64,000 bases of DNA from contig NZ_CP135921.1 of assembly GCF_032397745.1 (NCBI RefSeq), positions 8,730,501-8,794,500 of the forward strand, written 5' to 3'. Positions 1-64,000 of the stretch are shown here, piece by piece. How positions within the stretch are numbered: position 1 is the first letter of the stretch; each line of letters begins with the position of its first letter. The stretch comes from Bradyrhizobium prioriisuperbiae. Lineage in GTDB: Bacteria; Pseudomonadota; Alphaproteobacteria; Rhizobiales; Xanthobacteraceae. The translations under genes were made by a program, and so were the position numbers. The notes beneath the pieces are model-generated. The model ran no database searches. It saw only the letters and a list, made by a program, of their open reading frames with translations, and was not told the DNA's origin.

Positions 1-221
1 GCCATGCGGACGAGAGCGGATCGGAATCCGGCAACAAGATCCTTGCCCGCAAGAGAACGGAACAGGTGGCGCGGAGACTGACGGCTCTCGGGATCGAGCC
101 GTCGCGGCTGTTTCCCGTTTCGCGCTCGGCATCGATGCCGCTCACCGAGAAGACTGGCGCGATTGGTGGAAACCGCCGGGTGACTTTCGAAAACGTGTTT
201 CAAGCGGAAGTGCCGCGCTGA
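1..221 (+). CDS. OmpA-like C-terminal domain protein (3' end only)
   Basis: Only the last 72 codons or so are inside the window. The visible residues (N-K-x-L-A-x-x-R-T-E-Q-V-x-x-x-L near the start and G-N-R-R-V-x-F near the end) match the end of an OmpA/MotB-type peptidoglycan-binding domain, where the conserved arginines contact the peptidoglycan stem peptide. This places the protein in the periplasm or outer membrane. The stop codon overlaps the start of the next gene (TGATG at 219-223), so the two are probably translated in a coupled manner. The N-terminal part, which would show whether this is a lipoprotein, a beta barrel or a motor/stator protein, is missing. Family call from motif resemblance only. 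Confidence 0.7.
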   Translation, partial: HADESGSESGNKILARKRTEQVARRLTALGIEPSRLFPVSRSASMPLTEKTGAIGGNRRVTFENVFQAEVPR

Positions 222-724
222 TGCTTACCGCCAAGGTCATGCTGCTCGGCGACATGGGTGTCGGCAAGACATCGATCATGTACCGCCTCGTGTACAATCG
301 TTTCGAGGGGCAATACAAGACAACGTTGGGCGTCGAACTTCTCAGCTATGACGTCTCTCCCGCATCAGCGGACGGCGAGCCGATGCGCCTTGTACTGTGG
401 GATACGGACGGCGATTTTGGAACGCAGATCTTCGACACCGTCTACGTGACCGGCGCCTCGGCCGCGATCGTCGTCTCGGATGTCACGCGGCCGCAAACGG
501 TCACGCGCATGATCGAATTGATTCACGGCTTCGAGACACGATTTCCGGGACGGCCCTACAGGGCTCTGGTCAACAAGATCGATCTTCCGGAGGCTGCAGG
601 AAGCACCGCGCGCATCGGGGAGCTCCCGCGATCGAACGTCAAGTTCGTGAGCGCGAAGACCAGTAGCGGGATTGCGGAGAGCTTTGCGGAGCTCGCGGAA
701 ACCATTCGCCGTCGACGGCTCTAG
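221..724 (+). CDS. Ras/Rab-like small GTPase with atypical G3 motif
   Basis: A 167-residue single-domain GTPase. G1 is GDMGVGKTS at residues 10-18, the switch I region carries TTLGVE (34-39), G4 is NKID (118-121) and G5 is SAK (144-146). These are the Ras superfamily motifs and cover the whole protein, so it is cytoplasmic with no extra domain. The G3 motif reads WDTDGDF (60-66) instead of WDTAGQE, so the alanine and the catalytic glutamine of Ras are both aspartate. No C-terminal cysteine for lipidation is present. The ATG overlaps the stop of the OmpA-like gene, suggesting a functional pair. Prokaryotic Ras-like GTPases include MglA, Roco and several poorly known groups; the partner and effector here are unknown. 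Intrinsic hydrolysis is probably low without an activating protein (inference). Confidence 0.9.
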   Translation: MLTAKVMLLGDMGVGKTSIMYRLVYNRFEGQYKTTLGVELLSYDVSPASADGEPMRLVLWDTDGDFGTQIFDTVYVTGASAAIVVSDVTRPQTVTRMIELIHGFETRFPGRPYRALVNKIDLPEAAGSTARIGELPRSNVKFVSAKTSSGIAESFAELAETIRRRRL

Positions 725-1546
725 TACCCACTTTTGATCAAACGTGATTCAGAATCGGTGGGCACGTACAGTGTTTGCTCGTGTCACTTGGCTATGATTC
801 CGGGTACTAGATTCTTGTTTGACGCGTTTTCTCCGCACAAACGCTTCGCGTTTGTCGCGGGGGAACCGGTATCCACGTCGCTCGAAAACGCTCTAATCCG
901 CAAATATCCCGGCCCAACAAAGAACCAGAAAGACGCATAGCGCCCAGGAGTCGATGCCGAGCTGAAGATAGGCAAGGAATTGCAGGCAGCACAGGCACCA
1001 AACCAGAATCCCCCTCGGCATTGCAAACCCACTCACATAAGACCTGCACGTTCAGTCACAGATCATCGGGCAGCCATTTTCCGGCTGAAACTTCGGACAG
1101 GCTCACCATCGGGACGAGGACGCCATGTTGATCAGCCGCCCCGGCGCGCGGGGGGCGGTGGATGCCGGGGCGGCTGACTCCACCGCTCTGGGGAGGGCGG
1201 CGAAAACGTCTCAGCATGGACCGATGCCGCAAGCTTTCCGGCCTCGATGCTGGTGGACGTGTTGCTGGGGATGACATGAGCGAATTCTGAATCTATGCCG
1301 TGACGTGCGGAAGCCCGTCCTGCTGATCAGCTTCCTTCACCCAATGTAGATCACATCGCTCGGGCTTCCCGGAAGTGACGAAAGTCATCTTCCGCTCTCA
1401 TGGCAACAGGCCCATCGTCGGACACGGCGTCGCACCTTGAGCAAGATCGCCGGACCTTCAGCGCCCGCAAGCAGGCCGGCCCTCCTCCGGCGCCTGCAAG
1501 GCACGGGTGACGACGAAACGTTCGATGTCGAGGGACATGCACTGCA
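725..1546. other. Intergenic region, 822 bp, no convincing gene
   Basis: No reading frame here has the codon bias or motifs of a real gene. An open stretch on the plus strand at about 1178-1277 ends in plausible-looking protein sequence (A-W-T-D-A-A-S-F-P) but begins at a stop codon with no start signal, so it may be a gene remnant. The right end contains the first copy of a diverged direct repeat (1351-1440). Confidence 0.5.
1351..1440 (+). repeat. Diverged direct repeat, copy 1
   Basis: About 90 bp resembling 2017-2113. Both copies have ATCGCTCGG followed by TTCCCGG, and then GTGAC-AAAGTCATCTTC. In both, a GTG opens a frame reading V-T-K-V-I-F-x-x-H-G-x-x-P-I-V-G. In this copy (GTG at 1375) the frame stops after 21 codons, at 1440. 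Many differences between the copies are conservative at the protein level, so this may be a duplicated small gene or leader peptide. Confidence 0.55.
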
Positions 1547-1981
1547 ATGAAGGGTCACGTCGCTGATATCGCCGTTGGCATCATGATCGGCACGGTCTTC
1601 GGCGCCATCCTCACCCTCGCGCTGAATGCTGTTGTCGCCGCGTTCATCCACCTGTTCGTGGGTCGCTCGCTCAACACGCTCAAGCACGAGGCGCCCCCGG
1701 CTGCGGCGGAACCGCCGAAGCCGACCAGGCGGCAGGAACTGCTCCATCGCGCGATCACGCCCATCGCGGCAGTTCTGGCGGCCGCCATTTGGACAATGGG
1801 CCTCCATGGGACCACCGCGCGAGCGGACAATCCTGCCGACGAGCGCCGGCCACAGGACGCACCTGTGCAGCGAACCGTTCTCCCTGCGCCGGCGAGGGTC
1901 ATCCTGCCGGCACCGTGGGAGCCGGCCACGCCCACCCGTCCCGCGACCGCGCCAGTGGAGTCCGCGGGTTCAAGAAAATAG
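1547..1981 (+). CDS. Small membrane-anchored hypothetical protein
   Basis: A 144-residue protein of no family I recognise. Residues about 7-38 form a long hydrophobic, glycine- and alanine-rich membrane segment, a second hydrophobic stretch lies near 72-92, and the C-terminal third is rich in proline, alanine and arginine, as in low-complexity periplasmic or cytoplasmic tails. The start is uncertain: GAGG lies too far upstream of the ATG to be a good ribosome binding site. It lies between two copies of a diverged repeat. Codon use resembles neighbouring genes, which is the main reason to accept it. Confidence 0.5.
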   Translation: MKGHVADIAVGIMIGTVFGAILTLALNAVVAAFIHLFVGRSLNTLKHEAPPAAAEPPKPTRRQELLHRAITPIAAVLAAAIWTMGLHGTTARADNPADERRPQDAPVQRTVLPAPARVILPAPWEPATPTRPATAPVESAGSRK

Positions 1982-2016
1982 CGCTGCTCCCCGGCTCGAT
2001 TCCATTTCGGCTTTCC

Positions 2017-2113
2017 GATCGCTCGGTGTTTCCCGGCCCGGCCCGCGGCGGCGTCGAAAGTGACCAAAGTCATCTTCAACCCGCATGGCGGCCAGCCTAT
2101 TGTCGGGACGTAT
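2017..2113 (+). repeat. Diverged direct repeat, copy 2
   Basis: Second copy of the repeat at 1351-1440, about 670 bp downstream. It carries ATCGCTCGG, TTTCCCGG and GTGACCAAAGTCATCTTC, and encodes V-T-K-V-I-F-N-P-H-G-G-Q-P-I-V-G from a GTG at 2060. In this copy the frame stays open and runs into the gene that starts at 2192. Confidence 0.55.
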
Positions 2114-2191
2114 CTCGAACAGACGAGATCACACACCGCGGGACGGTGCCGTCAAGAAAAACGTCGTCATGGGTGCAAGCAGGAGGCCTTT

Positions 2192-2386
2192 GTGAACCAC
2201 TCCTTCTACAGTGCGGATCGCATGACACATTTGAAGATTGTGCTCGTTGCGCTGGTTGCCGCCACGGCGATTGCCGGTGTCGGGATCGCATCCCACGTCA
2301 GCAGCGACGACAACGTGCAGGCACACGTGATCAGGGCCGGCAAGCCGGTGGTGCTGACCGACAGCACAAATCTGGTCGTGCGATAA
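2192..2386 (+). CDS. Small exported or membrane-anchored hypothetical protein
   Basis: A 64-residue protein with a hydrophobic segment near residues 14-33 (signal peptide or anchor), followed by a short tail ending R-A-G-K-P-V-V-L-T-D-S-T-N-L-V-V-R. I chose the GTG at 2192 because a perfect AGGAGG lies five bases upstream (2181-2186). An in-frame ATG at 2222 has no such site, and the frame extends upstream to a GTG at 2060. No family is recognised. A strong terminator follows about 120 bp downstream and probably ends this transcript. Confidence 0.6.
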   Translation: MNHSFYSADRMTHLKIVLVALVAATAIAGVGIASHVSSDDNVQAHVIRAGKPVVLTDSTNLVVR

Positions 2387-2503
2387 CCAAAGCAAGGGAA
2401 TTCGCTTGGCCGCTCCGCGGATATCGGTCGACAATGACTGATCGGACGACTTGACCAATGCCGCCAAGCGACGCGTCACTTTCCCCATGAGTGACGGCAT
2501 TGA

Positions 2504-2535
2504 GAAAACGCCCGCTCCCCACGGGCGTTTTCTTT
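2504..2535 (+). terminator. Rho-independent terminator
   Basis: A perfect 11-bp stem, GAAAACGCCCG pairing with CGGGCGTTTTC, around a 7-base loop and followed by TTT. It lies 117 bp after the small exported protein gene and points rightward. The A-rich and U-rich flanks of the stem mean it could work in both directions. Confidence 0.9.
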
Positions 2536-2792
2536 GCCGAAATGGATCAGCTTGCCGAAACGCCGTTGCCCGGTGCCGCCGAAACGATATATGCCCGGCT
2601 TCAGCGGTGCAGCGACCAGGCGGCCGCAGCCACCCGGTCAATGCCCTCGCCGCCGTCGGCTTCAAGACCTATTATCCGGACACGACACCACGGTCGTCCC
2701 GATGTGCCCGGCGCAAACCATGGCGGTCGGGTTGACGCCCACCCGCGACCGAACACGACGCCGCAATCAACAAACACAGGATGGAAACAACG

Positions 2793-3605
2793 ATGTCCTC
2801 ACGCATGCTGGAAGGCCAGGTTGCCCTTGTCACCGGAGCAGGCCGCGGCCTTGGGCGCGCGTTCGCCGAACGGCTGGCCGCGCTGGGCTGCCACATCGCC
2901 GTTCATGGCATGCGCGAACATGGCCCGTCCGAATTCGGCGGAACGCAGACACTGACCGACGTCGCCCGCGCGATTGCCGACACCCACAAAGTCCGCACCG
3001 TGAAACTGCTGGGCGACATGACCGACATCGGCGATATCGAACGGACGGTGCGGAACGCCGAAGCGGAGCTCGGCGCGATCGATATCCTCATCCACAATGC
3101 CGGCGGCGACATCGCGGCCAAAGGCGGCAAGCCCGATCCCAATGACGTGGTGAACATCAAGGCGGAGGACGTGCGCGCGGTGATCGACCGCAATCTGCTG
3201 AGCACGATCTTCGTGTGCCAGCAGGTGGCGCGCGGCATGATGGAACGGCGGCGCGGCCGCATCGTCACCATCGGCTCGGTCGCGGCCTTCAAGGGCCGCA
3301 CCAACGCCTCGATCTATGCGACCGCAAAAGCCGGCGCCATGCATTTCACCCGCTGTCTCGCCGACCAGATGCGGCCTTATGATGTGACCGTGAACACCAT
3401 CGCGCCAGGCGACACCCGCACCGAACGTTTTGTGAATACGCGCGCGGTGGATCCGGCGAAGCTGGCCGAAGCCGGCACGCTGGACCGCATCGCCACGGTG
3501 GACGAAGTGGCGCGGCTGGTGGAATTGTTCGCAGGCCCGATGGGCGCGTTCGTCTCGGGACAGGTGCTGCGCGTTGATGGCGGCGGGCAATTGTGGCCGG
3601 CATGA
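2793..3605 (+). CDS. Short-chain dehydrogenase/reductase (SDR)
   Basis: A 270-residue classical SDR, a cytosolic NAD(P)-dependent oxidoreductase of unknown substrate. The cofactor motif TGAGRGLG lies near residues 14-21. A serine in I-G-S-V-A (near 163) and Y-A-T-A-K further on form the catalytic Ser-Tyr-Lys set, and the C-terminus (V-S-G-Q-V-L-R-V-D-G-G) is typical. An insertion relative to FabG near residues 80-130 (K-G-G-K-P-D-P-N-D-V) is seen in some alphaproteobacterial SDRs. The start could be the ATG at 2781, four codons earlier; I prefer 2793 because AGGA is then at a usable distance. The gene stands alone behind a terminator, so its promoter should lie in 2536-2792, where I recognise no other feature. 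Confidence 0.88.
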   Translation: MSSRMLEGQVALVTGAGRGLGRAFAERLAALGCHIAVHGMREHGPSEFGGTQTLTDVARAIADTHKVRTVKLLGDMTDIGDIERTVRNAEAELGAIDILIHNAGGDIAAKGGKPDPNDVVNIKAEDVRAVIDRNLLSTIFVCQQVARGMMERRRGRIVTIGSVAAFKGRTNASIYATAKAGAMHFTRCLADQMRPYDVTVNTIAPGDTRTERFVNTRAVDPAKLAEAGTLDRIATVDEVARLVELFAGPMGAFVSGQVLRVDGGGQLWPA

Positions 3606-3607
3606 GC

Positions 3608-3627
3608 GGGCGCTTAGCGTTGCGCCC
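3608..3627 (+). terminator. Possible weak terminator hairpin
   Basis: GGGCGC and GCGCCC form a 6-bp stem around an 8-base loop directly after the SDR stop codon. There is no T-run, so its role as a terminator is uncertain. Confidence 0.3.
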
Positions 3628-3667
3628 AAAGCGATAAGCACCCAACAATAAAGCGAGCTTGCCTTTT

Positions 3668-3683
3668 ACGACCGATCAGTCTA
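3668..3683. promoter_or_regulatory. Probable TetR operator, copy 1
   Basis: ACGACC-GATC-AGTCTA lies 10 bp upstream of the TetR gene. It is an imperfect version of the palindrome at 4370-4385, before the hydrolase gene. Both resemble the known NemR box TAGACC-N4-GGTCTA. The site would give autoregulation. Confidence 0.6.
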
Positions 3684-3693
3684 GATATCCAGC

Positions 3694-4332
3694 ATGGCAC
3701 GAGAAATCCCATTGCGGGTTGCGCGCGGCCGCCCCCGCGAGTTCGATACAGACGCAGCCATCGAGCGGGCCATGGGTGTTTTCTGGTCGTCCGGCTATCA
3801 CGGCACATCGCTGCCGGATCTGCTCGAAGCGACCAATCTCTCGCGGGGCAGCCTCTACGCAGCCTTTGGCGACAAGCACGGCCTCTTTTTGCTCGCCCTG
3901 GACCGTTATATCGACGACGCGTTGACGCGCCTCGATAGCGAACTTGATCCGCGAAAGAATGCCTCCAAGAATGCCTCCAAGAATGCTTTGGCGAGTCTTC
4001 GGGCCTGCCTTGCCGGGTATGTCGAGCGCGCCGGTGGAGCCAGTGGCAAGCGCGGATGCCTGGTGGTGGCAACCGCCATGGAGCTGGCCAGCCATGACAT
4101 CGAGGTCGAACAGCGTATCCGGCGCTTCTTCAAGGCGATGGAGACCCGGCTGACCGCGGCACTGACGCGCGTACAGGCCGAGGGGGACTTGGTCGATGGC
4201 GTCGAACCCGCGACCGTCGCCCGTTTGCTTGTCTGTCTCATCGAAGGCATGCGCGTCGTCAACAAGACAAGCCCGGACCGGAGCCTCTCGCAAGCCGTCG
4301 TCCAGATCCTCATCGACCGTTTCGCAAGGTAG
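3694..4332 (+). CDS. TetR/AcrR family regulator, NemR-like
   Basis: A 212-residue repressor. The N-terminal helix-turn-helix lies at about residues 9-55 (R-G-R-P-R-E-F, then T-S-L-P-D-L-L-E-A-T-N-L-S-R-G-S-L-Y-A-A-F-G-D-K). The ligand domain contains the G-K-R-G-C-L-V-V-A-T-A segment typical of the NemR branch; NemR itself senses electrophiles through a cysteine. It precedes an alpha/beta hydrolase gene by 94 bp, and matching palindromes lie before both genes, so it probably represses itself and the hydrolase. An in-frame 12-bp tandem repeat (3955-3986) gives K-N-A-S-K-N-A-S-K-N-A between the DNA-binding and ligand domains. The inducer is unknown. Confidence 0.9.
   Translation: MAREIPLRVARGRPREFDTDAAIERAMGVFWSSGYHGTSLPDLLEATNLSRGSLYAAFGDKHGLFLLALDRYIDDALTRLDSELDPRKNASKNASKNALASLRACLAGYVERAGGASGKRGCLVVATAMELASHDIEVEQRIRRFFKAMETRLTAALTRVQAEGDLVDGVEPATVARLLVCLIEGMRVVNKTSPDRSLSQAVVQILIDRFAR
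3955..3986 (+). repeat. 12-bp coding tandem repeat (2.7 units)
   Basis: AAGAATGCCTCC occurs twice without change, followed by a partial third unit AAGAATGC. It encodes K-N-A-S repeats in the TetR protein. Copy number could change by slippage without shifting the reading frame. Confidence 0.9.
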
Positions 4333-4369
4333 ATCGCATGGACAGAACATCGTTTGGCGCGTCGATATA

Positions 4370-4385
4370 TAGACCATCCGGTCTT
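4370..4385. promoter_or_regulatory. Probable TetR operator, copy 2
   Basis: TAGACC-ATCC-GGTCTT is a near-perfect palindrome 41 bp upstream of the hydrolase ATG. It matches the NemR-type box TAGACC-N4-GGTCTA at 11 of 12 arm positions and resembles the site before the TetR gene. Confidence 0.7.
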
Positions 4386-4426
4386 CAAATCTAATTTCTC
4401 CGTTCAATTCAACGAAAGGACCCACA

Positions 4427-5278
4427 ATGAGTACTCAGCTAGACGGCTTCCGTCACCAGGTGCTGCGCGCAGGCGACGTCAACATCCATGCTGTCGTCGG
4501 TGGCAATGGGCCGCCACTCGTTCTCCTCCATGGCTTTCCGCAGACGTGGTGGGAATGGCGCAAGATCATGCCGGCGCTCGCCGAACGACATACCGTGGTC
4601 GCCCTCGATTTGCGCGGAGCAGGACATTCCGACTGCCCGCAGGGTGGCTATGACAAGGCAAGCCTTGCCGAAGACGTGCACGGCGCGATGGGAGCACTCG
4701 GCTTTACGCATTACGCCGTCTGCGGCCATGATATCGGAGGGATGGTCGCCCTGGCCCTGGCCTTCACGCACCGCGAGGCCGTGACGCGCGTTGCGATCCT
4801 GGATGTGCCGATGCCGGGCTGGAGCGGGTGGGAGGCCACTTTCGTTGACCCGAAGGTCTGGCATTTCGCGTTCCATATGAAGCGCGACCTGCCCGAGCGA
4901 CTCATCCATGGTCGCGAGCATGATTACGTCTCCAGCTTCTTCTTTGAACGCATATTCAACCATGATGCGTTTTCGATCGAGGAAGTGGAAGTCTATGCGC
5001 GCGCCCTCGCTCAACCCGGCAACACCCGCGGTGGCCTGGAGTGGTATCGTGCCTTCCCGACGGACCACGCCAACGCTCTCGGCTGGAAGCGGAATCCCTT
5101 GACGATACCGGTCCTCGCACTGGGAGGAGACCACAGGTGGGGACCGAGGATCGTCGCCATGCTGCAGGAATTCGCCACCAATGTCTCAGGTGGCAGCATT
5201 CCGGAGTGCGGTCATTGGCTCGTCGAGGAACGGCCAGCGGAAACAACCGCAGCACTTCACAAGTTTTTCGCGTCATAA
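4427..5278 (+). CDS. Alpha/beta hydrolase, epoxide hydrolase or dehalogenase type
   Basis: A 283-residue cytosolic hydrolase. H-G-F-P-Q (about 35-39) carries the oxyanion hole. The nucleophile elbow G-H-D-I-G-G (near 100) has an aspartate nucleophile, and the catalytic histidine is in E-C-G-H-W near 260. Aspartate at the elbow points to epoxide hydrolases or haloalkane/haloacid dehalogenases rather than serine esterases. A cap domain spans about 130-215. It follows a NemR-like regulator gene and has the matching operator, so it may be induced by a reactive electrophile that it then hydrolyses (inference). The substrate cannot be told from sequence. An AAAGGA ribosome binding site precedes the ATG. 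Confidence 0.88.
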   Translation: MSTQLDGFRHQVLRAGDVNIHAVVGGNGPPLVLLHGFPQTWWEWRKIMPALAERHTVVALDLRGAGHSDCPQGGYDKASLAEDVHGAMGALGFTHYAVCGHDIGGMVALALAFTHREAVTRVAILDVPMPGWSGWEATFVDPKVWHFAFHMKRDLPERLIHGREHDYVSSFFFERIFNHDAFSIEEVEVYARALAQPGNTRGGLEWYRAFPTDHANALGWKRNPLTIPVLALGGDHRWGPRIVAMLQEFATNVSGGSIPECGHWLVEERPAETTAALHKFFAS

Positions 5279-5401
5279 TGCTTGGAAGGATCGGCACTGC
5301 CGTGTCGCGATCGCCGCGCTCGGCAGAAGCGCAATAAGAGGCCGGCGGCCGTGGTGCTGTCCGGCCTGATCCAGATCAGCCAGCGGACCGATCACGGCTC
5401 C

Positions 5402-6808
5402 TCAGGGAATCTCGTAGACCGACACCTCGCCGGCGATTCCGCTCAAGGCGACCCGCCTGACTGTGGGTGTCAGTCCGCTCGCCTCAAGCAGGCCCCTCGC
5501 CTGGGCGTTCTCCACCACCGACTCCGTCACCACGATCGAGCGTGAATCGGCAAGGCCCTGGACCCGCGAGGCGATGTTGACGGTCTGGCCGAAATAGTCC
5601 TGCTGTTCATTGAGCGTGACCGCGAGGCATGATCCTTCATGGATGCCCATTTTCAGGCGCAGGCTCTGATGCTGGCGCTCGGCGCCGAGATCGCTCATCG
5701 CCTCGCGCATGCGGATCGCAGCCGCAATGGCGCGGTCCGGCGTCTCGAAGGTTGCCATCACGGCGTCACCAATGGTCTTCACCACGGCGCCGCGTTCGGA
5801 GGCGATGATGTCCTGCAGCAGCCTGAAATGCTCGTTGACCAGATCGAAGGCGACGAGATCGCCGACCCGGTCATAGAGCCCGGTGGAATCCTTCAGATCG
5901 CTGAACAGGAAGGTCAGGCTCAGGATCTTGAGGCGCTGGCCGATGGCCAGCGTATCGGTGCGGTAGATGTCGCGGAAAGTCTGATTGGTGAGCAGGCGCC
6001 TGGCATTGAGAATGGGTTTGCGTTGCTTCAAAAGATCATCCAGCGCCTGGTTCGCCACCCAGACAGCCGGCAGCACCCGGCTGTCGGTGCGGTTTTCCAA
6101 GGCCAGACGCAGCGGCCCGGGACGCAGGGCAATGGTCTCGACCGGGACCTGCAGCTTGTTGAAGACAACGGACAGGCTCTGCCGCTCGCTTGTCTCCTCG
6201 CCGCTGATCTCGAGGAACTGGGCCGTATGGGTCACGGGATCGAACACGATCACCGTGCCTTGCGGTATCTGCAAGGACAGAATGGCCCGTTCGCCCGGCG
6301 GCAGGTCGACGGTCTCCAGCGTAACCTCCCGCAGCAGCTTCTCCAGATCGGCCGGAAGATCGATCGCCGAACTCCAGAAGATCTGCTGATAATAGTCGGC
6401 CGCCGACAATTCGTCGGGGCTGTGCGCCGCGATCTTGCGCACACGCGGACTGACCGCGAAGGTTACCTCGACCAGATTGTCGAGGCTGGTCTCATAACCC
6501 GCGGCACAAAAAGCACAGGTGTACTGCGCCCGATCCAGGGTTTTCAGGCTTTTGTTGGCTGAAATCACACCGGCGCAACTCGGACACATGACATTCCATG
6601 TCATCTCGAAGAGGCCGAGCCCCACCGCATTGAGCAGGGCCGCGATGACGCGCTCCTCGTCGAGGCCGTGCCGCGCGGCGATATCGAGGGCGTTGATTTT
6701 ATTCAGGGCATGATCCGGAGCCTCCCGCACCATGCGCTCAAGCAGATCCACCACGCCAGCGTCGGCTGACTGACGCAAGGCCCCAAACAAACTGTCTGAT
6801 ACGCTCAT
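5402..6808 (-). CDS. Class III adenylate/guanylate cyclase with N-terminal regulatory domain
   Basis: A 468-residue soluble cyclase. Residues 1-270 form a DUF5939-like regulatory region with a zinc-ribbon-like pair, C-P-S-C and C-A-F-C, at about 75-101. The C-terminal third is the catalytic domain: F-S-D-L-K-D-S-T holds a metal-binding aspartate, K-T-I-G-D-A-V-M-A follows, and Y-F-G-Q-T-V-N-I-A-S-R carries the transition-state Asn and Arg. It should make cAMP; the substrate-determining residues were not checked closely. It has no membrane segment and is convergent with the hydrolase gene. Such proteins link an unknown signal to cAMP. The cysteine pairs suggest a metal or redox signal, but that is inference. 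Confidence 0.88.
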   Translation of the reverse strand: MSVSDSLFGALRQSADAGVVDLLERMVREAPDHALNKINALDIAARHGLDEERVIAALLNAVGLGLFEMTWNVMCPSCAGVISANKSLKTLDRAQYTCAFCAAGYETSLDNLVEVTFAVSPRVRKIAAHSPDELSAADYYQQIFWSSAIDLPADLEKLLREVTLETVDLPPGERAILSLQIPQGTVIVFDPVTHTAQFLEISGEETSERQSLSVVFNKLQVPVETIALRPGPLRLALENRTDSRVLPAVWVANQALDDLLKQRKPILNARRLLTNQTFRDIYRTDTLAIGQRLKILSLTFLFSDLKDSTGLYDRVGDLVAFDLVNEHFRLLQDIIASERGAVVKTIGDAVMATFETPDRAIAAAIRMREAMSDLGAERQHQSLRLKMGIHEGSCLAVTLNEQQDYFGQTVNIASRVQGLADSRSIVVTESVVENAQARGLLEASGLTPTVRRVALSGIAGEVSVYEIP

Positions 6809-7123
6809 GCGGCGATGCTACACGTAAAGAGGAAAAACCGGAAACTTTGCCGAGCTGTTTCGACGCGAAAACGCTCTCGTGCTCCGTAACCGTTCTCACA
6901 TCCAGAATCTTGATGTCCGTTCTTGGACATAGAGACGATTGCGCAGATTGCGAGCCCGGCGACGCGATTTAATCGCGGATGCCTTTTGGCTTCGGATGTC
7001 CTTGCGCAACTATCTCAGTCCCTTCAGAATCTGCACCGGCACCGGCGACCACAGCGCAAACCCCTTCTCGTCGGAGATCGCCTGTCCGTTCATTGCCTGT
7101 TGCCCGCCCCCCGGCAGCCGCAA
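6809..7123. other. Intergenic region, 315 bp
   Basis: This region lies upstream of the cyclase gene and downstream of the aminotransferase gene, both leftward. No gene is supported. The only structure I see is the inverted repeat at 6913-6930, about 105 bp before the cyclase start. Confidence 0.5.
6913..6930. promoter_or_regulatory. Perfect inverted repeat upstream of cyclase gene
   Basis: ATGTCC-GTTCTT-GGACAT: 6-bp arms, 6-bp spacer. Its position suits an operator for the cyclase gene, but no regulator is linked and it could be chance. Confidence 0.35.
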
Positions 7124-8233
7124 TCACTTGTACGCGTTGACAGCCTCCACAACGTAATCCACTTCATCCTGGATCATGTAGGCGAAACAGGGAAGATTGA
7201 TCACGGAGTTCGCGATCCAGGTGGCATTCCCATCGGAGATCTTGCCGCCGATATAGCCAGTCGCGCCCGGCTGATCGCTCATGGCGCCGGGGTAGACCGA
7301 GCCGTAACCGATGTTCTTCGACTTCAGAAACTCTATGAAAGGCGGCCGGGTCGACGGCTGCATCACCGCGACCGAGAGATAGCCGTTCTCGCGGACGTTC
7401 GCGGCCGGGCCGATGAATGTGAGCGCCGGATGTGTGATCCGCTCGCGATACTGCGCGCAGACGCCGCGACGGCTGTCGACGCGCGCATCGAGATGCTTCA
7501 GCGCTTCGAGCATGAAGCTTGCTTCGTAGGCGCCGAGACGCGAGTTCCAGCCGACCAAACCGTGCTCGTAATGACTGATGCGGCCGTGATTGATCAGGGT
7601 GCGACAGGCTTCGGCCACCTTGGCATCCCGGAAGAAAACGCCGCCGGCATCCCCGCTCGCGCCCAGCACCTTGGCCGGATAGAAACTGGTGGTGGCGACA
7701 GTCGCCGTGCCGATCAGGCTTTGTCCATCGATCAGGGTGTCGATGGCCTGGGCGCAATCCTCGACCAGCGTGACGCCGCTCTCAGTGCAGAGCTTGCGGA
7801 TGGCGACGGTTTCGGGACAGGCCCAGCCATAGAGGTGGACCAGCAGAACCGCCTTCGGCCGGAATGTTTCGATGCCGCGCTTCACGGTATCTGCCGTGAG
7901 ATGCAGGGTCTCCCGGGAGACATCGAGGGTGCAGGGAACGGCCCCCACATTCACGACGGCTTCGAATGTCGCCCAGAACGTCATATCCGGGATCAGGACC
8001 TTGTCGTCCTTGTTGACGCCGGCGGCGCGCAGCGCCAGCTGGATCGCGTCGGTGCCGTTGGCGCAGCCGAGTGCGTGCGCCGATTGTGTCCGATCCTTGA
8101 TCGCCTGTTCGAACTGGCCGATGGCGGGGCCGCCGGCAAAATGGCCGTTCCTGATCAGCTCGGCGGCTTTGGCCACCACGGCGTCGTAGAAACCGGCTTC
8201 ATAACGCAGGATGTCGATGAACGGGACTTTCAC
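7124..8233 (-). CDS. DegT/DnrJ/EryC1/StrS family PLP aminotransferase
   Basis: A 369-residue sugar-type aminotransferase. The PLP lysine lies in S-F-Y-P-A-K-V-L-G-A, followed by D-A-G-G-V-F-F. The N-terminal V-P-F-I-D-I and C-terminal region fit the family, which transaminates keto-sugars bound to nucleotides for polysaccharide or antibiotic synthesis. I chose the GTG at 8233 (V-K-V-P-F-I-D-I) because homologous proteins start at this motif and the 15 codons upstream look unlike protein. No sugar biosynthesis genes are nearby, so it is an orphan. It is divergent from a Bcr-type efflux gene across 188 bp. Confidence 0.88.
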   Translation of the reverse strand: MKVPFIDILRYEAGFYDAVVAKAAELIRNGHFAGGPAIGQFEQAIKDRTQSAHALGCANGTDAIQLALRAAGVNKDDKVLIPDMTFWATFEAVVNVGAVPCTLDVSRETLHLTADTVKRGIETFRPKAVLLVHLYGWACPETVAIRKLCTESGVTLVEDCAQAIDTLIDGQSLIGTATVATTSFYPAKVLGASGDAGGVFFRDAKVAEACRTLINHGRISHYEHGLVGWNSRLGAYEASFMLEALKHLDARVDSRRGVCAQYRERITHPALTFIGPAANVRENGYLSVAVMQPSTRPPFIEFLKSKNIGYGSVYPGAMSDQPGATGYIGGKISDGNATWIANSVINLPCFAYMIQDEVDYVVEAVNAYK

Positions 8234-8421
8234 GATGTCTCTCTGATGGGTGAAACGGGCCAGCCGCCCGCATGCCAAAACTCACGGCAGGACGCAAGCC
8301 GGCATCGCCAGTCCAGCCGCCCCACCTCCGCCGCATCCCCCATGGATGCCATGCCGGAACGTGGGTTGTGCAACGCAACATGTGGACTTAAGTGGAGGGC
8401 TTCTCCGGCAAGGTGCCCTGC

Positions 8422-9669
8422 GTGTCCGAATTGAATGCCAATGCCGTCGTCTCGACGGTCCACCGCCCGATGGGCTTTGCCGAATTCGTGATGATCATCG
8501 CGGCCATCATGGCGCTCAATCCGCTGGCGATGGACATGATGCTGCCAGCGCTGCCCAATATTGGTGCAACCCTGCGCATCACCGACGGCAACCGCCTGCA
8601 GGCGGTGCTGGCCGTGTTCCTGGCCGGCTTCGGTGCCGGACAGCTGATCATGGGCCCGGTGTCCGATCGTTTCGGCCGCCGCCCGGTGCTGATCGGCGGC
8701 ATGGTGGTGTACTGCGTCGCGAGCCTGCTGGCGATCGCCGCACCCTCCTTCGAAACGCTGCTGCTGGCGCGCGCGCTGCAGGGCCTTTCCACCTCCGCCA
8801 CCCGCGTGATCGCGACCTCGATGGTGCGCGATTGTTATGCCGGCCGCCGCATGGCCGGCGTGATGTCGCTGACCATGATGATCTTCATCGCGGTGCCGGT
8901 GCTGGCGCCGTCGCTCGGACAACTGGTGATGCTGTGGGCGCAATGGCGCGGCATCTTCATTGTGCTGATGCTGTATGGCGTGGGCGTGCTGACCTGGAGC
9001 GCGCTGCGGGTGCCGGAAACGCTGCCCGTGACGGCGCGCAAGTCGCTGGCCATCCCGCAGGTGCTCGATGCGTTTCGCCAGACCGTGACCAACCGCCAGA
9101 CACTCGGCTACGCGCTGGCCGCCGGCGGCGTGCAGGGTTCCCTGTTCGCTTTCGTATTCTGCTCGCAGCAGGTGTTAACCGGGATCTACAAGCTCGGACA
9201 TTATTTCCCGCTGGCGTTTGCGGCCGCCGCCATCGGTGTCGCCATCGCCGGCTTTGTCAACGCGCGCCTGGTCGGCCGTCTCGGCATGCGGGTGATGTCG
9301 CACAGCGCGCTGATCGGCTTTGTGGTGGTGGCCGGGACCATGCTGGGCGCGGAACATCTCGGGATGCTGAACTTCCCGCTGTTCCTGGCACTGTCGACGC
9401 TGATGATGTTCGCCTTCGGCCTGTCGTTCGCGAATTTCACGGCGCTCGCGATGGAGCCGCAGGGCCACATCGCCGGCACCGCCTCCTCGCTCTACGGCTC
9501 GATCACCACCCTGCTCGGCATCAGCCTCGGCGCCATCATCGGCCAGAGCTATGACGGCACGCTGGTGCCGTTCACCACCGGATTTTTCCTCTGCACGCTG
9601 AGTGCACTCGCAGTCGTGACGGTGGTGGAAAAAGGCCGGCTGTTCGTGCCGCATCACAAGGCGGGCTGA
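8422..9669 (+). CDS. MFS transporter, Bcr/CflA drug efflux type
   Basis: A 415-residue inner-membrane protein with about 12 transmembrane helices. L-N-P-L-A-M-D-M-M-L-P-A-L-P in helix 1 and G-P-V-S-D-R-F-G-R-R-P in the first cytoplasmic loop are the Bcr/CflA (drug:H+ antiporter 1) signatures. It should export a small hydrophobic compound in exchange for protons. The start is either the GTG at 8392 or the GTG at 8422; I prefer 8422 because AAGG lies eight bases upstream and the protein then begins M-S-E-L-N. Divergent from the aminotransferase gene, with which it may or may not share control. Confidence 0.88.
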   Translation: MSELNANAVVSTVHRPMGFAEFVMIIAAIMALNPLAMDMMLPALPNIGATLRITDGNRLQAVLAVFLAGFGAGQLIMGPVSDRFGRRPVLIGGMVVYCVASLLAIAAPSFETLLLARALQGLSTSATRVIATSMVRDCYAGRRMAGVMSLTMMIFIAVPVLAPSLGQLVMLWAQWRGIFIVLMLYGVGVLTWSALRVPETLPVTARKSLAIPQVLDAFRQTVTNRQTLGYALAAGGVQGSLFAFVFCSQQVLTGIYKLGHYFPLAFAAAAIGVAIAGFVNARLVGRLGMRVMSHSALIGFVVVAGTMLGAEHLGMLNFPLFLALSTLMMFAFGLSFANFTALAMEPQGHIAGTASSLYGSITTLLGISLGAIIGQSYDGTLVPFTTGFFLCTLSALAVVTVVEKGRLFVPHHKAG

Positions 9670-10276
9670 GTGGCGGCTGCATACATCGCCCTACTGGCGA
9701 GATAGGACAGCTCCAATTCGCTTCGGAACAGCTTGAGTCGGGATACATCGTCCAGAGGCGTGACGCTGATGTCGTACAAGCCCCATCCAGAGCAATATGG
9801 TCAAGCGTGCGACCGACATAGAACACAGCCCACTTGGAGCGACCGTCCGATCGAACAGTCCGATCATGAACGACTTGACGCTTCTGATCCCGGACGACGA
9901 TACGAACCATGGCGGTCAATTTGCCGGGCGACTGCGCTAAGTCGCTTGGCTGCCGCTGAGGTCCTCCCATCAGATTATCAATGACATCCCGCTGCGCCAG
10001 GTTATCGAAGTAGGCCTATAGGTTCAGGTGATAGTCCGGTTCAGGATGATGCGGGACCGAAATGTGACCGACTCTCCCTCGACCAACTGCACCGGAATGG
10101 CCTGTCGTGGAATGTCGTTGTGGATCAGTCTCATCAACGTCAGGTATGGAGGGGCACCGAACAGCCATGCCACGCCAACCCGAAGCGCAACCGTGGCGCG
10201 AAGCGCAATCGCCGCCCGACAAGCATCTGCACCCACAGCCGTCTCATGCTCAGCTCTATTACCTCGTCAGCTCTTG
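9670..10276. other. Intergenic region, 607 bp, no recognised gene
   Basis: No reading frame is convincing. On the minus strand a short frame around 10024-10131 reads like protein (M-R-L-I-H-N-D-I-P) and another at about 9670-9910 is open, but neither has a ribosome binding site or recognisable family. These may be remnants of decayed genes. Confidence 0.4.
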
Positions 10277-10648
10277 TCATCGCGCCATCAGAACAATAAA
10301 CGGCACTAAACAGATTGAAATCGTCAGCGGATACATCAACAGCTTTGTTCTGAGCGAGAAAGGCGTGTTGGTGGGATCCGCTTCAGCCGCAAATCTGATT
10401 TCGGAGAAAACGAACACGAAATTCAGATTATATTTTCTCGAGAGACCGGCCAGGGAGTCGTTGATGAGGCAATAAAACTCAAACAGAATGAAGATAAGAA
10501 CAACGTACAACCCGGTTTCCGAGTCCATTTTTTCCAGAATTTGGCTGATGTCCTTTTTCAGGATTCCACGCAGCGCGAAGCCCAGAAGCGAGGCTGTCGC
10601 AACTGCCGCGCAAAACAGGATGAGACCCAATTTGACAAGATTCTTCAT
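10277..10648 (-). CDS. Hypothetical membrane protein
   Basis: A 123-residue protein of unknown family. Three hydrophobic segments are visible, at about residues 5-27, 44-62 and 100-121, with charged K-K-D and K-Y-N-L-N loops between. Base composition is clearly more AT-rich than its neighbours, which suggests recent transfer or relaxed selection. I chose the ATG at 10648 (M-K-N-L-V-K) because it begins directly at the first membrane helix. The frame runs 38 codons further upstream, and the ribosome binding site is weak in either case. It stands alone between two unannotated stretches. Confidence 0.45.
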   Translation of the reverse strand: MKNLVKLGLILFCAAVATASLLGFALRGILKKDISQILEKMDSETGLYVVLIFILFEFYCLINDSLAGLSRKYNLNFVFVFSEIRFAAEADPTNTPFSLRTKLLMYPLTISICLVPFIVLMAR

Positions 10649-10859
10649 GCCGAGAGTCCGTTGAGCACAGTTCCAAGCGTGAACCAGCCGCACCGGCAAC
10701 GAATATTGTCTGGACCTCACGAAACCCTCAACGGGCGAATACGCAACCGCTTGCAACGACACCGTGAGTTAAATTTATCGGGCTGAAAACAACGCACTTT
10801 TCCTAAAATTGGCGCGGAACGCGCGTCTCGAACCCATGAGGCCCGCGGCACCTCGGGCC

Positions 10860-11480
10860 TCACTCCCGCGTCACACTCGCGTCGATCAGCAGCTTCGCCA
10901 CCGCCACCGCCGATTGCGCCGGGCCCGCTTCAGACTGCTGGCCGGTGGTGTAGATGCCTTCGATCAGCAGCAACAGGCCGTCACCGAGCACATCGGGCTT
11001 GCGCGCGCCCATGGCGGCGGCGAGCTCGCGCAAGCGCTTGCGGAAGGCCTGCTTGTGGGCGACCGCAACCCGGCGCGCCGGATGTTCGGGCGCGGGATAT
11101 TCGATCGTGGCGTTGCTGAGGCCGCAGCCGCGATAGCCCTCAGCTGCCGCGCGGCGGGCAAGCTGGCGGATGTAGGCCAGCACATGCTCGCGCGGGTCGC
11201 TGTAGCTCTTGCCCTCCGGCTTCTCGAAACTGATCCAGAACTCCTGGTCGTAGTCGCGCAGATAGGCGGCGGCGAGTTCGTCCTTGGACGGAAAGCTGCG
11301 GTAGAGGCTCGGCTTGGTGACGCCGGCCTGCTGCACGATCTCGTCGACGCCGACGGCACGAATGCCCTCGCGATAGAACAGCTCGCGCGCCGAGGCGCGG
11401 ATCTTGTCCACCGCGCGGAGCGAACGCTCCGAAGACGGGTCTGCGGATGGGTCCGGGGCGGATTGGGTGTGCTTGCTCAT
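10860..11480 (-). CDS. TetR/AcrR family regulator (divergent from MFS gene)
   Basis: A 206-residue repressor. The helix-turn-helix lies at about residues 20-68 (A-R-E-L-F-Y-R-E-G, then V-D-E-I-V-Q-Q-A-G-V-T-K-P-S-L-Y-R-S-F-P-S-K). The ligand domain carries Y-R-G-C-G-L-S-N-A-T-I-E-Y-P, typical of one TetR subgroup. I chose the ATG at 11480 because the frame upstream crosses the operator region. It is divergent from an MFS transporter gene, with two ACCGGT-centred palindromes between them, so it probably represses both. The inducer is likely a substrate of the transporter (inference). Confidence 0.9.
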   Translation of the reverse strand: MSKHTQSAPDPSADPSSERSLRAVDKIRASARELFYREGIRAVGVDEIVQQAGVTKPSLYRSFPSKDELAAAYLRDYDQEFWISFEKPEGKSYSDPREHVLAYIRQLARRAAAEGYRGCGLSNATIEYPAPEHPARRVAVAHKQAFRKRLRELAAAMGARKPDVLGDGLLLLIEGIYTTGQQSEAGPAQSAVAVAKLLIDASVTRE

Positions 11481-11540
11481 GAGGCGTCCAGGGCTTTCGA
11501 AACGATTGCTCGCAAAAGCGGCACGATCGGCGCTTGACAA

Positions 11541-11595
11541 TGTTACTGACCGGTACGTATACAAGCGCCATCGCAATACGTACCGGTTAGTAACA
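11541..11595. promoter_or_regulatory. Double TetR operator in divergent promoter
   Basis: Two arms of 20 bp (11541-11560 and 11576-11595) are inverted copies of each other at 19 of 20 positions. Each arm is itself an imperfect palindrome around ACCGGT (11549-11554 and 11582-11587), with AC and GT at its edges. The two centres are 33 bp apart, about three helical turns, so two repressor dimers could bind the same face. A TTGACA at 11534-11539 with TATACA at 11558-11563 (18-bp gap) could be the MFS promoter, overlapped by the first site. The second arm reaches the MFS start codon. Confidence 0.8.
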
Positions 11596-12890
11596 TGCAA
11601 CATCCCTCATCTTCAAGACCCTCGATGTCGCGACGCCCGTTCGGCCAGAAGTATGCCTTCGTGGTGGTGGCCGTGATCTTCCTCGCCCTGCTGTCGGCGG
11701 CGGGCCTGCGTTCCTCGCCCGGCGTGCTGATGCTGCCGCTGCAGAAATCGTTCGGCTGGAGCGTCGACATCATCTCGATCTCGGCCGCCGTCGGCATCTT
11801 CCTGTATGGCCTCGCCGGACCGTTCGCCGCCGCGGTGATGCAGAGTTTCGGCATCCGCCGCACCGTGCTCGGCGCACTGGTGCTGATGTCGGCCTCCACC
11901 GGCGCGAGTTATTTCATGACCGCGCCGTGGCAGCTGTTCCTGACCTGGGGACTGCTCTCGGGCCTCGGCTCCGGCGCCGTGGCCAATGTGCTCGGCGCCA
12001 CCATCGTCAATCGCTGGTTCACCACCAACCGCGGCCTGGTGATGGGGTTGCTGACTGCGAGCACTGCGACCGGCACGCTGATCTTCATGCCGGGCCTCGC
12101 CGCACTGGTGCAATGGGGCGGCTGGCAGCCTGTGGTGCTCACCGTGTCGGCCTGCTGCGCGGCGCTGATCCCGCTGATCTACTTCCTGGTGCCGGAACGG
12201 CCTTCGGCGATCGGCCTGCGCTCCTACGGCAGCACGGTCGACGACGTGGCGGCGCCGCCCACCACGCAGAACCCGTTCGCAGTTGCGATCGGCAACCTGG
12301 TGCGCGCCGCGAAGACCCGCACCTTCTGGTACCTGTTCGCCACCTTCTTCATCTGCGGCTTCACCACCAACGGCCTGGTCGGCACCCACATGATTTCGTT
12401 CTGCGGCGACGTCGGCATTCCCGAGGTGCAGGCCGCGGGCCTGCTGGCGATGATGGGCATCTTCGATCTGGTCGGCACCACGCTGTCGGGCTGGCTCACC
12501 GACCGCTTCGACCCGCGCAAGCTGCTGTTCGTCTATTACGGGCTGCGCGGGCTGTCGCTGATCTACCTGCCTTACTCGGATTTCTCGCTGCTTTCTCTCT
12601 CGGTGTTCGCGGTGTTCTATGGCCTCGACTGGATCGCGACGGTGCCGCCCACGGTGCGCATCGCCAACGAGATGTTCGGTGACAAGAACGCGCCGGTGAT
12701 TTTCGGCTGGATCGTCGCCGGCCATCAGCTCGGCGCGGCATCGGCCGCCTTCTTCGCCGGCATGATGCGGTCGACACAGGGCAATTACCTGGAGGCGTTC
12801 ATCATTGCAGGGATGACCGGCGTGGTGGCCGCAGTGCTGTCGCTGATGATCGGCCGGCGGCGGGCGGAGCCGGTGTTGGCGACGGTGTGA
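11595..12890 (+). CDS. MFS transporter, monocarboxylate/oxalate-type
   Basis: A 431-residue inner-membrane protein with about 12 helices. R-S-S-P-G-V-L-M-L-P-L near helix 1, the G-L-L-S-G-L-G-S-G segment in helix 4 and D-R-F-D-P-R-K after helix 8 fit the OFA/monocarboxylate branch of the major facilitator superfamily. The substrate is probably an organic acid or small lipophilic compound. The ATG at 11595 lies inside the right operator arm with no ribosome binding site, so translation may be leaderless; an ATG at 11625 (M-S-R-R-P-F-G-Q) is the alternative start. The gene is under probable control of the divergent TetR protein. Confidence 0.88.
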   Translation: MQHPSSSRPSMSRRPFGQKYAFVVVAVIFLALLSAAGLRSSPGVLMLPLQKSFGWSVDIISISAAVGIFLYGLAGPFAAAVMQSFGIRRTVLGALVLMSASTGASYFMTAPWQLFLTWGLLSGLGSGAVANVLGATIVNRWFTTNRGLVMGLLTASTATGTLIFMPGLAALVQWGGWQPVVLTVSACCAALIPLIYFLVPERPSAIGLRSYGSTVDDVAAPPTTQNPFAVAIGNLVRAAKTRTFWYLFATFFICGFTTNGLVGTHMISFCGDVGIPEVQAAGLLAMMGIFDLVGTTLSGWLTDRFDPRKLLFVYYGLRGLSLIYLPYSDFSLLSLSVFAVFYGLDWIATVPPTVRIANEMFGDKNAPVIFGWIVAGHQLGAASAAFFAGMMRSTQGNYLEAFIIAGMTGVVAAVLSLMIGRRRAEPVLATV

Positions 12891-12956
12891 GGGTCGAAGC
12901 AGCGCTACACCCGCGACACCAACGGGGAAAGGGCATTGCCCATCGACGCCCAAAGA

Positions 12957-13048
12957 CCGTCATGCCCGCGCTTGTCGCGGGCATCCACGTCTTAGGAGCA
13001 TCGCCGCAAGAAAGACGTGGATGGCCGGGCCAAGCCCGGCCATGACGG
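12957..13048. repeat. REP-like palindromic element (family A)
   Basis: A 92-bp composite: CATGCCCGCG-CTTGT-CGCGGGCAT followed by CCACGTCTT, a short middle, then AAGACGTGG and a second hairpin ATGGCCGGG-CCAAG-CCCGGCCAT. Both ends carry CCGTCATG/CATGACGG. It lies between convergent-free genes, after the MFS gene, and belongs to the same family as the element at 32101-32188. It may also end transcription. Confidence 0.85.
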
Positions 13049-13120
13049 AGTGGGGATGCTCCCGTTAACCATTCCTAACCGCTCTGCCCTATGATCGCCG
13101 AATCATCGGGAGACCCACGC

Positions 13121-13426
13121 ATGCTGCTCAGGCCCACGCTCACGACCATCGCGCTGATTGCGACCACGATGGCGGCGGTTGCGGCTGATTTGCCGGCAGG
13201 GTCGAAGATCGGCGAGATCTTCGCAGGTCCGCCGAAGACCCGGCACGCGGCCTATCGCGAGAGCGATCCGTTTGTTGCGATTTTCCCGAAGGAGCAGAAC
13301 TCACCGCGGGTGCCCGGCTATTACGGGCGACCCGGCGATTTCTATTATCGCACCTATTACGGCACGCCGCCGGATGTCATCCATGGCCGCCTGCCCTATG
13401 CCTGCTGGTGGTCCGGCAGCTGCTGA
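13121..13426 (+). CDS. Small exported hypothetical protein
   Basis: A 101-residue protein with a clear signal peptide (about residues 1-22, cleavage after A-A-V-A-A). The mature part is rich in Tyr, Gly and Pro, with Y-Y-G-R-P-G-D-F-Y-Y-R-T-Y-Y-G, and ends in a C-W-W-S-G-S-C pair that could form a disulfide. No family is recognised. The ATG at 13121 is preceded by GGGAG at a good distance and starts directly at the signal peptide; an in-frame ATG at 13091 is less likely. Confidence 0.65.
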   Translation: MLLRPTLTTIALIATTMAAVAADLPAGSKIGEIFAGPPKTRHAAYRESDPFVAIFPKEQNSPRVPGYYGRPGDFYYRTYYGTPPDVIHGRLPYACWWSGSC

Positions 13427-13441
13427 CGAGGCGAAATCCTC

Positions 13442-14575
13442 TCAGTACCGATAAGGCTCGATCTCCAGCAGCGGGAACGCACTGAATACCGACGGTGCGT
13501 TGGTGGCCGTCGCGGCATGCAGATAACTGCCGTCGAGCTCGGCGAAGGTGTTGACACCAAGCAGACCCAGACAGCGCTGCACCTCGTCCTCCAGCAATTC
13601 CAGCATCCGCACCACGCCGGCTTCGCCGGCCGCGGCCAGCGCCCAGCATTGCAGGCGGCCGAGACCGACAAGGTCGGCCCCCGCGGCGATCGCCTTGACG
13701 ATGTCGGTGCCACGGCAGAACGAGCCATCGACCATGATTTTCGCGCGGCCGGCGACGGCTCGCACGATTTCAGGCAACACCTGCATGGCGCCGCGGCCGT
13801 GATCGAGCTGGCGCCCGCCATGGTTCGACACGTAGATCCATTCGACGCCGTGATCGAGCGCGATCGCGGTGTCTTCCGCGGTGGCGATGCCCTTGAGGAT
13901 CAGCGGAATCTTGTACTTGTCCTTGATCAGCTTCACCGTGCGCCAGTCCAGCGCCGCCTGGAAGGAGCGTCCCGAAACCCGGCTGCGGCCGGAGGTGACG
14001 TGGCGCTTGGCGAGATCACGCTCGCGCCGGCTGTAATGAGTGGTGTCGACGGTGAGGCAGAACGCGCTGTAGCCCCGGGCGATGGCGCGCGCGACATGAT
14101 CCTCGACATAGGCGTCGTCACCGCGGACATACAGCTGATAGATCCGCAAGGCATCGGGGCCGGCGTCAGCGACTTGTTCCAGGCCGGGCTCCGACACCGA
14201 ACTCAGCATATGCGCGACACCGAAGCGGCCGACGGCACGCACCACGGTGGCGGCGGCGCCGGAGTGAAACGTCTCCAGCGAGCCGACCGGCGCCAGCATC
14301 ACCGGCAAACGCAGCTTGCGGCCGAACAGCGTCACCGACGTATCGACATCAGCGACATTGCGCAGCACACGCGGGCGGAACGCGATCTCGTCCAGCGCCA
14401 TGCGGTTGCGGCGCAGCGTGGTCTCGGTCTCGGTGCCGCCGATGATATAGTCCCAGGCGTTCTGATCGAGATTGACCCGCGCCTTTCGCACGAGTTCGTG
14501 AAGGTTCTGGAATTCGTCGGCCACGCCGCTGATCTCGACATCGCCGGTCGGCGGCGTGGTGCTTGTGTCCTGCAT
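13442..14575 (-). CDS. FMN-dependent alpha-hydroxy acid oxidase/dehydrogenase
   Basis: A 377-residue TIM-barrel flavoenzyme of the LldD/glycolate oxidase family, which oxidises 2-hydroxy acids to 2-oxo acids. W-D-Y-I-I-G-G lies near the N-terminus. The active-site stretch S-N-H-G-G-R-Q-L-D (about 262-270) contains the catalytic His and the substrate-binding Arg, and a phosphate-binding glycine-rich segment follows. Whether electrons pass to oxygen or to the quinone pool cannot be told. It has an unusually long N-terminal extension before the barrel. GGGAGA precedes the ATG. It runs leftward together with the GST gene but 140 bp apart. Confidence 0.9.
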   Translation of the reverse strand: MQDTSTTPPTGDVEISGVADEFQNLHELVRKARVNLDQNAWDYIIGGTETETTLRRNRMALDEIAFRPRVLRNVADVDTSVTLFGRKLRLPVMLAPVGSLETFHSGAAATVVRAVGRFGVAHMLSSVSEPGLEQVADAGPDALRIYQLYVRGDDAYVEDHVARAIARGYSAFCLTVDTTHYSRRERDLAKRHVTSGRSRVSGRSFQAALDWRTVKLIKDKYKIPLILKGIATAEDTAIALDHGVEWIYVSNHGGRQLDHGRGAMQVLPEIVRAVAGRAKIMVDGSFCRGTDIVKAIAAGADLVGLGRLQCWALAAAGEAGVVRMLELLEDEVQRCLGLLGVNTFAELDGSYLHAATATNAPSVFSAFPLLEIEPYRY

Positions 14576-14715
14576 GGTGCATCTCCCGCGCCCGCCCCTT
14601 GTTCCGGGCGTGTGCAGGTTGTGTAAAGAAAGCGGCAGAGGCGATCCAGCGCGGCTACCGCATATCGGCCCATCCAGCGGCGCGGGTCACGCCAACGAAA
14701 CCAAGCGCGGCGATC

Positions 14716-15342
14716 TCAATCCAGCTTGGCTTCCATGCCACGCTTGACGCCGGGTCGCGCCATCAATGTCTCGTACCAGCGCTTCACATTGGGGAAATCC
14801 GCCAGCGGCACCTTATGCCGCTCGTGCCGCCAGGCCCAGCCGAGAATGGCGAAGTCGGCCACCGACAGGTCGCCTGCGACGAACGCACGATCCGCAAGCC
14901 GGCGATCGAGCACGCCATAGAGCCGGCGCGTTTCCGTCGAATACCGCTTCAAGCCGTAGGCGCGGTCCTGCTCATTGGCGAGCGCAATGAAATGATGCAC
15001 CTGTCCGGGCATCGGACCGAAGCCGCCCATCTGCCACATCAGCCATTCCAGCACCGGAATGCGATCGAGCAGCGAAACCGGCAGGAACTTGCCGGTCTTC
15101 TCGCCGAGATAAAGCAGGATGGCGCCGGATTCGAACACGCTGACGCGCTTGCCGCCGGGACCGTCCGGATCGACGATGGCTGGAATCTTATTGTTGGGGC
15201 TGATGGCGAGGAACTCGGGCGCAAACTGCTCGTCCTTGCTGATGTTCACGGGGACGACACGATACGGCAGCCCCATCTCCTCCAGCGCCACGCTGATCTT
15301 GCGGCCGTTCGGCGTGTTCCAAGTGTGCAGTTCAATGGTCAT
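14716..15342 (-). CDS. Glutathione S-transferase, Nu class (YfcG-like)
   Basis: A 208-residue GST. T-W-N-T-P-N-G-R-K near residue 8 is the Nu-class active-site signature known from YfcG and YghU, which act as glutathione-dependent disulfide reductases or peroxidases rather than conjugating enzymes. F-E-S-G-A-I-L-L-Y-L (about 69-78) binds the gamma-glutamyl group of glutathione, and the helical C-terminal domain contains the V-A-D-F-A-I-L-G-W capping motif. It is cytosolic, and its downstream neighbour is the hydroxy-acid oxidase. Confidence 0.9.
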   Translation of the reverse strand: MTIELHTWNTPNGRKISVALEEMGLPYRVVPVNISKDEQFAPEFLAISPNNKIPAIVDPDGPGGKRVSVFESGAILLYLGEKTGKFLPVSLLDRIPVLEWLMWQMGGFGPMPGQVHHFIALANEQDRAYGLKRYSTETRRLYGVLDRRLADRAFVAGDLSVADFAILGWAWRHERHKVPLADFPNVKRWYETLMARPGVKRGMEAKLD

Positions 15343-15361
15343 GATGGCGTGCCCCCGCGAC

Positions 15362-15432
15362 CCGTCTTCGCCAAGGCTTCGACGGGTTGATGCCTAAACC
15401 CTCCGAAGCGCAGCGAAGGAGGGAAGCTGGGA
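15362..15432. repeat. Intergenic palindromic repeat (family C)
   Basis: Two imperfect hairpins lie side by side: CCCGTC...GACGGG around TTCGCCAAGGCTTC, and CCCTCC...GGAGGG around GAAGCGCAGCGAA. Sequences of this kind are widespread between genes in Bradyrhizobium and relatives (from general knowledge, not checked here). Confidence 0.6.
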
Positions 15433-15514
15433 GTCCACTACCCCGAAACATCGGGGTCTCACAACAGGCGTATCCGCATGCCGATGTCGCCGTTTCGTCG
15501 TTGGTCGACCGCCG

Positions 15515-16183
15515 TCATTCCCGCCGCAGGGTGCCGCTTGCCAGCGCGTGCTCGACGCAGCCGCGGATGTGCTGCACCAGGATCTTCTTCGCCTTGGCGA
15601 TGTCCCGTGACAACGCGCAGTCGAGCAGCGCCTGGTGCTGCTTGGCGGTCTCACTGCCGCGATACTGCAGGGCGTAGCGGAAATACTTGTCGAAGATGAC
15701 GGCGTGCGCGGCCATCAGTTCGCGCGAGCCGCAGGCCGAGATCAGCGCCTGGTGGAATTCGCCGTCATAACGACGCCGCAGTTCCGGCACATCGGATTTT
15801 GATGCGATCTGGCGTTCGGTGGCAGCGAGCTTGTGATGGGCCGCGACCACGCGCCCCTCCCACTCCATATCGCCGATGCCGAACGACTGCTCCATGGCGT
15901 GGTGCTCGAGCAGGATGCGCAGTTCGGCGAGCTCCTGCAGGTTCTTCACTGAGACCGGCGCCACCTCGAACCCCTTGCGGCCCTCGGCGATCACAAAACC
16001 TTCGGAGGCCAGACGGTTCAGCACCTCGCGGAGCGTGCTGATGCTGACGCCATAGTCTTCCTTCATCGCCTCCAGCCGCAGTCGCTCCGACGGCGTCAGC
16101 ACGCCAAAAATGATGTCGTCCCGGATCCGGCGATAGCCGGCGTCACCAGCCGAGCCGGTATCGGTGACTGCAGAGGCGTTCAC
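15515..16183 (-). CDS. GntR family regulator with FCD ligand domain
   Basis: A 222-residue regulator. The winged helix lies at about residues 15-80 (Y-R-R-I-R-D-D-I-I-F-G-V-L, then Y-G-V-S-I-S-T-L-R-E-V-L-N-R-L). The FCD all-helical domain has the metal-binding Asp and His residues typical of regulators that sense small carboxylates. I chose the GTG at 16183, which has AAGGGA at a good distance, over the TTG two codons earlier. It is divergent from a TRAP transporter operon, with a palindrome between, so it very probably controls that operon in response to the transported acid. Confidence 0.9.
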   Translation of the reverse strand: MNASAVTDTGSAGDAGYRRIRDDIIFGVLTPSERLRLEAMKEDYGVSISTLREVLNRLASEGFVIAEGRKGFEVAPVSVKNLQELAELRILLEHHAMEQSFGIGDMEWEGRVVAAHHKLAATERQIASKSDVPELRRRYDGEFHQALISACGSRELMAAHAVIFDKYFRYALQYRGSETAKQHQALLDCALSRDIAKAKKILVQHIRGCVEHALASGTLRRE

Positions 16184-16278
16184 GATCAATTCCCTTTGGA
16201 ATCACTGCAAGGGCGCAGCCGGCACAGGCTAGCGGGTCGGCACGCCTGCGGCAAGCGATGATCAGATAATACTAGTTT

Positions 16279-16303
16279 CATATGATTGTTTTAAAATCAT
16301 ATG
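16279..16303. promoter_or_regulatory. Probable GntR/FCD operator
   Basis: CATATGATT-GTTTTAA-AATCATATG: perfect 9-bp arms around a 7-bp loop, in the 216-bp region between the divergent GntR gene and TRAP operon. Each arm contains the near-palindrome TCATATGA/T, so it could be one long site or two short ones 19 bp apart. Confidence 0.75.
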
Positions 16304-16399
16304 TTGACTCAGTAATTGCCCTATGTTGAGAGTCCACTGCCGCGGGCGCCTGCGAAGGCTGGCACCGGGCCAACAAATCGTCGACCAAGGGAGGAGACC

Positions 16400-17419
16400 A
16401 TGAAGACCGGCGCAGCCTCGCTCGCCCTGTTGCTGGCCCTGACCGGCCCGCTCGCCACCACCGCCTTCGCGCAGGACGTGCAGGAACGCACCATCCGCTG
16501 GGGCCATCTCAACAACACTGATCATCCGGTCAGTCTCGGGGTGAAGAAATTCGCCGAGGTGCTGGCGGCCAAGAGCGGCGGCAAGCTCAAGATCAAGGAA
16601 TTCGCGGCCTCCCAGCTCGGCAACGAGATGCAGCAGCAGTCGGCGCTGCGCGGCGGCACCCAGGAGATGCTCTCCGCCTCCACCACGTCGCTGGCGACGG
16701 TGGTGAAGGAATTCGGCGTGCTCGACTTCCCCTTCATCGTCAGCACCACCGACCAGGCCGACGCGCTGGTGCAGGGCGCTTTCGGCAAGGCGATGCTCGA
16801 AGTGCTGCCGGCCAAGGGCCTCACCGGCATCGGCTATTGGGGCCTCGGCTTCCGCAATGTCACCAACAGCACGCGCCCGATCACCAGGATCGAGGATTTC
16901 TCGGGGCTGAAACTGCGCGTGATCCCGAACCCGGTGTATCTGGAATCCTTCACCGCCTTCAAAGCCAATCCGGTGCCGATGAACTTCAGCGAACTCTATT
17001 CGGCGCTGGAGACCCGCACCGTCGACGGCCAGGAGAACCCCTACACGGTGATCCTCTCCAACAAATTCTTCGAAGTGCAGAAATATGTCTCCGCGACCAA
17101 CCACACCTTCACCGAGAACATCATCCTGGTGAGCAAGGTTTTCTGGGACAAGCTCTCACCGACCGAGCAGCGCATGATCCGCGAAACCTATGAGGAGACG
17201 CGCGGCTACCAGAAGGAGCAGACCCGGCTGCAGACCGAGAGCGCGCTGAACGAACTCAAGGCCAAGGGCATGCAGTTCAACGAGATCGCCCCGGCGGAAC
17301 TCGACCGCATGCGCCAGGCGGTGAAACCAGTGACCGACAAGATCTCCGCCGAACTCGATCCGGAGAAGGTCAAGCTGTTCAACACCGAGCTCGAACGCGT
17401 CCGCAAGGACGTCAAGTAG
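16400..17419 (+). CDS. TRAP transporter substrate-binding protein, DctP family
   Basis: A 339-residue periplasmic binding protein with a Sec signal peptide (residues 1-22, ending A-F-A-Q-D). The conserved arginine in L-K-L-R-V-I-P-N-P (about 165-173), which pairs with the carboxylate of ligands in this family, and D-G-Q-E-N-P are present. It captures an organic acid and delivers it to the DctQ/DctM permease pair that follows. The ATG at 16400 is preceded by GGGAGGAG. It is the first gene of a likely operon with the two permeases, dehydroquinase and flavoprotein, so a cyclohexane carboxylate such as quinate or shikimate is a reasonable guess for the ligand. Confidence 0.93.
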   Translation: MKTGAASLALLLALTGPLATTAFAQDVQERTIRWGHLNNTDHPVSLGVKKFAEVLAAKSGGKLKIKEFAASQLGNEMQQQSALRGGTQEMLSASTTSLATVVKEFGVLDFPFIVSTTDQADALVQGAFGKAMLEVLPAKGLTGIGYWGLGFRNVTNSTRPITRIEDFSGLKLRVIPNPVYLESFTAFKANPVPMNFSELYSALETRTVDGQENPYTVILSNKFFEVQKYVSATNHTFTENIILVSKVFWDKLSPTEQRMIRETYEETRGYQKEQTRLQTESALNELKAKGMQFNEIAPAELDRMRQAVKPVTDKISAELDPEKVKLFNTELERVRKDVK

Positions 17420-17454
17420 CCGCTCCGGCATATCGACCCTAGGGCGGACAACCC

Positions 17455-17964
17455 ATGGACCGGCTTCTCGACCTCTACTGCCGCGCCCTCAAAGCCATCA
17501 TCGCCGTCATGCTGGCGGTGATGGTGGCGCTGGTGTTCGGCAATGTGGTGCTGCGCTACATCTTCAATTCCGGCATCACCGTGTCGGAGGAACTGTCGCG
17601 CTGGCTGCTGGTGTGGCTGACCTTCCTCGGCGCGGTGGTGGCGCTGCGCGAGCACGCCCATCTCGGGGTCGACACGCTGGTGCGCCGGCTTTCGCCCGCG
17701 AGCAAGCGCATCTGCTTCATTCTCAATTACGGGCTGATGCTGTTCGCCGATGCCTTGCTGCTGAAGGGCAGCTGGGCCCAGACCCTGATCAACTGGGGCG
17801 ACCGGGCGCCGGCGACCGGCCTGTCGGTCGGCATTTTCTACCTCGCCGGCGTGGTGTTCGGGGTCTCCGCCGCGGTCGTGCTGCTGTTCGACCTGATCCG
17901 GGTGCTCGGCGGCGACGGCAGCGAGGCCACCCTGGTCGCGGTCAAGGACTCCGAGGAGCACTGA
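17455..17964 (+). CDS. TRAP transporter small permease, DctQ family
   Basis: A 169-residue inner-membrane protein with four transmembrane helices, near 10-33, 49-68, 91-110 and 130-155. The family motif S-E-E-L-S-R-W-L-L-V-W-L lies at about 43-54. It forms the permease with the large DctM subunit encoded next, and is needed for sodium-driven uptake. It lies 35 bp after the binding-protein gene. Confidence 0.93.
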   Translation: MDRLLDLYCRALKAIIAVMLAVMVALVFGNVVLRYIFNSGITVSEELSRWLLVWLTFLGAVVALREHAHLGVDTLVRRLSPASKRICFILNYGLMLFADALLLKGSWAQTLINWGDRAPATGLSVGIFYLAGVVFGVSAAVVLLFDLIRVLGGDGSEATLVAVKDSEEH

Positions 17965-18003
17965 GCGGCGGCACGCTTCCGACAAGGCAGGACCCACGAT
18001 CCG

Positions 18004-19284
18004 ATGACCATCGCCGTCTTCACCCTTTCGCTGCTCGGCGCCATGGCGCTGGGCATGCCGATCGCCTTCGCGCTGATCATCTGCGGCGTCGCGCTGATGA
18101 GCACGATCGACATGTTCGACTCGCAGATCGTCGCCCAGAACATCATCAACGGCGCCGACAGTTTCCCCCTGATGGCGGTGCCGTTCTTCATGCTCGCCGG
18201 CGAGATCATGAACAAGGGCGGGCTCGCCAAGCGCATCGTCAATGTGGCGATGGTCGCGGTCGGCCATGTCCGCGGCGGGCTCGGCTACGTCACGATCCTG
18301 GCGTCCTGCATCCTCGCCTCGCTGTCGGGCTCGGCCGCCGCCGACGCCGCGGCACTCGGCGCGCTGCTGGTGCCGATGATGGTCGCCGCCGGGCACGACA
18401 AGGCACATGCGGCCGGCCTCGTCGCCGCGGGCGGCATCATCGCGCCGGTGATCCCGCCGAGCATCGGTTTCGTGCTGTTCGGTGTCGCCGCCAATGTGTC
18501 GATCTCGAAACTGTTTCTCGCCGGCATCTTTCCCGGCCTGATGCTCGGCCTCGGGCTGTGCGTGGCCTGGTGGTGGGTGGCGCGCCACGAGAACCTGACG
18601 CCGCCGCCGCGCGCCTCGCTGAAGCAGATCGCCACCGCGGTGGCGGACGGCTTCTGGGCCTTGATGCTGCCGGTCATCATCATCGTCGGACTGCGGTTCG
18701 GCATCTTCACGCCGACGGAAGCCGCCGTGGTGGTCGCGGTGTATTCCCTGATCGTCGCCACGCTGGTCTACCGCGACCTCAAGCCGTCGCAGCTCTATGG
18801 CGTGCTGGTGTCCTCCGCGGTGACCACCAGCATCGTGCTGTTCCTGGTGGCGGCGGCGCTGGTGTCGTCCTGGCTGATCACGGTGTCGGAAATCTCCGCC
18901 CAGGTGGTCGAGCTGCTGCGCCCCTTCATGGGCAACAGGATCCTGCTAATGGCCGCCATCATGGTGGTTGTCGTCATCGTCGGCACCGCGCTCGACATGA
19001 CCCCGACCATCCTGATCCTCACCCCGATCCTGATGCCGATCGTCAAGCAGGCCGGGATCGATCCCGTCTATTTCGGCGTCCTCTTCATCATCAACAACGC
19101 CATCGGCCTGATCACGCCTCCGGTCGGCGTCGTGCTCAATGTGGTGTGCGGCGTGTCGCAGATCAGCATGGAGGATATCATCAAGGGGGTCTGGCCCTTT
19201 ATGATCGCGCAGCTGATCGTGCTGTTCGCCATGGTGCTGTTCCCGTCCCTGGTCACCGTGCCCGCGCGCTGGCTGGCCGGCTGA
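18004..19284 (+). CDS. TRAP transporter large permease, DctM family
   Basis: A 426-residue inner-membrane protein with about 12 helices, of normal length for DctM. A-L-G-M-P-I-A-F-A-L in the first helix, F-F-M-L-A-G-E-I-M-N-K-G-G, the P-P-S-I-G-F segment and the C-terminal G-L-I-T-P-P-V-G motif are family signatures; the polar residues near the last two belong to the sodium and substrate sites. It lies in one operon with the binding protein and small permease. Confidence 0.94.
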   Translation: MTIAVFTLSLLGAMALGMPIAFALIICGVALMSTIDMFDSQIVAQNIINGADSFPLMAVPFFMLAGEIMNKGGLAKRIVNVAMVAVGHVRGGLGYVTILASCILASLSGSAAADAAALGALLVPMMVAAGHDKAHAAGLVAAGGIIAPVIPPSIGFVLFGVAANVSISKLFLAGIFPGLMLGLGLCVAWWWVARHENLTPPPRASLKQIATAVADGFWALMLPVIIIVGLRFGIFTPTEAAVVVAVYSLIVATLVYRDLKPSQLYGVLVSSAVTTSIVLFLVAAALVSSWLITVSEISAQVVELLRPFMGNRILLMAAIMVVVVIVGTALDMTPTILILTPILMPIVKQAGIDPVYFGVLFIINNAIGLITPPVGVVLNVVCGVSQISMEDIIKGVWPFMIAQLIVLFAMVLFPSLVTVPARWLAG

Positions 19285-19325
19285 CACACCCGGCTGATCC
19301 GGCCGCAACCGATAGGAAGATTGCA

Positions 19326-19811
19326 ATGTCCGCACGCCTGATGATCCTGAACGGTCCGAACCTCAATCTGCTGGGGACGCGTGAGCCGCATATCTACGGC
19401 ACCACCACACTGGCGGCGATCGAGGCGCGCTGCCGCGACACCGCCGCACTGCTCGGCGCGTCGCTGGCCTTCCACCAGTCCAACCACGAAGGCGTGCTGA
19501 TCGATCACATCCATGCCGCCCGCGAGAGCGCCGACGCCATCATCATCAATCCGGCGGGATTTTCCTTCACCTCGATCTCGCTGATCGACGCCCTGAAAAT
19601 CTTCGGGGGACCGATCATCGAGCTGCACATCTCCAACATCCACGCCCGCGACGAGCTGCACCGCCATTCCATCACCTCCGGCGCCGCCACCGCGGTGATC
19701 TGCGGCCTCGGACCCTACGGCTATGTGGCGGCGATGCTTGCAGCGGTGCAGCGGCTGGGCGCCCTGCCCGCGGCGCTGCCGGCACCCTTGCGCGAGCCCG
19801 TCGCGTCATAA
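19326..19811 (+). CDS. aroQ: Type II 3-dehydroquinate dehydratase
   Basis: A 161-residue dodecamer-type dehydroquinase that interconverts 3-dehydroquinate and 3-dehydroshikimate. N-G-P-N-L-N-L-L-G-T-R-E (9-20), catalytic Tyr24 in H-I-Y-G, Asn in S-N-H-E-G and E-L-H-I-S-N-I-H-A-R are present. The substrate loop reads N-P-A-G-F-S-F-T-S-I rather than the commoner N-P-G-A-Y-T-H-T-S, so one histidine near the substrate is phenylalanine. Its place directly after TRAP transporter genes and before a flavoprotein (10-bp gap) suggests a catabolic role in quinate or shikimate use, not aromatic amino acid synthesis. AGGAAG precedes the ATG. Confidence 0.92.
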   Translation: MSARLMILNGPNLNLLGTREPHIYGTTTLAAIEARCRDTAALLGASLAFHQSNHEGVLIDHIHAARESADAIIINPAGFSFTSISLIDALKIFGGPIIELHISNIHARDELHRHSITSGAATAVICGLGPYGYVAAMLAAVQRLGALPAALPAPLREPVAS

Positions 19812-19821
19812 AGGAGCCGCG

Positions 19822-21522
19822 ATGTTCCGCGCCCTGTCCTCGCTGCCGTCGCACGAAGCCTATGACGTGGTGGTCGCCGGCGCGGGCGCGGGCGGTTTGG
19901 CGGCGGCACTGTTCGCGGCCATCGCGGGCGCCAGGGTATTGCTGGCGGAGCAGTCCGATATGATCGGCGGCACCACGGCGCTGTCGGCGGGCTCGGTATG
20001 GATTCCCAACACTCATCTTGCAGGGGATGCCGACGACGATCCCGCGCAGGCGCGTCTCTATCTCGACAGCGTGATCGGCAATCATGCGCCGGCGGTCCTG
20101 CGCGAGGCTTTCCTTGCCAGCGGCCCGCAGGCCATCGCGCTGCTCGACGCGCGGAGCGAGGTCAAATTCCGGCCTTACGCGCTGCATCCCGACTACGAGC
20201 AGACCCAGCCCGGGGCCACGGCGCGCGGCCGCGCGCTGGAACCAGTCCCCTTCGACGGCCTCCGCCTCGGCGCCGATCTCAACCGCATCAGGCCGCCACT
20301 TCCGGAGTTCACCATCCTCGGCGGCATGATGGTCGATCGCACCGACATCCGTCATCTGCTCGGCATGACACGCTCGCCCGCCTCGGCCTGGCATTCGGCA
20401 AAATTGCTGGCACGTTATGCCCGCGACCGCCTCAAAATCCGCCGCGGCTCGCGCCTGGTGATGGGCAATGCCCTGGTCGGCCGGCTGCTGATCTCGCTGA
20501 AGCAATACGATGTCACCATCGTCACCGGCACAACGATAACCGGGCTGACTGCGACGGACGGTGCCGTGCGCGGCGTCACGCTCGCCGGCGGCGGAACCGA
20601 GCGAGTGATCGCCGCGCGGCGCGCCGTGGTGCTCGCCGGTGGCGGCTTCATCGGGGACGACGACCAGCGCCGGCAATGGCTGCCCGCGGCCGGTTTCCTG
20701 CCGAGCGCCTGTGCGCCGGGTCAAGGCGGCGCGCTGCAGAAACTCGCGCTTGGGCTCGGCGCGCGCATCGCCGAGGGCAACCGCGATGCGGCTTACTGGG
20801 CGCCGGTGTCGCTGCGCCGCCGCGCCGACGGCAGCACCGCGGTGTTCCCGCATTTCGTGATGGACCGCAGCAAGCCCGGCACCATCTGCGTCGATCAATC
20901 GGGCCGGCGCTTTGTCAACGAGGCGACATCGTATCATGAATTCGCCCGCGCGATGCTCGCGCGAGACCGCGTACAGCCCTGCATTCCCTGTTTCATCATC
21001 GCCGACGCCCGCGCGCTGCGCGCCTACGGCCTCGGTCTGGTGCGGCCCGGCGCGCGCAACCTCGCGCCGTTTCTTGCCGACGGTTATCTGGTGGAAGGCC
21101 CCGATCTCGCCGCGCTGGCGCGCAAACTCGACATCGATCCCGCGACACTTATGCAGACGGTCGAGCGGACCAACGTCTTAGCCGCGAGCGGCCATGACGC
21201 GGATTTCGGTCGCGGCAGCACGCTTTATCATCGCGTCAATGGCGATCCGGCTGTCGGCCCCAATCCCACCCTCGCCCCGCTGGCGCAGCCGCCGTTCTAC
21301 GCGGTGCGGCTCCAACCCGGCGACATCGGTGCAGCCAGGGGCCTTGTCGTGAACGAATGGGCGCAGGTTATGCGGGATGGCCGGCCGATCACAGGCCTCT
21401 ATGCCTGCGGCAACGCGATGAATTCGATTACCGGCGGCACTTATCCGGGACCAGGTATCACGCTGGGCCCCGCCATCACCTTCGCCTATCGCGCCATGCG
21501 TCATGCATTGCCAAAGGCATGA
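19822..21522 (+). CDS. FAD-dependent dehydrogenase, 3-ketosteroid dehydrogenase/fumarate reductase family
   Basis: A 566-residue flavoprotein. The dinucleotide-binding motif G-A-G-A-G-G-L-A-A-A lies near residue 20, and G-G-T-T-A-L-S-A-G-S-V-W (about 52-63) and the C-terminal Y-P-G-P-G-I-T-L-G-P-A-I-T-F-A are characteristic of KstD-like members of the FAD_binding_2 family. Those enzymes introduce a double bond next to a ketone. No signal peptide is present. AAGGAG precedes the ATG, and the gap to aroQ is 10 bp, so co-expression is nearly certain. Given the neighbours, a ketone on the quinate/shikimate route (for example 3-dehydroshikimate) is a possible substrate; this is inference. Confidence 0.88.
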   Translation: MFRALSSLPSHEAYDVVVAGAGAGGLAAALFAAIAGARVLLAEQSDMIGGTTALSAGSVWIPNTHLAGDADDDPAQARLYLDSVIGNHAPAVLREAFLASGPQAIALLDARSEVKFRPYALHPDYEQTQPGATARGRALEPVPFDGLRLGADLNRIRPPLPEFTILGGMMVDRTDIRHLLGMTRSPASAWHSAKLLARYARDRLKIRRGSRLVMGNALVGRLLISLKQYDVTIVTGTTITGLTATDGAVRGVTLAGGGTERVIAARRAVVLAGGGFIGDDDQRRQWLPAAGFLPSACAPGQGGALQKLALGLGARIAEGNRDAAYWAPVSLRRRADGSTAVFPHFVMDRSKPGTICVDQSGRRFVNEATSYHEFARAMLARDRVQPCIPCFIIADARALRAYGLGLVRPGARNLAPFLADGYLVEGPDLAALARKLDIDPATLMQTVERTNVLAASGHDADFGRGSTLYHRVNGDPAVGPNPTLAPLAQPPFYAVRLQPGDIGAARGLVVNEWAQVMRDGRPITGLYACGNAMNSITGGTYPGPGITLGPAITFAYRAMRHALPKA

Positions 21523-21543
21523 CGCCGAGAAAGGACCGAGACG

Positions 21544-22215
21544 ATGACCCAGGGACAAGGCTTTCTCACCATCTGGAGCGATATCGCGCCGGAGCATGAG
21601 ACCGATTACCTGCACTGGCTGACCCGTGAACACACCGCCGAACGGGTCGGCTGCGAGGGCTTTCTCGCCGTCCGGGTGTTTCGTGCGCTGCCCGCCGAAC
21701 TGCAGCGCTATGTGATCTGTTACGAGCTAGAGCGCGCCGACGCGGTGGACGGCCCCGATTATGTCGCCCATCTCAACGATCCCACCCCATGGACACGGCA
21801 TACCCTGCCGCGCCTGCAGAATTTCGTCCGCGGCGGTGGCACGGTCGGGTGTACAGCCGGCCTCGGCGAAGCCGGCTTCGCCTATGTGCTGCCGCTTGCG
21901 CAGCACCTGCCGGAGGATGGCAAACCTCTGGTTAGGGCATTGGTCCGGCACGACCGGGTGGTGGCCGCACGCTATTGCGTGACGGACTTGGCGCGCACCG
22001 CGGTGAAAACCATCGAGAAGAATCTGCGCGGGATCGATCAAGCCGGAACAGAGCGCTCGTTCTCCGGGGTGCTGCAGATCGAGGCGCTGGATGAAGACGC
22101 CCTGATTTCGACGCGCGAAACCCTCAAACAGTTGTTGGACCCTGCGAACGTCGATCCGACGATCTATCGGCAGGTCTTCCGGCTGAGTCGGAGGCATCTC
22201 GAAAGCCGCGCATGA
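21544..22215 (+). CDS. Conserved hypothetical protein, DUF4286-like
   Basis: A 223-residue cytosolic protein. The N-terminal part (F-L-T-I-W-S-D-I-A-P-E-H-E, then Y-L-H-W-L-T-R-E-H) resembles the ferredoxin-like DUF4286/EthD class of small alpha-beta proteins, and the C-terminal half may be a second, weakly similar copy of that fold. No catalytic motif is obvious. It begins 22 bp after the flavoprotein gene with an AAAGGA site and ends the operon. It may be an accessory protein for the same pathway. Confidence 0.7.
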   Translation: MTQGQGFLTIWSDIAPEHETDYLHWLTREHTAERVGCEGFLAVRVFRALPAELQRYVICYELERADAVDGPDYVAHLNDPTPWTRHTLPRLQNFVRGGGTVGCTAGLGEAGFAYVLPLAQHLPEDGKPLVRALVRHDRVVAARYCVTDLARTAVKTIEKNLRGIDQAGTERSFSGVLQIEALDEDALISTRETLKQLLDPANVDPTIYRQVFRLSRRHLESRA

Positions 22216-22447
22216 TCTTGACGGTGCGATGACGCACAAGATGCGTTGCATATCGCTCGAAGCACACGCTCCACGCACATTTGTCTGTTTTTTCCGCACG
22301 CGCAGCCCGCGGATACATCGCGATGACGGGATTGCGGGCAGCACGCGCGTGCTTAGAGCGATTCAAGTTTGGTGATGTTCTTTTCGTTGCCCACGGCTGG
22401 TAGACGCGTCCGCGTCAAACAAATCTCCAGTGTGGAAGTGAAACGAC

Positions 22448-24787
22448 GTGACCAACGCAGACTGCCAATGCCCGAACGCCTCCCGCCATTCATTCGACCG
22501 GCGCCGCGGGCCCTGGCTGATCGGAGCGGCCTTCCTGCTCGGTGATCTCGCCTTCAACACCACGATCACCCACGCACAGTCGGCGCTGCCGGCGGTGACT
22601 GTGGAAGCGCCGACACAGGGTCGCAAGCCGGCACGTCCGGCCAACGCCACCGCACGACGCGCGCAGGCGATTCCGGCCCGCAGGCGGGACACCCATCGCG
22701 CGCCTGCCGCGCCGACAGCGTCGGAGCGTGCAGCGGCGGCCGCCGCCGCGCAAACCGAAGCCAGGCTCGGCTATCGTCCGTCTCCGAGTTCGACCACCCT
22801 TCGCACGGGCGCCTCACCGCTGGAGACGTCGCAAGTCGTCAATGTGGTGCCGGCGCAGGTGATCAGCGATCAGCTGCCTCGCAACCTCGACGACGCGCTC
22901 GTCAATGTCAGCGGCATCACCCAGACCAACACGCTCGGCAGCACCCAGGACGCCGTCATGCGACGGGGCTTCGGTGACAATCGTGATGGTTCGATCATGC
23001 GCAACGGCATGCCGCTGGTGCAGGGCCGCAGCCTGAATGCCGCGGTCGAAAGCGTGGAGGTGCTCAAGGGGCCGGCGTCGCTGCTCTACGGCATCATGGA
23101 CCCCGGCGGCATCGTCAACACCATCAGCAAGCGGCCGGAACTCACGCAGCGCGGTTCGATTTCCGTGCTGGGGTCGACGTATGGGGGCGGCAAGAACGGT
23201 GGCGACATCACGCTCGACCTCACCGGCCCGATCGGCGACGGCGGCCTCGCCTACCGGTTGATCGCCTATGGCGTGAATGAAGACTACTGGCGCAACTTCG
23301 GCCGCCGCAACGAGGGGCTGATCGCACCATCGCTGGCCTGGTACGGCGAGAACACGACCGTACAGCTCAACTACGAGCATCGGGATTTCTATTATCCGTT
23401 CGACCGCGGCACGGCCCTGAACACGACCACCAGGAGGCCGCTGGACATTCCCGCAACGCGGCGCATCGACGAACCCTTCGACAACATGTGGGGCCAGTCC
23501 GACCTGGCGCAGATCACGGTGGACCACAAGATCAACGAAGACTGGAAGGTTCACGCCGGCTACAGCTACAACCGGGAAAATTACGACGCCTATCAGCTTC
23601 GCGTCGTCAGCGTGAATCCCACGACCGGCATCGAGACCCGCAGCAACGACGGGACCCTGGGCGCCCTGAGTTACGACAGCTACGGCACCGCCTATGTGCA
23701 GGGCGGATTCTGGATCGGCGGCATGCGCAACGAGGTGCTGCTCGGCGCGGATGCCGAACACCGCCTGATCTATCGCCGTGACCTGTTGCGCCAGACCCCC
23801 GTCAACAAGAGTTTTAACGTCTACAATCCGATCTACGGCCTGGAGCAGCCGTCCAGCACGGTCTCTGCGCCCGACAGCGACCAGACCGACAACCTGCACG
23901 ACCAGTCGCTGTATTTCCAGGATACGCTGCACGTCACCAAGCAGCTCTCTCTGGTCGGTGGCGTGCGTTACGAAGGCTACCGGCAGATCGCGGGCAAGGC
24001 GCGGCCGTTCCAGACCAACACGGATATCGACGGCGCGAAGGCCCTGCCGCTGGCAGGCGCCGTCTACAAGCTCACCGACCAAGTCTCGCTATATGCGAGC
24101 TATACGCAATCGCTGAAGCCGACATCGGCGATCGCAGCTCTTGTGGGCGGCGGCGGCTTTGTGATCACCGGCAACCTGGCGCCCGAGGAAGGCACCTCCT
24201 GGGAGACCGGCATCAAGTTCGATTTCAACAAGCGGCTCTCCGGCACCGTCGCGCTGTATACCCTCGACAAACGCAACGTGCTGGTGTCGCAGCTCAACAA
24301 CGCAACCGGGCTCAATGAGTTTCGTGCCATCGGCGGCGCACGCTCGCGCGGCGTCGAAGTCGATGTCACCGGCCGCCTGAACGACAACTGGAGCATGATC
24401 GGCACCTATGCCTACACGGATGGGGCCGTTACGGATGATCCCGTCCTCGCCGGCAAGCGCCTGCAGAATGTCGCGATGAATACCGGATCGCTGTATCTGG
24501 TCTACGATTTCCGCGATGCCCTGCCCGGCCGGCTCCGGGTGGGCGCGGGCGCGCATTATGTCGGCGACAGGCCCGGCACCGCTGACAACGCCTTCGTCCT
24601 GCCGGCCTATACGGTGGCCGATGGGTTTGCGACCTATGAGACCAAATACGAGACGCTGCCGGTAATCTATCAGCTCAACGTCAAGAACATATTCAACACG
24701 GTCTATTATCCGTCGGCCGTCAACACCCAGTTCATTGCAGTCGGCGATGCCCGGCGGGTGTCGCTGTCGGCAACAGTGAAGTTCTAA
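22448..24787 (+). CDS. TonB-dependent siderophore receptor
   Basis: A 779-residue outer-membrane receptor. A signal region at about residues 18-43 is followed by a Pro/Ala/Arg-rich linker, then the plug (V-V-P-A-Q-V-I-S-D-Q, with G-I-M-D-P-G-G-I-V-N near 215) and a 22-strand barrel ending in phenylalanine (S-A-T-V-K-F), as needed for outer membrane insertion. It belongs to the FhuA/FoxA/FpvA group for ferric siderophores. No N-terminal signalling domain is seen. The start is a GTG with GGAAG upstream. Next come an iron-type binding protein and a PepSY membrane protein, so this is an iron-uptake locus. I found no clear Fur, Irr or RirA site upstream. Confidence 0.92.
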   Translation: MTNADCQCPNASRHSFDRRRGPWLIGAAFLLGDLAFNTTITHAQSALPAVTVEAPTQGRKPARPANATARRAQAIPARRRDTHRAPAAPTASERAAAAAAAQTEARLGYRPSPSSTTLRTGASPLETSQVVNVVPAQVISDQLPRNLDDALVNVSGITQTNTLGSTQDAVMRRGFGDNRDGSIMRNGMPLVQGRSLNAAVESVEVLKGPASLLYGIMDPGGIVNTISKRPELTQRGSISVLGSTYGGGKNGGDITLDLTGPIGDGGLAYRLIAYGVNEDYWRNFGRRNEGLIAPSLAWYGENTTVQLNYEHRDFYYPFDRGTALNTTTRRPLDIPATRRIDEPFDNMWGQSDLAQITVDHKINEDWKVHAGYSYNRENYDAYQLRVVSVNPTTGIETRSNDGTLGALSYDSYGTAYVQGGFWIGGMRNEVLLGADAEHRLIYRRDLLRQTPVNKSFNVYNPIYGLEQPSSTVSAPDSDQTDNLHDQSLYFQDTLHVTKQLSLVGGVRYEGYRQIAGKARPFQTNTDIDGAKALPLAGAVYKLTDQVSLYASYTQSLKPTSAIAALVGGGGFVITGNLAPEEGTSWETGIKFDFNKRLSGTVALYTLDKRNVLVSQLNNATGLNEFRAIGGARSRGVEVDVTGRLNDNWSMIGTYAYTDGAVTDDPVLAGKRLQNVAMNTGSLYLVYDFRDALPGRLRVGAGAHYVGDRPGTADNAFVLPAYTVADGFATYETKYETLPVIYQLNVKNIFNTVYYPSAVNTQFIAVGDARRVSLSATVKF

Positions 24788-24792
24788 GCCCG

Positions 24793-25836
24793 ATGCGCCG
24801 CTCGCGACAACCTGCCGGCCGCACCGCTGCAATCCTGCTCGTACTGTCTGCAACCTGGTTCGGCGGTGGCATCACCGCCGGGCGTGCCGAGGAGATCACG
24901 CTCTACACCACGCGAGAGGCGCAGCTGCTCGCGCCGGGGATCGCGGCGTTCACCAGGGACAGCGGCATCACGGTCAGGCCGGTGTTCATCGAAGACACCA
25001 TGGTCAAGCGCCTGACGGCGGAAGGCGAGACCTCGCCGGCCGACGTGCTCCTGACCATCGGGCTCGACAAGACAACCCAATTGTCCGATCGCGGGCTGAC
25101 GCAGGCGTTCGCATCGGCAGTTGTTGAAGCGGCCGTGCCGCCCTCTCTGCGGGGCCACGACGCACAATGGCTTGCGCTGTCGGTGCGGCCGCGCATGGTA
25201 ATGGCGCGCAAGAATACCGCGCTTGCCGCAATCACTTATGAAGATCTGGCCGACCCGAAGTGGCGGAGCAAACTATGCATGCGCGCGGCGCTGCATCAGA
25301 ACAATGTCGCGTTGATTGCGGCGTTCCTTGCCCATCACGGGCCGGACGCCACCGAAACCTGGCTGCGCGGCCTGAAGGCCAACCTGGCACACAAGCCGGC
25401 CGGCAAGGACAATGACGTGATCCGCGAGATCGCGCAGGGCAGCTGCGAGATCGGCCTCGGCAACACCGTGGCGCTGGCGCAATTGCGGGATGGACGCGAA
25501 GGCCGCGACTGGGCCGGCTGGGCCGATGCGGTCAAGGCGGTGCCGACATCGTTCAAAGGTGGCGGCGGCCATATCAATCTGACCGGCGCCGCGGTGGCGA
25601 AACACGCACCGCATCCGGCGGCGGCGCGCCAATTTCTGGAGTTCCTGGTGACGCCAGCCGCGCAGCGGATCTATGCGGCGGCCGAACTGGAGTATCCGGT
25701 GGTCCCGGCGGCGGGTCGCGATCCGATCGTCACGGAGATCGGAACATTCCCGAGCGATACCTTGCCGATCGATCAGATCGCGGCCCATCAGCAGGCTGCA
25801 ATCGCCCTGATCAAAAAAGTCGGCTTCGACGATTAG
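24793..25836 (+). CDS. Periplasmic iron-type ABC substrate-binding protein, FbpA family
   Basis: A 347-residue binding protein with a Sec signal peptide (about residues 1-32, ending G-R-A-E-E). I-T-L-Y-T-T-R at the mature N-terminus and the A-E-L-E-Y-P-V-V stretch near 300 match the FbpA group; the latter marks the region of the iron-ligating tyrosines, of which only one is visible. It starts six bases after the TonB receptor stop, so the two are translated together. No permease or ATPase gene follows, so it must use a transporter encoded elsewhere or act as a periplasmic iron carrier. Confidence 0.85.
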   Translation: MRRSRQPAGRTAAILLVLSATWFGGGITAGRAEEITLYTTREAQLLAPGIAAFTRDSGITVRPVFIEDTMVKRLTAEGETSPADVLLTIGLDKTTQLSDRGLTQAFASAVVEAAVPPSLRGHDAQWLALSVRPRMVMARKNTALAAITYEDLADPKWRSKLCMRAALHQNNVALIAAFLAHHGPDATETWLRGLKANLAHKPAGKDNDVIREIAQGSCEIGLGNTVALAQLRDGREGRDWAGWADAVKAVPTSFKGGGGHINLTGAAVAKHAPHPAAARQFLEFLVTPAAQRIYAAAELEYPVVPAAGRDPIVTEIGTFPSDTLPIDQIAAHQQAAIALIKKVGFDD

Positions 25837-26093
25837 GGCAAACTCAGCATGCGCGGTATCCTTATAAAATTCCGCTCTGCCCCCCTCACCCGACATATTA
25901 TTTGCGACGCGTGGGACGAGCTCACGCTGGCTGCTCAATATAGAACGATTACAAACTGCGCATGGCCTTCGCCGGGTGGCCGCACGAACGACGGTCCGGT
26001 ATGGTCTGATGACGCCGTCGACGAGATGGCGCCGCCAAGCCGCACCGAGACCGGTGCCGATCCCTTCCCTCACCGAGACCGTCGTTTTCATCC

Positions 26094-27332
26094 ATGATCA
26101 AGCGCTCGATCAAGGCTGCGCTGCTGCAGCTGCATTCCATTGTCGGCCTCGTACTGGCGCTGGTGCTGACCGTGATCGGACTGACCGGGGCCACAATGAG
26201 CTTCGAGGACGAGATCGGGACCAGCCTGAATGCCGGCATCATGCGTGTGGAGGCACGCACAACGCCGAAACTGACGCCGGACGAGCTGGTGGCACGGCTG
26301 CATGCGGCTCAAGACATCGGCCAAGACATCGGCCAAGACATCGGCCAAGACATGGGCCAAGACATGGGCAAGGTCTCGGCGGTGACCATGAGCAGCGATC
26401 CCACCGCGTCGGTGCGCATCCGCTTTGCCCGCGACGACCGCGGCGAGCGGCCATCCTCGGTGTATGTCGATCCCTATGACGGCCAGTTGCTGGGATCGCC
26501 GCGCGGCGAGGCGTTCTTCGCCACCGTGCGCAGGCTGCACCGCTGGCTGCTGCTGCCCGGCGACTCCAACGGCTATGGCCGTCAGGCCACTGGCGTGGTG
26601 GCGATCGGCCTGATCATGATGCTGATCTCGGGCCTGGTGCTGCGCTGGCCGCATCGGGCCAGCAGTGTGAAAATGTGGCTGAAGCCGAACCTCGCCTTGC
26701 GCGGCCGCGGCTTCCATCGCTCGCTGCATGCCGTCGCCGGCACCTGGGTGTTCGTCATCTATCTGGTGATGACTCTCACCGGCCTCTGGTATTCGTTCGA
26801 CTGGTACAAGAATGGCGCCGTCTGGTTGTTCTCTCGCCCGGAGGTTTCAGCCGCGAAGCTGCAGCCGAAGGCACCGCCGGCCGGGCGCATGCGCTCCACC
26901 GATGCCGCGCCCGCTGCAGCGTCCCTGACATTCAACCGTGTCTGGTCGGCGTTCCTGCACGAACAAGGCAGCCGCTATACGACGGCTTTACTGACCTTGC
27001 CGGCCGGCAGCGGCACGGTGGTGCGTATCCGATCGTGGCCGAAGGATTCGTCGCATGAGGCCGAGCGTGACGAATTCCGCATCGATGCCGTTACCGGCCG
27101 TATCGTGTCTGCAGAGTTGTATGCCGACAAAACAGCAGGCGAGCGGATGCTGGCGAGCGTGCTCGACATCCACCGCGGCAGCATTTTCGGATGGCCGGGC
27201 AAACTGCTGTTCATGCTGGCGGCGGCGCTGATGCCGCTGTTCGCCTTCACCGGCTTGATGCTGTATCTCTCGCGCCGGCGGTACAAGCGCCGGTCGCAGC
27301 CGAGGCTCGGGAGCCTGGTTCCGGGCGAATAA
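26094..27332 (+). CDS. PepSY-associated membrane protein, probable siderophore-iron reductase
   Basis: A 412-residue inner-membrane protein with four main transmembrane helices (near 12-35, 165-185, 215-240 and 370-395) and large periplasmic PepSY-type regions. H-S-I-V-G-L-V-L-A-L in helix 1 and R-L-H-R-W-L-L before helix 2 include the conserved histidines expected to hold heme or metal. Relatives next to TonB receptors (FoxB, PiuB/FegB-like) reduce iron from siderophores. A 12-bp tandem repeat (26310-26369) encodes Q-D-I-G/Q-D-M-G units in the first periplasmic region. The 257 bp before it hold no gene; the ribosome binding site is weak. Confidence 0.85.
   Translation: MIKRSIKAALLQLHSIVGLVLALVLTVIGLTGATMSFEDEIGTSLNAGIMRVEARTTPKLTPDELVARLHAAQDIGQDIGQDIGQDMGQDMGKVSAVTMSSDPTASVRIRFARDDRGERPSSVYVDPYDGQLLGSPRGEAFFATVRRLHRWLLLPGDSNGYGRQATGVVAIGLIMMLISGLVLRWPHRASSVKMWLKPNLALRGRGFHRSLHAVAGTWVFVIYLVMTLTGLWYSFDWYKNGAVWLFSRPEVSAAKLQPKAPPAGRMRSTDAAPAAASLTFNRVWSAFLHEQGSRYTTALLTLPAGSGTVVRIRSWPKDSSHEAERDEFRIDAVTGRIVSAELYADKTAGERMLASVLDIHRGSIFGWPGKLLFMLAAALMPLFAFTGLMLYLSRRRYKRRSQPRLGSLVPGE
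26310..26369 (+). repeat. 12-bp coding tandem repeat (5 units)
   Basis: Three copies of CAAGACATCGGC followed by two of CAAGACATGGGC, in frame, encoding Q-D-I-G three times and Q-D-M-G twice in the PepSY membrane protein. Likely to vary in copy number between strains. Confidence 0.95.
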
Positions 27333-27352
27333 GAAAAGGTACGCGCAACGCG

Positions 27353-27556
27353 TCAGGACAGCATCGCAATCACCGCCTGGATCTGGGCGGACGCTACCGC
27401 GACCAGTCCATCAAAGGAGGTGTGGCCGTGGGCCGCGGCCTTGAGAATGACCTCAGCCATCGCGGCCTTGACGCCGAACACCGATTGATCGGCGGGGATC
27501 CTGGCCATCACGGCTTCGAGAGCGGCGCGCATGGTCTGAACAAGCTCGGGATTCAT
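27353..27556 (-). CDS. Small hypothetical helical protein
   Basis: A 67-residue protein, probably cytosolic and all-helical, with no recognised family. The ATG at 27556 (M-N-P-E-L-V-Q-T-M) has GGAGG at a good distance. It is convergent with the PepSY protein gene (20-bp gap between stops). Confidence 0.6.
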   Translation of the reverse strand: MNPELVQTMRAALEAVMARIPADQSVFGVKAAMAEVILKAAAHGHTSFDGLVAVASAQIQAVIAMLS

Positions 27557-27696
27557 GGCTGTCCTCCATGGTCCCGGATCATACGCGACGGACGAGACAC
27601 GCCGACTCACAGCCGCGTGTCATTGCTCAATTTTAATGCTTATCAATTTCAGCGTTTGTAATTTTCACGTCATAAAACGCGACGCGTGGTTTCGCC

Positions 27697-29319
27697 TCAG
27701 CTGTGCAGCCCCGGCGCCTCGTGGCCCGTGCGCGCGACATATTCGGTGTAGCCGCCGCCATACTGGTGGATGCCCTCGGGGGTCAGCTCCAGCACGCGGT
27801 TGGAGAGTTCGGCGAGGAAGTGGCGGTCATGGGACACGAACAGCATGGTGCCTTCGTAGTCCTTGAGTGCCGAGATCAGCATTTCCTTGGTGGCCATGTC
27901 CAGATGGTTGGTGGGCTCGTCCAGCACCAGGAAGTTCGGCGGATCGAACAGCATCAGCGCCATCACCAGACGCGCTTTCTCACCGCCCGACAATACGCGG
28001 CAACGCTTCTCGACGTCGTCGCCGGAGAAGCCGAAGCAGCCGGCCAGCGCGCGCAGCGAGCCTTGTCCGGCCTGCGGGAATGCATCCTCCAGCGACTGGA
28101 ACACAGTGCGCTCGCCTTCCAGCAGGTCCATCGCGTGCTGCGCGAAGTAACCCATCTTGACGCTGGCGCCGAGCGCCACGGTGCCGGTGTCGGGCTCGGT
28201 GGAGCCCGCGATCAGCTTCAGCAGCGTGGACTTGCCCGCGCCATTGATGCCCATGATGCACCAGCGCTCACGGCGGCGCACTGAAAAATCCAGCCCCTGA
28301 TAGATGCTGCGGCTGCCATACCCCTTGTGCACGTTCTTCAGGCTGACCACGTCGTCGCCGGAGCGCGGCGCCGGCAGGAAGTCGAAGGTCACGGTCTGGC
28401 GGCGCTTCGGCGGCTCGACCCGCTCGATCTTTTCCAGTTTCTTGACCCGGCTCTGCACCTGCGCGGCGTGGGAGGCCCGCGCCTTGAAGCGCTCGATGAA
28501 CTTGATCTCCTTGGCGAGCATCGCCTGCTGGCGCTCGAACTGCGCCTGCTGCTGCTTTTCGTTCAGCGCGCGCTGCTGCTCGTAGAATTCATAGTCGCCG
28601 GAGTAAGTGGTGAGGCCGCCGCCGTCGATCTCCACGATCTTGCCGACGATGCGGTTCATGAACTCGCGATCATGCGAGGTCATCAGCAGCACGCCCTCAT
28701 AACCCTTCAGGAATTGCTCCAGCCAGATCAGGCTTTCCAGATCGAGATGGTTGCTGGGCTCGTCCAGCAGCATGGCGTCGGGACGCATCAGCAGAATGCG
28801 GGCCAGCGCCACGCGCATCTTCCAGCCGCCCGACAGCGCGCCGACATCGCCCTCCATCATCTCCTGGCTGAAGCTCAATCCCGCCAGTACTTCGCGGGCG
28901 CGGCCATCCAGCGCATAGCCGTCCAGTTCTTCGAACCGCGCCTGCACCTCGCCATAGCGGGTGATGATGCTGTCCATGTCGTCGGCCATTTCCGGATCGC
29001 CCATGGCGGCTTCCAGCTGCCGCAGCTCCGCCGCGACCTCGCTGACCGGACCGGCACCGTCCATCACTTCGGCCACCGCACTGCGGCCTGCCATTTCGCC
29101 CACGTCCTGGCTGAAATAGCCGATGGTCACGCCGCGATCGACCGCCACCTGGCCCTCGTCCGGCAGTTCCTGTCCCGTGATCATCCGGAACAGCGTGGTT
29201 TTGCCGGCCCCGTTGGGACCGACCAGGCCGACCTTTTCGCCCTTCTGGAGCGCCGCGGAGGCCTCGATGAAGAGAATCTGGTGGCCTTGTTGCTTGCTGA
29301 TGTTGTCGAGACGGATCAT
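27697..29319 (-). CDS. ABC-F family ATPase (ribosome-associated, YbiT/Uup-like)
   Basis: A 540-residue soluble protein with two ABC ATPase domains. Walker A motifs are G-P-N-G-A-G-K-T-T (about 34-42) and G-I-N-G-A-G-K-S-T (about 355-363), with two L-S-G-G signatures and two D-E-P-S/T-N-H-L-D Walker B regions. Between them lies the charged linker (A-L-N-E-K-Q-Q-Q-A-Q-F-E-R) that reaches into the ribosomal exit site in ABC-F proteins. It has no membrane segment, so it acts in translation, not transport. It is a single gene with no operon partner. Confidence 0.95.
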   Translation of the reverse strand: MIRLDNISKQQGHQILFIEASAALQKGEKVGLVGPNGAGKTTLFRMITGQELPDEGQVAVDRGVTIGYFSQDVGEMAGRSAVAEVMDGAGPVSEVAAELRQLEAAMGDPEMADDMDSIITRYGEVQARFEELDGYALDGRAREVLAGLSFSQEMMEGDVGALSGGWKMRVALARILLMRPDAMLLDEPSNHLDLESLIWLEQFLKGYEGVLLMTSHDREFMNRIVGKIVEIDGGGLTTYSGDYEFYEQQRALNEKQQQAQFERQQAMLAKEIKFIERFKARASHAAQVQSRVKKLEKIERVEPPKRRQTVTFDFLPAPRSGDDVVSLKNVHKGYGSRSIYQGLDFSVRRRERWCIMGINGAGKSTLLKLIAGSTEPDTGTVALGASVKMGYFAQHAMDLLEGERTVFQSLEDAFPQAGQGSLRALAGCFGFSGDDVEKRCRVLSGGEKARLVMALMLFDPPNFLVLDEPTNHLDMATKEMLISALKDYEGTMLFVSHDRHFLAELSNRVLELTPEGIHQYGGGYTEYVARTGHEAPGLHS

Positions 29320-29403
29320 GGGGGCGCGGGAACCTGGACAGGACGGATTTGCGCTGTCTTTAGGCTATGTTGCGCTGCGGTGAAAGGGTTTTCCGGCTGC
29401 CGG

Positions 29404-30243
29404 TCACTTCGCCGGGGACGGCGCAACGCACAGCCTCCAGAGCGACCAGACGCGGTCCAGCACGGCCAGATTGGTGGCATCGGCCCGGGCGGCCTCATCC
29501 GGTGTCAGATACGTCACCTCGCCGCCGAGCGCTGCGGCTTGCGATTGAAGCCGAGCATTGACGTCGGTGTAATAGGCCCGGAATACAGCGACCTTGACGG
29601 ACGGCCCGACGGTCACATCGCCATGGCCACGCATCAGGACCACCGATTTGTCGCCGAGCGCCCGGGCCAGCGACTGGCCGATGGCCGGGCTGCGCACCAG
29701 CATGTCGGTTTCGCCGAAGTCCTTGCGAATGTCCCACACCGGCGCGCCGGCACCGAGAAAGGCCGCGTTGTGATAGACCGGCCGCAGCGGCAGCCGGCTC
29801 ACCGTGAAGGGGATGACACCGGGCGAATGGGCATGCACCACCGCTGTCACGTCCGGCCGCGCCTTGTAGATCTCGGCATGAATGAAACGCTCGAGGAAGA
29901 CGGCACGCCCGCGCGCATCCACGGCATTGCCGTCGCGGTCGAACTCCATGATATCGGCGGCGGTGACCAGCGCCGGCGCAAGCGAGCGCGACATCAGGAA
30001 GTGATCGGGATTGCCGGGGGCACGTGCGCTGACATGGCCGAAGCCGTCGAGCACGCCGAAGTCGGCGAGGATGCGGCTGCCGGCAACGAGATCGTCGATC
30101 ACAGCGGCATCTGTGGGGGTGGAAGCCGGGGGAGCGGCCTGGGCCTGCGCAACCCCGGAAAGCAGCAGGACGGCGAATACAAGACCTGCTCCGACACTCA
30201 TGCCGGTGGATCGAGCCAGGAAATGACCCAATCTTGCGGCCAT
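29404..30243 (-). CDS. Secreted class II aldolase/adducin family protein
   Basis: A 279-residue protein with an N-terminal signal peptide (hydrophobic core about 17-33, then A-Q-A-Q-A-A-P). The mature part is a class II aldolase domain: F-G-H-V-S-A-R, the zinc-type pair H-A-H-S near residue 147, and L-M-R-G-H-G-D further on. Most members (fuculose- or ribulose-phosphate aldolases) are cytosolic, so export is unusual and argues against a phosphorylated substrate. I chose the ATG at 30243, which has GGAG upstream; a GTG at 30249 is possible. It directly follows a 45-codon gene (2-bp gap) and is probably coupled to it. Confidence 0.88.
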   Translation of the reverse strand: MAARLGHFLARSTGMSVGAGLVFAVLLLSGVAQAQAAPPASTPTDAAVIDDLVAGSRILADFGVLDGFGHVSARAPGNPDHFLMSRSLAPALVTAADIMEFDRDGNAVDARGRAVFLERFIHAEIYKARPDVTAVVHAHSPGVIPFTVSRLPLRPVYHNAAFLGAGAPVWDIRKDFGETDMLVRSPAIGQSLARALGDKSVVLMRGHGDVTVGPSVKVAVFRAYYTDVNARLQSQAAALGGEVTYLTPDEAARADATNLAVLDRVWSLWRLCVAPSPAK

Positions 30244-30245
30244 GT

Positions 30246-30383
30246 TCACTCCGGCTGGGACACCATCGCCGCGGTCCAGTCCACGCTGTAATACGCGCTC
30301 GCCTTGCTCGCGAGCGCCGCGGCCAGAAGGCAGACGATCAGCACCAGCACCTTGGTCGAGAAGATTTTATGGAACAATTTCAT
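30246..30383 (-). CDS. 45-residue secreted or membrane-anchored peptide
   Basis: A small gene immediately upstream of the secreted aldolase. The protein starts M-K-L-F-H-K-I-F-S-T-K, has a hydrophobic stretch of about 14 residues, then A-S-K-A-S-A-Y-Y, a good signal peptidase site, leaving a mature peptide of about 17 residues ending S-Q-P-E. GGGACG lies upstream of the ATG. The stop codon is 2 bp from the aldolase ATG, which supports coupled translation. No family is recognised. A long palindrome begins directly before its start codon. Confidence 0.65.
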   Translation of the reverse strand: MKLFHKIFSTKVLVLIVCLLAAALASKASAYYSVDWTAAMVSQPE

Positions 30384-30457
30384 CTAGCGTCCCGAATTCG
30401 AAGTTCGCACCATTTTCCGCACCCCTGAACGAACTTCGAATTCGATAAGGACGCTAG
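30384..30457. repeat. Long palindromic repeat 1 (family D)
   Basis: CTAGCGTCC...GAATTCGAAGTTCG pairs with CGAACTTCGAATTC...GGACGCTAG across a 22-base loop, about 23 paired bases with a small bulge. It sits between the 45-codon gene and a second palindrome of similar design. Confidence 0.9.
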
Positions 30458-30469
30458 CAACTTTATGAT

Positions 30470-30548
30470 TCTAGTGTGCTTTATGAATGCGAAGTTCCTG
30501 AAAGAGCGCGCCGCAAAGGCACAGGAACTTCGCATTCAGCACACTAGA
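30470..30548. repeat. Long palindromic repeat 2 (family D)
   Basis: TCTAGTGTGCT...TGAATGCGAAGTTCCTG pairs with CAGGAACTTCGCATTCA...CACACTAGA, about 27 paired bases around a 21-base loop. It is arranged like the neighbouring palindrome (short outer arm starting CTAG, then a longer inner arm containing GAAGTTC) but differs in sequence. Confidence 0.9.
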
Positions 30549-30616
30549 ACTCCGATCCGCCTCCCTATAGGGCAACGGCCGGTCCGGCACAATCGGGCTG
30601 ATCCGGCCCCCGACAG

Positions 30617-31111
30617 CTAGAAATCCAGCTTGTCGCGGATGCTGTCGATCCCCGCCTTGGCGCAGGCCTCGTCCTTGTCGCCGCCGGGCGCGCCGGACAC
30701 GCCGATGGCGCCGAGCAGCGTACCGCCGGCCTCGATGATCAGACCGCCGCCCAGCATGGTGACCCGCGGGAGAGTGGCGAGGCGCGCATCGAGCGTGCCA
30801 GCCTGGATCGACTTCACCATGTCGGAGGTGTTGGCGCGGAAACCGAGCGCGGTCCAGGCCTTGTCGGTGGCGGTGCGCGGCGCCGGCAGGCCGGCGAACC
30901 GATCGCGCAGCATCACCTGCGGCTCGCCGAACCGATCGAGCACCGCGACGGCGATCTGATAGCCGTCGGTGCGGCAGCGTTTCAGCGCGGCCTGCGCAGC
31001 TTCGAGCGCGACATCCGGTGACAACGATTTGTAGGTGACGGTTACTTCCTCTGCTCTCGCCACACTGGCGAGCGCGACGGCGGCAAGCGATACTGCAATT
31101 AGTCCCTTCAA
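30617..31111 (-). CDS. Exported GlcG/HbpS family heme-binding-type protein
   Basis: A 164-residue protein with a signal peptide (residues 1-20, V-A-R-A-E-E). The mature part is a GlcG/HbpS domain: A-L-K-R-C-R-T-D-G-Y, V-A-V-L-D-R-F-G, D-K-A-W-T-A and the glycine-rich G-G-G-L-I-I-E-A-G-G-T-L-L-G-A-I-G-V-S-G. Members bind heme or cobalamin-like ligands, or are of unknown role. It ends the leftward sox cluster, 16 bp after a DsrE-like gene, so it may have a periplasmic role in sulfur oxidation, for instance in cofactor handling (inference). Confidence 0.88.
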   Translation of the reverse strand: MKGLIAVSLAAVALASVARAEEVTVTYKSLSPDVALEAAQAALKRCRTDGYQIAVAVLDRFGEPQVMLRDRFAGLPAPRTATDKAWTALGFRANTSDMVKSIQAGTLDARLATLPRVTMLGGGLIIEAGGTLLGAIGVSGAPGGDKDEACAKAGIDSIRDKLDF

Positions 31112-31127
31112 GATTCCCTCCGCGTCC

Positions 31128-31589
31128 TCACGGCTTGAGATAACTCCAGCCGTCTTCCTGCAATTCCATCAGCCGCACCGCGCCCGACGGCACCAGGCTC
31201 GCCTGTGGAACGATGGTGATGGCATGGCCCTCACGCTTCTCCATGCCTTCCTTGGTGTTGTTGCAGGCCGCGAACTTGATCGACGACGGGAAGGAAAACT
31301 CCGACATCTGCCGCAGCCGGTCCTTCACCGGCGAGGTGTCATCGCGGAACATGTGCAGGCCCGGCCCATAGGCCACCACCTCGATCTGCACGTCCTCGCC
31401 CTTGGCCTTGTAGTATTCCATGATGTTGGCGGCGTTGTTCAACGCGAGATTCATGATCGCGGGATCGTTCTGGTCAACCTGGATGGCGACCTTGTGCGAC
31501 TTGGTATCCGCGGCGGCTACGCCCGCGACCGCGGAAGCGAGCAACAGCAGGCCTGCGAGCGTCGTGACGATTGTCCTCGTGATGGGCAT
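31128..31589 (-). CDS. Exported DsrE-like protein 1
   Basis: A 153-residue protein with a signal peptide (about residues 1-26) and a DsrE/DsrF-like fold (K-V-A-I-Q-V-D-Q-N-D, N-I-M-E-Y-Y, V-V-A-Y-G-P-G-L). A single cysteine in F-A-A-C-N-N-T occupies the position of the sulfur-carrying cysteine of DsrE/TusD proteins. Those proteins are cytosolic sulfur carriers, so export points to a periplasmic sulfur relay next to SoxYZ. It follows a second exported DsrE-like gene by 21 bp. Confidence 0.87.
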   Translation of the reverse strand: MPITRTIVTTLAGLLLLASAVAGVAAADTKSHKVAIQVDQNDPAIMNLALNNAANIMEYYKAKGEDVQIEVVAYGPGLHMFRDDTSPVKDRLRQMSEFSFPSSIKFAACNNTKEGMEKREGHAITIVPQASLVPSGAVRLMELQEDGWSYLKP

Positions 31590-31610
31590 CGGACTTCCCT
31601 CCCCTTATTG

Positions 31611-32072
31611 TTATGGGCGGACAATCGTGTAGCCGCTTTCGGCAAGGCTGAGAAGCTGGGCCACACCGGCCTCGACTTCGATCGCATTGGGATTGACCGC
31701 CAGGCGCTGCCCGGTCTCGCGCGCGATGGTGTCCAGGGTGTTGCCGCAGATATCGAACCGCACGCCCTGCGCCACCAGGCTGTCGACCAGCTTGCGGTTG
31801 GCATTATCGGCCTTCAGCAGATCGATGCCGGGGCCGAAGGTCACGACTTCAATCGCGACCTTGTCGGGACCGTAATACTTCAGGAGGTTGTAGGCCACGC
31901 TGATGACCAGCCCCTCTTTCTTCGGATCGCTGTCAGAGAGCTGCAGCGCGAGGTGGTGCTCGGCGAAGGGCTTGTCGGCGGGTTTAGCGTTCTGCGCGAG
32001 GGCCGTGCCGGGCGCGAGCACCAGGGTTGCGAAGCACGCAAGTGCGACAACTGCTCTGCGCCGATTGGTCAT
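31611..32072 (-). CDS. Exported DsrE-like protein 2
   Basis: A 153-residue protein with a signal peptide (about residues 1-27, ending A-L-A-Q-N) and a DsrE-like domain (H-L-A-L-Q-L-S-D, Y-N-L-L-K-Y-Y, V-V-T-F-G-P-G-I). Its lone mature-part cysteine, in F-D-I-C-G-N-T, lines up with that of its neighbour, so the pair may be a duplication and may form a heteromer. I chose the ATG at 32072, which has GGGCGGAAC upstream; the frame upstream runs into a REP element. Confidence 0.87.
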   Translation of the reverse strand: MTNRRRAVVALACFATLVLAPGTALAQNAKPADKPFAEHHLALQLSDSDPKKEGLVISVAYNLLKYYGPDKVAIEVVTFGPGIDLLKADNANRKLVDSLVAQGVRFDICGNTLDTIARETGQRLAVNPNAIEVEAGVAQLLSLAESGYTIVRP

Positions 32073-32100
32073 TGTTGTTCCGCCCTGATGTCTCTCTCGG

Positions 32101-32188
32101 TCATGGCCGGGCCTGTCCCGGCCATCCACGTCTTGCTCGCTCATATGCCGTCAAGACGCGGACGCCCGCAACACGCGCGGGCATGACG
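32101..32188. repeat. REP-like palindromic element (family A)
   Basis: TCATGGCCGGG-CCTGT-CCCGGCCATCCACGTCTT, then AAGACGCGGACGCCCG and a diverged second hairpin ending GCATGACG. Same layout as 12957-13048. It separates soxB from the DsrE-like genes. Confidence 0.8.
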
Positions 32189-32223
32189 CGGAATGTAACG
32201 TAACGCCCGAGCGCCAGGTTTCA

Positions 32224-33963
32224 TCACCCCGCATAACCCGGATTGCCGTCGACGCCCTTGATCTCGACATTGAGATTCTCGTTTGCCTTGCCCGCGCCGC
32301 CGCGCAGATAACTCGCCACCGTCTCCCATACCGGCTTGCCCTTCTGCTCGTTGACCGAGGCCCAGCCCGCGACCTTGTAGGATTTCGCGGCCTCGATCGG
32401 CGCGCCGCCGGCAAGCCTGAGATCGGAAATGCGCTGGCCCATCGGCTGCGCCGGGGCGCAGGCGTAGGACAGTCCGCCCATCCGCACCATGTCGCCGCCC
32501 TGCTGGTAATAGGGGTCGGCATTGAAAAGATTGTCGCAGACGTCTTCCATCACCGCCTTGATCTGCTCGCCGGTCATCGGCTGCACATAGACCTCCGGAT
32601 AGGTGATGGCGGTCTGGCTGAGCACATCCTGCATGGTGAGCGCAGCACCGGGGAGCACTGTCGGCCCCCAGCGGAAGCCGGGCGACAGTGCGATCTCGGT
32701 GTCGAGTTCACGTCGCAACGCATCGCAGATCAACTGGTCCATGGTGCCGTTGAAATTGCCGCGGCGAAACAACAGCCGGTCGGCCACCGCGACCTGTTCG
32801 TCGAACACCTTGGCATGGGGTGCGCGCAGACCCGCGATCAACGCCTGCATCTGGGGATCTGCCTTGAGCCGATCGCTGAACACCGGCAGCAGGCGATAGC
32901 GGATATCCTTCACACCGCCCTTGCCGATGTCGAGATCGAGCACGCCGAGGAATTTGCCATTGGAGCCGGCATTGCTGACCAGCGTCCTGCCGCCGGCATT
33001 GGTCACCGCGAGGGGCTGCGGCACCGCATCGTGGGTGTGGCCGCCCAGGATGACATCGATGCCACTGACGCGACTGGCAAGCTTGAGGTCCACATCCATG
33101 CCGTTGTGGGAGAGCAGCACCACCGCATCGACCTTTTCGACCGTGCGCAGGCGATCGACCAGCTTCTGCAGCTCATCGTCGCGCACGCCAAAAGTCCAGT
33201 TCGGCACGAAACGCCTGGGGTGCGCGATCGGCACGTAGGGAAACGCTTGGCCGACAATGGCGAGACGATAATCGCCCATCTGCCTGACGGTGTAAGGCTT
33301 GAAGACGCGCCCGGAGTCCTTGTCGAAGGCCTCGGCATCGTTGAAGGCGGCTTCCTCGGTGAGGAACACGTTCTGCGCCAGGAACTCGCCCTTGAAGTCG
33401 CGCAAATTCCGGCGCAGCACCTCTTCGCCGTAGGTGAACTCCCAGTGCCCGGTCATGGCATCGATCCCGAGCAGGTTGGCGGCCTGCACCATGTCGGCGC
33501 CCTGCATGGCGTTGGCGAGGCCACTGCCCTGCCAGAGATCGCCGCCGTCGAGCAGCACACTGCGGCCGGCCGACACCGCCGCGCGCAGGCCGTCGATCAG
33601 GGTCTTGAGATGGGCGAAGCCGCCCATGCGGCCGTAGCGCCTGGCGTCGCGATCGAAGTCGAGGAAGGTAAAGGCATGAGCCTGCGCGCTGTCGCGCACC
33701 ACGCCGAACTGCGTCAAGAAGGCCTCACCGACCAAATGCGGCGGTCGGCCGGCCATGGCGCCGAGACCGATGTTGATGCTGGGTTCGCGGAAATACACCG
33801 GCAACAACTGCGCATGAGTGTCGGTCATGTGCAGCACACGCGCATTGCCGAACGGCGCGAAATCGTAGAGCGCGTCGGTTTGTGCGACGCTGGGGCGTGG
33901 CAGGCCGGCGATGGCGGGTGCAGCCAGCGCGAACTTGAGGACATCACGTCGATGGAATGGCAT
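32224..33963 (-). CDS. soxB: Thiosulfohydrolase SoxB
   Basis: A 579-residue periplasmic dimanganese enzyme that hydrolyses the sulfate group off cysteine-S-thiosulfonate on SoxY. A Tat signal with R-R-D-V-L-K lies at 5-10. Metal ligands are visible in H-M-T-D-T-H (45-50), L-D-G-G-D (138-142) and L-G-G-H-T-H-D. G-H-W-E-F-T-Y-G (172-179) is the SoxB-specific motif that separates it from ordinary 5'-nucleotidases. The C-terminal nucleotidase-like domain is complete. REP elements flank the gene on both sides, so it may be transcribed separately from soxA-soxK. Confidence 0.96.
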   Translation of the reverse strand: MPFHRRDVLKFALAAPAIAGLPRPSVAQTDALYDFAPFGNARVLHMTDTHAQLLPVYFREPSINIGLGAMAGRPPHLVGEAFLTQFGVVRDSAQAHAFTFLDFDRDARRYGRMGGFAHLKTLIDGLRAAVSAGRSVLLDGGDLWQGSGLANAMQGADMVQAANLLGIDAMTGHWEFTYGEEVLRRNLRDFKGEFLAQNVFLTEEAAFNDAEAFDKDSGRVFKPYTVRQMGDYRLAIVGQAFPYVPIAHPRRFVPNWTFGVRDDELQKLVDRLRTVEKVDAVVLLSHNGMDVDLKLASRVSGIDVILGGHTHDAVPQPLAVTNAGGRTLVSNAGSNGKFLGVLDLDIGKGGVKDIRYRLLPVFSDRLKADPQMQALIAGLRAPHAKVFDEQVAVADRLLFRRGNFNGTMDQLICDALRRELDTEIALSPGFRWGPTVLPGAALTMQDVLSQTAITYPEVYVQPMTGEQIKAVMEDVCDNLFNADPYYQQGGDMVRMGGLSYACAPAQPMGQRISDLRLAGGAPIEAAKSYKVAGWASVNEQKGKPVWETVASYLRGGAGKANENLNVEIKGVDGNPGYAG

Positions 33964-33984
33964 TTCTTAAAGTCCTCGCGGTGG

Positions 33985-34060
33985 CCCGGCAATCCAGCTT
34001 TCTTCGATTTCAATAACCGCTGCAAAGCTGGATCACCGGGTCAAGCCCGGTGATGACGCA
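33985..34060. repeat. REP-like palindromic element (family B), left half shortened
   Basis: CCGGCAATCCAGCTT at the left, then AAGCTGGAT followed by the hairpin CACCGGG-TCAAG-CCCGGTG and ATGACGCA. Lies between soxK and soxB. The left hairpin is truncated compared with 35334-35420. Confidence 0.8.
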
Positions 34061-34118
34061 GAGAATGAGGAACGCGCATCGCGCATCAGGAATGGATCGT
34101 GTCGTTCACAAAACCAAA

Positions 34119-34445
34119 TCAACGCAACTCGGAATCCCGCCAGGCATCCTTCTCGCGCAGCGACTGGGCGACCGAGGCTTCGGCCAGCGCCTTGGCGTCC
34201 AACGCGAGCTTGATCGCCTTGTCGAACTCGCCGGCTTCGCCCGCCTTGCGCGCGGCGGCGAGTGCGGCAAAGGTCACCGTCCACTGGTTGCGCAATTCGC
34301 CGGCGCGTTTGTTGGTGGCCTCGGCTTCGGCGAGGGCAGCCTTGAAGGCAGCGTCCGGCGCTTGTGCATGAGCCGACATACCGGTGCTCAGCACGGTAGC
34401 TGCAACAGCGAGAACGATCAGGCGACGCATGGCAAACTGCCTCAT
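34119..34445 (-). CDS. soxK: SoxXA-binding protein SoxK (SAXB)
   Basis: A 108-residue periplasmic protein. The signal peptide spans about residues 1-28 (ending S-A-H-A-Q), and the mature part is a helical hairpin rich in Ala, Glu and Lys (R-N-Q-W-T-V-T-F-A-A-L, A-G-E-F-D-K-A-I-K-L-A). SoxK binds monoheme SoxA and SoxX to form a three-part SoxAXK complex and raises its activity. The ATG overlaps the soxA stop (ATGA at 34442-34445), as expected for subunits made in equal amounts; an internal ATG at 34430 is an alternative start. Confidence 0.85.
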   Translation of the reverse strand: MRQFAMRRLIVLAVAATVLSTGMSAHAQAPDAAFKAALAEAEATNKRAGELRNQWTVTFAALAAARKAGEAGEFDKAIKLALDAKALAEASVAQSLREKDAWRDSELR

Positions 34446-35308
34446 GGCCGCGCTCCCGGTCCCGAGATCGGCAAGCCGTTGCTGAGATACGACAGATAAT
34501 ATTCGAGATTGCGATACTCGGGATCCTGCGGCTCCAGCGGTGTGCCGCGGACCTGGCTGTTGCAGGTGGTGAAACGGCGGCTGGTGGTGCCCATGCCGCC
34601 CCACTCCGAGCGGTAGATCGGCATGGCATTGAGAATACCCAGCGCCGGCGCCAGCACCTCGGCGCGAATGCGCTCGCCCGGGCTCTGGATGTGGCAGCTG
34701 GCGCAGGAGAAATTCAGCTGGCCGCGGCGCTGATAGAAATACTGCTTGCCCGCTTCATAAGCCTGCAGCGCGCGCGGATCGTTCGGGATCTTGACGTCCA
34801 TCGGCTTGCCGCGCGAGGTCAGCGCCATGTAGGCGGTCACCGCCGCCATGTCGTCCCTGACATAGGAGTACGGTTTCTCGCCGTTCGCTTCCAGGCACTG
34901 GTTGACCGCAAGCTCGAGCGTGATCACCTGACCCTTGGCGGTGTCGAAATAGGGATAGTTCTGGCGAATGCCGACGCCCTTGTCGGGAAAGCAGTCCGCC
35001 AGCGTCTTGCCGTTCTTGAACAGCTGCGCCATCAGCTCCTTGCCGCGATCGACTGCGAAGTCGTAGGGCGGGAAGTCTTCCTTCTCGATCCATTGCTTGC
35101 GCATATCTTCGTTCATCGAATAGGGACCGTTGACGAAATCCTCCAGCGGCACCTTCGGGAATTTCTTGACGAAGTAGTCGCGGAACACCTTGAAGTCCTG
35201 CTCGGGCGTCGTGGCGTCGAGCGCCATGGAGGGACGTCCGGCGATGACGCTAATAGCTGCCGCCATCGCGGCGAGCCTCAATGCAAATCTCGCGGCTTTA
35301 TGCGCCAT
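34442..35308 (-). CDS. soxA: SoxA, monoheme type (SoxAXK complex)
   Basis: A 288-residue periplasmic c-type cytochrome that, with SoxX, joins thiosulfate to the SoxY cysteine. Only one heme site is present, C-A-S-C-H at 202-206. In place of the second site of diheme SoxA, two lone cysteines remain (106 and 138), probably a disulfide. Cys249 in T-T-C-N-S-Q-V-R is the heme ligand and active-site cysteine. The C-terminus (Y-R-N-L-E-Y-Y-L, G-P-G-A-R-P) is of the SoxK-associated type. I chose the ATG at 35308 with GAGGGG upstream; a GTG two codons earlier is possible. Confidence 0.95.
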   Translation of the reverse strand: MAHKAARFALRLAAMAAAISVIAGRPSMALDATTPEQDFKVFRDYFVKKFPKVPLEDFVNGPYSMNEDMRKQWIEKEDFPPYDFAVDRGKELMAQLFKNGKTLADCFPDKGVGIRQNYPYFDTAKGQVITLELAVNQCLEANGEKPYSYVRDDMAAVTAYMALTSRGKPMDVKIPNDPRALQAYEAGKQYFYQRRGQLNFSCASCHIQSPGERIRAEVLAPALGILNAMPIYRSEWGGMGTTSRRFTTCNSQVRGTPLEPQDPEYRNLEYYLSYLSNGLPISGPGARP

Positions 35309-35333
35309 TGTCACGTCCCCTCCCGAGTTTTTT

Positions 35334-35420
35334 CGTCATTGCCGGGCTTGACCCGGCAATCCAGCTTCTTGCCACGTGTTTGGCGAAAGCTGGATACGCG
35401 GGTCAAGCCCGCGTATGACG
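35334..35420. repeat. REP-like palindromic element (family B)
   Basis: CGTCATTGCCGGG-CTTGA-CCCGGCAATCCAGCTT, a short middle, then AAGCTGGATACGCGGG-TCAAG-CCCGCGTATGACG. It sits inside the sox operon, between soxZ and soxA. Confidence 0.9.
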
Positions 35421-35457
35421 CAGTATTTGCAGCAAGCGTCGACGATCAATCACGCCG

Positions 35458-35769
35458 TCAGCCGATCTTCGCGGTCAGCGTGTCGGTCGCGCCCTTGTTG
35501 TCGATCCAGGTGATCTTGAGATCGTCGCCCTTGGCGCCGCCCTTGAAGGAGAACTTCACGAACGGATCCTTGGAGACCGCCGGGCCCCACAGCGCGGTGA
35601 ACACCACCTTGCCGCCGACTTCAAAAGTCACCGTTTCGATGTGATGGGGCGGGATCAGCTCACCCTTGGCGTCCTTGACGAAGCCGGAGTCCATCGGATG
35701 CTGGATCAGCGCCTGGACTTCGGTGGTGTCGGTGCCGGCGGTGGCGCGAACGCGGATTGTCGATGCCAT
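35458..35769 (-). CDS. soxZ: Sulfur-oxidation carrier subunit SoxZ
   Basis: A 103-residue periplasmic protein with an immunoglobulin-like fold, no signal peptide of its own, exported by riding with Tat-targeted SoxY. H-P-M-D-S-G-F (about 24-30), I-E-T-V-T-F-E-V-G-G and the C-terminal D-D-L-K-I-T-W-I-D-N-K-G are typical. Together with SoxY it forms the carrier to which sulfur intermediates are bound. It begins 17 bp after soxY. Confidence 0.96.
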   Translation of the reverse strand: MASTIRVRATAGTDTTEVQALIQHPMDSGFVKDAKGELIPPHHIETVTFEVGGKVVFTALWGPAVSKDPFVKFSFKGGAKGDDLKITWIDNKGATDTLTAKIG

Positions 35770-35786
35770 GATGGATGTTCCTTATC

Positions 35787-36281
35787 TCAGCCGCCGCAGC
35801 CGCCGACGGTGACTTTGACTTCCTTGGAGGTGCTGTAGAGTGTGCCGCCGGATTCCACGACTGCAACCACGTTGCTGGTCTTGGCCATCTTCAGCCGGTT
35901 CGAGACCTGCGGCGTGGTGCCCTCGGGAATCCTGTAGGACGCCGCCAGTGCGTTGGGATTTTCCGCGACCATGATCGAGATCGAAGTCACGCCGGGCAGC
36001 GTGGTCGAGACGCTGATCGGCACCACCGCGCCATTCTCGGCGATTTCCGGGGCGTCGAGCTTGATCTTGTCGGAGGCCTCCGTCGGTTTGCCGCCATACA
36101 GCGTCTTCAGGGTGTCGGCTTCCGACTTCTGCTTGAACGCGTCGCCCGGCCAACCGGCGGCATCGGCCGCAAAGGCCGCGACCGCGCGCAGCGCATTCAG
36201 GCCCGCGCCCACCACGGCGGCAAGCGCGAAGCCGCGCAACACGCCGCGGCGCGATGCCTGGCTTTTCAACAATCGTTCCAT
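35787..36281 (-). CDS. soxY: Sulfur-oxidation carrier subunit SoxY
   Basis: A 164-residue periplasmic protein. A Tat signal (S-R-R-G-V-L-R-G, 10-17) precedes the domain, and the C-terminus is G-G-C-G-G, the flexible arm whose cysteine (162) carries the sulfur substrate through SoxXA, SoxB and SoxCD. This is the canonical form, unlike the second SoxY at 55909-56400. GGGAGGA precedes the ATG. Confidence 0.97.
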   Translation of the reverse strand: MERLLKSQASRRGVLRGFALAAVVGAGLNALRAVAAFAADAAGWPGDAFKQKSEADTLKTLYGGKPTEASDKIKLDAPEIAENGAVVPISVSTTLPGVTSISIMVAENPNALAASYRIPEGTTPQVSNRLKMAKTSNVVAVVESGGTLYSTSKEVKVTVGGCGG

Positions 36282-36303
36282 GGTCAGTCCTCCCGGATCG
36301 AAA

Positions 36304-36717
36304 TCAAAGGGTGTAGAGAAATTCGACCACCGCCGAAATCTCTTTCTCGTTCAAAATCAGGTTGCGCCCGAACGGCGGCATCACGGTCAACGGATTGCGT
36401 TTGGTCTCGTCGGTGACGATGCCGATCAGTTCGTTGCGGTCGGGAAAGCGGGCCTTCATGTCGTTGAGCGGCGGCCCGATGGTGCCGGGCAGATCGCCAC
36501 CCTTGATTTCATGGCAGGTCAGGCAATTGCCCTTGCCGCGGTCAAACGCGAGGGCGCGGCCCTCGGCGGCCGAGGTCTGCACCCAGGATGGCACCGACGA
36601 CGGCGGAGTCTGCGACTGGGCCTGCGCCGCACCGCTGCCGAGCAGACAAAACGCGAGAGCAATATGTCGGGCACCTATCATGCGCAAAGACCTTGCTGGT
36701 TCCTTCGAGATACTCAT
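36304..36717 (-). CDS. soxX: Monoheme cytochrome c SoxX (SoxAXK type)
   Basis: A 137-residue periplasmic cytochrome c with a signal peptide (about residues 14-34) and heme motif C-L-T-C-H (65-69). The methionine in V-M-P-P-F-G-R-N is the likely second heme ligand. It accepts electrons from SoxA during thiosulfate coupling. The ATG overlaps the soxD stop (ATGA), so I keep this start rather than the methionine 12 codons later. Confidence 0.93.
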   Translation of the reverse strand: MSISKEPARSLRMIGARHIALAFCLLGSGAAQAQSQTPPSSVPSWVQTSAAEGRALAFDRGKGNCLTCHEIKGGDLPGTIGPPLNDMKARFPDRNELIGIVTDETKRNPLTVMPPFGRNLILNEKEISAVVEFLYTL

Positions 36718-37388
36718 TTCGGCTGCATGTCGTCGAGCGGACCGGTGGTCCGCGGCGTGAGGTTCTTGCCTTCCGCTGTCGACACGATCTGGATGGCTTT
36801 CGGATCGAAACAGTTGCTCATGCAGGGCTTGTTGACGGTGTCGGGACGCGGATCGGTCCAGCTGAAGCTGTCGTGGTTGGGCATCTTCACCTTGGGCAGG
36901 CTATCCTTGTCGGCGACAAAATCATCGGGAACGATGTCGTTGAGGCTGAGGATATACGCGGTCAGCGCGTAGACGTCATCTGTCGGAAGTGTGTGCGGCG
37001 ACGGCATCGGCATGGCGCGGTTAATATAGTCCCACAGCGTGACGGCAAAGGGCCAATAACTGCCGACTGTGGGCTCCGGCCTGTCGCCGGTCAACGTTCC
37101 CTTGCCGCCGACGAGTTTGGGGAAACGCCCCTCGCCTTCGCCGAACGTGCCGTGGCAGGCCGCGCACTGCTCCGCGAACACATCCGTACCGCGCGCGACG
37201 TCGCCCTTGCCCAGAGGCAACCCCGCACCGTCATCGCCACGGGCGTCGATGTCCCAGCCGGCAATCTCCGCTGCTGTCGGCGCCCGGCCATAACCCAACG
37301 GCCCACGCTCGCCGGCCAGCGCCGCACTCATCGAGACGAGGACGCCGAGCGCACCGATCACACCGCGCCAATCAGCCGGTCTGAACAT
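36714..37388 (-). CDS. soxD: SoxD cytochrome c subunit of sulfane dehydrogenase
   Basis: A 224-residue periplasmic cytochrome c with a signal peptide (about residues 1-26) and heme motif C-A-A-C-H (75-79). It pairs with SoxC, taking the six electrons released when the sulfane sulfur on SoxY is oxidised. It carries one heme only, and the protein is much shorter than the diheme SoxD of Paracoccus. A C-terminal C-M-S-N-C pair lies near 190. Its start overlaps the end of soxC by 17 bp, which supports the ATG at 37388. Confidence 0.92.
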   Translation of the reverse strand: MFRPADWRGVIGALGVLVSMSAALAGERGPLGYGRAPTAAEIAGWDIDARGDDGAGLPLGKGDVARGTDVFAEQCAACHGTFGEGEGRFPKLVGGKGTLTGDRPEPTVGSYWPFAVTLWDYINRAMPMPSPHTLPTDDVYALTAYILSLNDIVPDDFVADKDSLPKVKMPNHDSFSWTDPRPDTVNKPCMSNCFDPKAIQIVSTAEGKNLTPRTTGPLDDMQPK

Positions 37389-38679
37389 CGAAAATGCTCC
37401 CGTCGGCCTTGACCTGCCAGGTCTGGATCGAATTGTTGTGGTAGACCGAATTGGTGCCGCGGATCTTTCGCAATTGCGAAATCGTCGGCTGCACGTAACC
37501 CGTCTCATCGATCACGCGCGATTCCAGCAGCGCCGGACCGCCGTCCCATCGCCACGGCAACGTGAAACGTGTCAGCGCCTTCGACAGCACCGGCTCCTTC
37601 AGCTCCGCCTTGCGCCAGTTGGCGCCGCCGTCGGTGGAGACATGCACCTCCTTGACCTTGCCGGCGCCGCTCCATGCCAGCCCGCGGATTTCGTACAGGC
37701 CCGGACCGCCCAGCGGCTTCTCCGGACAGGGGAACGCGATGACGGATTTCGCGTCGATCGCCCAGGTGAAACCGCGGGATTTTCCGTCCGGCATCAGGTC
37801 GGTGTATTTCGAGGTCTCCTCGCGGGTGTACCAGGGCTTGTCGCCGACCTTGATGCGGCGCAGCCACTTGATGCTGACATTGCCTTCCCAGCCCGGCACC
37901 ACCAGCCGCAGCGGATAACCCTGTTCCGGCCGCAGCGCCTCGCTGTTCTGCGCATAGACCACGAGGCAGTCGTCGAGGCATTTTTCCAGCGGCAGGCTGC
38001 GGGTCATGTGCGCGCCGTCGGCGCCCTCGACCAGCGCCCACTTGGCTTCCTTCTTCAATCCGACTTCGCCGAGCAGCGTCGAGAGTTTGACCCCGGTCCA
38101 TTCCGCGCAGCTGATCATGCCATGGGTGAACTGCAGCGAATTGAGCTGCGCGGCGCGCCACTCCATGCCGCCATTGGCCGGGCATTCGATGAAATGGATC
38201 CGCGAGGTCGATGGAAACCGCAGGATATCCTTCATGGTCAGGATCAGCGGCCGCTCGACCAGACCATGGATCATCAGCCGGTGCTGCGACGCCTCCACGT
38301 CCGGTCGTCCCGCGTGATAACGTTCGAAGAACAATCCGTTCGGCGTGATGATGCCGTGCAGGTCCTGCAGCGGCGAGAAGCTGATGGAGGATTCCGTGCC
38401 CGCCGTCAGCCACGGCACGTTGCGGCGGATGACACCGGCTTCCGCATCCGCCGGCTTGCCATAGGGGCGATCGACCACGCCGGCGCCGATCGACTGCGAC
38501 CAGGGATGATCCGCCGGCGGCGCGGCCCCCTCCGCGCTGGCGCCGCCGCGCACCAGCATGGACGCCGCCAGCGCGCCGGAGGCCCGCAGCAGCGACCGCC
38601 GTCCGACCACCCGTACGGCACCGGACGATTCTTCATCGCCCGCGGTCGCCGTCAGCCCGCGCCAAAATCTACTCCGCAC
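37372..38679 (-). CDS. soxC: SoxC sulfane dehydrogenase, molybdenum subunit
   Basis: A 435-residue periplasmic sulfite-oxidase-family protein. A Tat-like signal (V-G-R-R-S-L-L-R, about 25-32) precedes the molybdopterin domain, where Cys166 in F-I-E-C-P-A-N-G is the expected molybdenum ligand. The C-terminal dimerisation domain ends G-T-N-S-V-Y-H-N-N-S. As SoxCD it oxidises the sulfane sulfur left on SoxY to sulfate, so cluster I should oxidise thiosulfate completely without sulfur globules. It is the first gene of the leftward sox operon. Confidence 0.95.
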   Translation of the reverse strand: MRSRFWRGLTATAGDEESSGAVRVVGRRSLLRASGALAASMLVRGGASAEGAAPPADHPWSQSIGAGVVDRPYGKPADAEAGVIRRNVPWLTAGTESSISFSPLQDLHGIITPNGLFFERYHAGRPDVEASQHRLMIHGLVERPLILTMKDILRFPSTSRIHFIECPANGGMEWRAAQLNSLQFTHGMISCAEWTGVKLSTLLGEVGLKKEAKWALVEGADGAHMTRSLPLEKCLDDCLVVYAQNSEALRPEQGYPLRLVVPGWEGNVSIKWLRRIKVGDKPWYTREETSKYTDLMPDGKSRGFTWAIDAKSVIAFPCPEKPLGGPGLYEIRGLAWSGAGKVKEVHVSTDGGANWRKAELKEPVLSKALTRFTLPWRWDGGPALLESRVIDETGYVQPTISQLRKIRGTNSVYHNNSIQTWQVKADGSIFDVQTG

Positions 38680-38753
38680 TTCGCTCCCCTCGACTGCAAT
38701 CTTTTCCGATCGGCAGCTTTTTTGGAATGTTTCACCATCGCGTATCCGTGACT

Positions 38754-38798
38754 GCTAAATTAGTCAATGCTAAAGTAGGTGAAGCTAACATACATAAA
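38754..38798. promoter_or_regulatory. Three 15-bp direct repeats in soxC-soxR intergenic region
   Basis: GCTAA occurs at 38754, 38769 and 38784, exactly 15 bp apart; the first two repeats extend to GCTAAATTAG and GCTAAAGTAG. TGACT-N8-AGTCA overlaps the first repeat. The position between divergent soxC and soxR makes this the likely binding site of the ArsR-type regulator. Confidence 0.65.
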
Positions 38799-38835
38799 TT
38801 CGCCGCCCCGCACTGCAGCACACCGGACCCGTCTC

Positions 38836-39180
38836 ATGGATGCGCAAACCAGCCGCGACGCCAAAGCGCAGGACGCCGAGCGCAAGCTGCTGGCGCAGCA
38901 GGCCGCCGACGTCTCCCGGCTGCTCAGCCTGCTCGGCAATGCCAACCGGCTGCTGATCCTGTGCTACCTGATGATGCGCAAGGAGATGAATGTCGGCGAA
39001 CTCGTCGCCGCCGTGGATCTCAGCCAGTCGGCGCTGTCGCAGCATCTCACCAAGCTGCGCGAAGACGGACTGGTGACGGCCCGCCGCGATTCCCAGCACG
39101 TCTTTTATCGCATCGCGGATCCGCGGGTGACCAAGCTGATCAAGGTGCTGAAGAAGCTGTATTGCGACGATGTCGCATGA
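38836..39180 (+). CDS. soxR: ArsR family regulator of sox genes
   Basis: A 114-residue winged-helix repressor. L-L-G-N-A-N-R-L-L-I-L-C-Y-L (about 37-50), L-S-Q-S-A-L-S-Q-H-L-T-K-L-R (recognition helix, about 64-77) and Q-H-V-F-Y-R-I complete the fold. SoxR proteins of this family repress sox genes and lose DNA binding when a cysteine pair reacts with sulfane sulfur; here cysteines lie at about 48 and 111. I chose the ATG at 38836; a GTG at 38779 would lie inside the repeat array. Divergent from soxC. Confidence 0.88.
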   Translation: MDAQTSRDAKAQDAERKLLAQQAADVSRLLSLLGNANRLLILCYLMMRKEMNVGELVAAVDLSQSALSQHLTKLREDGLVTARRDSQHVFYRIADPRVTKLIKVLKKLYCDDVA

Positions 39181-39190
39181 ACGGTCGCGC

Positions 39191-40195
39191 ATGAATATTC
39201 GCCTTCTCGCCGCGCTGGGCGCGCTTCACATCGCAGCACTCGCGCCGGTGACCGCGCAGAGTGAACCGCCTGTCACCTACGCACCGCTAACGCAACCGCT
39301 GGACATTGCGCAGGTGCCGGGCCAGTCGATTTTCTACAGCGTCGGCAATCCCGGCGTGCCGGGCAGCGTCAACGAGGGCAACACCTCGAACGCGGGCTAT
39401 GTGATCACCGAGAGCGGCGTGGTGGTGTTCGACGCGCTGGGCACGCCGAGCCTGGGCTGGGCCCTGCTCAACGACATTCGCAAGCACACCGACAAGCCGA
39501 TCCTGTTCGTGGTCGCGAGCCACTATCACGCCGATCACATCTATGGCCTGCAGGCATTCAAGGATCACTCGTCGGCCGAGATCATCGCCCAGGAGCGCGC
39601 GGCGGAATACAAGGAAAACGAGGAAACCGCCGACGAGCGCGCCAGCCAGCGGCTGGACCAGCGCCGCGGCGCGCTTTATCCCTGGGTCGACAAGAACACC
39701 CGTGTGGTGCCGCCCGACATCACCTTCCACGACCGCGCGACCCTCGCGCTCGGCGGCAAGCGTTTCTCGCTGTTGTACGCGGGCCCCGCGCACTCCGGCA
39801 GCGACATCATGATGATGGTGCAGCCCGACGGCGTGCTGTTCGCCGGCGACATCGTGCAGAACAGCCGCATCCCGTTCATGAACGGCGACGACGTCGACAC
39901 CGCGCAATGGCTGCGCGCGCTCGATGACGTGCTGAAGCTGGAGCCGACCTTCATCATCCCGGGCCACGGCAAGCCGTCGGCGGCGGCCAAGGAAGCCATC
40001 GCCTTCACCCACGACTACATCGCCTATGTGCGCGCCGCGATGGGCAAGGCGGTGGAAAGCTGGACCGATTTCGATACGGCTTACGCCGCGACCGACTGGT
40101 CGAAATACAAGGACTTGCCGGCGTTCGAGAACAACAACCGCGGCAACGCCTATCGGATCTATATCGAGCTGGAAGGCGCGCAGTTCAAAAAATAG
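39191..40195 (+). CDS. Exported metallo-beta-lactamase fold hydrolase (SoxH-like)
   Basis: A 334-residue protein with a signal peptide (about residues 1-22). H-Y-H-A-D-H (about 115-120), the later H in A-G-P-A-H-S, the D in F-A-G-D and the H in I-P-G-H-G supply a dinuclear metal site. Members next to sox genes are called SoxH; their reaction is unknown, with roles suggested in glutathione or persulfide thioester chemistry. It starts 10 bp after soxR and is probably co-transcribed with it. Confidence 0.87.
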   Translation: MNIRLLAALGALHIAALAPVTAQSEPPVTYAPLTQPLDIAQVPGQSIFYSVGNPGVPGSVNEGNTSNAGYVITESGVVVFDALGTPSLGWALLNDIRKHTDKPILFVVASHYHADHIYGLQAFKDHSSAEIIAQERAAEYKENEETADERASQRLDQRRGALYPWVDKNTRVVPPDITFHDRATLALGGKRFSLLYAGPAHSGSDIMMMVQPDGVLFAGDIVQNSRIPFMNGDDVDTAQWLRALDDVLKLEPTFIIPGHGKPSAAAKEAIAFTHDYIAYVRAAMGKAVESWTDFDTAYAATDWSKYKDLPAFENNNRGNAYRIYIELEGAQFKK

Positions 40196-40237
40196 ATCTG
40201 CGCTGTGAAGCGGATCGGTCGCGGCCTGACCGCGCCG

Positions 40238-41299
40238 TCAGGCCGATGTCGGCTGCAACGCCGGCACCCGCAGCCGGCCGCGCAGGCCCGCCGTCGCGCC
40301 GACCAGGATTCCCGCCACCGCCACGAACGATCCGATCGCCAGCGTCGAGAGGCCGGTGAGGCCCTGGCCGATGGAGCAGCCATAAGCGAGCGCACCGCCG
40401 GAGCCCATCAGCGCCGCACCACCGATCGAGCGCAGCATGTGGTTGGCCGAGGTGTAGCCTTCGACACGAAGTCCGCGGGTCAGCAGCGCGGTGAGGAAAC
40501 TGCCCAGCACCACGCCGGGCACCAGCGCAGTGCCGAAACTCATGGTGAGGCCGGTGGAGAGCATGGCGTACTGCAGGGTGTCGGCGAGCGGCGCGACGAA
40601 GGTCAGCGACGTCACCGGCACCGGGTTGAAATCGTCGGCGCCGAGATAGCCGGTGGCAAACCAGCCGGCCGCGACCAGAGCGCCTACGGCGAGACCGGCC
40701 GCGATCTGGGTGCGATCGCGGCGAAAACGCCCGTTGGAGAATGCGAACAACAGCAGCGGCACCACCACAATCAGCGCGCCCAGCAGATGGGCGAGCGGCT
40801 CGCTCGCACCCGCGCGCGTGATCACCGCCGGCACCGAGTTGAAGGCCGGCGTCGCCTGGGTCCACTGCAGCAGCGGGATGCGCAGCGGCGCGAGCAGCCC
40901 CTTCAGCGTCATCTGGGCGGTCACCGCGATCACCATCACGACCACCAGCGAACGCAGGTTGCCGCGCCCGAGCAGCACCAGGGCGCGCGAGGCGCAACCG
41001 TTGGCCAGGATCATGCCGTAACCGAACAGCACACCACCGAAGAACATCAGCGGCGCGGAGAACTGCGGCTGCAGATAGATCGTCTTGCTGAAATCCACGA
41101 GGCCGGTAGCGGCGAAAAGCTGGGTCGATAGAACGGCGAGCGCGATCGCCAGCGCAAAACCGCGGATCCGGCGGCCGTCATTGTTCTGCAGCCAATCCCG
41201 CACACTGCTGTTGAGGCAGAAGCCGCTCACCAGCCCAACCGCGCCAAACGCGAGGCCGATCAGCAGGCCGAGAGAGATGACGATGCTCGATGGGTCCAC
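40238..41299 (-). CDS. YeeE/YedE family membrane transporter (SoxT/TsuA-like)
   Basis: A 353-residue inner-membrane protein with about nine helices. It has the conserved cysteine motifs of the family: S-G-F-C-L-N-S near residue 27, N-G-C-A-S-R-A-L-V-L-L-G-R-G-N in the first half and Y-G-C-S-I-G-Q-G-L-T-G in the second. TsuA of this family imports thiosulfate through its cysteines, and SoxT genes accompany sox clusters. I chose the GTG at 41299 with GGCGGG upstream; a TTG at 41314 is possible. It is convergent with the SoxH-like gene. Confidence 0.9.
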   Translation of the reverse strand: MDPSSIVISLGLLIGLAFGAVGLVSGFCLNSSVRDWLQNNDGRRIRGFALAIALAVLSTQLFAATGLVDFSKTIYLQPQFSAPLMFFGGVLFGYGMILANGCASRALVLLGRGNLRSLVVVMVIAVTAQMTLKGLLAPLRIPLLQWTQATPAFNSVPAVITRAGASEPLAHLLGALIVVVPLLLFAFSNGRFRRDRTQIAAGLAVGALVAAGWFATGYLGADDFNPVPVTSLTFVAPLADTLQYAMLSTGLTMSFGTALVPGVVLGSFLTALLTRGLRVEGYTSANHMLRSIGGAALMGSGGALAYGCSIGQGLTGLSTLAIGSFVAVAGILVGATAGLRGRLRVPALQPTSA

Positions 41300-41674
41300 G
41301 CGTTCGCCCGCCAATTTTTGTTAAGCCATTGCAATGACTTATAAATATGCGGAGGTGTGAGAGCGGTCCATCGGCGGCGGGAAATAAGATTGATATCATC
41401 CCGATGCAGACAAATTCAGTAAATTTATTCTCCAGAATGGCAATTCAGGGGAACATTAATCTTCATTCGACGAAAATCATCAGTGTCGCGAGATAGCCAT
41501 TTCACCGCGACCGGACGGAACATCCACGCAACGGTGCCCGCCGCGACAGGCGTGCCGGCAAATCGCGCCAGCAAACACACAGCGCAAAACGGAACGAGGT
41601 GCGACGGCGAACCGGCGCACCTCGCGACGTTGTGTATTCTCGTTCAGCTCAGGCGCGGTGATGCGCCGGCCAAA
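41300..41674. other. Intergenic region, 375 bp
   Basis: AT-rich region upstream of the YeeE/YedE gene and downstream of the glycine-rich protein gene, both leftward. No gene is supported. It contains the palindrome at 41323-41340 and probably the transporter promoter. Confidence 0.5.
41323..41340. promoter_or_regulatory. Near-perfect palindrome upstream of YeeE/YedE gene
   Basis: AAGCCATTGCAATGACTT: the central CATTGCAATG is perfectly symmetrical, and three of four outer pairs match. It lies 24 bp before the chosen GTG. Read on the minus strand it contains AGTCATTGC, close to AGTCAATGC at 38762-38770 in the soxC-soxR region, so the same regulator may bind both. Confidence 0.5.
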
Positions 41675-41989
41675 TCAATACGGACAGACCAGCCGGCCCC
41701 AGCGGTTGTAGAAGCAGCCTGGGGTGACGATGCCGAAGCCAGGGCCCCAACCGCGACCACGGCCCCAGCCGCGACCGCCGCCACGACCCCAACCGCCGCC
41801 ACGTCCGCCGCCACGGAAGCCACCACCACGTCCACCGCCACCGCGACCACCACGCGCTTGCGCCGATGTGGTTCCGGCCGCGGTGAGGATCGTCGAGGCG
41901 CCGACAATGCTGACGCAATAAATGCCAACCAGCGCCACTGCAGCAATGCAGCGTGCGAGGAAAGGCTTTTGGGTGTTTGAAGTTGCCAT
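41675..41989 (-). CDS. Exported glycine/arginine-rich small protein
   Basis: A 104-residue protein with a long signal peptide (about residues 1-44, ending S-A-Q-A) and a mature part of R-G-G-G, G-W-G-R-G repeats ending C-F-Y-N-R-W-G-R-L-V-C-P-Y. Two cysteines flank the conserved last 12 residues and could form a disulfide. Similar proteins are common in Bradyrhizobium relatives, with no known role. GGGAGAT precedes the ATG. Confidence 0.75.
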   Translation of the reverse strand: MATSNTQKPFLARCIAAVALVGIYCVSIVGASTILTAAGTTSAQARGGRGGGGRGGGFRGGGRGGGWGRGGGRGWGRGRGWGPGFGIVTPGCFYNRWGRLVCPY

Positions 41990-42528
41990 TTTCAGGATCT
42001 CCCGGTCATTTCAAATCGCCTGTTCGGATGCGCTGGTCGTTGTGTTTGCATAGGAACGGACGAACTCGGTCTTGGTTTCATGCGCGCGAGAAAAAATCAA
42101 AGCATTAATATAGCTTAGCACGAGTCCATAAAACGTGAGGATAGGGTCGGCACCGCAACCGGTCAAGTTGTCGATGGTTACGGTTGCAGCCCTTCTCCAG
42201 ACGCTCTATCGGCGAATCCTGTGCGCGATGCACAATTGCCTTGGGTGTTGGTCGCGGGAGTTGCTGCAATGGTTCAAAAGGTTTTTTCCGGATGGCAGCA
42301 TGATCGCTATTCTGAACGGTGCCTCGAACATGAACGCAATATGAATGAAGATGAATGAATGTGCTGCATTGCACCGAGGGGAATCGAAAGCATTCGGCAG
42401 GACAAGCAACGATACAGCAGGACACCATCCGATCGGTTGAACCGATCATTTCGCAGGAACGTCATACCCTATTCCCACGCCCTTCCTCGCAAGCAACAAT
42501 CACAAACCCCCTTCCAGAAAATGGCCCG
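41990..42528. other. Intergenic region, 539 bp
   Basis: Lies between the glycine-rich protein gene (leftward) and the carbamoyltransferase gene (rightward), so it should hold two divergent promoters. A possible 69-codon frame at 42135-42344 has no ribosome binding site and no recognisable features. I see no clear operator. Confidence 0.5.
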
Positions 42529-44334
42529 ATGCCCAAACAACATACGTATGTCCTTGGCCTGAACACCTACGATCACGACGTCAGCGCCTGCCTGCTGCGC
42601 GACGGCGCCATCGCTTTCGCGATCTCCAAGGAACGCATCACCCGCGAGAAGCACGCCAGCGGCTTCTACCAGGAGGTGATCGACTACTGCCTGAAGGCGG
42701 AGGGCATCGGCTTCGACGACATCGATCTGATCGTGCGCAATTGCTACATCCTGCCGGTCGCCGAGATGGAAGAGCGGCTGGTGTATCAGGACATGCCGTC
42801 GTTCCTGCCCGAGCATGAGCGCGACGGCGCGCCGAAACATCCGCTGTACCTGTCGCGCTCCGACAAGGTGGTGCAGATCTCGCATCATCTGGCGCACGCC
42901 TACAGCGCCTTCGCCGTTTCGCCCTTCGAGGACGGCGTGGTGATGGTGGTCGACGGCGTCGGCAGCTATCAGTCCGACGTGCTCGAGCCCTATCCGGCCT
43001 CCGACACCGCAACGCCGCTGGCGCGCGAATCGGAGAGTTACTACACCTTCAACGGCACCAAGCTCGACTGCCTGAAGAAGGTCTGGATGGAGCCCGACCG
43101 CGGCTTCCTCAGCGATGAGTTCTACAACATGCCGGGACTGGGCGCGCTCTACAGCCGCGCCTCGACCTACGTGTTCGGCGATTGGAACAAGTGTGGCGAG
43201 CTGATGGGGCTCGCGCCCTATGGCCGCCGCGACCAGGTCAAGTCGCTGATGCAGATCGACGGCGAAACCTTGAAAATCCCGAACTGGTCGACCGATCTCA
43301 ACCGGCCCTTTGTCATGGACAGCGACCAGAAATGGGAGAGCAACCCGGCGATGCGGCACTGGGAAGACCTCGCCTGGCGGGTGCAGGACGATACCGAAAA
43401 CGTGCTGCTGGCGCGGGCGCGGTGGCTGCGTGAAAAAACCGGGGCGAAGAATCTGGTGATCGCCGGCGGCGTGGCGCTGAACTGCGTCGCCAATGGCCGG
43501 GTGGCGCGTGAATCAGGCTTCGAGAATATCTGGATCCAGCCCGCGGCCGGCGACGACGGAATCGCGATCGGCTGCGCCTATTACGGCCATCTCGTCGTGC
43601 AACAGCAGCGCCGCAACTTCGTGATGGAGCATTCCTACGTCGGCCGTCCCTACACCGATCAGGAGGTGGAAGACACCACCAAGAAGTGGATCATCGGCAT
43701 CCAGACCACGGCGACCCGCAGCGCCAACGTCGCGGCCGAAACTGCGAAGCTTCTGGCCGACCAGAAGGTGATCGGCTGGTTCCAGGATCGCTCCGAATTC
43801 GGCCCGCGCGCACTGGGCAATCGCAGCATCATCGCCGACGTGCGCAGGCCCGAGATGAAGGATATCCTCAACAAGCGGGTCAAACACCGCCAGGCGTTCA
43901 GGCCGTTTGCACCGATCGTGCTGTACGAACGCGCCAAGGAGGTGTTCGAGGGCGAGGAGGATTCGCCCTTCATGCTGATCGCCAAACGCGTGCGCCCGGA
44001 GTGGCAGAGCCGGATTCCGGCGATCGTCCATGTCGACGGCACCGCGCGGGTGCAGACCGTGCGCGAGGCCACCAACCCGACGCTGTATCGGCTGCTGAAG
44101 GAATTCGAGGCGCTGACCGGCGTGCCGGTGCTGCTCAACACCTCATTCAACGTCAAGGGCGAGCCGATCATCGAAACGCCGCGCGACGCGATGGCCTGCT
44201 TCCTGCAGACCGGCATCGATCACCTGGTCATGCACGATACGATCGTGTCGAAGAACAAGCTGCACCCGATCGTGGCGCCGCTGGTGAAGACGTATATGGA
44301 TGTAGCGACGATCGTGCTGTCGAACGTGAAGTGA
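42529..44334 (+). CDS. Carbamoyltransferase, NodU/CmcH family
   Basis: A 601-residue cytosolic enzyme that transfers a carbamoyl group from carbamoyl phosphate (through carbamoyl-AMP) to a hydroxyl. The N-terminal Kae1-like domain has G-L-N-T-Y-D-H-D-V-S-A and the metal-binding H-H-L-A-H-A (about 120-125). The C-terminal domain has F-G-P-R-A-L-G-N-R-S and N-T-S-F-N-V-K-G-E-P. Relatives modify Nod factors or antibiotics. No neighbouring sugar or natural-product genes are present, so the acceptor is unknown. I chose the ATG at 42529 because the protein family begins there; the frame extends 58 codons upstream. Confidence 0.93.
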   Translation: MPKQHTYVLGLNTYDHDVSACLLRDGAIAFAISKERITREKHASGFYQEVIDYCLKAEGIGFDDIDLIVRNCYILPVAEMEERLVYQDMPSFLPEHERDGAPKHPLYLSRSDKVVQISHHLAHAYSAFAVSPFEDGVVMVVDGVGSYQSDVLEPYPASDTATPLARESESYYTFNGTKLDCLKKVWMEPDRGFLSDEFYNMPGLGALYSRASTYVFGDWNKCGELMGLAPYGRRDQVKSLMQIDGETLKIPNWSTDLNRPFVMDSDQKWESNPAMRHWEDLAWRVQDDTENVLLARARWLREKTGAKNLVIAGGVALNCVANGRVARESGFENIWIQPAAGDDGIAIGCAYYGHLVVQQQRRNFVMEHSYVGRPYTDQEVEDTTKKWIIGIQTTATRSANVAAETAKLLADQKVIGWFQDRSEFGPRALGNRSIIADVRRPEMKDILNKRVKHRQAFRPFAPIVLYERAKEVFEGEEDSPFMLIAKRVRPEWQSRIPAIVHVDGTARVQTVREATNPTLYRLLKEFEALTGVPVLLNTSFNVKGEPIIETPRDAMACFLQTGIDHLVMHDTIVSKNKLHPIVAPLVKTYMDVATIVLSNVK

Positions 44335-44362
44335 TCATGGGCGGGAGCTCCCCACACAACTT

Positions 44363-44462
44363 GCGTCATCACCGGGCTTGACCCGGTGATCCAGCTTTCT
44401 TCAGCCCGCAGCATGGCATAAGCGCTTAAGCTGGATGCGCGGGTCAAGCCCGCGCATGACGC
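44363..44462. repeat. REP-like palindromic element (family B)
   Basis: GCGTCATCACCGGG-CTTGA-CCCGGTGATCCAGCTT, a middle of 30 bp, then AAGCTGGATGCGCGGG-TCAAG-CCCGCGCATGACGC. It lies between two convergent genes and closely matches the elements inside the sox cluster. Confidence 0.9.
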
Positions 44463-44503
44463 AGCAAGGAGGATGCGCCCTCCATCTAACGACGTCGTGC
44501 GCC

Positions 44504-45283
44504 CTATCTACCTTGAAATTTCGCCGGGCGTTTTTCCACAAACGCCGCCGCACCTTCGCGCAAATCTTCGGTGACAAACGCACGGGTCTGGGCGGTCGCC
44601 TCGTTGTCCAGCGCCGAGCCCAGCGACGAACCCCAGGCGAACTCGATCTGGCTCTTGATCAAATCGAGGCTGATGGGCGGGCCGTCGGCGAGTTTTTGCG
44701 CGATGGCCAGCGCTTCGTCGAGCAGAGCCGCATCGTCGACGGTCTTCCAGATCAGGCCCCACGTCTCCGCCATCTCCGCGGTCAGCGGCTCACCGAGCAG
44801 CGCCAGCGCGCGGGCCCGCGCGATGCCGATGGAGCGCTGCAGGAACAACGAGGTGCCGGCATCGAGCGCGGCGCCGAGCCGAACGAAGCTGAGCACGAAT
44901 TTGGCCGAACGCGCCGCAATCACGATATCGCCGGCCAGCGCGATGCCGACGCCGGCGCCCGCCGCCGGGCCGTTCACCGCGACCACGATCGGGACCGACG
45001 ATCCCCGCAGCTTCTCGATCAACGGGCTGACCCCGTTGCGCAGCAGCGTCCCCACCTCCGCACCGGACTCGAAGGTGCTGCCGCCGATCAGTTGCGCACC
45101 GGAGCAGAAGCCCTTGCCTGCACCGGTGAGAACGATGGCACGGACGGTGGAATCCGCCAGCGCGGCATCGAGCGCAGCGCTGAGGTCCCTCAGCACCGTG
45201 CCGCCGAGCGCGTTGTACTGCTCAGGATTGTTGAGGGTGAGGATCACGATCGATCCGCGCCGCTCGGAAAGGGCCATCGGCAT
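44504..45283 (-). CDS. Enoyl-CoA hydratase/isomerase (crotonase family)
   Basis: A 259-residue crotonase. S-G-A-Q-L (about 60-64) and N-G-P-A-A-G-A-G-V-G (about 103-112) form the oxyanion hole that holds the CoA thioester. At the usual second catalytic position the protein has G-A-A-L-D-A-G, with Asp rather than the two Glu residues of true hydratases, so it may be an isomerase of the PaaG kind. It is the last gene of the leftward acyl-CoA cluster, 27 bp after the dehydrogenase. Confidence 0.88.
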   Translation of the reverse strand: MPMALSERRGSIVILTLNNPEQYNALGGTVLRDLSAALDAALADSTVRAIVLTGAGKGFCSGAQLIGGSTFESGAEVGTLLRNGVSPLIEKLRGSSVPIVVAVNGPAAGAGVGIALAGDIVIAARSAKFVLSFVRLGAALDAGTSLFLQRSIGIARARALALLGEPLTAEMAETWGLIWKTVDDAALLDEALAIAQKLADGPPISLDLIKSQIEFAWGSSLGSALDNEATAQTRAFVTEDLREGAAAFVEKRPAKFQGR

Positions 45284-45310
45284 CTCGGAAACTCCTATTG
45301 CTGCGACTGA

Positions 45311-46456
45311 CTACAGCGACCGTGCGATCAGCATTTTCATGATCTCGTTGGTACCGCCATAGATCTTCTGGATCCGGGCGTCGACGAACATCCGTCCGAT
45401 CGGATATTCCTGCATGTAGCCGTAACCACCATGCAGTTGCAGGCAGTCGTCGACGGTCTCGACCTGCTTCTGGGTGGTCCACCATTTCGCCATCGAGGCC
45501 GTCACCGCGTCGAGATCGCCGGCAATCAGCCGCTCGATGCAGAAGTCGACAAACACCCGCGCGATCATCGCCTCGGTCTTGCGTTCCGCAAGTATGAAGG
45601 CCGTGTTCTGGAATTCGAGGATCGGCTTGCCAAACGCCTGACGCTCCCGGGTGTAGTCGACGGTCAGCTTCACCGCGCGCTCCATCGCCGCGACCGCGCC
45701 GATGGCGATGATCAGCCGCTCCTGCGGCAGCTGCTGCATCAGCTGGACGAAGCCCTGGCCTTCTTCCGCGCCGAGCAGGTTCTCCGGCGGCGCCACCGCG
45801 TCCTCGAAAAACAGCTCAGAGGTATCGGCCGCCGCAAGCCCGATCTTGTCGAGGTTGCGGCCGCGACGGAAGCCGTCATTCTCCTTGGTCTCCAGCACGA
45901 TCAGCGACAGCCCCTTGGCGCCGGGGCCGCCGGTGCGCGCCACCACGATGATCAGGTCCGCGGTCTGGCCATTGGTGATGAAGGTCTTCTGGCCGTTGAT
46001 GACATAGGTGTTGCCCTGCTTGCGCGCAGTGGTGCGCACGCCCTGCAGGTCGGAGCCGGTGCCCGGCTCGGTCATGGCGATGGCGCCGATCAGGTCACCG
46101 CGCGCCATGCCCGGCAGCCAGCGCAACTTCTGCTCCTCGGAGCCGTAGTTCAGAATGTAGTGCGCAACGATGCCGCTACTGACGGTGACACCGTTGTTGA
46201 GCTCGGGGACGACGCTTTCGAGATCCTCGAACACCGCGGCATCGGTGGCGAAGCTCGCACCGAGGCCGCCATACGCTTCCGGCACGCTCGGCAGCAGCGC
46301 GCCCATCTCGCCCAGCGCCCGCCAGGCGGAGCGATCGACCACCTTCTGCTTGCGCCATTGTTCGGCGTGAGGCGCCAGATCCCTGGCGAGGAATTTGCGG
46401 AACTGGTCGCGAAAGGCGTCCAGTTCTTCGGTCATCCAGGAGGAGCGGTACTGCAT
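45311..46456 (-). CDS. Acyl-CoA dehydrogenase
   Basis: A 381-residue FAD enzyme that introduces the alpha-beta double bond into an acyl-CoA and passes electrons to [11 protein letters not shown] (about 131-138), L-H-G-G-Y-G-Y and the C-terminal I-Y-G-G-T-N-E-I are family motifs. The last reads Y-G-G-T, without the catalytic Glu of short- and medium-chain enzymes. A Glu in L-P-Q-E-R-L near 250 matches the position used by long-chain and isovaleryl-CoA dehydrogenases, so a long or branched substrate is likely (inference). Confidence 0.93.
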
Positions 46457-46475
46457 GAAACCCTCGCTTCAGATA

Positions 46476-47303
46476 TCAGATAATCAGCCCGCCGCCGCAG
46501 ACGACGACCTGACCACTGATGTAGTTCGATTCAGGGCTGCAGAACAGGTACACTGCATCCGCGGCCTCCTCCGGGGTGCCGCCGCGTCCGAGCGGGATCA
46601 TCCGGGCCATGGCGTCGAGCATCTGCGGCTGCACGCCGACCTTGATGTCGCGGCCGGCGACGTCGATGGTTTTCTGCTGGGTTTCGATCGGCTGGGTCAG
46701 GCGGGTGTTGATCAGGCCGAAGGCGACGCAATTGACGTTGACCTTGTAGCGCCCCCACTCCTTGCACAGCGTGCGGGTCAGGCCGACCAGCGACGCCTTG
46801 GCCGAGGAATAACTGGCTTGCCCGGCGTTGCCATAGAGCCCGGCGATCGAGGAGATGTTGACCACCTTGCGGAACACCTCCTGACCGGCTTCGGCTTCCT
46901 TCTTGGCGAAGATCCGGATCGGCTCGGCGGCGGCGCGCAGAATGCGGAACGGCGCCACCAGATGCACGTCGAGCATGGCCTGGAACTGCTCGTCGGTCAT
47001 TTTCTGGATGGTGGCGTCCCAAGTGTAGCCGGCATTGTTGACGACAATGTCGAGACCGCCGAATTTTTCCACAGCAGCACCGACAAACCGATCGGCGAAG
47101 CCGGATTCCGATACGCTGCCATTAACGGCGACCGCGTCGCCGCCCATCGCCTTGATCTCCGCGGCGACGGCATCGCCCGGCTCGGCGTCGAGATCGTTGA
47201 TCACGACCCTGGCGCCTTCGCTCGCAAGCTTCAGCGCAATGGCACGGCCGATACCGCGGCCCGATCCGGAAACCAGCGCGACTTTTCCCTTGAGTTTGGT
47301 CAT
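46476..47303 (-). CDS. SDR family 3-hydroxyacyl-CoA dehydrogenase-like enzyme
   Basis: A 275-residue SDR. S-G-S-G-R-G-I-G (about 13-20) binds NAD(P). The catalytic set is a Ser in N-I-S-S-I-A-G and Tyr/Lys in Y-S-S-A-K, and the C-terminus (Y-I-S-G-Q-V-V-V-C-G-G-G) is standard. An insertion of about 15 residues before the catalytic serine (F-A-K-K-E-A-E-A-G-Q) resembles that of peroxisomal-type multifunctional enzyme SDR domains. In this cluster it should oxidise the 3-hydroxyacyl-CoA made by the MaoC pair encoded just upstream. Confidence 0.9.
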   Translation of the reverse strand: MTKLKGKVALVSGSGRGIGRAIALKLASEGARVVINDLDAEPGDAVAAEIKAMGGDAVAVNGSVSESGFADRFVGAAVEKFGGLDIVVNNAGYTWDATIQKMTDEQFQAMLDVHLVAPFRILRAAAEPIRIFAKKEAEAGQEVFRKVVNISSIAGLYGNAGQASYSSAKASLVGLTRTLCKEWGRYKVNVNCVAFGLINTRLTQPIETQQKTIDVAGRDIKVGVQPQMLDAMARMIPLGRGGTPEEAADAVYLFCSPESNYISGQVVVCGGGLII

Positions 47304-47316
47304 AAGGTATCCTCGT

Positions 47317-47724
47317 TCAGAGCACGATGATGGCTTCGCCGGCGAGCTTGATCTCGCCCTTTTCGTCCTTGGTCGTCAACGCGAGGCGCGCGCATCGTTC
47401 GCCCTTGTTCTCGAGCAACTCGGCAACATGGCCCTCGCAGGTCAATTGCGCACCGAGCTGGGTGATCGCGGCAAAGCGGGTGGAGAATGCGCGGATGCGG
47501 GATGGGGCAATGGCGTCGGTCAGCGCCTGACCGAGATACCCCATCACCAGCATGCCGTGCGTGAACACGTCCGGAAAGCCCGCCGCCTTGGCGAAATCGA
47601 TATCGACATGGATCGGGTTGTGATCGCCGGACGCGCCGCAGTACAGCGCCAGCGTGTGCCGGGTGATCGGCGGAAATGTCTTGTGAACGATGCGGTCACC
47701 GACCGCCGGATTGTTGCCGCTCAT
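47317..47724 (-). CDS. MaoC-like hydratase, catalytic subunit
   Basis: A 135-residue hot-dog-fold protein. A-S-G-D-H-N-P-I-H-V-D (about 33-43) contains the Asp-His pair of hydratase 2 enzymes, and F-T-H-G-M-L-V-M-G follows. On its own it is half of a double hot-dog hydratase. Its start overlaps the end of the preceding gene, which encodes a hot-dog protein without this pair, so the two probably form a heteromeric enoyl-CoA hydratase as in HadAB or ChsH1-ChsH2. Confidence 0.9.
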   Translation of the reverse strand: MSGNNPAVGDRIVHKTFPPITRHTLALYCGASGDHNPIHVDIDFAKAAGFPDVFTHGMLVMGYLGQALTDAIAPSRIRAFSTRFAAITQLGAQLTCEGHVAELLENKGERCARLALTTKDEKGEIKLAGEAIIVL

Positions 47725-48176
47725 GCCGCCACCTCATTTCGCACCGCGATGGTGCGCGCGGTATCGGCGACATGGGCGCCGTGCTGGTTGCTGACCGCGG
47801 TCTGCACCACGATCAATGTCATCGCGCCGCCTTTCTTGTCGGTGACGCTGACCACACGCGAGCGGAATGTCAGGGTATCGCCGACCACGATCGGCGCGTG
47901 ATAGATAAAACTTTGCTCGCCGTGCAGCACCCGCGCCAGATCGATGTCCAGCATCTTGAGGAACTCGAACGGCTTGTCGTTGTCCATCATCTCGAGACAG
48001 AACAGATAGGTCGGCGGCACTGGAATGGCGGCGAAGCCTTCCGCCCGCGCCGCCCCCTCCTCGCGATAGACCGGGCTTGTCTCGCCCAGGGTGTTGAAGA
48101 AATAACGCAGGCGTCCCGGCTCGACGCGCGCAGTGACCGGTGTGAAGGTTCGCCCGACGGCGGATTGATCGACCAT
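47721..48176 (-). CDS. FAS1-type dehydratase/MaoC N-terminal domain protein, non-catalytic subunit
   Basis: A 151-residue hot-dog-fold protein resembling HadA or the N-terminal half of MaoC hydratases: R-Y-F-F-N-T-L-G-E-T-S-P-V-Y, P-V-P-P-T-Y-L-F, then H-G-E-Q-S-F-I-Y-H. It lacks the Asp-His active pair and probably shapes the substrate pocket of the partner encoded next. The ATG at 48176 begins 10 bp after the thiolase stop, and its stop overlaps the next start (ATGA). Confidence 0.87.
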   Translation of the reverse strand: MVDQSAVGRTFTPVTARVEPGRLRYFFNTLGETSPVYREEGAARAEGFAAIPVPPTYLFCLEMMDNDKPFEFLKMLDIDLARVLHGEQSFIYHAPIVVGDTLTFRSRVVSVTDKKGGAMTLIVVQTAVSNQHGAHVADTARTIAVRNEVAA

Positions 48177-48186
48177 CGTTAACCCC

Positions 48187-49371
48187 TCAGGCGCGTTCGT
48201 ACAAAGTGACGACGCAGGCGCCACCGAGACCGAGATTGTGCTGCAGCGCCAGCTTGGCACCCTCGACCTGGGTTGCCGCCGCGCTGCCGCGCAGTTGCCG
48301 CGTCAGCTCGTAACACTGCGCGAGCCCGGTGGCGCCGAGCGGATGGCCCTTCGACAGCAGACCGCCGGACGGGTTGGTGACGATCCGGCCGCCATAAGTG
48401 TTGTCGCCATCGTCAATGAATTTTGCCGCGCCGCCCTCGGGACACAGCCCCAGCGCCTCGTAGGTGATCAGCTCGTTGTGAGCAAAGCAGTCGTGCAGTT
48501 CGACCACGTCGAGATCCTCGGGGCCAACGCCGGCCGCCTCATAGACCTTGTTCGCGGCGGCGCGGCTCATGTCGAAGCCGACCACCTGCATCATATCGCC
48601 GGCGCCGAAGGTCGAGGGCGTATCGGTGGTCATGGCCTGGGCCGCGATCCGTACATCCTTGCGCAGGCCGTGCTTGCTGGCGAATTTCTCCGATACCAAT
48701 AACGCGGCCGCGCCGCCGCAGGTTGGCGGACAGGCCATCAGCCGCGTCATGACGCCGGGCCAGATCACCTGGTCGTTCATCACATCGTCGGCGGTGACTT
48801 CCTTGCGGAACAGCGCCAACGGATTGTTCATGGCATGGCGGCTGGCCTTGGCGCGCACTTTCGCGAACGAGGTCAGCGGCGTGCCGTATTTGGTCATGTG
48901 GCTGAGGCCGGCGCCGCCGAAATAACGCAGCGCCAGCGGGATCCCGGCGGCATCGACCAGCTTGTCGGCTGCGGCATCGAAGTCGTCGAAAGCACTGGGA
49001 CGGTCGGTGAATACCGCGCCGAGCGCACCGGGCTTCATCTGCTCGAAGCCGAGCGCCAGCACGCAATCCACGGCGCCGGACTGGATCGCCTGTCGCGCCA
49101 TGAACAGCGCGGTCGAGCCGGTGGAGCAGTTGTTGTTGACGTTGACGATCGGGATGCCGCTCATCCCCACTTGATAAAGCGCACGCTGGCCGCAGGTGGA
49201 GTCGCCATAGACGTAGCCGACATAGGCCTGCTCGACCGCGCTGTAATCGAGACCGGCATCGGCGAGCGCCAGCTTCGCGGCCTCGGCGCCCATCACATGA
49301 TACGGCGCGCTCTGCCCCGGCTTGGCGAACGGGATCATCCCGACGCCTGCGACATACACCTGAGACGACAT
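48187..49371 (-). CDS. SCP-x/lipid-transfer-type thiolase
   Basis: A 394-residue thiolase. The nucleophile cysteine is in N-N-N-C-S-T-G-S (about 85-92), with H in G-H-P-L-G-A-T-G (about 345-352) and a C-terminal G-L-G-G-A-C-V-V. The SCP-x branch includes beta-ketothiolases for branched or sterol side chains and retro-aldolases such as Ltp2; the latter need a DUF35 partner, which is not seen here. The ATG at 49371 is preceded by GGAGGA. First gene of the leftward operon and divergent from a TetR gene. Confidence 0.92.
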   Translation of the reverse strand: MSSQVYVAGVGMIPFAKPGQSAPYHVMGAEAAKLALADAGLDYSAVEQAYVGYVYGDSTCGQRALYQVGMSGIPIVNVNNNCSTGSTALFMARQAIQSGAVDCVLALGFEQMKPGALGAVFTDRPSAFDDFDAAADKLVDAAGIPLALRYFGGAGLSHMTKYGTPLTSFAKVRAKASRHAMNNPLALFRKEVTADDVMNDQVIWPGVMTRLMACPPTCGGAAALLVSEKFASKHGLRKDVRIAAQAMTTDTPSTFGAGDMMQVVGFDMSRAAANKVYEAAGVGPEDLDVVELHDCFAHNELITYEALGLCPEGGAAKFIDDGDNTYGGRIVTNPSGGLLSKGHPLGATGLAQCYELTRQLRGSAAATQVEGAKLALQHNLGLGGACVVTLYERA

Positions 49372-49388
49372 CCGAGATCCTCCCATAA

Positions 49389-49422
49389 ATTACCCATTGG
49401 ACTTTTTCTTACCCTTGGGTAA
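49389..49422. promoter_or_regulatory. Probable TetR operator of acyl-CoA cluster
   Basis: TTACCC-TT-GGGTAA at 49409-49422 is a perfect palindrome, and a further ATTACCCA half-site lies at 49389-49396. It is located between the divergent thiolase and TetR genes and should be bound by the latter. Confidence 0.75.
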
Positions 49423-49468
49423 TATACGTGCCGATCCAGCGAGTCAATCCGACCCAGGCGAATTTGAT

Positions 49469-50158
49469 ATGGACACCCGCGCCCCTGCCGATCCCTCCCC
49501 CTGGCTGCCGTTCGAGAGCCGCCGCCGCGCCCGCGACGAAAAGCGCGAAGCGGTGCTGCGCACCGCGGTGCAGGTGTTTCTCGAACAGGGCTATCATCGC
49601 GCCACCCTCAACGACGTCGCCGAGCGGCTGAACATCACCAAGCCGGCGCTCTACAATTATTTCGGCGGCAAGGACGAAATCCTGTTCGAATGCTGGGCGG
49701 TGGGACAGGAGCGCGTCGATGAATGCATCGCGTCGATCAATGCCGGCGGCGGCAGCGGGCTCGACAAGCTGCGCAAACTGGTGCGGGGCTACGGGGAAAT
49801 GATGGCGACCGATTTCGGCGCCAGCCTGGTGCGGTTCGACGTTCGCGATCTGACTGAGAAGAACAGCAAGACCGTCCGCGCCGCCAAAAAAGGCATCGAC
49901 CGCACCTTCCGCAACTACATCGCCGAGGGCATCGCCGACGGTTCGATCAAGCCGTGCGACACCAAGCTGACGGCTTTTGCCATCGCCGGGTCCTTGAACT
50001 GGATCGGGCACTGGTATCGCCACGATGGCGCGCTGTCGCCGCAGGCCATCGCCGACGACTTCGCTATCCGGCTGACCGAAGGGTTGGCTTTGAAAACATC
50101 CAAAACAAAGACGCTGAGATCGAAATCATCCAAGTCAAACATCAAGTCAAAAAAATAA
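49469..50158 (+). CDS. TetR family regulator of acyl-CoA cluster
   Basis: A 229-residue repressor. The helix-turn-helix lies at about residues 24-70 (A-V-Q-V-F-L-E-Q-G-Y, T-L-N-D-V-A-E-R-L-N-I-T-K-P-A-L-Y-N-Y-F-G-G-K), followed by a ligand domain of the fatty-acid-regulator kind. The C-terminus is a basic tail rich in Lys and Ser (about 25 residues), which is unusual. It is divergent from the thiolase operon and followed by the acyl-CoA ligase gene, and probably responds to an acyl-CoA. I chose the ATG at 49469; the frame extends back into the operator. Confidence 0.9.
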   Translation: MDTRAPADPSPWLPFESRRRARDEKREAVLRTAVQVFLEQGYHRATLNDVAERLNITKPALYNYFGGKDEILFECWAVGQERVDECIASINAGGGSGLDKLRKLVRGYGEMMATDFGASLVRFDVRDLTEKNSKTVRAAKKGIDRTFRNYIAEGIADGSIKPCDTKLTAFAIAGSLNWIGHWYRHDGALSPQAIADDFAIRLTEGLALKTSKTKTLRSKSSKSNIKSKK

Positions 50159-50208
50159 AGAAGGCGCAAAGCCCCCGCCATAAGCAAACAATCGGGAGGA
50201 ACAACAGG

Positions 50209-51765
50209 ATGAATGTCACCCACGGCTTGCGACGTGCCTTGCAGATCAACGCCCACGACCTCGCCACGGTATGTGGCGGCCGACGGCGCACCTGGCGCGA
50301 GATCGGCGAGCGCGTGCCGCGCCTCGCCGCCGGGCTGCGCTCGCTCGGTGCCACGGAGGGCGAGCGGGTCGCCATCCTGTCACTGAACTCGGACCGCTAT
50401 CTCGAGCTTTATCTGGCGACCGCCTGGGCCGGCACGGTGATCGTGCCGCTCAACATCCGCTGGAGCCCGCTGGAGAACGAAGACGCGCTACGCGATTGCC
50501 GCGCGCGCATTCTCGTGGTCGACAAGGCATTTGCCGCAACGGGCGCCACACTGGCGAAAGCCATTCCCGACCTCAGACTGGTGTATGCCGACGACGGCGA
50601 GGCCCCAGCCGGGATGGAGAGTTATGAGACGCTGGTGACGCGCAACGAACCGATTGAAGATGCGATGCGCGTCGGCTCCGACCTCGCCGGCATCTTCTAT
50701 ACCGGCGGCACCACCGGGCGCTCCAAAGGCGTCATGCTCAGTCATGGCAACCTGATGGCCGATGCGCTGAACGCGCTGGGCGAAGGCCTGTTCCCGGGTT
50801 CCTCGATCTACCTGCATGCCGCGCCGATGTTCCACCTCGCCAACGGCGCCGCGATGTACTCGCTGATGCTGAGCGGCGGCTCCAATGTGATCATCCAGAG
50901 CTTCACCCCCGAGGGGGTGATGGCGGCGGTGCAGGCCGAGCGGGTCAATGTGGTGCTGCTGGTGCCCACCATGATCCAGATGCTGGTGGATCATCCAGCG
51001 CTGGCCTCCTATGACATGACCTCGCTGAAAGATATTACTTACGGCGCCTCGCCGATCAGCGAAGCCGTGCTGGATCGCGCTTCGGCCGCATTGCCGCAGA
51101 CGCGCTTCACCCAGGCCTACGGCATGACCGAGCTGTCGCCGATCGCGACACTGTTGCACTGGACCGATCACATCGGCGATGGCCGCGCCAAGGGCCGTCA
51201 TCGCGGCGCCGGGCGCGCCACGCTGGGGTGCGAGGTGCGCATTGTCGACCCCGACGATAAACCCGTCGCCAACGGCGAGGTCGGTGAGATCGTCGTGCGC
51301 GGCGACAATGTGATGATGGGCTACTGGGAGCGGCCGGAAGAAACCGCCCGCGCCGTGGTCGACGGCTGGATGCACACCGGCGACGGCGGCCGGATGGACG
51401 ACGACGGCTTCATCTATGTGGTCGACCGGGTCAAGGACATGATCATTTCCGGCGGCGAGAATGTCTATTCCATCGAGGTGGAGAATGCGCTGGCACAGCA
51501 CCCGGCGGTGGCGCAGTGCGCGGTGATCGGCATTCCCAATACCCAATGGGGCGAGCAGGTGCACGCGGTTGTGGTGACCAAGCCCGGTGTGCAAGTGACC
51601 GCCGAAGAGCTGATCGCGTTCAGCAAGACCCTCATTGCCGGCTACAAGTGCCCGCGCAGCGCCGACATCAGCGACAAGCCGCTACCCCTGTCCGGCGCCG
51701 GCAAGATCCTCAAGCGCGAACTGCGGGCGCCGTTCTGGGAGAACCAGCAGCGCAGCGTGAGCTGA
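50209..51765 (+). CDS. Fatty-acid-type acyl-CoA ligase
   Basis: A 518-residue AMP-forming ligase. The P-loop Y-T-G-G-T-T-G-R-S-K-G lies near 164-174, Y-G-M-T-E-L-S near 304-310, T-G-D-G-G-R-M near 390, the hinge D-R-V-K-D-M-I-I-S-G-G-E-N near 405-417, and the catalytic lysine in G-A-G-K-I-L-K-R-E near the end. It activates the starting acid of the pathway by coupling it to CoA. The ATG at 50209 is preceded by GGGAGGA and lies 50 bp after the TetR stop, so both are probably co-transcribed. Confidence 0.93.
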   Translation: MNVTHGLRRALQINAHDLATVCGGRRRTWREIGERVPRLAAGLRSLGATEGERVAILSLNSDRYLELYLATAWAGTVIVPLNIRWSPLENEDALRDCRARILVVDKAFAATGATLAKAIPDLRLVYADDGEAPAGMESYETLVTRNEPIEDAMRVGSDLAGIFYTGGTTGRSKGVMLSHGNLMADALNALGEGLFPGSSIYLHAAPMFHLANGAAMYSLMLSGGSNVIIQSFTPEGVMAAVQAERVNVVLLVPTMIQMLVDHPALASYDMTSLKDITYGASPISEAVLDRASAALPQTRFTQAYGMTELSPIATLLHWTDHIGDGRAKGRHRGAGRATLGCEVRIVDPDDKPVANGEVGEIVVRGDNVMMGYWERPEETARAVVDGWMHTGDGGRMDDDGFIYVVDRVKDMIISGGENVYSIEVENALAQHPAVAQCAVIGIPNTQWGEQVHAVVVTKPGVQVTAEELIAFSKTLIAGYKCPRSADISDKPLPLSGAGKILKRELRAPFWENQQRSVS

Positions 51766-51990
51766 AACGCAAGGCCGAACCTCGCAGCGACCGGACACCT
51801 TTGCTCCCGCCGCGGGGAGCGCGCGTCCGCGAGAACGCAATCAGGACCCGACACCGCGTGCGTCACCAACGCCCCCGGTGGCGCCTTGCGATGCATCCGG
51901 CTGCCGTTCATTTGGTCATCAGCCCTATTGAACCATAATCAAATCTATTTAACATAAATAAAAATACACCCCGTCGGCGAAGCGAGGACG

Positions 51991-52977
51991 ATGATGTCTA
52001 TGCGACGTGCGATCTCGGTTGCAGCGGCGCTGGTGCTCGCCGCAACCGGGACGATGGCCGCCTGCGCAGAGCAAGCAAAGCCGGACCATGTGAAGGTCGG
52101 CGTGTTTCCGGTCGCAGCCGCGCTGCCGTATTTCGTGGCGCTGAAACGCGGCTATTTCACCGAAGCCGGCATCGATGCCGAAACCGTCGCGCTCGGCTCG
52201 CCCGTGCTGATCGTGCAGGCGATGGTTGCGGGCGCGATCGACGCGACCTCCAATCTCGTGACCATCGAGGGAGCCAATATCAACGTCCGCCGTCCGGGAA
52301 CGCTGAAATATATCTTCCTGATCGGGCAGAATGCCGACCACATCTTCGAGCAGTTCGTCGCGCGCGCCGACAGCAAGATCCACAGTCTCGCGGATCTCAA
52401 GGGAGCCAATCTCTTCACCTCGCCGGGGCCGGCGAATGTGAACCTCTCCAAGGCCATCCTGGCCAAGGCCGGGTTAAAAGAGGGCTTGGACTACCGCATG
52501 TCGGAGCTGCCGATGAATCTTCAGCTCGGTGCGCTGAAGGCCGGCAACTTCGACGGTGGCTATACGCTGGAGCCGGTCGCCAGCATGATGACCAAAAGCG
52601 GTGTGGTGCGCCGGATCGAAGCCGGGGTGATCTCGACCTATCTGATCGGCGACAAGACCGCCGATGCCTATGCCGCCGGCGCAGCGCTATCGGACGCCTT
52701 CATCGCGCAAAGGCCGGATGTCGCGGCTCGCTTCGCCCGGGCGATGTTCAAGGGCATGACCGACGTCGCCCGCGATCCATCCGTGCGGGATTATCTGGTG
52801 ACGGACATGACCGTGGCTCCCGAGGTGGTCGCCGACGTGCCGATGCCCTATTTCATCGGGACCCGTGATCTCGATAGCAAGCAGATCGCTGATTTTCAGA
52901 AATTCATCGATTTCGGCGTCGACATCAAGGTCGTGGCGGGCCCGATCAACGTCAAGACGATGATCGCGCCGTTCTGA
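51991..52977 (+). CDS. ABC transporter substrate-binding protein, NMT1/SsuA-like
   Basis: A 328-residue periplasmic binding protein with a signal peptide (about residues 1-27). The mature N-terminus K-V-G-V-F-P-V-A-A-A-L-P-Y-F-V-A-L-K-R-G and the G-A-I-D-A-T-S segment fit the NMT1/TauA/SsuA family for sulfonates, nitrate or pyrimidine-type ligands. No permease or ATPase is encoded next to it. An AT-rich stretch at 51930-51966 probably holds the promoter. Whether it serves the acyl-CoA cluster upstream or the sulfur genes downstream cannot be told. Confidence 0.85.
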   Translation: MMSMRRAISVAAALVLAATGTMAACAEQAKPDHVKVGVFPVAAALPYFVALKRGYFTEAGIDAETVALGSPVLIVQAMVAGAIDATSNLVTIEGANINVRRPGTLKYIFLIGQNADHIFEQFVARADSKIHSLADLKGANLFTSPGPANVNLSKAILAKAGLKEGLDYRMSELPMNLQLGALKAGNFDGGYTLEPVASMMTKSGVVRRIEAGVISTYLIGDKTADAYAAGAALSDAFIAQRPDVAARFARAMFKGMTDVARDPSVRDYLVTDMTVAPEVVADVPMPYFIGTRDLDSKQIADFQKFIDFGVDIKVVAGPINVKTMIAPF

Positions 52978-53040
52978 CAACGGGGCGACGGCGCACGGCC
53001 TGATCGCTCAGCATCCACTGCGTGCGACAACCGGATGCTC

Positions 53041-53592
53041 TCACTCCGCGGCGTCGCGGGCCGGCACGCCCTGCTCGATGTCGAACTGCAGGATATCGTT
53101 GAAGCGGTTGAAGGCACCGCATAGCGCGATGCGCCAGGTCAGCTCAACAATCTGCGGCTCGCTGAAATGCAATCTGAGCCGCTCGAAGATCTCGTCCCGG
53201 GTTCGATTCCAGTTGTTGGTGACGGCGATCGCGTACTCCACCACCAGCTTGTCGAGGTCGTCGAGCTCGGGATGATCCTTGTAATCAAGCAGCCGTTCCG
53301 CGCCCTCTTCCGAGACGCCCTGGATGGCGAGCTTCGGCGCGTGATGCGAGACGCAGTAGGTGCATTTGTTCAACAGCGACACCGTGACCAGCGCCAGTTC
53401 GAGGTGGCGCCTGGACAGCACCGCCTCGTCGGCGAGATCGACCAGGAGCGACCAGACATGCCTGAAGATCGGCGGCCGCTGGGCCATGACACCGGCCTGG
53501 TTTTCGAACGACCCATAGGTGGTCATCTTGTCCCAGAGCGGACGCAGTTCGGCTGGCAAGTCGTTTTTGGTCTTGATCGATATACGCGACAT
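53041..53592 (-). CDS. Carboxymuconolactone decarboxylase/AhpD-like protein
   Basis: A 183-residue protein with the AhpD core: C-T-Y-C-V-S-H-H (about 77-84) gives the redox CXXC and the nearby histidine used in alkylhydroperoxide or thiol chemistry. The surrounding helices and length fit the CMD family. It has no signal peptide. It ends a run of leftward genes after sox cluster II but is separated from the oxygenase gene by a repeat, so a shared function is uncertain. Confidence 0.85.
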   Translation of the reverse strand: MSRISIKTKNDLPAELRPLWDKMTTYGSFENQAGVMAQRPPIFRHVWSLLVDLADEAVLSRRHLELALVTVSLLNKCTYCVSHHAPKLAIQGVSEEGAERLLDYKDHPELDDLDKLVVEYAIAVTNNWNRTRDEIFERLRLHFSEPQIVELTWRIALCGAFNRFNDILQFDIEQGVPARDAAE

Positions 53593-53659
53593 TCTCTCGG
53601 CTCTCTCTTGATCCTGGATTGCTGCGGAGAGTGTCAGGTCGAGCGTACGGGATCAAGCC

Positions 53660-53736
53660 ATGGCCCGGATCGGCGCGAAGCGCGATATCCGGGGAGTTGC
53701 CCTCCCCGCATATCGCTTGCGCTCATGCGGGCTACG
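53660..53736. repeat. Intergenic palindromic repeat (family E)
   Basis: GCCCGGATCGGCGCGAAGCG-CGATATCCGGGG, a 9-bp spacer, then CCCCGCATATCG-CTTGCGCTCATGCGGGCTACG. The two halves are imperfect inverted copies. Similar repeats are common in Bradyrhizobium and relatives (general knowledge). It lies upstream of the AhpD-like gene. Confidence 0.65.
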
Positions 53737-53747
53737 GATGCGTTGTT

Positions 53748-54593
53748 TTACGCCTTGTGAAACACCAGCGTGCGCAGCTCGATGCTTTCGCGCGGCGGGA
53801 CGTTGGCCGGCGTGGTCGGGTCGATGAACGCGGTGTGCGGCCCGAAGCGGGTGCGACCGTCGGTGGCCGAATCGTAGCACTTCAGCAGCAGAGCTTCATC
53901 GACACGCATCTCCGGCACATAGAACCAGCGGTGCTCGGGATTGTATTTGACCGAATAGGTTTCACCGCTGCGGTTGGGATAGATCAGGTCGGAGGCGACG
54001 AGATCACCGGGCGCCACCGTGGTGCCGTCGCACATCGCCAGCGGCGCGTCGCGCAACGGCCCGCGGATCGGCCGCCACAAATTGATCACCTGGACGCGGC
54101 CTTTCAGCAGTTCCTCGGCATCGTCGGGCACGTGCTCGAAGACGCGGTTGCGGCCGGACACGGCGGTCTGGTCGACATGCACCCGAGTGGCGGGCTGGCG
54201 CGGCCCGGCGCCGCGCAGGTCGGTGGCTCCCTCGACGCGCTTGCGCACGGTGTGATCGAAGATGACGACGCGATCGGCGCCCAGGGTCTTCTTCAGGAAG
54301 GCCTCGATCTCAAGGTAATACACACGCCTGATCTCGTCCTCGTCACCAAAATCCTTCACGGCGGTTTGCTGCTGAACCAGCGCAAAGCCCTGGCGGTCGA
54401 GCGAAACCGTGTCGGCGATGGCGCGCACGTCGAAGATCGGCAGGGTATGCGGCTCCGGGAGCGCGGTGGATTTCGGCTTGCCCGGCGGCGGATCGAAGGC
54501 ATAGGTGCGCGGCTTGCCCGGCGTCGGCGCCAGATAATTCAGTTCCGCGGTGACGAACGGCAGGGATTTGATTGTTGTTTCTTGCAGTCCCAT
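53748..54593 (-). CDS. CmcJ/NvfI-like oxidoreductase (AsaB family)
   Basis: A 281-residue protein of the family that includes CmcJ of cephamycin synthesis and AsaB/NvfI-type hydroxylases, thought to be 2-oxoglutarate and iron dependent. I recognise D-R-V-V-I-F-D-H-T-V-R, the V-H-V-D-Q-T segment with a possible metal-binding H-x-D pair (about 138-140), I-N-L-W-R-P, and the late D-G-R-T-R-F-G-P-H-T-A-F. No signal peptide. The substrate is unknown. It follows soxA of cluster II by 213 bp in the same direction. Confidence 0.82.
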   Translation of the reverse strand: MGLQETTIKSLPFVTAELNYLAPTPGKPRTYAFDPPPGKPKSTALPEPHTLPIFDVRAIADTVSLDRQGFALVQQQTAVKDFGDEDEIRRVYYLEIEAFLKKTLGADRVVIFDHTVRKRVEGATDLRGAGPRQPATRVHVDQTAVSGRNRVFEHVPDDAEELLKGRVQVINLWRPIRGPLRDAPLAMCDGTTVAPGDLVASDLIYPNRSGETYSVKYNPEHRWFYVPEMRVDEALLLKCYDSATDGRTRFGPHTAFIDPTTPANVPPRESIELRTLVFHKA

Positions 54594-54806
54594 GGTGGTT
54601 CCCGATCTGCTTCATGTTGGGCGGATATGTCGCCAAATCTAAATCATGGTGACGCCGCCAAGACCGGCAAGGTGCTGGCAAATAAAAGCAAGGACATCGC
54701 AACAAGGTGCCCAATCGGGGAACGATTTGCCGTCTGAAGGCGGCGATGGAGAATGGTCCACGGCCTTGTTCCGGTACCCGGCCCAGGGTGTATGTGCCTC
54801 CCGAGC

Positions 54807-55595
54807 TCACGGCCGCACGGCTGGTGTCTCCATCGGCATGCCGCGGGCGCGCGACATCAAATAGAGCTCAAGCTCCACGAGTTCGGGGGCGCCGTAGTCA
54901 TAGGCCTGGGCGCGCACGCCGGTGATGCAGCTGCGCAGCCGGCGCTGCAGCGACCCCAGCGACTGCCACTCCAGGCGGTACAGCGGATAACCGGTCGGAT
55001 GCGCCTGGGTGATGGCGGAGCCGGCAAGATGCTTGTCCCAATTATCGTCATGGCAATTGGTACAGGCGAGATTGAGCTGGCCCTGGCGGCGCATGAACCG
55101 TTCGCGGCCGGCAGCGATGAATGGCACCAGACGCGGATCGCTGCCGCCGTCGATCGCAATGCCGCGTGACTGCGTCCCGATCAGTGCGGTCAGCGCCAGC
55201 AGTTCGCGGCTTTCAGAGGCGAACGGCGTCGCCTGCTGATGCCGGGTGCGGCAGAGATTGACGCGCTCCGCGAGATCGACCGGGCGCGCGAGCACAGGAT
55301 CGAACGCGGGATAGCGCGCCGCGACACCGCGCATGCTGGCCTTGGCGTCGCCATGGCAGTCCGCGCATGCGCGCCCGGCATCGCCCGCTTTGGCCGTCCA
55401 CAGCGCCTCGCCATCCAGCACCCACAGCATTCCGGGATTAGCGGTGTCGTCATTCTGGATTGCCTGGGTGGCCGGCGACATGAAGCTGAAGCCGGAGCGG
55501 CGCTCGGCCGGTGAAATCTCGGCGGTAAAACCATGCGTGGCTGCGAGCAGCATGACGCCCAGCATCACGGCCGCGATCGCGCCAACGGCCTTCAT
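54807..55595 (-). CDS. soxA: SoxA, diheme type (cluster II)
   Basis: A 262-residue periplasmic cytochrome with a signal peptide (about residues 1-25). Two heme motifs are present, C-A-D-C-H (77-81) and C-T-N-C-H (178-182), and the ligand/active-site Cys223 lies in R-S-C-I-T-G-V-R. The C-terminus (L-E-L-Y-L, R-G-M-P, P-A-V-R-P) is that of classical diheme SoxA from Paracoccus and Rhodovulum. It differs in type from the monoheme SoxA of cluster I, so it was not made by recent duplication. The ATG overlaps the soxZ stop. Confidence 0.95.
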   Translation of the reverse strand: MKAVGAIAAVMLGVMLLAATHGFTAEISPAERRSGFSFMSPATQAIQNDDTANPGMLWVLDGEALWTAKAGDAGRACADCHGDAKASMRGVAARYPAFDPVLARPVDLAERVNLCRTRHQQATPFASESRELLALTALIGTQSRGIAIDGGSDPRLVPFIAAGRERFMRRQGQLNLACTNCHDDNWDKHLAGSAITQAHPTGYPLYRLEWQSLGSLQRRLRSCITGVRAQAYDYGAPELVELELYLMSRARGMPMETPAVRP

Positions 55596-55909
55596 TCGAC
55601 GGCGATGGTCGCGGATGCGGTTTCCAGAAAACCCTTGTCGCCGACCCATTGGAATTCGAAGGTGCCGCTGTCGGTGGCGGTGGTGAAGAACGAGATGAAG
55701 GGATTGGCGGAGATGGCGGGGAAGAAGTCAGCGCGAAACACCTCGACGCCGTTATAGCGGCAGACGAAGTTGGTGATGATATCGCGCGGGACGGCCTCGC
55801 CGCTCGGGGTGTGGCGAAAGCCGGTCTCCATGATGTGCGACATCAGAGCCTTGATCTCGACGACATCGCCGCGTTGCGCCTTGGCGGGAACATTGATCAG
55901 CGCCGGCAT
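55592..55909 (-). CDS. soxZ: SoxZ (cluster II)
   Basis: A 105-residue carrier subunit without a signal peptide. H-I-M-E-T-G-F-R (about 26-33), the D-I-I-T-N-F-V-C-R-Y-N-G-V-E-V-F region and G-T-F-E-F-Q-W-V-G-D-K-G match SoxZ. An extra cysteine in F-V-C-R-Y is absent from the cluster I protein. Its start overlaps the soxY stop (TGATG) and its stop overlaps the soxA start, so soxY-Z-A are tightly coupled. Confidence 0.93.
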   Translation of the reverse strand: MPALINVPAKAQRGDVVEIKALMSHIMETGFRHTPSGEAVPRDIITNFVCRYNGVEVFRADFFPAISANPFISFFTTATDSGTFEFQWVGDKGFLETASATIAVE

Positions 55910-56400
55910 CAGCTGGCCTCCTCGACGCACGCTGCCAGTGTCACCACCACGTCGGCGGTGGTCGACCAGAACGAGCCGTCGGACAGCTTCGCGATCGCGG
56001 TGATCCGCTGGGTGTCGGCGAGCCGGATCCGGGTGGAGACCTGGGCACGGCCGGCACGAACACCGAGATAGAAATTGCCGACATTGGGCTGCGGGTTCTT
56101 CTCGTTGAAGACATGAATGCTGACGACATGGTCATCCGCGGTCATCGGGCTCGCCACCGACACCGTCAGCGGCACGGTGTTGCCATTCTCGACCAGCGGC
56201 GGCACGTCCAGCTTCACTTTGCCCGGCCGCACGGTGGCAGTCCCGACCACGTCGCGGATCGCAGCGTTCTGCATCTGCGGCGTCGCCACTGCCGGTCGCA
56301 GGCTGACCATGGCGCCCGCGCCGAGCACGGCGCCGCCCGAGAGAGCCAGGAATCGCCGGCGTGTCGCGGATGTCGTTGAAGGTGTCGTCGGATCCGTCAT
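55909..56400 (-). CDS. soxY: SoxY variant lacking the GGCGG arm (cluster II)
   Basis: A 163-residue SoxY-family protein with a Tat signal (T-R-R-R-F-L-A-L, about 13-20) and the normal immunoglobulin-like domain (V-P-L-V-E-N-G-N-T-V-P-L-T-V-S, S-I-H-V-F-N-E-K-N-P). Canonical SoxY ends in G-G-C-G-G, but this one ends L-A-A-C-V-E-E-A-S. The cysteine (158) is kept, but the glycines that make the arm flexible are replaced and an acidic tail is added. The flavocytochrome and the diheme SoxAX in the same operon may act on this carrier. SoxB and SoxCD, which need the arm to reach in, may not use it (inference). Confidence 0.92.
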   Translation of the reverse strand: MTDPTTPSTTSATRRRFLALSGGAVLGAGAMVSLRPAVATPQMQNAAIRDVVGTATVRPGKVKLDVPPLVENGNTVPLTVSVASPMTADDHVVSIHVFNEKNPQPNVGNFYLGVRAGRAQVSTRIRLADTQRITAIAKLSDGSFWSTTADVVVTLAACVEEAS

Positions 56401-56415
56401 CGGCGTATCGAACTC

Positions 56416-56838
56416 CTATTCGCGCAGTGTCGCAAGATAGGCCACCACATCCTCAATCTGCTGTGCCGACAGAATCGGCTTGTCTGTCCAGGCGGTGCCG
56501 ACGCGCGCCAATCCGTCCAGGCGGTAATAGGATGGCATGATCGTCGCGGGATTGAGGTGGGAGGCATCCACCAGCCGCAACCGTAGCTGCCCCTTCGACC
56601 AGCGGCTGCCGGTTCCCGCGAGATCCGGCGCAAGATCGCCCTGGAACGCCTTGTCCGCAAATGGCCCGGGGTGGCAGAGCACACACGTGTTCAGGCGATT
56701 GGCAACAATACTCCGGCCCTGTGCAGGATCACCGGGCTGGCCTGTGAACGACGTCGGGATCGCATCATCAACCACGAGATAACTTAGCAAGTCGGCCGCA
56801 TGCGCGCCGCCGGACAGCAGCATCGCTATTAGAGCCAT
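56416..56838 (-). CDS. soxX: SoxX, classical type (cluster II)
   Basis: A 140-residue periplasmic monoheme cytochrome c with a signal peptide (residues 1-15). The heme motif is C-V-L-C-H (52-56). L-R-L-V-D-A, T-I-M-P-S-Y-Y with the heme-ligand Met, G-K/T-D-K-P-I-L-S and V-V-A-Y-L-A-T-L are typical of SoxX that pairs with diheme SoxA. It is more similar to those proteins than to SoxX of cluster I. The ATG at 56838 is 10 bp after the flavoprotein stop. Confidence 0.93.
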   Translation of the reverse strand: MALIAMLLSGGAHAADLLSYLVVDDAIPTSFTGQPGDPAQGRSIVANRLNTCVLCHPGPFADKAFQGDLAPDLAGTGSRWSKGQLRLRLVDASHLNPATIMPSYYRLDGLARVGTAWTDKPILSAQQIEDVVAYLATLRE

Positions 56839-56848
56839 GTGGCACGGT

Positions 56849-58120
56849 CTAACCAAAAACTTCCGCCGTGATGGTGTCGAACCAGGATTGGGCATAGACC
56901 GCCTCGCGGGCGCGGAATTCGCGCGGCGCATCCACCGGGCTGGTGCCGCCGGCGCCCTCGACATCGGCAAGCAGGCCATTCTTCGGCTGATAGACGCCGG
57001 CGACCGAGAAGCCATAGTCCGGCGCGGCGAGGCTGTAGCAGGTGTTGATCAGTTTCGGTGCCGCCGGCGCGCCGCCCGCAAGCAGCGTCGCGACCGCGGC
57101 CGCGCAGGCCTTGGCCTGGGCATTGGCCGAGAAGGCGGATTTCGGCATGCCGCCGGCGATGCAGGCGTCGCCGATCACATGGACGTTCGGAGCCGTCTTG
57201 GATTCGAAGGTCACCGGATCTATGGCACACCAGCCGCTTGCGTCCGCCGCACCCGCAAGCGCGGCGATGCGGCCGGCTTTCTGCGGCGGAATCACGTTGG
57301 CCACCTGTGCCGTGTGTTTGCCGAATTCGGTGACGAAGGTTTTGGTCGAAGGGTCGACCGACGTCACCTTGCCGCCTTGCGACAGCGACACCCATTCGAT
57401 CATGCCAGGATACAGTTCAGTCCAGGCGTTCTGAAACAGCCGCTGCTTGGAAAAAGCGTCCTTGGCATCCAGCACGATCAGCTTGGAGCGCGGCTTCTTG
57501 GCTTTCAGATAATACGCAATCAGGCAGGCCCGCTCATAGGGCCCGGGCGGACAGCGATAGGGATTGGCGGGCACCGACATCACCACCAGGCCGCCGTCGT
57601 CCATGGCTTCGAGCTGCCGGCGCAGCAACAGCGTCTGCTCGCCGGCCTTCCAGGCGTGCGGCATCACCTCCACCGCGGCTTCGTCATAGCCCGGCAACGC
57701 ATCGAAGCGCAGGTCGATGCCCGGCGACAGCACCAGCCGGTCGTAGCGCAGCGAAGATCCATCGGCCAGCGTGACCGTTCGCCCCTGCACATCGACGCCG
57801 GTCGCCGCCTGCGCCGCAACTGTGATGCCGGCGGCAGCGATCTTGTCGTAGCCAAACCGCTGGGCTTCGATGGCGCGGAAACCACCAATGACGTCGTTGC
57901 TGAAGGGGCAGGCCGTGAAGGTCTTGTTCGGCTCGAGCAGCGTCACCTGCAGTTTCGGGGCGAGCCATTTGAGCGCCCGTGCACAGCTTGCCCCACCGAA
58001 GCCGCCGCCGATCACAACCACGTTGGCGCTGGCCTGCGCGAATGACGGCCGCGCCAGTGCCAGCGAGGCGGCAGCCCCGCCCACAAACGCACGCCGGGTG
58101 GTGCGATATCTCCTGCTCAT
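56849..58120 (-). CDS. fccB: Flavocytochrome c sulfide dehydrogenase flavoprotein (SoxF/FccB)
   Basis: A 423-residue periplasmic flavoprotein with a Tat signal (T-R-R-A-F-V-G-G, 8-15). The FAD motif is V-I-G-G-G-F-G-G (37-44). Cys71 in F-T-A-C-P-F-S-N matches the cysteine that binds FAD covalently in FccB, and C-P-P-G-P-Y-E-R-A-C together with I-N-T-C-Y supplies the redox pair that takes sulfide. It oxidises sulfide to sulfane sulfur and passes electrons to the small cytochrome encoded just upstream. The sulfur product may be loaded on the SoxYZ pair of the same operon (inference). Confidence 0.94.
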   Translation of the reverse strand: MSRRYRTTRRAFVGGAAASLALARPSFAQASANVVVIGGGFGGASCARALKWLAPKLQVTLLEPNKTFTACPFSNDVIGGFRAIEAQRFGYDKIAAAGITVAAQAATGVDVQGRTVTLADGSSLRYDRLVLSPGIDLRFDALPGYDEAAVEVMPHAWKAGEQTLLLRRQLEAMDDGGLVVMSVPANPYRCPPGPYERACLIAYYLKAKKPRSKLIVLDAKDAFSKQRLFQNAWTELYPGMIEWVSLSQGGKVTSVDPSTKTFVTEFGKHTAQVANVIPPQKAGRIAALAGAADASGWCAIDPVTFESKTAPNVHVIGDACIAGGMPKSAFSANAQAKACAAAVATLLAGGAPAAPKLINTCYSLAAPDYGFSVAGVYQPKNGLLADVEGAGGTSPVDAPREFRAREAVYAQSWFDTITAEVFG

Positions 58121-58129
58121 CGCCGCCCC

Positions 58130-58417
58130 CTATTTCTGCCCAGCGAGCCACGCCGCGATCGGGCGCAGCTCGTCGTCGGAATAGCCCTTGGCGATCCGCC
58201 CCATCACGGTGGCGGGCCGCGAGCCGTCGCGGAACGCCGCGATCAAAGTGAGGATCTCGCCGGCATCGCGGCCGGTGATCCGCGGCACCGCGGCTGCCGA
58301 CGCGCCATGGCAGCCCGAGCACGACGCCGCGCCCGTCGGTGGCAGCGACGCGGCGCAGGCCGGCGCAGCCGATGCGCCGACTGCCGCGATCAGAAGCACC
58401 ATCGACAAAAATTTCAT
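58130..58417 (-). CDS. Monoheme cytochrome c subunit (SoxE/FccA-like)
   Basis: A 95-residue periplasmic cytochrome c with a signal peptide (about residues 1-23, ending A-C-A-A) and heme motif C-S-G-C-H (33-37). V-M-G-R-I-A-K-G-Y-S-D-D-E-L gives the Met ligand and the last helix. It is a monoheme partner for the flavoprotein encoded 9 bp downstream; the Allochromatium partner is diheme. An in-frame ATG ten codons upstream is possible, but the one at 58417 begins the signal peptide. Confidence 0.9.
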   Translation of the reverse strand: MKFLSMVLLIAAVGASAAPACAASLPPTGAASCSGCHGASAAAVPRITGRDAGEILTLIAAFRDGSRPATVMGRIAKGYSDDELRPIAAWLAGQK

Positions 58418-58484
58418 GCAGAACGTCCGATCCGATGCGGCAGCCATGATGGCTGCCGCATGTCAGTCACGTCGCCCCATCCCA

Positions 58485-60677
58485 TTACGCGAACAGGATG
58501 TCATGGTTCTTCAACGGCACCGAGCGGATGCGTTTGCCGGTGGCGGCGAAGAATGCGTTGAGCACCGCAGGCGCCGCAACGCAGATGGTCGGCTCACCGA
58601 CGCCGCCCCAGAAGCCGCCGCTCGGCATCAAGATCGCCTCCACCTTCGGCATCTCGGCGATCCGCATCGAGTTGTAGGTGTCGAAGTTCTCCTGCTCGAC
58701 ACGGCCGTCCTTGATGGTGATCTCGCCGTAGAGCAGCGCCGAAAGACCGTAGACGAAAGAGCCCGCGACCTGGCGTTCGATCTGCGCCGGGTTCACGGCG
58801 TAACCGGGATCGGTGGCCGCGACGATGCGGTGCACCTTGATCTTGTTGCCGTCAGTCACAGAGATTTCAGTGGCGGCGGCAACGTAACTACCGAAGCCCA
58901 TATGCTGGCAGAGACCGCGGAACACGCCCTGCGGCGGCGGAGTATCCCAGCCGATCTTTTCCGCAACCGCGTTGAGCACGGCGAGGTGCTTGGGATGATT
59001 GGCCATCAGCTTGCGCCGGAACGCGAGCGGATCCTGTCCGGCCGATTTGGCGAGCTCATCCATGAAGCATTCGAGGTAAATGGCGTTGTGATTGACATTG
59101 ACGCCACGCCAGAAGCCCGGCGGCACATGCGGATTGCGCATGGAGTGATCGATCAGGAGATTCGGCACGCTGTAGCCGAACGCCGCTTCGCCGGTCGGAT
59201 TGAGGCCCTGGAACGTGACCGTATCCTTGCCGTTCTGCAGGTTGTTGGGAAACACACTGGCGATGATCGACTGACCGGAGATGCGCATATGCAGGCCGGT
59301 CAGGTTGTTGTCGGCATCGAACGCGCCGGTGAGCTTGCACTGGGTGATTGGGTGGTACTTGCCGTGCAGCATGTCTTCTTCGCGCGACCACAACAGCTTG
59401 ACCGGCGTGCCCGGCATCTGCTTGGCGATCGCCACCGCCTGGCGGACATAGTCGGTCATGCCGCGCCGGCCGAAGCCACCGCCGAGCATCACCTTGTGCA
59501 CCTCGCACTTCTCCGCCGGCAGGCCGGAGGCTTCCGTGGTCGCAGCGAAGGCCGCTTCGCCGTTCTGGGTGCCGGTCCAGACCTCGCACTTGTCAGGCGT
59601 GTAGAGCACCGTGGCGTTGAGCGGCTCCATCGCCGCATGGTTCTGGTAGGGATAGGAATACACCGCCTCGACCTTGCGGGCAGCACCCGCGATCGCGGCC
59701 TTGACGTCGCCGTTCTGATTGCCCACGAACGCCGGCTGCGCCGGGTCGAGGCCTTCCTCCAGCCATTTGGCGATCGAGGCGCTGGTCACCCTGGCGTTGT
59801 CGCCCTCGTCCCAGACGATCGGCAGGGCATCGAGCGCGGTCTTGGCGTGCCACCAGGTGTCGGCCACCACCGCCACCGCGGTGTCGCCAACCCGGACGAC
59901 TTTCTTGATGCCCTTCATGCCGGCAATCTTGGCCTCGTCGTAGCTCTTCAGCTTGCCGCCGAACACCGGGCAATCCTTGATCGCAGCATTGAGCAAACCC
60001 GGCAGCTTGATATCGGCGCCATAGATCATCTTGCCGGTGGTCTTGTCCTCGGTGTCGAGCCGCTTCAGCGGCTTGCCGGCAATGGTCCAGTCCTTGGGAT
60101 CCTTGAGCTTGACGTCGGCCGGCGGCGTCAGCTTGGCAGCGGCTTCCGCCACCTTGCCGTAGGTGGTGGTCCGATTCGACGGCGTGTGAGTGATGATGCT
60201 GTTGGCCGCGGTGCATTCGGTAACAGGGACTTTCCAGCTCTCGGCGGCGGCCTGGATCAGCATCATGCGTGCGGCGGCGCCGCCCTTGCGCACATAATCC
60301 TGCGAGGTGCGGATGCCGCGGCTGCCGCCGGTGGAGAAATCGCCCCACACCCGCTTGCGTGCCACGCTCTCGCCGGGGGTGGGATATTCGGTGGTGACTT
60401 TCGACCAGTCGCACTGCAACTCCTCGGCGACAAGCTGCGCCAGCCCGGTGAGGGTGCCCTGCCCCATCTCGGAGCGGGCGACGCGGATCACGACCGTATC
60501 GTCGGGCCGGATCACGACCCAGGCGTTGACCTCGGGCGAACCGTCCGCGGCGCGAACCACGGTCGGACCACCGAAGGGAATGTCGAGCCCAAGGGCGAGA
60601 CCGCCACCGGCGACGGTGGCGCCGACCACGAAAGCCCGGCGGCTGAGCGAACGAGTTGCTGTCATCATCTTGTTCAT
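58485..60677 (-). CDS. Xanthine dehydrogenase family molybdopterin subunit, IorB-like
   Basis: A 730-residue periplasmic molybdenum hydroxylase subunit with a Tat signal (S-R-R-A-F-V-V-G, about 12-19). G-G-G-F-G-R-R-G (near 407), F-W-R-G-V-N and the active-site glutamate in G-V-G-E-P near the C-terminus bind the molybdenum centre and substrate. The form with a duplicated IorB-type domain is typical of isoquinoline or aldehyde oxidoreductases that work in the periplasm. It pairs with the [2Fe-2S] subunit encoded upstream. It is the second gene of a probable operon with cytochrome c, FccB and sox genes, so the small cytochrome could also be its electron acceptor (inference). Confidence 0.92.
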   Translation of the reverse strand: MNKMMTATRSLSRRAFVVGATVAGGGLALGLDIPFGGPTVVRAADGSPEVNAWVVIRPDDTVVIRVARSEMGQGTLTGLAQLVAEELQCDWSKVTTEYPTPGESVARKRVWGDFSTGGSRGIRTSQDYVRKGGAAARMMLIQAAAESWKVPVTECTAANSIITHTPSNRTTTYGKVAEAAAKLTPPADVKLKDPKDWTIAGKPLKRLDTEDKTTGKMIYGADIKLPGLLNAAIKDCPVFGGKLKSYDEAKIAGMKGIKKVVRVGDTAVAVVADTWWHAKTALDALPIVWDEGDNARVTSASIAKWLEEGLDPAQPAFVGNQNGDVKAAIAGAARKVEAVYSYPYQNHAAMEPLNATVLYTPDKCEVWTGTQNGEAAFAATTEASGLPAEKCEVHKVMLGGGFGRRGMTDYVRQAVAIAKQMPGTPVKLLWSREEDMLHGKYHPITQCKLTGAFDADNNLTGLHMRISGQSIIASVFPNNLQNGKDTVTFQGLNPTGEAAFGYSVPNLLIDHSMRNPHVPPGFWRGVNVNHNAIYLECFMDELAKSAGQDPLAFRRKLMANHPKHLAVLNAVAEKIGWDTPPPQGVFRGLCQHMGFGSYVAAATEISVTDGNKIKVHRIVAATDPGYAVNPAQIERQVAGSFVYGLSALLYGEITIKDGRVEQENFDTYNSMRIAEMPKVEAILMPSGGFWGGVGEPTICVAAPAVLNAFFAATGKRIRSVPLKNHDILFA

Positions 60678-60687
60678 GACGGCCCCC

Positions 60688-61137
60688 TTACGCGTTCGCC
60701 GCGGCGTGGATCGCTTCGCGCACCTGCGCGAAGGTGCCGCACCGGCAGATGTTGGTAATGGCCTCGTCGATGTCCTTGTCGGTGGGCTTCGGCTTCTCCT
60801 TCAGGAGCGCCGCCACCGCCATGATCATGCCGCTCTGGCAATAGCCGCATTGTGGAACATCGTTGGCCACCCAGGCCTGCTGCACCTTGTGCAGGGGACC
60901 GCCCGCGGCCAGCCCCTCAATGGTGATGATCTGTTTGCCGACCACGTCAGACACCTGCATGCTGCAGGATCGGGTGGCTTCGCCGTCGATATGGACGGTG
61001 CAGGCGCCGCATTGTGCAATGCCGCAGCCGTATTTGGTCCCGGTCAGGCCGACCAGCTCCCGGATGGCCCAGAGCAGCGGCATATCCGGCTCTGCGTCGA
61101 TATCGTAGGTTTTCCCGTTGATCGTGAGGACTGGCAT
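60688..61137 (-). CDS. [2Fe-2S] subunit of molybdenum hydroxylase, IorA-like
   Basis: A 149-residue protein with two [2Fe-2S] clusters. The plant-type site is C-G-I-A-Q-C-G-A-C with a later C in T-R-S-C; the second site is C-G-Y-C-Q-S-G and C-R-C-G-T. No signal peptide is present, so it would be exported folded with the Tat-targeted large subunit. It begins the leftward operon; its stop lies 10 bp before the large-subunit start. The 213 bp upstream contain no gene and should hold the promoter of the operon. Confidence 0.93.
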   Translation of the reverse strand: MPVLTINGKTYDIDAEPDMPLLWAIRELVGLTGTKYGCGIAQCGACTVHIDGEATRSCSMQVSDVVGKQIITIEGLAAGGPLHKVQQAWVANDVPQCGYCQSGMIMAVAALLKEKPKPTDKDIDEAITNICRCGTFAQVREAIHAAANA

Positions 61138-61350
61138 CGTTTCTTCCTCTTGCCCGGCGACATGTTCGCCCCTGGAAGTCCGATGGTGACCCGGGATCTG
61201 GAATTGTTCAAATCAAGATTTCTCGTGCGCCTCTGCCCCGTCTCGTCAGGCGACGATTGGTACCTTTGGTTCAAACTGAGCGGCGCAGGCGCGCCCACGT
61301 CCATAAATAAAGTAATGCAATCAAAAGCACCGGCTGACGACGGGATGATG

Positions 61351-62343
61351 TCATTCCGCCTTGATGCCGGCCTCGGCGATGACCTTGCCCCACTTGGCCG
61401 TCTCGGAGCGGATGAAGTCGGCAAACCCCTGGGGTGACGAGGGCGACGGCTCCGCGCCGAGCAACTGGATCTTCTCGATCACACCGGGATCCTTCAGCGC
61501 CTTGACGAAAGCGGCATTGAGCCGGGTGATGATCTCGGGCGCTGTGCCCGCGCGCGCAACCACCCCGAACCATCCGACCGCGGCGAAATCCTTCAGGCCG
61601 AGTTCGGCCAGTGAGGCCGTAGCGGGCAAGAAGCTGACGCGCTTGGCCGCCGACACACCGAGCGCCTTGAGCCTGCCTTCGCGGATCAGTTGCAGCGATG
61701 ACGGGAAATCCAGCACTGCGAGCGGAATGTGCCCCGCAAGCACATCGACGGCGGTGGGCGCAGAGCCGCGATAGGGCACGAGCTTGACCCTGGCCTGCGC
61801 CTTCTGGGCGAACAGCGCAGCGGTGAGATGCATCGCGGTGCCGTTGCCGCCATGGCCGATCGACAATTCGTCGGGTTTGGATTTCGCAAACGCGATAATC
61901 CCGTCCACCGAGGACACCGGCGCTCGTTCCGACGCCACCAGCACGAACGGGATTTCGGCCAGCAGCGTGATCGGCGCCAGGTCCTTGAGCGGATCGAACG
62001 GCATCGCATTGTTCAGATGCGGGTTGACCGTGAGCACGCCGGCCGCGGCGACGCCGAGAGTGTAACCATCGGCCGGCGCCTGCACCACCGCCCCGATGCC
62101 GATATTGCCGCCAGCCCCAGATCGGTTTTCGATCACGATGGGCTGCTGCAACTCCGCCGACAAAATCGGCTGCAGCGCCCGGATCACCACGTCGGCACTG
62201 CCGCCCGGCGGAAAGGTGACGATCAGCTTGATCGGCTGATCGGGATAGGCCATCGCCGGCCGTGGCCCCATCGCCAGGACCAGCAACAGCAACGATAGCC
62301 ATATCTCAGAGCGACATGCCGTGCGTCCGCGGAATCCGCGCAT
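61351..62343 (-). CDS. Bug/TctC family periplasmic binding protein
   Basis: A 330-residue binding protein with a signal peptide (about residues 13-33, ending A-M-A-Y). Y-P-D-Q-P-I-K-L-I-V-T-F-P-P-G-G-S-A-D, N-R-S-G-A-G-G-N-I-G and D-G-Y-T-L are the family signatures. These proteins bind carboxylates or aromatic acids for tripartite tricarboxylate transporters; no membrane components are visible. I chose the ATG at 62343 with GGGAGGA upstream. It follows the FAD monooxygenase gene (35-bp gap), so it may bind the aromatic substrate or product of that enzyme. Confidence 0.92.
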   Translation of the reverse strand: MRGFRGRTACRSEIWLSLLLLVLAMGPRPAMAYPDQPIKLIVTFPPGGSADVVIRALQPILSAELQQPIVIENRSGAGGNIGIGAVVQAPADGYTLGVAAAGVLTVNPHLNNAMPFDPLKDLAPITLLAEIPFVLVASERAPVSSVDGIIAFAKSKPDELSIGHGGNGTAMHLTAALFAQKAQARVKLVPYRGSAPTAVDVLAGHIPLAVLDFPSSLQLIREGRLKALGVSAAKRVSFLPATASLAELGLKDFAAVGWFGVVARAGTAPEIITRLNAAFVKALKDPGVIEKIQLLGAEPSPSSPQGFADFIRSETAKWGKVIAEAGIKAE

Positions 62344-62378
62344 CTCGTTATCCTCCCCAAAACGGCCGGTTGTCCGGC

Positions 62379-64000
62379 TCATGCAGCGCGTAAGGCGCCT
62401 CGTATTCGGTCGATCAGTGCATCGGCATCCGCCGGGGCAGTGTTACCGCGCCAGGCGATATGCTGATCGGGCCGCGCCAGGATCAACACCTCGCCGCAGA
62501 CACCTGCCTCGGCGGCGTCGATATCCAGCAGCGTCATCGGCAGATTGCGCTTCGCAGCCGCGCCGAGCAACGGCGTCGCATCGACAGCCGGATCGCGCCG
62601 GATCAGCGTGTACAGCGGCCCGAACGCGTCATAGAGCGAGCGGCGGTCCCGCAGCCACAGATGCGGGACCCGCGCGCCCGGAACGGTCGACGGCTCGAAA
62701 CCTCCCATGGTGTAGGGCGGCGGTGTCTCGCCGTCATAGGCGATCAGCGGCGAGCGATCATAATAGTAGCCGAAATTCAGGCCGGCGCAGCAATATTGCT
62801 GGACGTTCAGATCGTAAGCCGCCTGGCCCAACGCCGCACGGGCGGCATCCGCCGCGGGGCCATCGGCCTCGATATCCCCGGGCACATCGCGACGCTGGCT
62901 CATGATCGCCAGCGCATGGTTCATCGCGAAATGCGACACCTGTTCGGTGATGGGCTGGCGTTCCGCCTCGTAGGCATCAAGGATACCGGCTGCGGCCCAG
63001 CCGTTGAGATGCGCTGCCAAGAGCCAGCTGAGATTGGCGGCATCCGCGATGCCGGCATTCATGCCGTAGCCCGCATACGGAATCCATAAGTGTGCGGCAT
63101 CGCCGCAGATGAAGGCGCGGCGGTCACGAAAGCGGTCCGCGACCAGACGACGGCCAACCCAGTCTTCCTTGCTGATCACGCGGTACGGGAAATTCTCGTC
63201 AACTCCAAGGATGTTGCGGATCGCCCAGTCGCGATCGACGGAGTCGAATTCCAGTTCGTCGGGCTTGAGATGGTTGTGCACCAGCCATTTGTCGTGGCCA
63301 TCGATCGCAACCGTGGTGCCGCAGCGGCGCGGATTGAGCGACAGCACCATCCAGGCCGGCGTATGCGCCGCCATCAGATGCTTGAGCTGCGGCGCTTCGA
63401 TGAAAGTCGACTGCACCCGTTGCACCACCGGCGTGCCGGTCAGGCTGGCGCCGATCAGCCGGCGCACCATGGACTTTCCGCCATCACACCCGATCACATA
63501 GGATGCCGAGATATGAAAGGAACTATGGGCGTCAAGCTCGCGCGCCGTCGCCACCACCTCATCGTCCGTCTGCGTGAAATCCTCGATCTGTGTGCGTGAC
63601 AGGACGCGGATTCGCGGATGCGACGCCGCATTGCGAAACAGGATCGGTTCGAGATAGATCTGGTTGATGCGGTGCGGCGGCTCCGGCGTCGGCCACCAGG
63701 TGTCCGGCCCGCCGGTGGCGACATAACGTAACGCGCGGCTGGGAATCGGGATGCGTGACAATTCGCGGCCGGTCGCCGTGGTCCGGTACGAGCAGTCGTT
63801 GGGAAAGTCGGCTGGCAGGCCCGCATTTCTGATCTCGCCGACCATGCCGAGCCGCCGGAACACTTCCATTGAGCGCGCCGACACATGATTGCATTTCACG
63901 CTCGGCGGCTCGCCAGGCCTGCGGACTTCGGCGACCACCACGTCGATGCCGCGCGAGGCGAGATCCATCGCCGCCGTGAGGCCGACCGGCCCCGCGCCCA
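62379..64000 (-). CDS. FAD-dependent aromatic monooxygenase, 5' end outside window
   Basis: At least 540 residues of a single-component flavin hydroxylase of the MhpA/PheA group; the N-terminal residues lie beyond the right edge. G-A-G-P-V-G-L at the visible start is part of the FAD motif. G-C-D-G-G-K-S-M-V-R (about 160-170) and G-D-A-A-H-L-W-I-P-Y-A-G-Y-G-M-N bind FAD phosphate and ribityl, and the C-terminal part is the thioredoxin-like domain of phenol hydroxylases. It hydroxylates an aromatic ring using NAD(P)H and oxygen. The substrate is unknown. Confidence 0.9.
   Translation of the reverse strand, partial: GAGPVGLTAAMDLASRGIDVVVAEVRRPGEPPSVKCNHVSARSMEVFRRLGMVGEIRNAGLPADFPNDCSYRTTATGRELSRIPIPSRALRYVATGGPDTWWPTPEPPHRINQIYLEPILFRNAASHPRIRVLSRTQIEDFTQTDDEVVATARELDAHSSFHISASYVIGCDGGKSMVRRLIGASLTGTPVVQRVQSTFIEAPQLKHLMAAHTPAWMVLSLNPRRCGTTVAIDGHDKWLVHNHLKPDELEFDSVDRDWAIRNILGVDENFPYRVISKEDWVGRRLVADRFRDRRAFICGDAAHLWIPYAGYGMNAGIADAANLSWLLAAHLNGWAAAGILDAYEAERQPITEQVSHFAMNHALAIMSQRRDVPGDIEADGPAADAARAALGQAAYDLNVQQYCCAGLNFGYYYDRSPLIAYDGETPPPYTMGGFEPSTVPGARVPHLWLRDRRSLYDAFGPLYTLIRRDPAVDATPLLGAAAKRNLPMTLLDIDAAEAGVCGEVLILARPDQHIAWRGNTAPADADALIDRIRGALRAA

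Follow-up and report, generated by a model that had tools for sequence, protein, structure and literature searches.

The window, by which we mean the whole stretch of 64,000 nucleotides of Bradyrhizobium prioriisuperbiae that was analysed, carries a sox operon between positions 54807 and 61137 and a separate sox cluster elsewhere, with the following genes.

60688..61137, minus strand: 2Fe-2S subunit of a molybdenum hydroxylase, encoded by the operon's first gene (Pfam Fer2, Fer2_2)
58485..60677, minus strand: MoCoL, the large subunit of this hydroxylase, an aldehyde-dehydrogenase/IorB-type member of the xanthine dehydrogenase family (Pfam MoCoBD_1, MoCoBD_2)
58130..58447, minus strand: small c-type cytochrome with one CxxCH (Pfam Cytochrome_CBB3, 27.4 bits, cut-off 27)
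56849..58120, minus strand: flavoprotein of an FCSD/SoxF-type flavocytochrome c sulfide dehydrogenase, FCSD (Pfam FCSD_central, FCSD-flav_bind)
56416..56838, minus strand: SoxX, a cytochrome c with one CxxCH (TIGR04485, 72.7 bits, cut-off 61, scored on a longer ORF; start set at the ATG at 56838)
55909..56400, minus strand: SoxY with an AACVEEAS arm (TIGR04487, 221.4 bits, cut-off 172)
55592..55909, minus strand: SoxZ (TIGR04490, 86.7 bits, cut-off 76, scored on a GTG-started ORF; the ATG of MPALINV is read as the start)
54807..55595, minus strand: SoxA with two CxxCH motifs and a Cys-containing RRLRSC loop (TIGR04484, 214.6 bits, cut-off 110, scored on a longer ORF; start at the ATG of MKAVG)
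32224..38679, minus strand: the genome's canonical sox cluster, with SoxB, SoxA, SoxZ, SoxY (GGCGG), SoxX, SoxD and SoxC, read from the ORFs

Within the operon 10 bases separate the 2Fe-2S subunit gene from MoCoL, another 10 lie between FCSD and SoxX, and the stop of SoxY overlaps the ATG of SoxZ by one base (TGATG). By inspection, twin-arginine leaders are present on MoCoL, the FCSD flavoprotein and SoxY. The SoxXA and SoxYZ components that mark a thiosulfate-oxidising Sox complex are represented, with TIGR04484, TIGR04485 and TIGR04490 all above cut-off, and neither SoxB nor SoxCD was found between 54807 and 61137. The canonical set lies 16 kb away; its SoxB (826.6 bits, TIGR04486 cut-off 550) and SoxC (647.1 bits, TIGR04555 cut-off 420) are identified by profile, the other names there being assigned by position and sequence reading. 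A sequence-only reading of this DNA had described the extent and gene content of the operon, its SoxY tail, the presence of SoxXA and FCSD and the absence of SoxB and SoxCD, and sequence and profile matches confirm all of these; missing from that description were the two 5'-most genes (58485-61137), which encode the large and 2Fe-2S subunits of the molybdenum hydroxylase.

The SoxY encoded at 55909-56400 on the minus strand ends in ...VVVTLAACVEEAS, such that the carrier cysteine is retained whilst the two glycines ahead of it have become AA and the two behind it VEEAS. The SoxY domain itself is present (PF13501, 109.6 bits, cut-off 28.4, residues 49-158), with the carrier cysteine near the C-terminus. 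Against TIGR04488, the canonical GGCGG SoxY, the protein scores 107.1 bits, which is under the cut-off of 125, and the GGCGG arm is absent. It is instead a member of NCBIfam TIGR04487, "SoxY-related AACIE arm protein", and the arm variant itself is therefore not new, having a curated family name already. As far as it is displayed, the TIGR04487 entry consists of this name alone, with no function, molybdenum partner or lack of SoxB attached to it. The sequence-only reading had left it to a SoxY tree to decide whether relatives keep GGCGG: the 34 xAC SoxYs of our class survey form a single clade (support 99/95, or 86/52 once the arm columns are removed), and all 34 are without GGC, the variant thus being kept.

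The two arm types also differ in their neighbouring genes. MoCoL was present in 38/42 xAC-arm loci against 0/46 GGC-arm loci, the 2Fe-2S subunit in 36/42 against 0/46, SoxB in 0/42 against 34/46, SoxC in 0/42 against 19/46 and FCSD in 22/42 against 16/46, where the GGC counts come from fetched flanks, several of them on short contigs (the shortest 6958 bases) so that absence refers to the sequence at hand, and where Fisher values for the contrasts ignore shared ancestry. Arm type and partner enzyme switch together. Among the best 80 of 475 related loci in named genomes, nearly all of them Bradyrhizobium, the gene order 2Fe2S-MoCoL-(cytc)-FCSD-SoxX-Y-Z-A recurs, with MoCoL in 75/80; the five loci in which it was not found all start 50 bases or less from a contig end. 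The pairing of an xAC SoxY with MoCoL also extends to Polynucleobacter, a betaproteobacterium. A unit composed of a two-subunit molybdenum hydroxylase, SoxXA and AAC SoxYZ, often with the small cytochrome c and FCSD, is therefore well supported.

The proteins of the unit keep motifs of their families. MoCoL has the MoCoBD domains and the accompanying 2Fe-2S subunit of the xanthine dehydrogenase family, its closest solved chain is the large subunit of an aldehyde dehydrogenase (8gy3_C, E 1.6e-76), and GxGEP, the glutamate of which we take to be the active-site residue of these molybdenum hydroxylases, is retained in 38/38 of those found. All 36 2Fe-2S subunits found have at least 8 cysteines (counted on stop-to-stop frames), CxxCH is kept in 19/19 of the small cytochromes, and CPPGPYER and NxC[YFW]S, two motifs of the FCSD flavoprotein, each occur in 21/22 FCSDs. 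The operon enzyme resembles the two-subunit molybdenum aldehyde and isoquinoline dehydrogenases (8gy3; IorAB type) in its large and 2Fe-2S subunits, its twin-arginine leader and a likely cytochrome c acceptor, and differs from them in sharing an operon with SoxXYZA. The residues directly past the GEP motif also set operon-type enzymes apart from 14 stand-alone homologues that are more distant. Forty-four alignment columns separate these 14 from 41 main-group enzymes, although this is a post hoc comparison of little weight and the main group includes some enzymes with no Sox genes in the sequence examined; only three of the 44 columns, Arg514 among them, are common to a separately placed lineage of 3 sequences. 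Placing the 44 Sox-linked molybdenum enzymes and close homologues together as a group against the 14 distant stand-alone ones was rejected (p-AU 9.3e-05), the group having been named only after the tree had been viewed.

Furthermore, SoxA differs between the two kinds of locus. Three residues past its active-site cysteine, the aligned SoxAs have Gly in 36/41 xAC loci (L173, where the sequence stops inside the gene, is omitted) and in none of the 30 from GGC loci (SoxA was found in 30/46 of these), where the position is taken by Gln, Asn, Asp or Leu. The SoxA loop has thus changed along with the SoxY arm. One might suppose that an aldehyde oxidase and a thiol- or sulfide-oxidising module are merely co-regulated, meeting the same food source and sharing no intermediate. 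Homologues of the molybdenum enzyme do occur alone (the close ones at L168, L170 and L175), and G091 and G127, which are among the 34 members of the clade, carry the molybdenum enzyme elsewhere in the genome, on a different contig from the SoxY unit. We consider this explanation unlikely, since SoxY arm and SoxA loop have changed together with the partner, and since one lineage (L174, L177) that has drawn its molybdenum partner from another subclade still keeps the pairing.

The sequence-only reading had proposed a carrier for sulfide-derived sulfur or for another thiol, outside the full Sox cycle. The placing of the carrier outside a SoxB/SoxCD unit stands, as neither SoxB nor SoxC was found in any of the 42 xAC loci and 26 of the 34 class-survey xAC genomes have no SoxB over the cut-off; the weight given to FCSD and sulfide does not. 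If this were a sulfide carrier, FCSD would oxidise sulfide, SoxXA or FCSD would load the AAC arm, and no more than an incidental place would be left for the molybdenum enzyme; it is true that in the window the FCSD gene is flanked by MoCoL and SoxX, and that FCSD occurs in 80/80 of the best 80 of 475 named-genome loci. Across the xAC loci as a whole, however, it was not found in 20/42, including all four from Polynucleobacter, where MoCoL was not found in just 4/42, and it also stands beside GGC clusters. (In G093 its absence from the xAC locus is due to a contig break, and FCSD sits on another contig.) Because FCSD is optional and not peculiar to this arm, there is a better reading than the sulfide one, and we regard the latter as improbable. 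The operon flavoprotein is similar to known FCSD and SoxEF in its Pfam domains and both cysteine motifs; the difference is that in the AAC unit it is an optional part. Of the two halves of the earlier interpretation we prefer "another thiol".

Our main reading is that the operon encodes a dedicated Sox unit of the periplasm, with the molybdenum hydroxylase in place of SoxB and SoxCD and a thiol-type substrate carried on the AAC SoxYZ, and to this we would assign a probability of about one half. The substrate and chemistry we infer from the composition of the unit; the substrate is likely to be an organic thiol or a thiol-aldehyde adduct rather than thiosulfate. As it does in thiosulfate oxidation, SoxXA would first link the thiol to SoxY through a disulfide with the carrier cysteine, and cytochrome c would receive two electrons. 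The molybdenum hydroxylase, replacing SoxB and SoxCD, would then oxidise the carbon part of the substrate, either still arm-bound or newly released, with electrons running through the 2Fe-2S clusters to cytochrome c. Sulfur remaining on the carrier, or freed sulfide, would be oxidised by FCSD where this is present and by other enzymes elsewhere. The usual reaction of xanthine-dehydrogenase-family enzymes is the hydroxylation of aldehydes or N-heteroaromatics, and we know of none that acts on a protein-bound disulfide. Only tentatively do we suggest the specific form of an organic Sox branch: here the AAC arm would be loaded by SoxXA with an organic thiol, the molybdenum hydroxylase would oxidise the carbon part of this thiol whilst it is still attached to the carrier, and carbon and sulfur would be parted from each other and oxidised in the periplasm, SoxB and SoxCD taking no part.

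The same enzyme could alternatively be an inorganic sulfane dehydrogenase replacing SoxCD, the unit still making sulfate from sulfane sulfur; one molybdenum enzyme would simply stand in for another, in keeping with SoxC not having been found in any of the xAC loci and being above the cut-off in only 4/27 genomes tested. This seems to us quite improbable given that GxGEP is kept in all 38 large subunits found and the enzyme is closest to aldehyde dehydrogenase, in a family that transfers hydroxide to carbon, and given that clustering of the flanks of 26 loci yielded no conserved gene able to replace the SoxB hydrolase. A further scheme turns the relationship around, with a SoxYZ persulfide restoring the sulfido ligand of the molybdenum in the periplasm and SoxXA taking the electrons of the enzyme. 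It would account for the molybdenum gene being a steadier partner than FCSD, and the complete genome G066, which keeps the 2Fe-2S subunit, MoCoL, SoxX and SoxA with no SoxY match, fits it as well. Set against it are the more distant MoCoL homologues that stand apart from Sox genes as far as their flanks were examined (11/11 loci, L307-L317), and to our knowledge there is no precedent for such a role of SoxYZ; we hold it to be very unlikely. G066 does indicate that the carrier is not always needed.

The unit that we favour shares with the canonical thiosulfate system (SoxXA, SoxYZ, SoxB, SoxCD) its SoxX, SoxY, SoxZ and SoxA, the carrier cysteine and the SoxA cysteine and haem motifs, and differs from it in the lack of SoxB and SoxCD, the mostly acidic AAC tail and the altered SoxA loop. 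Truncated Sox systems, such as those of Allochromatium and Hyphomicrobium, are likewise without SoxCD; they keep a GGC-type arm, Allochromatium has SoxB, and we know of no molybdenum hydroxylase partner in any of them.

At the level of whole genomes, SoxB was above the cut-off in 8/34 xAC genomes of the class survey against 28/34 GGC-only genomes, the latter being what remains of a control set of 43 (31 with SoxB) after seven with a clade xAC SoxY and two with a GACS SoxY were left out. An initial count, with SoxB over the cut-off in just 5/27 genomes, had suggested its absence as a general rule, and this was rejected when a second sample, mostly relatives of the B. prioriisuperbiae genome and Polynucleobacter, gave SoxB in 15/18; in one of these genomes (G544) the locus that was fetched carries a SoxY of the GGC type. 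The AAC unit therefore often coexists with a full Sox system; absence of SoxB is common across families, yet no rule.

In B. diazoefficiens only soxY1, from the canonical locus I, is reported to be essential for thiosulfate oxidation (PMC5748708), and soxY2 would, we infer, be the AAC gene. At least one SoxY study discarded sequences lacking the GGC motif ahead of its analysis (PMC11237559), and a paper on SAR324 mentions an isoquinoline 1-oxidoreductase and, separately, an FCSD flanked by SoxYZ, the molybdenum enzyme not being tied to Sox in its passages on these genes (PMC4782131). Within the open-licence PMC literature no paper was found on a SoxY with AACIE, which may be described elsewhere, nor on SoxYZ and SoxXA with xanthine dehydrogenase, nor on most combinations of Sox, molybdenum enzyme and flavocytochrome. 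The molybdenum partner of the AACIE-arm SoxY was likewise found in no open-licence paper.

The combination of xAC SoxY and molybdenum enzyme suggests that soil and freshwater bacteria have a sulfur pathway still to be characterised. An arm variant that has so far been a database name becomes, through its link to a specific molybdenum enzyme, a testable pathway, one that would concern common soil rhizobia and the small genomes of freshwater Polynucleobacter. Surveys that equate soxXYZA with thiosulfate oxidation may misread loci of the AAC type, and should the carrier indeed hold an organic thiol, the turnover of organosulfur compounds would be among the functions of Sox.

Finally, clustering of the flanking ORFs of the 26 loci revealed no clear further conserved partner, and the flanks of three Polynucleobacter loci held nothing pointing to a substrate. 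By eye, the non-core flank clusters look like antisense frames over core genes, except for an ABC transporter ATPase (8 loci) and a LysR-type gene (5 loci).

Two sox gene sets lie within the window, which comes from a genome of 9.08 Mb assembled as a single contig, and the canonical set serves as a contrast to the AAC operon:

54807-61137, minus strand: AAC operon of 8 genes, in the order 2Fe-2S protein, molybdenum hydroxylase large subunit of the xanthine dehydrogenase family (MoCoL), cytochrome c, flavocytochrome c sulfide dehydrogenase (FCSD) flavoprotein, SoxX, SoxY, SoxZ, SoxA
32224-38679: canonical sox set, running from SoxB to SoxC, with a GGCGG SoxY

The genes of the AAC operon are arranged head to tail and spaced 10, 37, 9, 10 and 15 bases apart before their ends begin to overlap, and the eight genes bear out the sequence-only reading that SoxXA and an FCSD flavoprotein are present without SoxB or SoxCD. 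The same holds for the C-terminus of its SoxY, AACVEEAS. This protein scores 221.4 bits against TIGR04487 ("SoxY-related AACIE arm protein", cut-off 172) versus 107.1 bits against the GGCGG SoxY model, below the cut-off of 125, and the arm variant is therefore real and already has a database name. The organisms named among the 120 SoxY relatives listed are Bradyrhizobium and Tardiphaga. Just downstream of SoxA, on the same strand, is a CmcJ/NvfI-family oxidoreductase (53748-54593); none was found adjoining the rest of the mapped xAC loci, so it probably does not belong to the unit. Two CxxCH motifs are present in the SoxA of the AAC operon, against only one in that of the canonical set (34442-35314).

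A search of 385 alphaproteobacterial genomes found TIGR04487 matches at E 1e-25 or better in 70, over the cut-off in 21, and the arm around the carrier cysteine could be read in all 82 SoxY matches (36 xAC, 46 GGC). When these and two of the genome's own paralogues were placed in a tree, 34 of the 36 xAC proteins formed a single split (support 99/95). The split persisted without the arm columns, but its support fell to 86/52 and the bootstrap had not converged. The remaining two (G191 and G313), which end GACS, are placed elsewhere and represent a separate arm change; neither a molybdenum gene nor SoxB was found in the flanks examined (L286, L287). An acidic tail is common among xAC arms, yet AACVIG, GACIVG and GACAYM lack it, and therefore the constant feature is the change from glycine to alanine before the cysteine rather than the acid.

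Gene content was mapped by tblastn on fetched neighbourhoods of 46 GGC loci and 42 xAC loci, the latter being the 34 clade loci and 8 from a wider phylum survey that are outside the SoxY tree.

Gene content of xAC and GGC loci
Gene: xAC loci; GGC loci
MoCoL: 38/42; 0/46
2Fe-2S subunit: 36/42; 0/46
FCSD: 22/42; 16/46
SoxB: 0/42; 34/46
SoxC: 0/42; 19/46

Of the four xAC loci without MoCoL, two (G093, G071) are at a contig break with the orthologue on another contig, and two (G091, G127) have MoCoL elsewhere in the genome. Among the 80 top-ranked of 475 related loci from named genomes, nearly all Bradyrhizobium, 75 have MoCoL and the other five start no more than 50 bases from the end of a contig. 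Fisher tests of the association of arm and partner, and of SoxB counted per genome, give very low values, which overstate the association because the loci are related to each other. No description of this pairing was found in the open-licence papers searched.

Evidence beyond one ancestral operon comes from three sources. The xAC SoxY and MoCoL pair is also found in the betaproteobacterium Polynucleobacter, in four genomes of 1.7-2.1 Mb, with FCSD not found in any of the four loci. The related genomes G078 and G365 have a different gene order and a molybdenum partner from another subclade; a tree forcing together 44 enzymes (Sox-linked, contig-edge cases and close homologues apart from Sox genes) against 14 distant stand-alone ones was rejected (p-AU 9.3e-05), the group of 44 having been chosen after the tree was seen. 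Finally, SoxA changed as well. The active-site cysteine is kept in 71/71 aligned SoxAs; three residues further on, glycine occupies the position in 36 of 41 SoxAs from xAC loci, the others having Ala (3) or Ser (2), and in 0 of 30 from GGC loci, which instead have Gln (14), Asn (12), Asp (3) or Leu (1). The residue before the cysteine is glycine in 2/41 versus 22/30. The order in G078 and G365 (L174, L177) is molybdenum genes, SoxY, SoxZ, then cytochrome, FCSD, SoxX and SoxA; their SoxY has a longer tail after GACVE, and an intervening ORF in L174 resembles a SUMF1-type protein by eye.

Among solved structures, MoCoL is closest to a bacterial aldehyde dehydrogenase large subunit (8gy3, E 1.6e-76), and GxGEP is kept in 38/38. 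By inspection it carries a twin-arginine leader, and it should therefore act alongside the Sox proteins in the periplasm. Immediately following GEP, its residues differ from those of 14 more distant homologues that stand alone, pointing to a different substrate. One further genome, G315, has the pair of 2Fe-2S and molybdenum hydroxylase genes three times in tandem (L313:2044-10378), one 2Fe-2S match being partial, as well as a fused GGC-armed SoxYZ.

Given the co-occurrence, the single clade, a unit without SoxB or SoxCD and an optional FCSD, we would propose that a thiol loaded onto the AAC arm by SoxXA has its carbon part oxidised by the molybdenum enzyme, with electrons passing to cytochrome c and the sulfur being finished by FCSD or other enzymes. 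Sulfide, one of the two options in the sequence-only reading, is less likely than an organic-thiol or aldehyde-linked role, since it is the molybdenum hydroxylase, rather than FCSD, that stays constant as a partner. Counting against this proposal, certain close homologues of the molybdenum enzyme occur alone (L168, L170, L175), and the complete genome G066 has 2Fe-2S, MoCoL, SoxX and SoxA in a row (L167:8849-12913) with no SoxY match in the genome at E 0.001, so the molybdenum enzyme and SoxXA may share a task to which the carrier is an addition.

SoxB is over cut-off in 8 of 34 class-survey xAC genomes versus 28 of 34 with GGC SoxY only, and SoxC in 4 of the 27 xAC genomes tested. A second sample, drawn mainly from Polynucleobacter and relatives of the window's genome, has SoxB in 15 of 18 genomes, and the AAC unit can therefore live beside a full Sox system. 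According to Masuda and co-workers (PMC5748708), of the two genes soxY1 and soxY2 in B. diazoefficiens, thiosulfate oxidation requires only soxY1, which belongs to locus I; two B. diazoefficiens genomes each have three SoxY-type matches (GGCGG, AACTEE and fused SoxYZ), and soxY2 is presumably the AAC gene. The window's genome has four such matches (AACVEEAS, GGCGG, one ending NGCN and a fused SoxYZ-like protein). Its third SoxYZ (L005:7467-9561, equivalent to G000:C1:6792466-6794560) has a SoxY ending ATNGCN, neither GGC nor AAC, with an FCSD-like flavoprotein directly adjoining and groEL next.
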